Origin: a virus
Direction: 5' to 3' (one strand)
IMG/VR virus record: IMGVR_UViG_3300020074_000097
Location: 1-27,829 of that record
Length of the DNA: 27,829 nucleotides
The notes under the pieces were generated by a model. That model worked only from the letters and a program-made list of their open reading frames with translations, did not search any database and was not told the DNA's origin. Position 1 is the stretch's first letter; each line of letters begins with the position of its first letter. Positions 1 through 27,829 of this stretch are shown one piece after another. Made by a program: the position numbers and the translations under genes.

Positions 1-31
1 CCCCCCTTCCAAAATACTGCAGAAACAATAT

Positions 32-2188
32 ATGGCTAAATCTTACAGTAGAAGTGGTTTAAGGAGAGATAATAATTTTTCAGATCTATCAAATTCTGTT
101 GGTGGATTAAATAATTTATTAAATTCATTGGTTGATTTTCAAGGATCTACTTTTATAACACAAGATCTTGATGCAATACGAGGATTATATGCTTCTGGAG
201 TAACATCCACAACATACAGAGCTTTTGGTGGAAGTAGATATCAATTTACAAATTCAAACGGTGGGCTCTCAGAATATTTACCTAGAGTTACTTATCAAAA
301 TCGTTTAGATAAACTTAGAATTTTTTCTGGTGAACCCATTTTAAATGGAGGAAACGGACTAACTGCAAAATATTATAATAGTGATCAAGTTTTTGAAAAT
401 ACTTCCAATGTATTTTCTGGATCTCCATTCAAAATTGACAACTTTTGGGAAAGTGGAAATTTTCAATACACTGGAAAAATAACTCCAGAAGCAGTCAGTG
501 TTAATGGTGGTGTTGAATGGGAGGGATTTTTTGTTCCCACCTCAACAGGGACATATAATTTTAATGTATCAAGTTCTGCTTGTTTTACTGTTGATTTTGA
601 AACTCAAGGATATGTAAGTGGTGTTGGTACGTACACTGAAAGATCTCGGATTGGTATTACCACTACTTTTTCTGCATCTGGAAATGCTGGAACAAACATT
701 ATTACATTAACATCTGTATCTAATACACAATATATTGCAATTGGACAAAGTGTTTCTAATGCAAATATTACTACTGGATCTAAAGTTAAAGACTTTAATA
801 GATCCACTGGAGTCATTACACTGGAGCCTCCTACAGGAATATCTAATGCAGTTTCATCATTATTTACCAATCAAAATGTTACATTCTTTAAAACAATAGG
901 ACAAGATACATCCATCACATATTCAACTTATCCTCTCATTGAGGCTAGAAAATATAGAATAAAATTTAGATATTTTATTCCACAAAATATTGACGCTGTT
1001 GCAGTTACTAGAGCTATAACTTTTGGTTTAAGTGGGCCCGATATTTCTACTGGTACACTTCTTAGATATACTTATTTGTACTCTCTTGATTATGATTTTA
1101 GTGATGCATCAAAGGGCATTTTGAGTGATTTTTTAACTAATTCAATACTAACTGGCGGAGGAACAATTGGTAGTGGATCACTATCCTCTGGATATGTGAG
1201 AGTAAATTCTTCAAAAAAAATTGACGTTACGTATCAACCAAAAACTTCTGTACCTTCTATTACAAAATCATCAGTATCTTCAACTATTACATCTGGATCA
1301 GATATTATTTCTATTTCTGACACTAGTGGAATTCAAATTGGCAATTATGTTTTTGGATCTGGAATTCCAGATAATACTGTAGTTAAAGAAATAGTTATCA
1401 ATAGTTTTATTATAGTAAGTTCAAATGCAACATCATCTGCGACAACTGTATTAACTTTTATAGATCATCGTGGATTTGTTAAAAGAGTTGTAGGTAGCAG
1501 TAGTGGAACAACATTCACTTTAAGTAGTGGTGATACAAGTTTACTGAAAAGCGGAATGATTTTAATTGCTTCTGGAGCGAGTGCATACACAGGAATCATT
1601 ACTACCGGATCTTCATCCTCTCTAACTATTTCACCATCACAAACAATTGGTGCTGGATCAACTGCATATTTCTATCAATCTAGAGGATTAATTAACAATG
1701 GATTGGCTGAATATTGTTTACCAAGTCAAACTAAGTGTTTATTTGTTTCATCAAATACAAACTCTGGATCCACCGTAATTCCTGTTGTAGATACATCAGG
1801 TATCACTAATGGTTGGACAGTATTAGGATTCCAATTTGCTGCTAACACAACAGTGTCCTCCTTCACAGCAAATAGTATTACAATATCTATAGCTACAACT
1901 CGTAATTTAGTTGCCGGAGCAAACTTTACGGTTACTAGTGAATCTGGAGATCGTTCATTATGTTGTCCTCCTACTGATACTTCTCCTCCGTTTAATCCAA
2001 CTCTTGAGGGATTAGAAACTGTTGCTGCTGCACCAAGCTTAAGAGTTGATTCTGGAGATGTAAAATTTGATGCTTTGACTGCAACAGTATCTGCTGCGAA
2101 TATTGCAAATATAAGTTCAACAGACTCTTCTACTAAAAGAATACCAATTCAAACGCCATCTGGAACGTTTAATATTTTATGTTCTTAA
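32..2188 (+). CDS. PA14-domain virion adhesin, probable tail/fibre protein
   Basis: A probable virion surface protein of 718 residues that would bind host glycans. Residues 109-205 (GLTAKYYN, then VEWEGFFVPTSTGTYNF) and 293-345 (EARKYRIKFRYF) look like the two halves of one PA14 carbohydrate-binding domain. Between them lies a Ser/Thr/Gly-rich beta module (about 208-290). Related modules recur at about 410-475, 485-552 and 570-640 (pattern SGS..I.VSDTSGI..G). The N-terminus has NFSDLSN...LNNLL...DLDAIRG at residues 15-51, resembling the start of the leucine-rich-repeat gene at 3096-5501. No clear ribosome binding site precedes the ATG, and the frame is open to the window edge, so the true start may lie further upstream. 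It is one of two + strand genes here and overlaps the convergent gene's 3' end by 12 bases. PA14 is inferred from motif pattern; the receptor is unknown. Confidence 0.75.
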   Translation: MAKSYSRSGLRRDNNFSDLSNSVGGLNNLLNSLVDFQGSTFITQDLDAIRGLYASGVTSTTYRAFGGSRYQFTNSNGGLSEYLPRVTYQNRLDKLRIFSGEPILNGGNGLTAKYYNSDQVFENTSNVFSGSPFKIDNFWESGNFQYTGKITPEAVSVNGGVEWEGFFVPTSTGTYNFNVSSSACFTVDFETQGYVSGVGTYTERSRIGITTTFSASGNAGTNIITLTSVSNTQYIAIGQSVSNANITTGSKVKDFNRSTGVITLEPPTGISNAVSSLFTNQNVTFFKTIGQDTSITYSTYPLIEARKYRIKFRYFIPQNIDAVAVTRAITFGLSGPDISTGTLLRYTYLYSLDYDFSDASKGILSDFLTNSILTGGGTIGSGSLSSGYVRVNSSKKIDVTYQPKTSVPSITKSSVSSTITSGSDIISISDTSGIQIGNYVFGSGIPDNTVVKEIVINSFIIVSSNATSSATTVLTFIDHRGFVKRVVGSSSGTTFTLSSGDTSLLKSGMILIASGASAYTGIITTGSSSSLTISPSQTIGAGSTAYFYQSRGLINNGLAEYCLPSQTKCLFVSSNTNSGSTVIPVVDTSGITNGWTVLGFQFAANTTVSSFTANSITISIATTRNLVAGANFTVTSESGDRSLCCPPTDTSPPFNPTLEGLETVAAAPSLRVDSGDVKFDALTATVSAANIANISSTDSSTKRIPIQTPSGTFNILCS

Positions 2189-3094
2189 TAGTAAGAAGTA
2201 CGTTTCACCATTAATGACAACAGGTAATTTATGAGTAAAGGTCGTTGCTAAAATTGATCCTGCAGAAGTTGCAGTGAGTCCTTCTATTATAATATTATTA
2301 GCAAAATTAATTTCTCCTATTGATACCAAACTACTTGATGTGCTCAAAGCAGATCCAACTTGAGTCCATGGATTATTATCACTTGAGAAAGCTCTTGTTG
2401 TTCCTATAAAAATTCCTGGAGATTTTGAACTTGACAATCCTGTATCATTAGTATTTAATTTTGCTGGATCATTGATTATAAGAGTCCCTTCTATTTTTAT
2501 ATCGTTAGTTGTTGAAGTATCTTTAGTTGTTTTATACTTTCTTGTAATTTCAAATCTTGCACTTTCATTTGCGTCTAAAGTAGAAGTAAAAATATCATTT
2601 ACATTACTCCCACCAAAATAATTAAAATTGACTGTATCACTTATTTCTGGTTGGACAAAATTAAGAATATTTTCTTGATATACTGGATCTTTACGAATAA
2701 AAAGAAAATTTGCAGGAGATGCAGTTGTTACTACAATTGTATTAATTCCTATAGAGCTTGGTGTTGATGATAACTTAAATTTAGTTTCTGCATCAGAACT
2801 GCATACAAAATAATCTGTATTGACAAATAATGTAACTCCAGATCCAACTGTAATATTTGTGCTTACTCCAACTATATCGTCGTTAGTAAAAATAGATTCA
2901 TTTGTATCCCCAAAGAAAAAGAATCCATCATTTACGGAACTAAACGATACGGTAGATATGTTTCTAAGATTATTTTGTATAATTCTTAAGTCACCGGCGA
3001 TTCCAACTCCCGCTAAATTATTAATAGCGAGAGCATCATCAGTTGTTTCTTCAAAATTTAAATCTTTTCGGAATCCTTGATTTTGTCTTACCAT
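2177..3094 (-). CDS. Uncharacterised structural protein, 305 aa
   Basis: I do not recognise a family. The 305 residues are rich in Ser, Thr, Asn and Ile and look beta-structured, like neighbouring virion proteins. The N-terminus (NFEETTDDALAINNL at residues 13-27, then GDLRIIQNNL) resembles the N-terminal motif of the leucine-rich-repeat gene just upstream and of the PA14 gene, which suggests a shared attachment module. It starts one base after the stop of the leucine-rich-repeat gene (TAA A ATG), so it is probably co-transcribed and translationally coupled. It is the last gene of the leftward block; its 3' end overlaps the convergent PA14 gene by 12 bases. A tail-fibre or fibre-accessory role is inferred from position only. 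Confidence 0.6.
   Translation of the reverse strand: MVRQNQGFRKDLNFEETTDDALAINNLAGVGIAGDLRIIQNNLRNISTVSFSSVNDGFFFFGDTNESIFTNDDIVGVSTNITVGSGVTLFVNTDYFVCSSDAETKFKLSSTPSSIGINTIVVTTASPANFLFIRKDPVYQENILNFVQPEISDTVNFNYFGGSNVNDIFTSTLDANESARFEITRKYKTTKDTSTTNDIKIEGTLIINDPAKLNTNDTGLSSSKSPGIFIGTTRAFSSDNNPWTQVGSALSTSSSLVSIGEINFANNIIIEGLTATSAGSILATTFTHKLPVVINGETYFLLLRT
2182..2197. terminator. Weak hairpin at convergent gene ends
   Basis: TTCTTA-ATAG-TAAGAA is a perfect 6-bp inverted repeat with a 4-base loop, placed across the overlapping 3' ends of the two convergent genes. It could act as a bidirectional terminator, but it is AT-rich, short and lacks a clean U-tract, so this is a positional guess. Confidence 0.25.
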
Positions 3095-3095
3095 T

Positions 3096-5501
3096 TTATT
3101 CGTAGACTATTGTCCAACCTTTTGATTTTAAAAATAAAACTTTATCCAAAGCGTCTCCACTCGGAAGAGCATTAAAACGAAGATTTACTGTTACACCACC
3201 CCTGTTCACCGCAGTGTAATTTGAAAATAAATCATTGATAAGTGAATTCACCGCTTGTTGTGATAATTGATTTGAAGATAAATCAAGATATCGCAATTTA
3301 TAATTTGTAGTAAGTGATCCTGACGTATAATTAGTAAATTGATTATTATACAAAATCAGGTAGTATAAACTTGGGCATTCAGAAAAACTTGGAATAGTGC
3401 CTGATAGTAAATTATTATTTGCGTAAAAATAAGTTAAATTAGGAAGATTTTGAAATTTACTTAATGAAGTAAACTGATTATTATACAAATAAAGATATAC
3501 TAAGTTTGAAAGATTTTTAAAAGAAGGTATAGATCCACTAAATGAATTATAAGTTAAATCTACATAGTAAATATTTGGATTACTAGCAAAAGATGGAATG
3601 AGCCCAGTAAAATTATTGTAATGTAATACTAAGTAAGTTAAAGAAGGGCAAGTTAATAATGATGGTAAGGAGCCTGTCGTTCTTCCATAGGAAATGTACC
3701 ATAAGTAGTATAAATTTGGAGTAAAAGTAAAAGCATTTGGATGAATTGGGGTTGTAAGTAAATTACCAGATTGTAATAACATGTATTGAAGATTTTTACA
3801 AACTTCAAATGTTTTTTCTGGTATTACAAAAGAAGTGTCTCCGTTTGGATTACCACCTGTTAATGATGTATACCTAAGTTCAAGATAACTTAATGCTGGA
3901 TTAGTAAACTTTGGCATAGCTCCAGTCAATGGAGATGCATAAAAATACAAAGTACTCAATGATATACAATTATCAAATTTATAAGTCCCAGAACTATTAA
4001 AAATACTACCAATATTTCTGCAATAATGCCCATAAAAAGTTGTTAAGGATGTTTTATTATTTAAATCTGGACAAGGTAGTCCAGTGCTATGAATATCAAT
4101 ATATTGTATTTTATTATTTGCAGCAGATATTGAAAAAGTTGCATCAGTTAAGTAGTAATTTCCACTAAGTTGTAATGATATTAAATTTGTTAATTGTTTT
4201 ACATTTAAAAAACTTCCACTAGAAGAGCCAATAGATCTAAAATCATTATTATAAATGTAATATGTTTCACATGAATTTGTGACATTTGGAATGTATGCAT
4301 TAGGATCATCAGAATCTGGATGAAAATAAGCTCCTCCGCCTCGGTTTAAGTTTAGAGTAACTAGATTTGAAAATTTATTTGCAATTAAATTAATTGGAAT
4401 ACTACCATAAAACGTTCCACCGATTGTCAAATTTTTTAAATTACTTGGTATTTTATTAACTACATTTAAATTTAATTTTCTTTCTGATTCAGTTTCACTC
4501 AAATAAAGGGGATTTTGAACAAAATATAATTCTTGTAAATTGGGAGAAAATGTAGTTAAATTAGGTAAATTTCTTATGTTGTTGTAAGAAAAATTTAAAA
4601 TCTCTAAGTAAGAAAGTTTCGTCACAGGAAAATCAGTTATTCCTGCAGAGTTAATTGTTATTGTTTTTATGTAGTCTGGACTATAATAAAGTTGAATATA
4701 TCTTTCTCTAGAAGATGTAGATTTGAAATTAATTGTGGATGAAGTTGATCCTACATTTGTAAACTTTGAAAAATTATTTGAATTTGCAACTTCTACAATT
4801 TTCCAACTTGCAGCAGTATTGTTTAGTAATGAAGTAAGAGTGACAGTTGCAGTCAAATTTTTAAAAAATCCTGTAAAAATTAAAGGAATTCCTTTCATTG
4901 CATACAATACAACTGTTTGGCCGCCAATTGTACATGTTATCCTATCAGTCGGAAATTCTGAATCAAACTCTTTTGCTTGTGGTGTAATTGTTGTTTGTAA
5001 TCTCTTTTGTGATGCATTTGCAGCAGTACCAAACTGTAAAGATCCTCCCGATATGATTGATACTCTAGCTCCATAAGAAATTGGAACTGTAGCTCCTGTG
5101 CCTACAGAACTCCAAGCACTCACTCTTGATGTTGAAATATCAGCAATTTTAACTGTTGATGTGACAAAATCCACATAACGAAATCTAATTGCAGATCCAC
5201 TTAAAGATCCGTTTATTGTTAGATTTCCAAATAAAGATCCAAGAATAGAAGCCCGTGTGCTTAAAACACTAGTATATTTTGCTGCATCGGTGTAATATCT
5301 ATCTAATGTTTTATAAAGTGGTTGTCTTAGTCTGGAGAGACTAATCCAATCTCCTAGTGTGGCACTCGCAGCCGATCCTCTTATAACATCTAGATCTAAG
5401 GGCGGTAAATTTATTGCGTTTAATGCCTTTTTTTTATTTTCTACATCAGCGAAAGAACTTAAGACATTCAACCCAAATAATTTTGGATTTGATAAAGCCA
5501 T
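3096..5501 (-). CDS. Leucine-rich-repeat virion protein, putative receptor-binding
   Basis: An 801-residue protein whose C-terminal 500 or so residues (from about 290) are leucine-rich repeats. Units such as LSNLVYLYLYNNQFTSL and PNLTYFYANNNLLSGTIPSF follow LxxLxLxxNxLxG.IPxF, the form with an IP step best known from plant-type repeats. The end (VNLRFNALPSG, then LKSKGWTIVYE) resembles a common bacterial or phage repeat cap. Residues 1-80 form a non-repeat head with SFADVEN...ALNAI...DLDVIRG, shared in outline with the PA14 protein; residues 80-285 are beta-rich. Many repeat positions carry Tyr where Leu is usual. A NATAAATA late-promoter match lies 28 bases before the ATG. Leucine-rich repeats are protein- or glycan-binding scaffolds, so a host-recognition role is inferred. 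Confidence 0.8.
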   Translation of the reverse strand: MALSNPKLFGLNVLSSFADVENKKKALNAINLPPLDLDVIRGSAASATLGDWISLSRLRQPLYKTLDRYYTDAAKYTSVLSTRASILGSLFGNLTINGSLSGSAIRFRYVDFVTSTVKIADISTSRVSAWSSVGTGATVPISYGARVSIISGGSLQFGTAANASQKRLQTTITPQAKEFDSEFPTDRITCTIGGQTVVLYAMKGIPLIFTGFFKNLTATVTLTSLLNNTAASWKIVEVANSNNFSKFTNVGSTSSTINFKSTSSRERYIQLYYSPDYIKTITINSAGITDFPVTKLSYLEILNFSYNNIRNLPNLTTFSPNLQELYFVQNPLYLSETESERKLNLNVVNKIPSNLKNLTIGGTFYGSIPINLIANKFSNLVTLNLNRGGGAYFHPDSDDPNAYIPNVTNSCETYYIYNNDFRSIGSSSGSFLNVKQLTNLISLQLSGNYYLTDATFSISAANNKIQYIDIHSTGLPCPDLNNKTSLTTFYGHYCRNIGSIFNSSGTYKFDNCISLSTLYFYASPLTGAMPKFTNPALSYLELRYTSLTGGNPNGDTSFVIPEKTFEVCKNLQYMLLQSGNLLTTPIHPNAFTFTPNLYYLWYISYGRTTGSLPSLLTCPSLTYLVLHYNNFTGLIPSFASNPNIYYVDLTYNSFSGSIPSFKNLSNLVYLYLYNNQFTSLSKFQNLPNLTYFYANNNLLSGTIPSFSECPSLYYLILYNNQFTNYTSGSLTTNYKLRYLDLSSNQLSQQAVNSLINDLFSNYTAVNRGGVTVNLRFNALPSGDALDKVLFLKSKGWTIVYE

Positions 5502-5528
5502 GTTAACTTATACCGTTCCTATCAAGGA

Positions 5529-5536
5529 TATTTATT
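5529..5536 (-). promoter_or_regulatory. Putative T4-type late promoter (AATAAATA)
   Basis: AATAAATA on the minus strand matches the NATAAATA late-promoter core of T4-like cyanophages. It overlaps the stop codon of the upstream gene and lies 28 bases before the ATG of the leucine-rich-repeat gene. AGGA sits between promoter and start. Confidence 0.5.
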
Positions 5537-8500
5537 ATTGTTCTTTATAGTTTAGACTTATTTCAGTAAGTCCTGATCCAGCTCCATCTATTTTTCTGGC
5601 GGTGATAAATGTGGCTTCAATATTATTATTGTCTGGAGTAACTACATTTCTGTCAGGTCCAAATATTTTTTTCATGTCTATTGTTTCACTAGAATTTGAT
5701 CCAATATAAAAAGTATCTCTTACGGTGAAAGGTCTTAGAGTTTGTTGATTTTGATTATCAATCAAAGAAGAAGATAATCTGTCAACTTCTTTAAAATTTG
5801 TTGGAGCAGCCCCAAAAATGTCTGCGTTTCCGCTTGCATTTGTGATGGTACATTTATCATTTATATACCACCTTGGAGAGATTACTCGTTGAAATTGTCC
5901 TATAGTTTCTTTAACAGTTATATTATTAATCTGTGCATAATCTTTTAACTTGATAACAAGATAAAGCGGGAATGGATTAAAATTATATAATTTTGATTTG
6001 ATAAGTGTCTTTGCTGTTATTTGAACAGGACGCACTAAAACAGTGAAGTTTGATGATGGTGCATTTAGTGAACCTGAAACTTGAATGTATGAAAAAGTAC
6101 TATTTCCAGATCCAACATAACTACTAGTAACTCCAACAAATGTTTTATCAGTAATAATTGCAGTATTGCCAGCTCCGAGTAAAGCAACCTGCCCTCCGTT
6201 GAAATCTATGTTTGGAAAAGATCCTAAAACTTCTATCCAACGTCTTCCTTGAGGATCTGGAGTTGAATATCCAAAAGGATTTGGTTCATAATTATATTCA
6301 TTAACATTTTGAATTTTAGTAGGCGACAAAACTTCTAAAGTTAACTTGGAACAAATTCCACCAGATATTCCGGTAACCGATGGAATTCTATAATCTATTC
6401 CCATCAATAGTGGAGGATCTGGAGCTCCCCATGCCTCCCCAACTTCTACCCCTTCTTCATTAATAGATGCATAACTGTGTGAGTGTTGTGCAAACAGTAA
6501 AGTATCATTTGAAAGAATAGTTGTTGTTCCTGCTCCAGGAATAATAAATCCATTCAAAACACTTGGATTAGAAACATCAGGTTTTTTATCTGTAAATCCG
6601 ACTAAAAAATCTGCAAAGTGAGCATAAGAATCTCCTGCATTTGGATTTAAAAATTGAACTTCAATTTTTGAACCGGTAAATCCAAATTCTGAAGCTGCAA
6701 CTGCATTATAATTACTTAATCTGACTGGATATGGATATGTTGATCCAATGCCTATTGTAGTTGTTACACCAAGAACTCTATCATATACCAATGAATTTGG
6801 AATATTTCTATTAGATAAAGTGAATCCATAAGTTCCAGAAAATCCTTTAATTTGTGCAGTTTGAAAAGAATTACCAATACCTACAGGATTACTTACAGAA
6901 ACAATATAAGCATTATAAATTGAAGGAGCTATTAACTTTGCTCCTATATCATCACTTGTAAAGTAACTATTATTCAATGCATCTATTGAATTTGAAGATG
7001 AAAACTCAATATCAACATATCTACCGGACTCCGTTGTAGCTAATCCTGGAGTATATACGTAACCAAAATCTGGACAACCTTTACAAGTTACTACGTTTAC
7101 CTCAGTTAAACAATCTGTACTGACATTTACAGAAGTAGGTATAATTAATTTTTTATTTGTAATTGATTTTCCTTCTGAGTTTAGAATTTTTTCTTTAGGT
7201 TTAATTCCAATTAAAGATCTTACGCCACTTGAAGTGATTGTTTTACTTCCAGAACTTGTTGAATATATTGTAGAATTTCCCTCGTCCCCACCATCAATGT
7301 AATAAGAAGCACCATATTTGTATAAAAATTGTGGAGTTCGTATGTCTGCAGTATCAGTCACATTTAGTGAATACTTAAATCTAAAATAAGAATCTTGTAA
7401 ACATGGTTGAGAAAGAGAATTTTCAATAACTAATGTATGAATTACTACCCACCTTGCATCACCATTATCAGTTGGAATATATGCATAAAATCTAGCTCCA
7501 ATTGCACCATACCAACCAAATTCAATTTTATACATGGTAACTCTTTCAATATTCAAAAGATATCCAGAAGGTCCATTAGAATTTAATGGATCTCCATTAA
7601 ATTTATCTCTAGGTATATCAATTGTCCAATATTGTACGGAATCAAACGGATCTCCGCTTGATTGTTTAACTTGATCTGAAAGAGACAGTCCATTTCTTTC
7701 AAGAACACTTTTCTCTAATGGTACAGTGCTTCTTCTTACAATTGATAATTGGCCTGAAGCGACCTTAAATACAAATTGATCTGTAGGATTAGATATTCCC
7801 CATTCAATTTGAATTCCTGGTTGATTTTCTGCCGAAGATTTAAGTCCAAATGTAAATCCACTAATTCTACCAGGTTGATATCTAAAAACTCTTCTTGACT
7901 GTAAATATGCATATCTTTGGAATCCACTAGTATATCCAGGTCTTGTATTTCCAGAATTATATCCAGTAATAAAAGTAGAAATTTTTGTAAAAGTAAGTTT
8001 ATCCCCTGTTCCTGGAATTGTAATACCAACTGTAAGATCTCTCCATGTATCCGTCCATGTATCAATTTGAGCAAAAGCTATGTCTAAAGATACCTTATAG
8101 ACGACATCACCACCACTACCAACAACGGCAATTTCAGGAGAAAGAAAAAGATTTATCCAACTATCTCCATAACCTTGATTTTTGTAATAATTATACAATT
8201 CATTTCCTAATTGTATGAAATTTAAATATTTTTGAAATGTAGCTTGATCATACAAACCCAACTTCGCAAACTTTGGTCCAAATGGAAATGAATATGGGGT
8301 AGGAAAGGCTGCCAATCTAATCGCAGATTCTTGAGTTTCTTCAAATTGTTTAGCATTATATCTTTCTCCAAAAATTGCATTTTTTCTTTGATCCCAAGAT
8401 CCGAAACTATTTCCACTATTGAAAGAATAAAATTCAAATTCATCAGAATCTAGTCCATAAGAAGAAACATTAGAAAATAAACCTAATTGAACTTCTGCAC

Positions 8501-9041
8501 GATCTATACCTAATAAACTAGTGCTAACTTCACTAGATTCTGAAAATTGTTCTTCTATTTTCAAAACAGGATTATAATTAGCTTTAGATTCTTGGTTTCT
8601 TAAAACTAATATAATTTCTGTTTTTGGAGAAGTAGTATTTAGTGATCTATTTGAAATGTAAATTATCCCAACACCAATTCTTGATACTTGAGTTGCATCA
8701 GGTATTAAAGATCCTTTTACAATATCTCCAACAAAAATATTTGTAGTATTAATACCAATTTGATTTGTCAGTGGTTCAGAATATGTTGCTGTTGTTTGAG
8801 CTATACTTACATATTCTTTTTTTATAAACCCACTTGATTGAGTTGTAAATACTGTTGATGTTGCTCTTTCAGATGAACTATCTTGAATAAAATATTCATC
8901 AACTTCAACTATTAGTGGAGTTCCAAATTCATCAGTTAATAATTCACCATTGGCGATATTAAATAAAAATCTTTGAGATTTTGGAATAACTGATACTACA
9001 CGTTTATCATCTCCAATTTTTATATCTTTTCCGCCATTCAT
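5535..9041 (-). CDS. Large virion structural protein, paralogue of the upstream gene
   Basis: The frame is open from 9098, but I take the ATG at 9041: GGGAGG lies 12 bases before it and the upstream gene's stop (9046-9048) is then cleared by 4 bases, giving 1168 residues. It shares ordered blocks with the 1188-residue neighbour: SLLGIDRAEVQLGLF (about 176), FRYQPGRISGFTFGLKSS (about 386), TMYKIEFGWYGAIGA (about 502) followed by YIPTDNGDARWV, and KYGASYYIDGGDEG (about 576). The N-terminal 170 residues and the C-terminal half differ from the paralogue. A CxxC-type motif (VVTCKGCPDFGYVYTPG) follows the last shared block. Related large proteins are frequent in marine T4-like phages and are called virion structural proteins. 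A fibre or baseplate-appendage role is inferred. Confidence 0.75.
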   Translation of the reverse strand: MNGGKDIKIGDDKRVVSVIPKSQRFLFNIANGELLTDEFGTPLIVEVDEYFIQDSSSERATSTVFTTQSSGFIKKEYVSIAQTTATYSEPLTNQIGINTTNIFVGDIVKGSLIPDATQVSRIGVGIIYISNRSLNTTSPKTEIILVLRNQESKANYNPVLKIEEQFSESSEVSTSLLGIDRAEVQLGLFSNVSSYGLDSDEFEFYSFNSGNSFGSWDQRKNAIFGERYNAKQFEETQESAIRLAAFPTPYSFPFGPKFAKLGLYDQATFQKYLNFIQLGNELYNYYKNQGYGDSWINLFLSPEIAVVGSGGDVVYKVSLDIAFAQIDTWTDTWRDLTVGITIPGTGDKLTFTKISTFITGYNSGNTRPGYTSGFQRYAYLQSRRVFRYQPGRISGFTFGLKSSAENQPGIQIEWGISNPTDQFVFKVASGQLSIVRRSTVPLEKSVLERNGLSLSDQVKQSSGDPFDSVQYWTIDIPRDKFNGDPLNSNGPSGYLLNIERVTMYKIEFGWYGAIGARFYAYIPTDNGDARWVVIHTLVIENSLSQPCLQDSYFRFKYSLNVTDTADIRTPQFLYKYGASYYIDGGDEGNSTIYSTSSGSKTITSSGVRSLIGIKPKEKILNSEGKSITNKKLIIPTSVNVSTDCLTEVNVVTCKGCPDFGYVYTPGLATTESGRYVDIEFSSSNSIDALNNSYFTSDDIGAKLIAPSIYNAYIVSVSNPVGIGNSFQTAQIKGFSGTYGFTLSNRNIPNSLVYDRVLGVTTTIGIGSTYPYPVRLSNYNAVAASEFGFTGSKIEVQFLNPNAGDSYAHFADFLVGFTDKKPDVSNPSVLNGFIIPGAGTTTILSNDTLLFAQHSHSYASINEEGVEVGEAWGAPDPPLLMGIDYRIPSVTGISGGICSKLTLEVLSPTKIQNVNEYNYEPNPFGYSTPDPQGRRWIEVLGSFPNIDFNGGQVALLGAGNTAIITDKTFVGVTSSYVGSGNSTFSYIQVSGSLNAPSSNFTVLVRPVQITAKTLIKSKLYNFNPFPLYLVIKLKDYAQINNITVKETIGQFQRVISPRWYINDKCTITNASGNADIFGAAPTNFKEVDRLSSSLIDNQNQQTLRPFTVRDTFYIGSNSSETIDMKKIFGPDRNVVTPDNNNIEATFITARKIDGAGSGLTEISLNYKEQ

Positions 9042-9045
9042 GAAC

Positions 9046-12000
9046 TTATTGTTCCTCCCATGTAATACTTGCAGAAATATTTGCAGCCGGAGTTCCACTC
9101 ACAAAATCTGTTTGGGATGATGCACAAATATATAAACTTTCTACCTTGTTCGTGAGAGGGAATGATAGATATTCTTTATTGTAGTCAAAATATGGAGATA
9201 AATCATATTCTTCACCAGACGCAGGAACATAAAGACTTGCGACAACCGTTCCTGTCCCTGGAATAGGACTTCTAATCTCTGGACTTATCTTAATAGAAGA
9301 AAGTTGAGCTAAAGTAAACTCAGATACATTTGGAGAAATAGATTGAGATAATGAGTTAACATTTTCTTCTCTCAAGAATGGATCAGTTGTATTTAAAATG
9401 ATATTATCAGAAGTTGCTTTTAATGCATAAAAATAATATCCATCTAGTTCAATTCCTTTTGTTCTATCTGAACCTCTATTTTCTAAATATCCTAAAACAG
9501 ATATTGGTTTTTGTGTTGGATCATTTTCAAAATACCCCCTAAAATATCCATAAGCTCCACCACCAATATCTCTAATATATTCTGCAGCAGATACGCCAAT
9601 ATTAACACTAAATGTAGTTGTATTAATTACAGTTACTGATAAATTTTGTGAAAAAGATGGATCAGTGGTTCTAGGATACTGGTGTATAGTAGCATAATTA
9701 TCTAAAGAACAAGTAAAAGATAGTGATTTTTCTGCAAGACTTATAGTATTTCCTGTTGTTAATCCATGAGTTGTGGTGGTTACAATTGTAAGAACACCAG
9801 TTGATCCAACATATGTTGTGCCTGTGGTGGCTGTTAAAGTTCCACCTCCAGATTTTGTAATACCATTTGCTGTAGCGGAAACAAATTGGTGACCTCCAGT
9901 ATATACTACAGTAGCTATTCCAACTAATGTTGGATTGCCTCTTTTCCCAATGTTTACAGAGGATGTAAGTGTGACTGGAGATGCAGTTGGAGTTAATACT
10001 ACAGAACTTGTTTGAAAAATTGGAGATTTTAATAGATCAATTTTAAGAAGTCCAGTTGATCCTGTAGATAATCTTGTGGGATAAACCTGAGTCCTATTTC
10101 TTACACTTCTTCCTGTACTACTTTGAATAAAATCTCTACATTTTAATCCAACTAAAGGAACACTTCTATTTGGAATAACAGTTATTGATGCTAATGATGT
10201 TGAATTTAATGGAGAATTTAAATACATTCTTTGATTAGATGTATTTACAAAAGTTATTTCTACATTTTGATCTAAAGGATTTGTAGTAATGATTTTAGAA
10301 CCAATGTAAAAAGAGGATGCAACTGTTGAATGTCCAACAATATAAGGATCAGTTGCATTAGTTGCATTAGTTAAATCAACTTGAGTTGAAGCAACACCTA
10401 CTCCACCTCCATTATTAACAATAAATGTTCTTTTTGAACCATAAACGCTCTGAGGAGTTGGCGTAGAATAACTGAATAACTTTACTGTACCTCTGTCGCC
10501 ACCATCAATATAATAAGAAGCACCATACTTTACAATATGTTCTGATGAAGTACCATAATCAAATGCAGATTGAGTTCTCTTTGTATTTGAGTATCCAAAA
10601 TTATTTTGATTACCACCACCATAAACCATATAGGTAATTGGCAGAGTTGCATTACCCAACGAAGACACCTTTAATTGGTTTGAAGCTCTTAAATGGTGAA
10701 CTCTCACCCAACGAGCCTCACCATTGCTTACGGGGACATATGCAAGGAATAGGGCTCCGACTGCACCATACCATGAGAATTCAATCTTGTACATGGTAAC
10801 TTTAGTTAAATCAATATTCCAGATGCTTGTATCTTCTAACTGTTCTAATGTATCTTCATTTAATACTGGTTGTCCTGCTCGTTTATCACTCACAACGTCA
10901 CTATAAAGTAACTTATCTTTAACTCCGTCTAATCTATCTCCACTAAATCTAGATCTAGGTATTCTGTACTCATAAACATTCCAAAAATCTTTTGCAACGT
11001 TCTGGTTTACCCACTTACTATAATAAGTATTGACCGCATCAATTTGATCTTTTAATGTTGAACTAAGTGCAGAAGATAAAGTTGTATCAATATATCCCTC
11101 TGTATCTCCATCTGCATTAGAATACATATATGGAAACATTCCAGTAGGCATTGGTGAAGCCGCCCCGATTTCGCCATATTTTTTTCTGGTAGCACTAATT
11201 AAACTTCCTGCAACTGGTTGAATGAAAGGCACAGGTGTAATTAAAACGTGAGAAGAAATTCCAGTGACTGAAGTTAAGTTAAGATTTGATCCATCTACGT
11301 TAGCTAAAGTTACAGTAGTAATTCCAGTGTTTGTGTTTATTCCAACTGAAGTTATTCTATAAGTTTTAGTATCAATAAATCCTGTAAGTTGAGTTGGATT
11401 TGGTCCTTTAGAATATCCAACAAATTGTCCTGAAGATAATCCTACAACATGACCACCAGATTTATAGAATGTAGGAACTGTAGAAATTCCAACGTTAACA
11501 GTAAATGAAGTTGGAGAGTTAACGGTTAGAATATTGTATCCTTCCGATCTATTTGGATATATCTTAGGATTTATAGGATCCAAATAACAAGTCATTCCAA
11601 TTCCATTAAGTAATACAAATCTGCCGTCATTATATCCATGGGTCACTGCAGTAGTGATAACCATTAAACCGGTGTTTATATCATAAACAGCATTTGTTAT
11701 ACTTTTTGCTAGCCCTACAAATGATAGTATATTTCCACCGTAAACAGAGCTAATTCCTGCTTTTAATTCTGGTTGAAGTAGAGATTGATCATAAACGGCT
11801 GCATGTGTCATTAAAAGATTATCTCTTAAAATAACAAGATCTCCGAATTTTTTAGGTTTTGCAGCTGGGTTACTATCTCCGGCTCCGACCGATTCCGATC
11901 CTCTCGGTGCCAGGGCATCTATTGGATTTGTCCTTCCATAGTCTTGAGATTGTTGTCCTTGGTCTCCTCCAAATGGAAGTGGATTTTCGTATATAATTGA

Positions 12001-12612
12001 TTGAGTTCTTCTAACTACACAAAAATTATCTTTTTTCCCATCATTTCTAGATTCCCAATAATATCCATCATAATTATCAAAAATTCCATACTTACGAACA
12101 CATGGATTATGAATACCTACACCATTATCATCAATTAAAGTTGTTTTTACACCAAATGTAGCTGCGGATACACGACCAGGTTGATAACGGAAAAATCTTT
12201 TTGAAGTTAAAACAGCATTTCTATCTGCAGGAGCTTCAATTAAAGCTCCAGATTCTTCGGGAATGTGACTTAATCCCCATCCCATTGTTTGAGCAATTCC
12301 AGCATAAGCACCAGATCCAGCTGCAATTTTTGAAAATTGTTCTGGAGTTGCTGACCACTCCGTTGGGTTTACATCATAAGTGTTAACGTCTGCAAAAATA
12401 CCAAGAGCAACTTCTGATCTTGGAATACCCAGTAACGATAAAGCGACTTCCGATTGAACTTTGTTTTGTTCTGCAACAGGAATTGTTGATTGATCACTTG
12501 CAATAACAACTGGAATAGATTTTTCGGATTTCTGTTGACCAGGAGGAACTGGAGCAGTTCTGCCTACGACAACAACTGCAGCATTATTGTTAACATTAGT
12601 ATTATCTGGCAT
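9046..12612 (-). CDS. Large virion structural protein with cyanophage-type repeats
   Basis: A 1188-residue protein. Residues 32-47 carry SIPVVIASDQSTIPV, a motif common near the start of phage appendage proteins. The core blocks shared with the paralogue downstream are SLLGIPRSEVALGIF (59), RFFRYQPGRVSAATFGVKTT (139), TMYKIEFSWYGAVGALFLAY (606) and KYGASYYIDGGDRG (695). Two copies of a module beginning THG and ending FTVNVGIS or FSVNIGVS lie at about 316-378 and 940-1008; the second keeps the fuller form (SLSFTCSLDN, YPRTTDP). The ATG directly abuts the stop of the preceding gene (TAA ATG), suggesting translational coupling. The protein has no catalytic motif that I can see. A structural or host-contact role follows from family resemblance and position. 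Confidence 0.75.
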   Translation of the reverse strand: MPDNTNVNNNAAVVVVGRTAPVPPGQQKSEKSIPVVIASDQSTIPVAEQNKVQSEVALSLLGIPRSEVALGIFADVNTYDVNPTEWSATPEQFSKIAAGSGAYAGIAQTMGWGLSHIPEESGALIEAPADRNAVLTSKRFFRYQPGRVSAATFGVKTTLIDDNGVGIHNPCVRKYGIFDNYDGYYWESRNDGKKDNFCVVRRTQSIIYENPLPFGGDQGQQSQDYGRTNPIDALAPRGSESVGAGDSNPAAKPKKFGDLVILRDNLLMTHAAVYDQSLLQPELKAGISSVYGGNILSFVGLAKSITNAVYDINTGLMVITTAVTHGYNDGRFVLLNGIGMTCYLDPINPKIYPNRSEGYNILTVNSPTSFTVNVGISTVPTFYKSGGHVVGLSSGQFVGYSKGPNPTQLTGFIDTKTYRITSVGINTNTGITTVTLANVDGSNLNLTSVTGISSHVLITPVPFIQPVAGSLISATRKKYGEIGAASPMPTGMFPYMYSNADGDTEGYIDTTLSSALSSTLKDQIDAVNTYYSKWVNQNVAKDFWNVYEYRIPRSRFSGDRLDGVKDKLLYSDVVSDKRAGQPVLNEDTLEQLEDTSIWNIDLTKVTMYKIEFSWYGAVGALFLAYVPVSNGEARWVRVHHLRASNQLKVSSLGNATLPITYMVYGGGNQNNFGYSNTKRTQSAFDYGTSSEHIVKYGASYYIDGGDRGTVKLFSYSTPTPQSVYGSKRTFIVNNGGGVGVASTQVDLTNATNATDPYIVGHSTVASSFYIGSKIITTNPLDQNVEITFVNTSNQRMYLNSPLNSTSLASITVIPNRSVPLVGLKCRDFIQSSTGRSVRNRTQVYPTRLSTGSTGLLKIDLLKSPIFQTSSVVLTPTASPVTLTSSVNIGKRGNPTLVGIATVVYTGGHQFVSATANGITKSGGGTLTATTGTTYVGSTGVLTIVTTTTHGLTTGNTISLAEKSLSFTCSLDNYATIHQYPRTTDPSFSQNLSVTVINTTTFSVNIGVSAAEYIRDIGGGAYGYFRGYFENDPTQKPISVLGYLENRGSDRTKGIELDGYYFYALKATSDNIILNTTDPFLREENVNSLSQSISPNVSEFTLAQLSSIKISPEIRSPIPGTGTVVASLYVPASGEEYDLSPYFDYNKEYLSFPLTNKVESLYICASSQTDFVSGTPAANISASITWEEQ

Positions 12613-15153
12613 TTAAATTACTCCGACTCTTCCTCTAGCAATTAAGAAAACATTCCTAATACTTATATATCCGCTGAGATTTCCATTGGTTACAGAAGTA
12701 GTAGTTAACCCGGTTAGTCTTAATTGTTTTGTTATAGAATTGACATTTATTTTTTCTGCAACAGTTAATTCATATGCAGATAAGTCTGGACTAACTGAGT
12801 GATTTACTAATTTAACTATATCACCTGTAGAAATTCCAGAAAACTGTTGAAAATTAGAAAGTGTTATGGTATATTGTGTTGCTCCAGCACCAATTAGATT
12901 CCAAGTCCCAGATGAAATACCGATAGAAGTGGTAAATCCTACAGGTTTGGCGAGATATTCTTGTGCGATGATTTCATATCCAAGTATGGAACTAAATCCT
13001 AAATTATTAGTTTGTGTAGAAGTTAAACTTAATTGAATATAACCATTTTCTCTACCAAAAGTACCAGAATCCTGAGTTTGGATGTTAAAGTTTAAAAATT
13101 TTGTTGCAAGAGTTTCGCTACTTAATCCTACATTAAGTATGGTCGCTATTCCTGCAGATGTAATCGTAACCTTATTACTACTTATATCTTTTGCTGCTCC
13201 ATCCTCAACATACTGTAAAACCGGACCAGTAAAGGTAAGTCCTTTCTGAATAGTTAAATTGATAGAATTGTAGTCACTATCATAGATATCAAGAGTAGGA
13301 ATAAATTCATCAGATGGTCCTAAAATAATATTATTTGATGTAATAATTTTTCCAGTAGCATAAGCTCGTAGTCCTGTACCACAATTTCTTATAATATTAC
13401 CATTTGCAGAGACTATAGAAGTTACAGATAAATCTACAGGTCCAGCAAAATTTTCAAATAAACAATCATTTATTCTTAAAACATCAGATCCATCAGCAGA
13501 TAAAGGTTGAAATGGATACCTATCACTTAAATGTCCATCAACAAAAGAACTGTTTTCTATAGACAATCTATAACTATTTGAAACTGTTAGTCCATCTCCT
13601 GGAGAATTACGAACTTCAAAATCTTTAATCAAACTTGATGAAATATTATCAAAATTTATAAGGTAGTTATCTAAAGTAGTTTCATATAAAATATTATTTA
13701 AAAAGTTTCCATCTATTGTAATGTCTTTTAGTGTGACAAATGTTGCATTTGTAGTTCCAAGTCCAACTAAATTGCCATTAAAAGGCAATAAATTTCCACC
13801 ACCATCATCAAAATCATTAGCAAAAAACTGTTGTTTAATAATCGTATTTCTTCCATTTCCACTAACAGTAAAATTGGTAGGAATACTTAATTTATTCACA
13901 TAATAAGTTCCACTTGGTAAAGATAAAAAACGAGCTCCAACTGTAACAGAAAGATCAATAGCTTGTTTTAAAGAATATGTATTATCATGTACAACTTTTA
14001 CAGCTGCAGTAGTTCCTATTCCTAAATTTGTTTTATATTTTCCTTCTAATGTTATAGAACTATTTCCTATGGAAACTATATTATCTATAGTCCATCCTCT
14101 TTTTTGACCCGTTGTAGCAATATTTGGGAAATGTATTTGATTCGCATCTGTATATTCATTTACCGTTCCTTTTTGTGACCACTCAGTTTGATCATATGTT
14201 CCATAATCAATCCAATTAATATTAGAAGTCGCATTTGTTAGTTCTTTTGGACCTAAAATAGCAATCAACTTTGCATCATTAATATTAGTTGATACTCCAA
14301 TTTGTCTGTATATTAATATGCCATGATTAGTATCACTTCTTGAAAAATTTAGCGAAACATGATTTAATGTATTAAAATTATCAATAGATGTCATTCCAAT
14401 TCCAGAAGTTGGAGAAAGTTGAGAAGAAACTCCAATTTTTCCGTTTCTCATATGATATTGAGCAATCCAGTAACGATAAACCGATACCGTTTCAGATGTA
14501 CCAACCTTTGTTGCAACAGAAGAAACAAATTGAGGAGGGGGATCTACTAAAACATTATCTGTAAATGAAGTTACTCCAAGAACTTTTACATATTCTCCAA
14601 CAAAAAATCTTGCAGTGGATATTCCACTAATTACCAATTTATCATTTTCTGTAGACCCTACACCCACATATACCGTAGGATCATTACTTACACTTAAAGT
14701 TTTTAATTTATCAGCTTCAAGACTATTAGTATCCGGAGTTACCCAAGAAAATGGTTGTGAAGATGAACCATTACTTCTTAAGATTTGACCACTCAATCCA
14801 TTTGTAAAAAATGCAGTTATATTTGGAGAAGACTGGTATACAATGCTTCCCGCAGTTCCTCCAAAAAGATTTGCACTTATATTGCCACTTGCACCTAGAT
14901 CTAATGTGCTTTTTGGCTCAAAAGATCCAATTCCCAATCTGTTTAAAGCTGGATTGTAAACTAAGTTTGAGGTTTTTGGGTTACTAAATTCAATATTATC
15001 TTTGTTTAATAAGATAAAATGATTCTTATCTTGTGTTGTTCCTATTCCTACTCTAACAACATCAGGATTTTCTCTTAGATATAAATCTAAAGCAGAACCA
15101 ACTAAATCTGTTGGTATAGTTGATCCCGTTTTTTTATCGTAGAGTAGTATCAT
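12613..15153 (-). CDS. Tail-fibre-like protein with right-handed beta-helix
   Basis: 846 residues. The first 100 contain fibre-like segments (NRLGIGSFEPKSTLDLGASG, about 71-90) of the kind 'GIG...P.STLDV' repeated in phage fibre proteins. Residues 220-320 look like a beta-sandwich. Residues 390-625 have the pattern of a pectate-lyase-like parallel beta-helix: an opening YSLKQAIDLSVTVGARFLSL then LPSGTYYV, and stacked turns such as LKDITIDGN, IENSSFVDG, LRINDCLFEN and SANGNIIRN. Such helices in tail proteins either bind or cleave surface polysaccharide; I see no clear catalytic site, so enzymatic activity is open. Its ATG overlaps the previous stop by 4 bases (ATGA). It sits within the fibre block and probably contacts the host. 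Confidence 0.7.
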   Translation of the reverse strand: MILLYDKKTGSTIPTDLVGSALDLYLRENPDVVRVGIGTTQDKNHFILLNKDNIEFSNPKTSNLVYNPALNRLGIGSFEPKSTLDLGASGNISANLFGGTAGSIVYQSSPNITAFFTNGLSGQILRSNGSSSQPFSWVTPDTNSLEADKLKTLSVSNDPTVYVGVGSTENDKLVISGISTARFFVGEYVKVLGVTSFTDNVLVDPPPQFVSSVATKVGTSETVSVYRYWIAQYHMRNGKIGVSSQLSPTSGIGMTSIDNFNTLNHVSLNFSRSDTNHGILIYRQIGVSTNINDAKLIAILGPKELTNATSNINWIDYGTYDQTEWSQKGTVNEYTDANQIHFPNIATTGQKRGWTIDNIVSIGNSSITLEGKYKTNLGIGTTAAVKVVHDNTYSLKQAIDLSVTVGARFLSLPSGTYYVNKLSIPTNFTVSGNGRNTIIKQQFFANDFDDGGGNLLPFNGNLVGLGTTNATFVTLKDITIDGNFLNNILYETTLDNYLINFDNISSSLIKDFEVRNSPGDGLTVSNSYRLSIENSSFVDGHLSDRYPFQPLSADGSDVLRINDCLFENFAGPVDLSVTSIVSANGNIIRNCGTGLRAYATGKIITSNNIILGPSDEFIPTLDIYDSDYNSINLTIQKGLTFTGPVLQYVEDGAAKDISSNKVTITSAGIATILNVGLSSETLATKFLNFNIQTQDSGTFGRENGYIQLSLTSTQTNNLGFSSILGYEIIAQEYLAKPVGFTTSIGISSGTWNLIGAGATQYTITLSNFQQFSGISTGDIVKLVNHSVSPDLSAYELTVAEKINVNSITKQLRLTGLTTTSVTNGNLSGYISIRNVFLIARGRVGVI

Positions 15154-16244
15154 GTGAAATAACTGTCGTAAGTATTATCTTTTAATACTGTAATAACATA
15201 GTTTATTTCACTTATTCTCTTATCAACTTGTCCCCGAGAAAAAATAATGGCATATCTTTGCAAGAAAAAATAAATAGATTCTCTTTTTAATGCATTTACA
15301 CCATTAATTAAAACTTGTCTTTTTGATCTCAGTTCATCTAATTGAGAAACTAATGTATTTATTTGATTGTTAAAATCTGTACAATAAAGAGCAGGATTAT
15401 ATCCAAATAGAGGAGTACAAATACCTATTTTTGAAGTATCAATATCTTGAACAAAAACTGAACCAACTCCAGAACTAGCTAAAATATAGGTTTGCGTGCC
15501 TACTCCTAGAATGGGTGAACCAATATCAGTTACCTTAAATGAAGCTCCAGAAAATCCTGAGACAGTAAGAATATCTCCAACTTTATATCCAGAACCAGCA
15601 TTTGAAATAATTGCACTAACAACTGTTCCGGATGAAGCTCCTGAAGAACCAACAATTACATCAACTGAAGCACCGATTCCAGTTCCTCCTGTAGTAGGTT
15701 TTCCATAATATGGTGATAATGTAGAAGCATAACCAGAACCTGGAGTTTGAACTATTAGTTCTAAAATAGAATTTTGATTAGATCCCACAACAATGGTTGC
15801 TGATCCTATACCACTATTAAAATTAGTGGATCCATCTGTACTGCTTAAAGGTGAAAAGGGATTTGTTCCAGTATAATTAAGATCTTCTCCATTCATTCTC
15901 AAAGTTTTTGCATGTTCATAAAAATATGTTGTTCCAACAGGAACAATTGCTGTTGTTATATTACTAGGTGTAGCTGGTAGTAACGGATTTATTAGAACAG
16001 TTGCTAAAGCAGTTTTTCCACAACCACAGTTCGTAGCAGCTATAGAAACTAAAGATATATTTTCAATTTTTTTATTTACTTCTACAGTAAGTTCGGCAAT
16101 AGCCTCGTCTAATTGAGCTATTGGAGGTTTTATCTCATCAATTCTTTGTTGATATGAAGGTTGTATTTCAATAGTGCTAATTCTTTCTTTTTTAAGCCTA
16201 TCTAGGTCTTTTTCATAGGACTTTATAATACTTTCTTTAGCCAT
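15150..16244 (-). CDS. Structural protein with terminal coiled coils and GxGY repeats
   Basis: 364 residues of unknown exact role. Residues 1-65 are charged and heptad-like (DLDRLKKERIS, then LDEAIAELTVEVNKKIE), predicting a coiled coil; residues 285-355 form a second helical segment (NQINTLVSQLDELRSKRQVL). Between them the protein is Gly/Ser-rich and beta-like, with PGSGYAS (about 164) and NAGSGYKVGD (about 218) followed by GASFKVTDIG-type strands. The same GxGY motif occurs in the gp5-like hub protein of this window. The helices at both ends suggest an elongated trimer that joins parts of the tail. The gene starts one base after the previous stop, and its end overlaps the beta-helix fibre gene. 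Function is inferred only from architecture and position. Confidence 0.6.
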   Translation of the reverse strand: MAKESIIKSYEKDLDRLKKERISTIEIQPSYQQRIDEIKPPIAQLDEAIAELTVEVNKKIENISLVSIAATNCGCGKTALATVLINPLLPATPSNITTAIVPVGTTYFYEHAKTLRMNGEDLNYTGTNPFSPLSSTDGSTNFNSGIGSATIVVGSNQNSILELIVQTPGSGYASTLSPYYGKPTTGGTGIGASVDVIVGSSGASSGTVVSAIISNAGSGYKVGDILTVSGFSGASFKVTDIGSPILGVGTQTYILASSGVGSVFVQDIDTSKIGICTPLFGYNPALYCTDFNNQINTLVSQLDELRSKRQVLINGVNALKRESIYFFLQRYAIIFSRGQVDKRISEINYVITVLKDNTYDSYFT

Positions 16245-16245
16245 T

Positions 16246-17046
16246 TTACAATCTTATAGTAGAATTTTCTTTTGCTTCTGTGCCTGGATATTCAACCACT
16301 AATTTTTTAATATCTTTTCTTTCAGCAATAATAACATAACTGCAGTCAATTTTTCCTCCTGCATTATTTACAATATGTAGTTTAGTTCCCCATTCAATTG
16401 ATTTTACATATAATTCTTGGTAAAAAGAGTGGGGAGTTAAATTAACGGTTATTGTTTCAGGATTAATCAATCCTTTCCAGTAATCTGGAAGTTCTATTAA
16501 ATTATTATCTATAAGTCTTCCCCTATAAAAAACACTATATTCGGGTCCTTCTAAACACCCGTGTTTTAACCTATAATTTTGTTTAGTTGGATGAGGAATA
16601 TCAAACTCTTTTGTAGTTCCTACGATAGAACTAGAAAATGTTAACATTCCATTAATATTAGTAGATCCATTAACAACTAAAGACCCATTAATTATTTGAG
16701 ATGCATTAACTGTTAGGTTACCATTTTTTATACTGACTCCATTGGTTGTGAATGCAGCATTAAAAATTGCTACACCATTACAAGTATACGCTCCTAATTG
16801 ATTGGTATTACCTAAAAAGTTTGATATACCTTCAACATGCAATGAAGCAGGAACAGCAATTCCAATTGGGGGGCCAATCATGCATGTGGCTTTAGCAACT
16901 CCTAAACTTGCAACTAATCCAATATATACTGGTCCATTTGCAACTAGAGTGCCTGGAAATAATTTGGAGTTGGCGGTCAAAAAGGATGTGTCTAGAGCAC
17001 CAACTACCAGTTTATCACCAACACTTAATATTGAATAGTGAGCCAT
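16246..17046 (-). CDS. Short fibre-like protein, beta-repeat stalk plus C-terminal domain
   Basis: 266 residues. The N-terminal half (about 60-130) has short hydrophobic beta turns (FTTNGVSIKNGNLTVN, then GSLVVNGSTNINGML), resembling the stalk of trimeric phage fibres. The C-terminal half starts with KEFDIPHPTKQNYRLKHGCL followed by EGPEYSVFYRGRL, ELPDYWKGLINPETITVNLT and ELYVKSIEWGTKLHI. This arrangement (F.I.HP....Y.L.H...EGPE...Y.G) recurs, from memory, at the C-termini of many phage and bacterial fibre or adhesin proteins, sometimes after self-cleaving chaperone regions, though no such peptidase is visible here. It lies 6 bases after the spike gene, so an appendage of the tail tip or baseplate is likely. 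The receptor is unknown. Confidence 0.6.
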   Translation of the reverse strand: MAHYSILSVGDKLVVGALDTSFLTANSKLFPGTLVANGPVYIGLVASLGVAKATCMIGPPIGIAVPASLHVEGISNFLGNTNQLGAYTCNGVAIFNAAFTTNGVSIKNGNLTVNASQIINGSLVVNGSTNINGMLTFSSSIVGTTKEFDIPHPTKQNYRLKHGCLEGPEYSVFYRGRLIDNNLIELPDYWKGLINPETITVNLTPHSFYQELYVKSIEWGTKLHIVNNAGGKIDCSYVIIAERKDIKKLVVEYPGTEAKENSTIRL

Positions 17047-17052
17047 ATATTA

Positions 17053-17619
17053 TTAACCTGAACATTCCAAGAATTTTTTAAACTTTTCTAAAATTTTCAT
17101 AATTGAACCCAAGAAAGTTCCTTTTAAAATATCAGTAGTGACTCCAGAACTATTTTGAATATTACCAACGGAGTCTACTGAACCCGCAGCAACAGATGCG
17201 CTGTTTGTCATCAAGGCATTACTTATTGTTCCTTTTGCATTTACAATTGGTGCTTTTGATGCAATTTGACTATTTGCAACTAAAGTAATTTCACCCTTAC
17301 CATCTCTTGCGAGTAATCGGATGCTATTTGCTTTTAAAACAATTTCACCATTTAAACACTCAATTAAAATATTTCCATTTAATGCCTTAAGGGTTTTTCC
17401 AAAACCCTCTGCATCACAATTTATTCCACATAATTCAATACTTGAGGCATTGCAATTATCAAATTTATTTCCATTGGCTGCATAATGAACTCCCTGAGAA
17501 GTATCGGTAACCACCGAATACTCCATCATAGTTCCAGTAAAATCTTTTGCACCTGAAGTTACTTGAAATTTTGCATCAACAGGTTTATGAACATAAAAAT
17601 CTTTCTTTGATTCAGCCAT
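17053..17619 (-). CDS. Baseplate spike, gp5 C-terminal-like beta-helix protein
   Basis: I choose the ATG at 17619 (MAESKKDFYVHK, 188 residues); an in-frame GTG lies three codons earlier at 17628. Residues 60-140 form short alternating strands with regular Gly and Asn turns (LNGNILIECLNGEIVLKANS, then KGEITLVANSQIASKAPIV), like the triple-stranded beta-helix needle at the end of T4 gp5 and VgrG spikes. The last 30 residues are helical (IMKILEKFKKFLECSG). It follows the gp5-like gene, so hub head and needle appear to be encoded separately instead of being one chain. The spike would puncture the outer membrane. A GATAAATA late-promoter match sits 24 bases before the start. Assignment rests on repeat pattern and position. 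Confidence 0.65.
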   Translation of the reverse strand: MAESKKDFYVHKPVDAKFQVTSGAKDFTGTMMEYSVVTDTSQGVHYAANGNKFDNCNASSIELCGINCDAEGFGKTLKALNGNILIECLNGEIVLKANSIRLLARDGKGEITLVANSQIASKAPIVNAKGTISNALMTNSASVAAGSVDSVGNIQNSSGVTTDILKGTFLGSIMKILEKFKKFLECSG

Positions 17620-17643
17620 AAATCTCACACGTAAAGATTCTAT

Positions 17644-17651
17644 TATTTATC
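17644..17651 (-). promoter_or_regulatory. Putative T4-type late promoter (GATAAATA)
   Basis: GATAAATA on the minus strand matches NATAAATA and lies in the 32-base gap between the gp5-like stop and the spike ATG, 24 bases before that ATG. It would allow separate late expression of the spike and the fibre genes that follow. Confidence 0.5.
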
Positions 17652-20429
17652 TCAATAGTAGTAGCCTCCACCACTAGGCGGGGATGGTGGCGGCGGTGGC
17701 GGTGGCGGAGGCGGTGGCGGTGGTGGCGGCGGAGGTGGAGGTGAAGGAGCCGGTGAAGGAGATGGAGATGGAGTTGGAGATGGTGAAGGGGATGGAGTTG
17801 GAGATGGAGTTGGAGATGGTGAAGGAGATGGAGATGGAGATGGTGAAGAGGATGAGGTGGGAGTTGATGTTGATGATGTCGGGGTTGGTGTTACTGATGA
17901 TCCACTACTTCCAGAAGATCCACTAGAAGATCCACTATTTCCAGACGATCCACTAGAAGATCCACTACTTCCAGACGATCCACTATTTCCATAAACTATA
18001 TCAGATAAAGGAAATGGAGATTGATTAAGTATTTGAACTGTTTTAGATGGTTCACCAGGACAATCAACAACATTTATAATACTCGTTAATTCAGACACCT
18101 GTATTACCGGTGCAGTAATATATTGTGGTACGTACTGAACAATAGGATATAACAAGGCGCCCTGGCCAGTGTTCGTAGTTATTTCTAAATCTGGAATATC
18201 TGGGAATTGATTTTTGCACGAATTAGGAGAGTTAACTCCAATAATGTTTCCAAATTCTGTTAAAATAGGACTATATGAGCAACTGCCCCAACTAATTTTA
18301 TCACCACTGGTGTATCCAGTTCCAGGTTTTATTACAACAATATCTGTTACTATTCCAACAGGATTGGTAGAGATACCTCCTCCACCGCCAGTGGTTCCGA
18401 TTCCAGTGCCACTAGTGGTTCCGATTCCAGTGCCACCACCGGTAGTTCCGATTCCAACATCAGGGGGTGTTATTCCTGGATTTAAATCAGTAGGACAATA
18501 TCCAGATCCTTTCTCTTCAATGTAAATAGATTTAATAGATCCTTTATCATCTATTTGTGATTTAGCTATAGCTCCTTTTCCAAAATTACTTGCATCAACA
18601 ATATCAATCTTTGGTTCTTTTGTATAACCTTTTCCAATATCTAAAACCTGAATTGTTAATACTGATCCGTCTGAGGGATTTATTACTGCTTTTGCTTTGG
18701 CTCCAATTCCGTCCCCACTAATTACAATTTCTGGAGGTATACATTTATACCACTTTGTTCCTGGGGGTACGGCACCCCATATGTCGTCTTGTGTTTTAGG
18801 ATTTACAATTGTCTGACGACAGTCTTTAAATATAGTTTCTTGTCCTCCATACATGGATAATAATCCTGACCATTGATCTATAGATTCACCAGCACCTCCC
18901 AATAAATCAAAATTATTTAATGTCTGAGCCCATTTATCTGAAGATGGCAGTTTTACACCATTAAATGGATCCCAAAAAGGTTTTCCTTTACACTCTAGAC
19001 CATCACACTGTAAAAACCCTAATAGTTGATTCAACATGCTGAAAGCACCAGTGATATAACCAGTAATTTGGGATATTCCTCCAGTTAACCAATCAATTCC
19101 AGATAAAACAGAATCTAAAGCCTCAGTCAAAAAATCTGCAGTTTTTCCAATTAAAGTTGCAAGGGTTTCTTCAGCTGCACAGACTGGAATGTTTGGTGAT
19201 TTTCCAATCAATCCCTCTAGAAGAGACATCATGAAATCTAGTAATGGCCCAAAAAGTTTTTCAAAAACACAAAAAATAATGTTCATTATCTGTTTTGCAG
19301 CTTCAGATAATTGTAACCATAGAGGTTCTGGAATTGTAACTGCAAAAATTTTAAATAAACATCCTATGAGTTTGGTAATGTTATCTCTTATACCATTTAT
19401 AATGAATTTAAAAATAGAAATTAATAAACGAGCAACTCTTTGAATATTAGTTTTTACATTTACAACTACATTTCGTATTGGATCAATAAATCCAAATGCT
19501 GTTTTTTGTAGTTTGTTTATAAATGCAATAAAGCTTTGTAAAGTTGCTTGCATATCTGCAAGAAAGTTATTTTCACACCCATTATCACCAGAATATGGAC
19601 CAGCTTCATCTGTGGAAAATACTGATAAAAACGCATTGACTGCTTGAGTATCTGCAAAAAGTTTATCGTAAGCTAAATCTGGCTTTGCAAAAGAAGATCC
19701 TGCAACAGATGCATCAGGAAGTCCACTTAAAGGATTAACATATCCACTTGGTAAAGCAGAATAAAAAGACGAACCAGGGTCAGAAATACCGAGATTTGAG
19801 TTTGAATTAAGAACATAATTTGATCCAGGACTTAAATTGATACTATCCGATACACCAAAAAGAGGTTTTGAATTTTCTTGGATAGACATTGCTGGCTTAT
19901 CAGAACCTTCATTAGTAACTTCTGGTGGTTTTTGCACTTCACCCGGCTTCTGTGATTTAATTCTTGTTGGAGTGGCAGATAAACTTCCCTGCATCCCAGT
20001 AAAGGGTTTGAATTGGGAACTCTTTTCTTTCGCAACTAAATCAGGAGTAATATCGTTTTTTACAGATACATTTCTATAAAAACACGAAACTACAACGGGT
20101 TGTTGAGCTTCATCTCCATCCATGAAAAATCCCAGAACAGATTCTCCACCAACAAGATTTGGAGTTTTTCCAAATCCACCTTGTCCTGGGGCTCCGTCTG
20201 CAGCAGAGGTTAAAATGTGAGCCCAAGGAAGATCCTCATCTGGCAAAACATTACCATTAAACGTGTGATATCCGATAATTCTTACTTTGCATCTATATGC
20301 CCAACTACCTTCAAGATCTAATTTTGATTTATCATTTCTCCATACTTTAGGATCAGCTACTTGACCAACCCACCATACGAAACCATCTTTTCCTGCAAAA
20401 CTAGATTTTAGTAAAGATTCGTCTATCAT
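17652..20429 (-). CDS. 5: Baseplate hub protein, gp5-like OB fold, no lysozyme domain
   Basis: 925 residues. Residues 15-120 match the gp5/VgrG OB domain: FVWWVGQVADP, RCKVRIIGYHTFNG, EDLPWAHILTSA, then VLGFFMDGDEAQQPVVVSCF. In T4 this domain is followed by a lysozyme and a beta-helix. Here residues 285-460 are strongly hydrophobic helices (for example VARLLISIFKFIINGI and IIFCVFEKLFGPLLDFMMSL), which may interact with membrane. Residues 565-720 hold GxGY repeats (DIGKGYTKEP, EKGSGYCP, KPGTGYTSGD) and a GIGTTGGG run. The last ~110 residues are GSS repeats, then (S/T)P repeats, 19 consecutive Pro and GGGYYY. The ATG overlaps the preceding stop by one base (TGATG). It should bind the gp27-like protein. 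OB assignment is confident; the roles of the helical and Pro-rich parts are unknown. Confidence 0.85.
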   Translation of the reverse strand: MIDESLLKSSFAGKDGFVWWVGQVADPKVWRNDKSKLDLEGSWAYRCKVRIIGYHTFNGNVLPDEDLPWAHILTSAADGAPGQGGFGKTPNLVGGESVLGFFMDGDEAQQPVVVSCFYRNVSVKNDITPDLVAKEKSSQFKPFTGMQGSLSATPTRIKSQKPGEVQKPPEVTNEGSDKPAMSIQENSKPLFGVSDSINLSPGSNYVLNSNSNLGISDPGSSFYSALPSGYVNPLSGLPDASVAGSSFAKPDLAYDKLFADTQAVNAFLSVFSTDEAGPYSGDNGCENNFLADMQATLQSFIAFINKLQKTAFGFIDPIRNVVVNVKTNIQRVARLLISIFKFIINGIRDNITKLIGCLFKIFAVTIPEPLWLQLSEAAKQIMNIIFCVFEKLFGPLLDFMMSLLEGLIGKSPNIPVCAAEETLATLIGKTADFLTEALDSVLSGIDWLTGGISQITGYITGAFSMLNQLLGFLQCDGLECKGKPFWDPFNGVKLPSSDKWAQTLNNFDLLGGAGESIDQWSGLLSMYGGQETIFKDCRQTIVNPKTQDDIWGAVPPGTKWYKCIPPEIVISGDGIGAKAKAVINPSDGSVLTIQVLDIGKGYTKEPKIDIVDASNFGKGAIAKSQIDDKGSIKSIYIEEKGSGYCPTDLNPGITPPDVGIGTTGGGTGIGTTSGTGIGTTGGGGGISTNPVGIVTDIVVIKPGTGYTSGDKISWGSCSYSPILTEFGNIIGVNSPNSCKNQFPDIPDLEITTNTGQGALLYPIVQYVPQYITAPVIQVSELTSIINVVDCPGEPSKTVQILNQSPFPLSDIVYGNSGSSGSSGSSSGSSGNSGSSSGSSGSSGSSVTPTPTSSTSTPTSSSSPSPSPSPSPSPTPSPTPSPSPSPTPSPSPSPAPSPPPPPPPPPPPPPPPPPPPSPPSGGGYYY
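17673..17990. repeat. Low-complexity repeats encoding GSS, SP and poly-Pro tail
   Basis: A tract inside the 3' end of the gp5-like gene. On the + strand it reads GGTGGCGGC-type repeats (poly-Pro codons), then GGAGATGGA-type repeats (Ser-Pro), then nine-base units such as GATCCACTA (Gly-Ser-Ser). The GC-rich part stands out sharply from the AT-rich surroundings and is likely to vary in length by slippage. Confidence 0.85.
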
Positions 20430-20641
20430 CAGTCTTCGTAGATTTTACATTCTGCCGCATCTGGATGTGTATCACAATACAACTCTAATGGAGTTGGGTC
20501 ATGATCATCCTCTGGATGATTGGTTTTGTAAGCTTCTAAAGCTTCCAATTCTTCTTGAGTATGTCTTCTCGCTTGTGGAGAAGTGACTGGATTGTCAAGA
20601 ATTTCTTTGTCTTTTGCAATATGTGCATTTATATTTTCCAT
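20429..20641 (-). CDS. Small acidic conserved protein between gp27-like and gp5-like hub genes
   Basis: 70 residues, strongly acidic, largely helical at the start (AKDKEILDN, RRHTQEELEALEAYK), ending DPTPLELYCDTHPDAAECKI then YED, with two Cys. It resembles, from memory, a small hypothetical protein found at this spot in T4-like cyanophages; I know of no assigned function. It starts 9 bases after the gp27-like stop, and its own stop overlaps the gp5-like ATG (TGATG), so translation of the three is probably coupled. Position between two partners of one complex suggests an assembly factor or a stoichiometric hub component. It is compact, without a signal peptide or membrane segment. Confidence 0.7.
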   Translation of the reverse strand: MENINAHIAKDKEILDNPVTSPQARRHTQEELEALEAYKTNHPEDDHDPTPLELYCDTHPDAAECKIYED

Positions 20642-20650
20642 GATTCTAAA

Positions 20651-21931
20651 TTAGTATAGTCCGTAAGAATCTCTAACGAGTTTTAGTGATGTGATCATAT
20701 TATTACCTTCAAAGTGGTGTCTCAATTCTTTAATTAAATATTTTCCACTTTGTTGTTCATCAACTGTATTACCAGAATTTTGAGTAGCAGGATCAACTTT
20801 TGGAAATTGTGCTTCTAAAACTGTGCCTGCTTTTAAATTGATGTTACATGGTACTATCATATTTAGTGACTGAGTGAATAGCAAGTTATATCTACCAAAA
20901 GATTTTGCCATGTCTGCATTATCTCTTCCAGAAGTTCCTTTAATATCATTTGGATCTAGTGTTCCAGTATCTGACATTCTAAAAAGAACTCTAGTGGGAG
21001 ATTTATCAAACCCAGATGGAACTGATATTTTATCCTCAGCTCCTAACTTTGTTTTAAGTTCATCCGTCAATTTATAATCAAAAACATCCAATTTATTTGT
21101 ATAAAGATCATAAAAATATGTTACGTTTGCATACATTCCTACTCTTAACGACTTCAATAAATCAATATTTTTTTCTATATTATAATTTAAAATTGAAAAA
21201 TTAGTTCCAGGACTATTATGTTGTATTGCATTATTATAACTGTAAATCGGAATACCTTTATCTTTTTGTAAGGTAGCACTCACCATTTTATCAATGCTTT
21301 TAAAATTAAATCCATCTTTAGTTTCATAAAAAAGAAACCCAGCGACTCCCTTTGCAACTGTACCGTTTGTTCCTGAATTGCTATTGGATGGGATACCTTT
21401 TGGACCTAACCATGTTAATGTATGAAAAGGTTTTTTATTATTTCCAATAAAACTATATGAATTTGAGGTTTTTTCTATATTTGAATCTTTATATTTTTTA
21501 GTTTGTAAAGTATCTTTCAATATTTCTTTAACATGCACATCTATAGTCTGTTTTTGATATTTTTTTTGAACTCTTGCGGTTTCATTAGTCAATCCTTCTC
21601 TAGAAGTTAGATGTAAATTAAAAGCTTCTTTTGTACCATCAGAAGCGTATCCACTCACTTTGTAAACATACATTCCATAATCACCATCCAATAAGAAATC
21701 TCCAGTTGGAGTTGTAACATCTACGACAACTTTTTCTCCACCACGAATTGGTAATCCATTATATAAATTTCCAGAACCCACTATAGCGATTGACATTGTT
21801 ACGCAAGGAGATAAAATATCTTCAAAGTAATCCATTGATAAAATATTATTAGTAATATCAACTTTCTTCTTTCCATTTAAAGAAAAAAGTTCAACTGCAT
21901 TAAATTTTAGACTTTGTACTACTGCTGACAT
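20651..21931 (-). CDS. 27: Baseplate central hub, gp27-like
   Basis: 426 residues, close to the 391 of T4 gp27. The start (VELFSLNGKKKVDITNNILS, then MDYFEDILSPCVTMSIAIVG) and the end (GKYLIKELRHHFEGNNMITS, then LKLVRDSYG) match the general form of gp27/gpD-type hub proteins: an N-terminal tube-like barrel and a C-terminal barrel with the 'Y.I....H' strand. In T4, three copies form the cup that joins the tail tube to the gp5 spike. Here it stands directly before the small acidic gene and the gp5-like gene, the expected partners. Three bases separate it from the preceding stop. No unusual truncation or insertion is evident apart from a Gly/Ser/Asn loop at about residues 178-192. Confidence 0.8.
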   Translation of the reverse strand: MSAVVQSLKFNAVELFSLNGKKKVDITNNILSMDYFEDILSPCVTMSIAIVGSGNLYNGLPIRGGEKVVVDVTTPTGDFLLDGDYGMYVYKVSGYASDGTKEAFNLHLTSREGLTNETARVQKKYQKQTIDVHVKEILKDTLQTKKYKDSNIEKTSNSYSFIGNNKKPFHTLTWLGPKGIPSNSNSGTNGTVAKGVAGFLFYETKDGFNFKSIDKMVSATLQKDKGIPIYSYNNAIQHNSPGTNFSILNYNIEKNIDLLKSLRVGMYANVTYFYDLYTNKLDVFDYKLTDELKTKLGAEDKISVPSGFDKSPTRVLFRMSDTGTLDPNDIKGTSGRDNADMAKSFGRYNLLFTQSLNMIVPCNINLKAGTVLEAQFPKVDPATQNSGNTVDEQQSGKYLIKELRHHFEGNNMITSLKLVRDSYGLY

Positions 21932-21934
21932 GGA

Positions 21935-23971
21935 TTATGAAGAAGATAACTGAGTTAATAATATAGTTTTGAATAAGCTATTTAATACCTGAGTTTCGGA
22001 TGGACCTGGCATTAAAACTGTTTGTTGACCAGAACTGGGTGTGGAAATAATTCTAGGAGTTTGTTTTCCACTACCTTGAACGACTGGAAGAACTACAGTC
22101 CTGTTTGTTTGTAAGTTATATGCAGGATATTGTTGCATTTGTTGCATTTGTTGAGAATTTGCCGTTTGTTGTGGCATTGATTGGACTTGCGTTGAGGGTG
22201 CAACTGAAGAAACTCTTCCCATACCTTGTGCAAATTGTAATATAGCTGCAGTTCCTGCTCCAGTTACTCTTTGACCGACAACATCTTTCATAGATCCACC
22301 TGCGATTCTAACTGCATTACTATCACCAAGGATTTGTGCGCCTGAATATTTCTTTTTGATTCTATCTGCTTCACTCATTTCTAAATGTAATGGATCATCT
22401 GTCCTATATTTTCCTTTCTCTACAGTTGCACCCATAGAAGCGGCGGCTTCTTGAACTGCTTTAGATGCGTCTGCAAATTTGCCACTTTCATTCGGAGGAA
22501 CTACGACAACATTGTATCCCTTTTGTTGTAATTCTTTAATAGACTTCATTACATTTGCTTTTGCAGTTTGAGGACTACCATAGTCATTTGTTCCCGCGGC
22601 TAAAACTACAGTTGGTTTGCCTGTTTGGCCCATCACTCCGCTTTGAGAGGAAACTCTTGATCTTTCAGATTGTTCTTTTGCTTTTTCTGCAGTCAATGCA
22701 GCTCCAATTTTTTGTCCAAGACCAGCAGAACTTGGATTTATTGGTTGACCTCCTCTATATACCTCAAAATGTAAGTGAGTATTTCGTCCATCAGGATATA
22801 GATTAGCAATTTTTTGACCACCGTATACAGTATCTCCAACTTTAACTGAAGGTGTAGTATGATAGTATCTAGTTTTAAATCCTCCGCCATGATCAATAGT
22901 AACAAAACCATTGTAACCATTATGAACAGCTTCTGTAACTTTTCCTGTTTTATGAGCCGCTACTACTGCGTTTAGTGCTCCAGTATGGTGAGTCATATCA
23001 AGACCAGCATGTTTTCTTTTTCCACCATCTCTTGGAGCACCAAACTGTTGATTTGCCGCTTCTCCTGCTTTTCCTCCAGGTAAAGGAAAAAAAGTATCTC
23101 CACTAATTGGGCCTTCGTACCCTTCACCAGCTGGAGTTTCTTTTATCGGAGGATATTGTGTAGGCTCATTATATGGATTTTCGCCCTGTCCAACATCTTG
23201 TCTACCAGAACCATAACTAGATCCAAAATTGGATTGTTCAAATTTTGCAACCACATTTTCAAATTTATTTAAAGTTGATGGCCAAGTGTTTTGTGGATTT
23301 GACCTTGCTAATGCAGCTTGTTTTTGTTCCCTTTCTTCTTGTTTAAGTTTTGACTGACCTACAATTTTTTCTCCTGTTTCATATGCACGATCTCCAAGAA
23401 ATCCTCCCGCAAGGCCGCCGGCCATACTTCCAAGGACAAAACCTAATCCAGGGATAGGAATTAATGCTTGTCCAATTGCACCACCAATTAAACTTCCAGC
23501 AAGGTTACCACCAGCACCTGCAGCTGCTTTACCAACTCCTTCTCCTTCAGCAAGTCCTGTAGCAAAGTCTAATCCAGCAAAAACAGCATTAGCAATTCCT
23601 AATGCTCTCAACCCACCAAATCTAACATTCTGTCCTTTTGTTATAGGCATACCTGCTTTTGATTTTGGTGAGGGTTTTTTTCCACCAAAGAAATTACCAA
23701 TAATAGAAGCAGCATCTAACGCACCGCTTGTCAACCCACTCAACAAGTTTCCAGATCTCCCAAAAGTATTAATGGGATTAAGGCCTTGTATTTTTCTAAT
23801 TTTCTTTTGATCAAACTTGATTGATTTTAATGTTTGTGTCTCAGTTGCCATAGATGACAAAAATTGAGAAAAAGATGCCTGAGTATTCTGCATCACTCCT
23901 GTGGAGCGATTAATCCTAACAATATTATTAGCCGCTCTTGCTAATGGGAATACGCTATCTTGAATTGCCAT
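21935..23971 (-). CDS. Tail protein: Gly-zipper, M23 peptidase, permuted SGNH-like domain
   Basis: 678 residues. Residues 145-195 are a Gly-zipper hydrophobic stretch (GNLAGSLIGGAIGQALIPIP, then GFVLGSMAGGLAGGFLG) able to insert in membranes. Residues 305-415 are an M23 (LytM-like) peptidase with all expected residues: H321 and D325 (HAGLD), H371 (YYH), H399 and H401 (HLHFE). Residues 450-585 carry SGNH-hydrolase motifs in unusual order: GTND (460-463), DPLH (526-529), GDSN (549-552), then a block-II-like TGAGTAAIL. A Gln-rich segment and a hydrophobic C-terminus follow. M23 enzymes cut peptidoglycan cross-links, so it likely opens the wall during injection. Membrane segment and location near the tape measure suggest it sits in the tail lumen or tip. 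The start overlaps the previous stop (TAATG). Confidence 0.8.
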   Translation of the reverse strand: MAIQDSVFPLARAANNIVRINRSTGVMQNTQASFSQFLSSMATETQTLKSIKFDQKKIRKIQGLNPINTFGRSGNLLSGLTSGALDAASIIGNFFGGKKPSPKSKAGMPITKGQNVRFGGLRALGIANAVFAGLDFATGLAEGEGVGKAAAGAGGNLAGSLIGGAIGQALIPIPGLGFVLGSMAGGLAGGFLGDRAYETGEKIVGQSKLKQEEREQKQAALARSNPQNTWPSTLNKFENVVAKFEQSNFGSSYGSGRQDVGQGENPYNEPTQYPPIKETPAGEGYEGPISGDTFFPLPGGKAGEAANQQFGAPRDGGKRKHAGLDMTHHTGALNAVVAAHKTGKVTEAVHNGYNGFVTIDHGGGFKTRYYHTTPSVKVGDTVYGGQKIANLYPDGRNTHLHFEVYRGGQPINPSSAGLGQKIGAALTAEKAKEQSERSRVSSQSGVMGQTGKPTVVLAAGTNDYGSPQTAKANVMKSIKELQQKGYNVVVVPPNESGKFADASKAVQEAAASMGATVEKGKYRTDDPLHLEMSEADRIKKKYSGAQILGDSNAVRIAGGSMKDVVGQRVTGAGTAAILQFAQGMGRVSSVAPSTQVQSMPQQTANSQQMQQMQQYPAYNLQTNRTVVLPVVQGSGKQTPRIISTPSSGQQTVLMPGPSETQVLNSLFKTILLTQLSSS

Positions 23972-25737
23972 TATCCGTCAACGATATTGTATACTATTCT
24001 TGAGTATAATGTAAGGAAATTGTCTTCATTTGTAGAAGTTATGAATTGAACTGTTCCACCCTGAATTGACCCCGAATCTAAAGTTTGAGTGCCACCTTGA
24101 TTCATAGGTTGAGACATATTCACCGGATCTAACATTTGAACAGAGTTATTTTGAATTGTAGTAGGTGGTTGGGAAACTGTTTGTGCAAGTTGTTGTGTGT
24201 TTGTTGCAGTTGCAGAAGCTGGTGCAACTGCAGATGGTTTTGGTGGTTGAGCTGTTGCAATTGGTGTATTTCCACCTCCTCTGATAGCCTTTAATTCTGC
24301 GATAGCCGTTGCATATGTTTTATGTGCTTTATTCCTATTTTTATATTGATCTTGATAAGTTAAATCTGCAGTGCCGCCTAGTTTTGCAGCATTTATGGTT
24401 CCTTGTGGCAATCCTCTCCATGTGGGGGCAAGTTTCTGTAAAAATTGTTCTTCTGTTATTTGTCCTCCCAAAAACTTATCTAATGAATGTGATTTTCTGA
24501 GTTCGTTTAAAGTTATAGCATCTTGAACTTCTGGTGTAAATTTTGTATTTGCATTAAATCCAGCCCTTTCCGCTCTTTCTAAAAGATATTGAGGCATTTG
24601 TTGATATCTTCCAATTGCCCCTTTAGCATTTTTGGCTAAGTATCCAATAGTTTGTTCTGTAGCTTTTCCTTTAGTTTTTCCAGCACTCTGATTAAAACTA
24701 TCATAACCTTCCGGACCTTGCTCTACAGAAGCAATAAGATCTAAAACTCCTTTTTCTCCAGTTGTAGTAACTCCAGAAGCACCTGTAGCACCTGTAGCAC
24801 CTGTAGCACCTGTAGCACCAGCAGATCCTTGAGAACCTGTAGCACCTGACGATCTAGATGTAGATTCACTAGTAGAAGATGAAGATTGTTGTCTTCCTGT
24901 AGTTAAAGTTTCTATTGCACGTTCAAATTTAGAGAGAATGGCATTAAATCTATCCAAATATGAACCAGTTAATCCCCCAGCATCTTGCGTTGGTTCAGCT
25001 TCTACAGCACCAGGACCGGCTAATGCACTCGTGACCATTGCAGTCCCAGCACCCAATGCACCTGCTCCAGCTAACATCATGCCTGGTCTGCGTCTCATCA
25101 TTCTCATGAGACCCGAAGGCGCACTTCTCTTCAATCCTCCACCAGGTACATCAACATCAATATTAAGACCAGGGCCCCCTCCAGCAGATGCAGTGGGCAG
25201 ATTGGATAATTGGTCTACAATTCTTACAATTTGTCTTCTGATAATCTGTGCGACTTTAAAAGTTTCGTTAAAAACTTCTTGCAATGCCTTGAGATTTTCT
25301 CCTAATCTTGAAACATTTTTTCTATCTGCAAAAAACTGTAGATAACCTATAGCTTTATTGTATAAACTTAAGAATGAATTTAGAAGTCTATTTGGAAGAG
25401 ATGCATCTATATTTGCAATTTTAGCCCTATAGTTAGAAGACAAATCTGCAATTCTATCATTTACAATTTGATTAACTGTTTGATTTATAGTTTGTACTTT
25501 ACTTTCTATATTGTTTAGGATATTACTTGATAATGTCTTGATAATAGATCCCAAATCTGGAGGTCTTGGTGCTACTGCAGACGCTCCACGTTGAAATCCT
25601 ACAATTTTATTAGCTGCTGCACTTAAAACAGAAGATCCCAGAGGAGCTCCACCAGAGATAAAATTCTGTGCCTTTTCTGGTGTGACTCTAGACTCTGGAG
25701 CAATAACTCCTGGATTAAGTGGGGAACTAATTGCCAC
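23971..25737 (-). CDS. Putative tape-measure protein (gp29-like position) with muramidase domain
   Basis: I choose the GTG at 25737 (VAISSPLNPGVIAPES, 588 residues): AGGCGG lies 6 bases before it. The frame extends to a TTG at 25776 within the previous gene, without a good site. Residues 65-185 are long helices (ESKVQTINQTVNQIVNDRIA, then RLGENLKALQEVFNETF). An Arg cluster precedes a hydrophobic stretch at about 217-245. A collagen-like GAT repeat (about 298-322) links to a lambda-lysozyme-like muramidase at about 327-485 (LDLIASVEQGPEGYDSFN with likely catalytic Glu near 339, GAIGRYQQMP, FTPEVQDAITLNEL). Length is close to T4 gp29 (590), and it follows the gp26/gp51-like pair, where a tape measure is expected. 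The neighbour at 21935-23971 could instead share or hold that role. Confidence 0.65.
   Translation of the reverse strand: MAISSPLNPGVIAPESRVTPEKAQNFISGGAPLGSSVLSAAANKIVGFQRGASAVAPRPPDLGSIIKTLSSNILNNIESKVQTINQTVNQIVNDRIADLSSNYRAKIANIDASLPNRLLNSFLSLYNKAIGYLQFFADRKNVSRLGENLKALQEVFNETFKVAQIIRRQIVRIVDQLSNLPTASAGGGPGLNIDVDVPGGGLKRSAPSGLMRMMRRRPGMMLAGAGALGAGTAMVTSALAGPGAVEAEPTQDAGGLTGSYLDRFNAILSKFERAIETLTTGRQQSSSSTSESTSRSSGATGSQGSAGATGATGATGATGASGVTTTGEKGVLDLIASVEQGPEGYDSFNQSAGKTKGKATEQTIGYLAKNAKGAIGRYQQMPQYLLERAERAGFNANTKFTPEVQDAITLNELRKSHSLDKFLGGQITEEQFLQKLAPTWRGLPQGTINAAKLGGTADLTYQDQYKNRNKAHKTYATAIAELKAIRGGGNTPIATAQPPKPSAVAPASATATNTQQLAQTVSQPPTTIQNNSVQMLDPVNMSQPMNQGGTQTLDSGSIQGGTVQFITSTNEDNFLTLYSRIVYNIVDG
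24781..24816. repeat. Nine-base tandem repeat, collagen-like linker
   Basis: Four perfect copies of ACCTGTAGC (+ strand) encode the GAT triplets of the linker between the helical part and the muramidase of the putative tape-measure protein. Imperfect copies follow. Gain or loss of one unit keeps the frame and changes linker length by three residues. Confidence 0.85.
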
Positions 25738-25912
25738 GATTTGCCGCCTGTTGTGTCTTTGAATTTTCTTCCTCAATATGTTGTTTCAATAGGGCAAGAT
25801 AAATATCTCTCTCCCAAGGCATCAGGTTTTCAATCTCAGTCAAAGAGTATTTATGGAACTGCATGAGAGCGAAGTTAATCCGATAATATGACTCAAGATC
25901 AATATGAGCCAT
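25727..25912 (-). CDS. Small gp51-like tail-assembly partner, probable -1 frameshift extension
   Basis: 61 residues if started at the ATG at 25912: INFALMQFHKYSLTEIENLM then PWERDIYLALLKQHIEEENS. The 'F.Y....I..L.PWE...Y...L' pattern is typical of the short helical domains of tail-assembly chaperones, which often include a DUF-type 'MPWWER' motif. It lies in the -1 frame of the gp26-like gene, two bases after its stop, and has no ribosome binding site at usual distance; GGAGGG is 24 bases away. I therefore think it is mainly made as a C-terminal extension of the gp26-like protein (305 residues in all). It overlaps the next gene's GTG start. Calling it gp51-like rests on gene order (T4 26-51); sequence identity to T4 gp51 (249 residues) was not tested. 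Confidence 0.7.
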   Translation of the reverse strand: MAHIDLESYYRINFALMQFHKYSLTEIENLMPWERDIYLALLKQHIEEENSKTQQAANRGN

Positions 25913-25942
25913 AATTAACCGAAAAAACTTGTTAGACCCTCC
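25887..25942 (-). promoter_or_regulatory. Candidate programmed -1 ribosomal frameshift signal
   Basis: Reading the minus strand: GGAGGG (25942-25937), nine bases, slippery T TTT TTC (25927-25921) in the correct phase of the gp26-like frame (AGT TTT TTC GGT TAA), seven bases, then a 9-bp hairpin with one G-U pair and a 9-base loop (25913-25905 with 25895-25887). A -1 slip reads CGG TTA ATT ATG GCT and enters the small downstream frame. Layout equals the SD-slippery-hairpin arrangement of E. coli dnaX. Confidence 0.7.
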
Positions 25943-26643
25943 AGAACTACTTTATTTTCTACTTTAGTTTTTGGATTGATAACAGTGAATGTATGAGAAA
26001 GTTTTGGCATAGTTGCAAAAAATTCTTCAATTTTTTTGAATTGTGAAGAGTTCATACTTTCAATAAAGTCAATTAATTCTGCTTTTGTGCAGTCAGAAGC
26101 GGCCCAGGTTTCCTCCCTAGTAAATACAGCTTCAATACATGCAGTAATAACATCAAAAGATTTATCAATTGTTGATACAGATTCTTGTGCAGTGAAATCA
26201 AAATTATTTTTAATAAACTGTTCTAATGATGGATACTTCATTTTAATAACGATATCGTCATCAATTTTAATTTCTCTATCATGAGTTGGATCTTTTTCAA
26301 TTTTAACTTCATCAACAAATACTTTTACCGGCACTTCAGTAACTCCATCATCAGAACAAGTCACGACTAAATCAATTGATTCCCCAACAGATTTACCACG
26401 AACATTCAAAAAAATGAATTCAATATCAAACGAAGGGAGATCTTCTACTTTAATTCCTTTTGTCAAGATACACTCTTTTAATACAGACTTAATAGCCAGA
26501 GTGATTTCTTTAACATTTTGACTTTCTAATGCAAGAATTAAAACTTTTTCTTCTTTAACTAAAAATGGTCTATATTTTATTAGTTTTCCTGTGGACGGCA
26601 ACTCAAGTTCATAAGTTGGCGTAGCAATCTTTGGTAATGGCAT
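25915..26643 (-). CDS. 26: Baseplate hub assembly protein, gp26-like
   Basis: 242 residues (T4 gp26 is 208). The start (MPLPKIATPTYELELPSTGK then KYRPFLVKEEKVLILALES) and the conserved helix-rich end (CTKAELIDFIESMNSSQFKK) fit the T4-like gp26 baseplate family. Family members act in hub and tail assembly together with gp51, and by position resemble the tail-assembly chaperones that hold the tape-measure protein. The last codons (TTT TTC GGT TAA) contain a slippery heptamer that can move ribosomes into the next frame. Upstream, a TCTAAATA late-promoter-like site lies 23 bases before the ATG; I see no strong ribosome binding site. It follows the gp48/54-like gene. Confidence 0.75.
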   Translation of the reverse strand: MPLPKIATPTYELELPSTGKLIKYRPFLVKEEKVLILALESQNVKEITLAIKSVLKECILTKGIKVEDLPSFDIEFIFLNVRGKSVGESIDLVVTCSDDGVTEVPVKVFVDEVKIEKDPTHDREIKIDDDIVIKMKYPSLEQFIKNNFDFTAQESVSTIDKSFDVITACIEAVFTREETWAASDCTKAELIDFIESMNSSQFKKIEEFFATMPKLSHTFTVINPKTKVENKVVLEGLTSFFG

Positions 26644-26666
26644 AGAATTATAAAATCAGATAAAAA

Positions 26667-26674
26667 TATTTAGA
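26667..26674 (-). promoter_or_regulatory. Possible late promoter (TCTAAATA, one mismatch)
   Basis: TCTAAATA differs from the T4 core TATAAATA at one base and lies 23 bases before the gp26-like ATG, the same spacing seen for the better matches in this window. It overlaps the stop of the upstream gene. Confidence 0.35.
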
Positions 26675-27602
26675 CTAGTTCTGACGCTGCTGCAGGGCTC
26701 AATCCTGTTAAGTTTGATAAGTTTCCTATTGGGCTTCCTGATATGATTTGTGGACTTGCAAGAAGAAGTTGTTCTCCAGACTTTGTTAAGGCTTCATCGT
26801 AATATGGAACTCCTGTTCCTTCATGTTTCAGGACTACATATCTATCATAAGAAAAACTTACGGATGTTTTTGTGATTGAACTCCCTTCATAAGATAGTTG
26901 CATAGAAGTTAAATTAGTTGGAAAAGTATTGATAAATTTATAGGTTAACATTGGAGGAGTTTCTAAAACTTTTCCAGATCCATCAACACGAGTATTTCTT
27001 TCAAATTTTGTTACGGTAATTGTTCTTTTATAAGTTAGTGGGTATCTAAGTTTAAATAAATTATCATCATCAAAACTTGCACCATCGCTTGTACTTCCTT
27101 TAAAATTACCTGTTTTTGCACGTCCATTATCGGTGTAAAGTGGATTAATAAAATTCATCCACTCTTCAAATAAACGTATGATACCATAATCAGCATCAAC
27201 AAAGAAATCTAAACTAACTTCTGGAAAAGTTCTCATATATGGAAATTTTTCAATTAATCCCTGACGACTTCCCGTTTCATCATAAGTTGAAAAGGTATTT
27301 CCTGGTAAGGTAGTACTATAACACATAAAGTCATAACGAAGAGCTGATAAATCGGATCCTAACACACCACATGAAACTAACCAAGAATTGAGATCTTTAT
27401 CAGCACTCCCAGTTCCTACTGAATCACCTAAAAATAAAGATGCTTTGAATTGACTAGTTTGAGATAAACTTCCAAAAAGTTCTTGAATACTAGGCAAAGA
27501 ACCTCTATCATCTGAGGTATTCCTAGGAGTAGTCATCCTAATGTAAATAGGATCAACTCTGTAAGGATTATTTGGATAATCTTCTCTGAATGGCTCAGCC
27601 AT
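26670..27602 (-). CDS. Baseplate tail-tube cap/initiator, gp48/gp54 family
   Basis: 310 residues. T4 gp48 and gp54 both share the fold of the tail-tube protein gp19 and cap the baseplate so that the tube can polymerise. Visible features of that family: a middle part with YMRTFPEVSLDFFVDADYGI, then RLFEEWMNFINP, KLRYPLTYKRTITVTKFER, and the late TYKFINTFPTNLTSMQLSYE followed by TKTSVSFSYDRYVV. The N-terminal NPYRVDPIYIRMTTPRNTSD is the expected leading extension. I cannot decide between gp48 and gp54, so no symbol is given. It is the first gene of the leftward block, divergent from the gp4-like gene with 28 bases between them, and precedes the gp26-like gene. No strong ribosome binding site is visible before the ATG. 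Confidence 0.75.
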   Translation of the reverse strand: MAEPFREDYPNNPYRVDPIYIRMTTPRNTSDDRGSLPSIQELFGSLSQTSQFKASLFLGDSVGTGSADKDLNSWLVSCGVLGSDLSALRYDFMCYSTTLPGNTFSTYDETGSRQGLIEKFPYMRTFPEVSLDFFVDADYGIIRLFEEWMNFINPLYTDNGRAKTGNFKGSTSDGASFDDDNLFKLRYPLTYKRTITVTKFERNTRVDGSGKVLETPPMLTYKFINTFPTNLTSMQLSYEGSSITKTSVSFSYDRYVVLKHEGTGVPYYDEALTKSGEQLLLASPQIISGSPIGNLSNLTGLSPAAASELV

Positions 27603-27603
27603 C

Positions 27604-27611
27604 TATAAATA
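27604..27611 (+). promoter_or_regulatory. Putative T4 late promoter (TATAAATA)
   Basis: A perfect TATAAATA core on the + strand lies 19 bases before the gp4-like ATG, followed by an AAGGA ribosome binding site (27618-27622) 8 bases before it. It sits in the 28-base divergent gap and would drive the rightward gene. Confidence 0.65.
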
Positions 27612-27630
27612 TTTCTTAAGGATCTATAGT

Positions 27631-27829
27631 ATGTATATGAGTTATAAAGGTAAATATAGTCCAGAAAATCCCAAAAAATATAGAGGCGACCCAACAAATA
27701 TTGTCTATCGTTCTCTCTGGGAAAGAAAGTTTATGAGGTATTGTGATCTAAATGAAAATGTAAATCAATGGCAATCTGAAGAATTTTGGATTCCTTACAA
27801 AAACCCATTAGACAACAAAGTACACAGAT
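27631..27829 (+). CDS. 4: Head completion protein gp4-like, 5' part only
   Basis: The window ends inside this gene after 66 codons. The visible product (MYMSYKGKYSPENPKKYRGD, then PTNIVYRSLWERKFMRYCDL, QWQSEEFWIPYKNP, DNKVHR) fits the start of T4 gp4 (also called gp50/65), which acts in finishing packaged heads before tails join and is related to endonuclease-fold proteins. The W-E-R-K-F-M-R-Y and W-Q-S-E-E motifs are characteristic. I take the ATG at 27631 because AAGGA is 8 bases before it; a second ATG two codons later (MSYKGKY) is possible. A perfect TATAAATA promoter lies just upstream. Confidence 0.85.
   Translation, partial: MYMSYKGKYSPENPKKYRGDPTNIVYRSLWERKFMRYCDLNENVNQWQSEEFWIPYKNPLDNKVHR

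Follow-up and report, generated by a model that had tools for sequence, protein, structure and literature searches.

A circularly permuted SGNH-like domain, probably a virion acyl-esterase, carried as a mobile module in phage tail proteins

In ordinary SGNH enzymes the sequence blocks follow one another in the order I-II-III-V (S-G-N-H). Rearranged forms exist in bacteria: AlgX, AlgJ, WssI and BcPatB1 are circularly permuted SGNH-like proteins with the order H-S-G-N or variants of it, as described in the parts consulted of PMC9487903, PMC4148444 and PMC10302187. Two other systems come close to the one analysed here, namely OatA, which acetylates peptidoglycan (PMC5697884, part of the paper), and Gp44, the tail lysin of phage phi11, which joins an endopeptidase to an SGNH hydrolase (PMC5380687, likewise in part). 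The protein that we compare with them, P0001, has 678 amino acids and is encoded by the ORF at 21935-23971 (minus strand) of IMGVR_UViG_3300020074_000097, a virus record of 27,829 bases that was analysed as a whole and is called the window below. Its features and those of its neighbours are these:

25915..26643, minus strand: T4 gp26-like baseplate protein (Pfam T4_baseplate, 1.6e-67; phrog_150)
23971..25776, minus strand: neighbouring gene A, 601 aa, with a central lysozyme-like variable segment (sequence pattern)
21935..23971, minus strand: P0001, 678-aa tail-region protein with M23 and permuted SGNH-like domains (ORF, Pfam)
23117..23971, minus strand: P0001 N-terminal region, aa 1-285, glycine/alanine-rich, which defines the orthologue family (sequence, alignment, orthologue search)
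22733..23014, minus strand: P0001 M23 peptidase domain, aa 320-413, HAGLD ... HLHFE (Pfam PF01551, E 1.2e-17)
22211..22621, minus strand: circularly permuted SGNH-like domain spanning aa 451-587, with the blocks in the order III-V-I-II (profiles, model, conservation)
22583..22594, minus strand: block III, GTND, aa 460-463, Asn462 being the oxyanion-hole residue by homology (motif, conservation)
22385..22396, minus strand: block V, DPLH, aa 526-529, with Asp526 and His529 (motif, conservation, hhalign)
22316..22327, minus strand: block I, GDSN, aa 549-552, Ser551 being the nucleophile by homology (motif, profiles, conservation)
22247..22261, minus strand: block II-like GAGTA, aa 571-575, with Gly571 (GAG 571-573; motif, conservation)
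21938..22186, minus strand: P0001 C-terminal tail, aa 596-678, ending QVLNSLFKTxLLTxLSxx (orthologue comparison)
20651..21931, minus strand: tail protein phrog_350, adjoining the hub gene (phrog match)
17652..20429, minus strand: gp5-like baseplate hub / tail lysozyme family protein (phrog_1922, 1e-97)

With the gp26-like gene and gene A on one side and the phrog_350 and gp5-like genes on the other, P0001 belongs to a tail region of T4-like character. A long low-complexity tail, rich in Ser and Pro and containing proline runs, closes the gp5-like protein, and 3096-5501 (minus strand) encodes an 801-aa protein of the phage tail region with a leucine-rich-repeat-like pattern by eye. Among the relatives of gene A (the upstream genes of L078-L157) the ends are conserved and the central segment varies, being judged by eye as lysozyme-like (GRYQ/GAYQ), GH24-like (L106), SleB-like or of other types. 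Gene A thus resembles a second slot for exchangeable wall hydrolases; a PDB search with its segment gave no match, and by a crude motif test a lysozyme-type gene A neighbour accompanied 9 of 16 P0001 relatives with the SGNH-like domain vs 15 of 46 without it, no clear excess.

The original prediction read P0001 as an M23 peptidase fused to SGNH-hydrolase motifs, and the fusion was borne out. Peptidase_M23 scores 64.4 bits against a Pfam cut-off of 28.7, HAGLD supplying the HxxxD motif and HLH the HxH motif; the same scan of P0001 gave a GDSL match that was sub-threshold only, and no AT3 family, the N-terminal membrane domain of SGNH-AT3. The SGNH motifs lie at the predicted positions and in the predicted order III-V-I-II (N-H-S-G), with GTND at 460, DPLH at 526, GDSN at 549 and GAG at 571. 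Since this is not the ordinary block order, we class the domain as a permuted SGNH relative and not as an ordinary member.

Four comparisons bear on the permutation: (i) A native-order profile of 14 rows matched OatA (5ufy) at E 3e-5, but only in the half that holds block III; once its halves had been exchanged at GDS, it matched at 4.6e-8 from GDS to the block III helix, covering blocks I-III, so that the halves-swapped search proposed with the prediction came out in its favour. One swapped single sequence gave 0.0011. (ii) A doubled profile, chosen to make the result independent of the cut point, matched OatA at 7.5e-9 and 5ug1 at 3.7e-8, the alignments running from GDS in copy one through the artificial junction to GTND in copy two. 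The next matches, 6wn9 (0.076) and 6vjp (0.2), both labelled acetyltransferase, were weak. (iii) When single domains were doubled and compared with Pfam, Lipase_GDSL_2 was found in 8 of 10, the best stretch spanning the junction in 8/8; because doubling inflates the scores, many unrelated weak matches being raised as well, position alone was used. (iv) A comparison by hhalign with 26 bacterial GDSL domains of ordinary order, drawn from 32 loci retrieved with PF13472, places GTND on GxND and DPLH on DGxH, with a probability of 91.5 for the swapped and 82.5 for the native profile, block I lying outside the main alignment. By sequence, the domain at residues 451-587 is a circular permutation of SGNH with the cut placed between blocks II and III; its fold is a prediction. 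Among the 54 complete orthologues of P0001 no non-permuted one was found.

The predicted fold was compared with known structures. AlphaFold, given the window domain and nine relatives in native order, returned a single compact alpha/beta domain (pLDDT 94.4, pTM 0.90) in which a strand at 96-99 runs into GDSN and a helix begins at Ser; the model of L047, a different carrier, reached pLDDT 93.8 and pTM 0.89. Sequential searches with Foldseek and VIA recovered mainly generic Rossmann-type proteins, with Z of at most 7.3 for the window and 7.7 for L047. The flavodoxin-like strand order is 2-1-3-4-5, and an SGNH fold read from strand 3 becomes 3-2-1-4-5, so that Rossmann-type matches are expected. 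For the window model no SGNH-titled protein appeared among the 50 VIA matches listed or in Foldseek, a title-based result that excludes nothing. Among the 50 matches listed for the L047 model, E. coli thioesterase I (TesA) occurs four times (5tic, 1j00, 6lfb, 6lfc), together with a yeast isoamyl acetate-hydrolysing esterase (3mil) and a carbohydrate acetylesterase (4tx1). These SGNH-type matches are partial and of middling score (Z 5.8-6.7): residues 1-98 of the model lie on 61-178 of thioesterase I, its C-terminal two thirds, and on 78-207 of 4tx1, and the 3mil match reaches model residue 128, on 71-222. The block order of TesA is ordinary, and its Z is only 5.9-6.7. This fit and the alignment of OatA across the doubled-profile junction both uphold the circular permutation first proposed from the motifs. 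In the viral library, the ACG-2014d protein ranked first (9e-8).

Relatives of the domain were found in scans of viral contigs (viral_contigs; up to 61 loci per scan), and by tblastn in the cyanophages S-SSM4, S-SSM6b and ACG-2014d. The first scan of genome contigs (genome_contigs) gave no cellular relative and the second gave L077 alone, a 24-residue match of 15 bits with the domain profile; a plasmid search for the domain gave no match. With E values up to 1 allowed, a profile built from ten members found matches in 77 of the 78 sources. After a domain E cut of 1e-10, and without the re-fetched copies L004 and L005, 73 sources with 53 distinct sequences remained, and exclusion of five truncated copies (L010, L024, L025, L026, L045) left 48 distinct complete ones; L009, truncated and marginally above the E cut, was left out. 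All 48 are colinear with the window domain. The motif order was taken from their alignment, regex spacings being unreliable: the short GDS-GTN spacings in L037, L039, L040, L056, L057 and L021-L023 come from other GDS/GDQ/GDK strings. A regex over the 70 aa upstream revealed no GDS by which the usual order could be regained; the GDS that L022 and L023 have 5 aa upstream is a linker match.

Gly460, Gly549 and Asp550 are invariant in the 48 homologues. The catalytic residues named in the original prediction are present, and the proposed conservation check supports them: Ser551 is kept in 42/48, Asn462 in 39/48 and His529 in 38/48, and the three occur jointly in 38/48, every His-bearing member having Asn and Ser too. 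This conservation excludes a chance origin of the motifs. Asp526, named there too, and the block II glycine are present in the window but only partly held in the family: Gly571, whose position was assigned by alignment, is kept in 28/48, and of the 38 members with His, 22 have Asp three residues before it and the remaining 16 have PYAH, AYTH or similar, so the triad is not universal. His is missing from 10 of the 48 and Ser from six, all six of cyanophage type. In the cyanophage members L002, L003, L021-L023 and L030, Ser, Asn and His are lost and GDK or GDQ stands in place of GDS; they are natural pseudo-enzymes, and RefSeq annotates those of L002 and L003 as 'endolysin'. L058 lacks His alone. 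Three short proteins (L059, L071, L075) retain GDSN and have lost Asn and His, so that GDSN is possibly retained there for another reason. These three, with L060 and L061, are proteins of about 350-510 aa with an N-terminal copy of the domain that has GDSNAVRI and lacks Asn and His; other domains were not recognised in L059 and L071.

The domain is a mobile module found in tail and ejection proteins of various phages. An orthologue search with the N-terminal region of P0001, taking the best 80 of 143 relatives, gave 62 distinct sequences, 54 of them complete; within this set the domain is optional, present in 14 and absent from 40 of the complete orthologues, and the C-terminal tail (aa 596-678) is kept with and without it. 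Sorted by hand, the carriers fall into about 11 types, and the tree requires 10 changes of carrier type, the minimum for 11 labels, its deep support being weak. In 47 carriers (the count excludes L021) Pfam recognises M23 in 19, Phage_lysozyme2 in two, Amidase_5 in two and Phage_lysozyme in one; several further carriers are lysozyme-like, judged by eye only. The closest neighbour of the window domain along the tree is that of L006 (0.42), followed by L031 and L032 (0.48), which suggests transfer of the domain between tail types but does not prove its direction. The L006 protein, 1645 aa long, matches a tape-measure family weakly (phrog_339) and includes a segment of lambda-lysozyme type; its domain is 76% identical to that of the window, and outside the domain the two proteins gave no match at E 1e-3. 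Other settings include a gp5-like protein (L063, 3563-4996), in which it is inserted with a Gp5_OB match on one side and Phage_lysozyme2 on the other, an Amidase_5-type hydrolase (L008, with L013 similar), and the carrier type of L015 and L050, which in L050 adjoins a DNA-ejection protein gene. Between the DNA-ejection and SGNH-bearing genes of L050 lies a phosphoadenosine phosphosulfate reductase-like gene (2869-3558). PDB searches with the L015 and L011 segments gave no match.

We think it probable that the domain is a permuted SGNH acyl-hydrolase, a mobile tail module cutting acyl esters of the host envelope, the peptidoglycan O-acetyl being the likeliest of them. Ser551, His529 (with Asp526) and Asn462 would form a single active site of the kind that ordinary SGNH enzymes have, and the domain would cleave acyl esters on the host envelope at entry. 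The likeliest substrate would be the O-acetyl groups on peptidoglycan sugars, which we infer from OatA, the nearest relative, and from the company of wall hydrolases; their removal could allow the wall to be opened by the M23 peptidase of the same protein and by lysozyme-like enzymes next to it. Some cyanophage copies, having lost the catalytic residues, would bind at most. A virion acyl-esterase is the most likely identity, with the counterpoints that OatA normally works as a transferase and that a number of family members are degenerate. A wider proposal is one that we put forward only tentatively, its chances being somewhat below even: that these domains form a phage-specific SGNH class with a new N-H-S-G permutation, an interchangeable cartridge of contractile-tail, tape-measure, gp5 and ejection proteins which de-acetylates peptidoglycan for the virion lysins.

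The alternative that survives best, although we find it rather unlikely, keeps the permuted SGNH fold and gives it another ester (lipid acyl, LPS or capsule acetyl) or acyl transfer in place of hydrolysis. Lipases, thioesterases and transferases all occur among the SGNH enzymes, the L047 model matches thioesterase I and an acetylesterase, and OatA is an acetyltransferase; against this, many carriers are not tail fibres or spikes but peptidoglycan-hydrolase proteins, and in one case gp5 holds a copy next to its lysozyme. It is less probable still, and we would be surprised to find, that the module is non-catalytic, its fold binding wall glycan or packing in the tail and its motifs being a relic or structural: the six cyanophage-type members without Ser, Asn and His would fit such a role, as would GDSN without Asn and His in L059, L071 and L075, but all three residues persist in 38/48, across most carrier types. 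That an unrelated Rossmann-like domain resembles SGNH by chance is very improbable, since its one support, the Rossmann-type top sequential matches, is expected under both views, whereas the OatA match at 7.5e-9 requires the rotation, and GTND and DPLH fall in register with ordinary GDSL enzymes and are jointly conserved.

If the permuted acyl-hydrolase is active, phages would carry within the tail an answer to acylated envelopes, perhaps to O-acetylated peptidoglycan, and the family would be a natural test of circular permutation on an enzyme fold, in which members that look active can be set beside members that look inactive. Of the 47 carriers, 15 have a Lipase_GDSL_2 match that attains E 0.01; the Pfam SGNH models thus mostly miss the domain, leaving phage virion enzymes annotated as 'endolysin' or 'hypothetical'.

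Searches of the open-licence literature turned up neither a phage protein called a permuted SGNH enzyme nor the N-H-S-G order, and the parts consulted of PMC5408684, PMC3779223 and PMC12419801 contain nothing on permuted SGNH. The known systems differ from the window domain as follows: (i) The C-terminal domain of OatA (SGNH-AT3; 5UFY, 5UG1) is its top sequence relative in the PDB, and the GDS and G-N motifs align, but OatA has the order S-G-N-H and is a bacterial membrane acetyltransferase with no phage tail context. (ii) AlgX, AlgJ, WssI and BcPatB1 are likewise permuted and SGNH-like, but, as portrayed in the parts of the reports consulted, they are bacterial polysaccharide acetyltransferases with the order H-S-G-N (or H-S-G-Y, H-S-G-D), in which the cut falls between blocks III and V, and with a non-GDS block I in AlgX, AlgJ and BcPatB1. 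The window domain shares neither the order of the AlgX/DHHW family nor its motifs (non-GDS block I, the block III Tyr of AlgX, DxH or DHHW), having N-H-S-G with GDSN, GTND and DPLH. (iii) The cyanophage 'endolysin' proteins (phrog_1200; S-SSM4 CYXG_00219, ACG-2014d gp010) have the same domain in the same gene position, but with Ser, Asn and His replaced and with M23 not found by Pfam. (iv) Gp44 of the staphylococcal phage phi11, according to the part of PMC5380687 consulted, is likewise a virion lysin with an endopeptidase and an SGNH domain. An SGNH domain in a tail protein is therefore less unusual than first supposed, while the permutation and its spread are unusual as predicted. Permuted SGNH proteins and a tail lysin combining SGNH with an endopeptidase were both known before; what sets this domain apart, its mechanism being in part a proposal, is the N-H-S-G cut and its wide spread.

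Follow-up and report, generated by a model that had tools for sequence, protein, structure and literature searches.

Tail assembly chaperones of T4-like phages are the subject of a study by Vladimirov, Gautam and Davidson (Virology 2022, 566:9-15), in which T4 reportedly uses genes 26 and 51. Its abstract reportedly describes frameshifting as appearing conserved in several T4-like groups. In phage lambda, the proteins G and GT provide the precedent for a chaperone pair with a short and a long member (Levin, Hendrix and Casjens 1993; Xu, Hendrix and Duda 2004), and the lambda precedent for tape-measure binding and tail-tube recruitment has been reviewed (PMC5009743). That 2016 recoding review describes the frameshift as conserved in long-tailed phages "except T4". 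Citing Vladimirov et al. 2022, a passage of PMC12846349 mentions polyT slippery sequences in the TAC-N genes of T4-like phages, and a passage of PMC10885494 mentions separate short and fused long genes in some of these phages. It was through such citations that prior art surfaced, a search by name for a gp26/gp51 frameshift in cyanophages having found none in the literature covered. As far as the citing passages convey, gp26/gp51 frameshift chaperones had already been published (Vladimirov et al. 2022), so the phage described here is a further member, correctly identified and well supported. The choice of SD-like codons, the turnover of the hairpin with covariation and the loss of start codons are added here, and may or may not be contained in that paper.

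Results

The window, by which we mean the whole stretch of 27,829 nucleotides that was analysed, is a 27.8-kb IMG/VR fragment from an uncultivated marine phage that is T4-like and of the cyanophage (Kyanoviridae) type; its baseplate-hub and tail genes lie mostly on the minus strand. The first-pass annotation had claimed a complete -1 frameshift cassette at the end of its gp26-like gene, comprising an SD element, a slippery heptamer in phase, two spacers, a hairpin and an open -1 frame. Table 1 shows that the minus strand has every one of them, with a 7-nt spacer (GGTTAAT) between heptamer and stem. In-phase X XXY YYZ heptamers number 80 across 17 CDS of the window, and that of gp26 alone (1 of the 80) both falls within 60 nt of the end of its gene and has an open -1 frame of more than 40 codons.

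Table 1. Features at the end of the gp26-like gene and in adjoining genes of the window.
Feature	Position	Strand	Evidence
Tail-tube family protein, upstream of gp26	26670..27602	-	PF23849 Phage_TTP_2, E 9e-12; PHROG 45 tail tube, E 4e-34
gp26-like gene, TAC-N short form, 242 aa	25915..26643	-	PF12322 T4_baseplate and PHROG 150 matches
SD-like GGAGGG, codons (CT)G GAG GG(T), 9 nt 5' of heptamer	25937..25942	-	sequence
Slippery heptamer T TTT TTC, X XXY YYZ phase	25921..25927	-	context ...ACA AGT TTT TTC GGT TAA
0-frame stop TAA of gp26	25915..25917	-	sequence
Hairpin 5' arm TATGGCTCA, 9 bp, includes small-frame ATG 25912-25910	25905..25913	-	fold z -3.04
Hairpin 3' arm TGAGTCATA, 9 bp, loop 9 nt	25887..25895	-	fold z -3.04
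-1 frame extension, TAC-C / gp51-like, RLI + 61 aa, to TAG 25729-25727	25727..25921	-	PHROG 634 and PHROG 150
ORF of 601 aa from TTG, candidate tape measure / hub lysozyme	23971..25776	-	position only

The gp26-like protein belongs to the TAC-N family, matching PF12322 at E 1.6e-67 (score 227.9, cutoff 24.5 bits) and PHROG 150 'baseplate hub' at E 8e-74. The extension belongs to TAC-C, its match to PHROG 634 (gp51, 'baseplate hub assembly catalyst') having E 2.2e-27. A second match, to the far C-terminal end of PHROG 150 (E 1.5e-5), gave a first hint that the two frames may be one protein in some phages. Reading in the -1 frame gives ...FF-RLI-MAHIDLESYY..., in which the small 61-codon ORF itself spans 25912..25727 (-), and the fusion comes to the 305 residues predicted at first pass (241 + 3 + 61).

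At the level of sequence, the elements are shown to be present and conserved, the hairpin covaries among relatives, and T4 gp51 is a natural in-frame fusion; a programmed -1 ribosomal frameshift very probably makes two forms of the tail assembly chaperone, gp26 and gp26-51. Most ribosomes would translate gp26 and stop at the TAA at 25917. A fraction would pause at T TTT TTC, with GGAGGG pairing with 16S rRNA behind and the hairpin ahead; the tRNA-Phe pair would slip from UUU UUC to UUU UUU, and the -1 frame would then yield the 305-aa fusion gp26-51 (TAC-NC). By analogy with lambda gpG and gpGT, gp26 would coat the tape measure and tail-tube subunits would be recruited by the fusion through its C-terminal domain, and by the same analogy both would be expected to be absent from the virion. 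We infer that slippage occurs and how efficient it is, and likewise, from lambda, that both products act as chaperones.

To place the cassette among relatives, we used 80 viral contigs with a gp26 protein 60-84% identical; codon counts are for 78 distinct loci. T TTT TTC stands two codons before the stop, with the small frame -1 and open through the site, in 80 of 80 contigs (the contig end falls within the small frame in L034 and L037), and the slippery heptamer occurs in 81 of 81 loci. Conservation of heptamer and -1 phase, which the first-pass annotation had proposed to check by alignment, thus holds throughout these contigs, and the heptamer is also kept in most of the distant T4-like phages. 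The Phe-Phe codons at the site are TTT TTC in 78/78 distinct loci, compared with 2/77 at other FF dipeptides of the same genes. Nine bases upstream of the heptamer, Glu-Gly is encoded by GAG GGN in 65 loci, by GAA GGG in 13 and by GAA GGH in none of the 78, so at least an SD-like tetramer has always been kept; in the gene body, by contrast with this preference for GAG, Glu is GAA in 72%. Two isolates depart from the pattern at the SD-like site, S-CAM9 having GAA GGA, which contains AAGGA, and B23 having ATG GGC, a weak case. The conservation of heptamer, -1 phase and SD-like codons is far beyond chance.

Alternatively, the heptamer could be incidental and the small ORF a gene in its own right (gp51), whose translation begins at the ATG at 25912 or by stop-start reinitiation after gp26. 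The sampled cyanophage database records do annotate separate genes, and an ATG lies within six small-frame codons after the heptamer in 54/78 loci; however, the remaining 24 (about a third) have none, 21 lack ATG, GTG and TTG alike in these codons, and one locus (L076) is without any of the three in fourteen. In the window, the ATG is buried in the hairpin stem with no SD at normal spacing, in agreement with the first-pass remark that the small gene lacks a normally spaced ribosome binding site. Two Ackermannvirus-like Vibrio phages that combine a TAATG overlap with no heptamer fit a separate gene, but this explanation leaves unaccounted for the 78/78 TTT TTC, the SD-like codons, the hairpin covariation and the fused T4 gp51, and we consider it very improbable. 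At loci where an ATG follows the heptamer, which are most, a share of the small protein may be made by independent initiation or by reinitiation, in addition to frameshifting.

We also considered transcriptional slippage, in which RNA polymerase would stutter on T6, leaving some mRNAs off by at least one base and the frames fused in RNA. Runs such as this T6 (T8 in HTVC008M, AAGTTTTTTTTAA) can slip, yet every one of the 78 cyanophage-type loci has exactly six T and then a C. Moreover, a polymerase slip would have no need of ribosomal stimulators such as the conserved SD-like codons and the covarying hairpin, both suitably spaced, and this origin of the fusion is extremely unlikely.

Strong folding was confined to the position after the heptamer: the first 50 nt 3' of it had a mean folding z against shuffles of -2.18 across all 78 loci, unselected, with 87% of loci below -1, while the mean in gene-body windows was -0.35. 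The 9-bp stem of the window retains at least 7 of 9 pairs in 23/78 loci and at least 8 in 21/78, and was rejected as a universal element on the latter count. Most other loci have a different hairpin at the same place, giving at least two architectures overall. A hairpin follows the heptamer in most loci, though usually not the exact stem of the first-pass annotation.

Class A, the long stem of the window, has 89% of its alignment cells paired, and one pair is exchanged between G.U and U.G in 6 sequences, coupled with Ala/Ser swaps (MAH..LES to MSH..LEA). In class B the stem is 5 bp long (GGTCC-ATAT-GGACC), and 4 of its 5 pairs show two-sided, compensatory changes. Double-changed cells numbered 6 in class A versus 2.4 in shuffles, and 21 in class B versus 5.6, the sequences being related and class membership partly chosen by folding, which favours the class counts. 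The hairpin may have been turned over repeatedly while heptamer and SD-like codons stayed fixed, with RNA pairing driving coupled changes in the C-domain (MAH..LES to MSH..LEA; VHMD, IHMD, VHMN), a reading that could go either way. If true, the protein sequence at the join would be set in part by the need to maintain a single frameshift ratio, and having separate genes would have freed T4 to lose the whole cassette.

The first-pass annotation had extended the frameshift to the 26-51 gene pair of T4 itself, where it does not apply. As a natural control, genes 26 and 51 of T4 are divergent and separate, and gp51 is the product of an ordinary full-length gene. Gene 26 ends in GAG TTC TTT GAG TTA CTA TAA, with Phe codons TTC TTT, no heptamer and a closed -1 frame. 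T4 gp51 matches PF12322 (E 3.9e-52) with a full gp26-like domain running straight into the cyanophage-extension domain, and PHROG 634 at E 1.2e-23; the TAC-C profile matches its residues 208-246, the C-terminus. In profile searches of a six-sequence set, gp51 matched the fused cyanophage profile at E 2.9e-12, TAC-N alone at 1.1e-5 and TAC-C alone at 5.3e-9, and the fused-profile match was continuous across the join. Because T4 gp51 is a gp26-like domain plus C-domain continuous through the join, a fused protein at the same join exists in nature. The T4-type arrangement of two full-length genes was not found in the window, whose 61-aa ORF has no gp26-like domain. The textbook phage T4 thus seems to be exceptional in having swapped frameshifting for two genes.

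The heptamer extends broadly among more distant T4-like phages. TTTTTTC is found in P-SSM2, S-SM2, S-SCSM2R, S-CAM9, B23, L101, L102 and L113, as well as in the Straboviridae LPCS28, AS-zj and VH7D and in Menderavirus Moby. The form TTTTTTT is found in the pelagiphage HTVC008M, Melnitz, Acinetobacter SH-Ab 15599 and L111. Exceptions among the T4-like phages examined were T4, K476 and SD25. LPCS28, AS-zj and VH7D each have a -1 frame that, though unannotated, belongs by profile match to the gp51 family (E 3.5e-10, 1.7e-11 and 3.5e-21, respectively). 

These unannotated chaperone extensions belong to L085 (Cronobacter phage LPCS28, at 4705-4875), L088 (Aeromonas phage AS-zj, MF448340, region 4699-6735) and L090 (Vibrio phage VH7D, region 4825-6968). 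In the latter two regions the next ORF is likewise unannotated, with 622 aa in AS-zj (PHROG 11300) and 657 aa in VH7D (PHROG 15654 with similarity to tape-measure PHROG 58). In the Ackermannvirus-like Vibrio phages K476 (L087, ~4721) and SD25 (L089, ~4742), the heptamer is absent and the -1 frame is open, the junctions reading CTT TTT GCG TAATG and GTT TTT CGC TAATG. In these two, a different slip could operate (cf. the GTTTTT motif, PMC12846349), or else stop-start reinitiation.

That the pair lies directly before the tape measure, another first-pass claim, is supported in relatives, where tape-measure-like genes lie close by, but not in the window, where the 601-aa ORF matches no tape-measure family. 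In HTVC008M (E 8e-12), VH7D (1e-8) and S-SM2 (2e-5 and 8e-8), tape-measure matches fall just downstream of the chaperone, in the gene next or next but one. The 601-aa ORF most likely starts at GTG 25737, overlapping the TAC-C end, rather than at TTG 25776, and contains a collagen-like GATGATGATG stretch. Beyond it lies a second tape-measure/hub-lysin candidate, a 678-aa protein (21935-23971, -) in which a hydrophobic segment rich in glycine is combined with an M23 peptidase domain (PF01551, E 1e-17). Comparison of the 601-aa and 678-aa ORFs with T4 gp29, HTVC008M, Melnitz, lambda H and P2 T by phmmer/HMM returned nothing convincing.

Elsewhere in the window, a gp5-like hub/lysozyme protein (17652-20429, -; PHROG 1922) ends in a long Ser/Pro low-complexity tail (SPSPSP...PPPPPP). 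An 801-aa protein (3096-5501, -) appears leucine-rich-repeat-like by eye, with repeats such as NLTYFYANNNLLSGTIPSF, which is unusual in a phage tail region; it is possibly a receptor-binding or adhesion protein.

Discussion

The conserved cassette and the fused gp51 of T4 together point to gp26 and gp26-51 as a chaperone pair of the lambda G/GT type, produced by -1 frameshifting. For the phage in the window, this was the central first-pass proposal, and conservation of heptamer, phase, SD-like codons, hairpin and open frame supports it. As far as citing papers describe it, the system of Vladimirov et al. 2022 concerns the same phage group and the same idea of short and long chaperones. The identity of the T4 genes as 26 and 51, as reported for that study, agrees with our profile matches to T4 gp51. 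Many cyanophage genomes annotate gp26 as 'baseplate hub subunit' and gp51 as 'hub assembly catalyst'. The evidence points to a single chaperone in two lengths, so a joined CDS should be entered in the records. In AS-zj, LPCS28 and VH7D, the unannotated -1 frame holds the 'missing' gp51.

Comparison with known systems

The lambda heptamer is G GGA AAG, different from the T TTT TTC of the window, and the lambda tail is non-contractile, a difference from the T4-like system. The E. coli dnaX cassette has the same order as the window, with an SD-like element, slippery heptamer and hairpin, but differs in its heptamer (A AAA AAG), in being a host gene and in that the shift yields a shorter product. 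Neither lambda G nor P2 E showed homology to TAC-N by profile search (E 0.29 and 0.26, six-sequence set), and a sequence search of solved structures gave no match. When the predicted gp26 fold (pLDDT 82.5) was compared with the PDB, the top hit was 2ob9, the tail assembly chaperone of HK97, although not significantly (E 0.53, prob 0.33). The likeness of gp26/gp26-51 to the G/GT pair would therefore be one of working by analogy, no homology indicating common descent having been detected. 

Phage P2 has a contractile tail, and its E/E+E' pair (annotated in NC_001895) is made by a -1 frameshift whose site, T TTT TTG, immediately precedes the tape measure gene T; P2 E has 91 aa and is without profile-level similarity to gp26. 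The TAC of Pakpunavirus/Vandenendeviridae belongs to another family and has another motif than the window phage, but it resembles the window in having a T-rich sequence, GTTTTT, at the TAC-N end and a -1 frame open in all genomes (PMC12846349).
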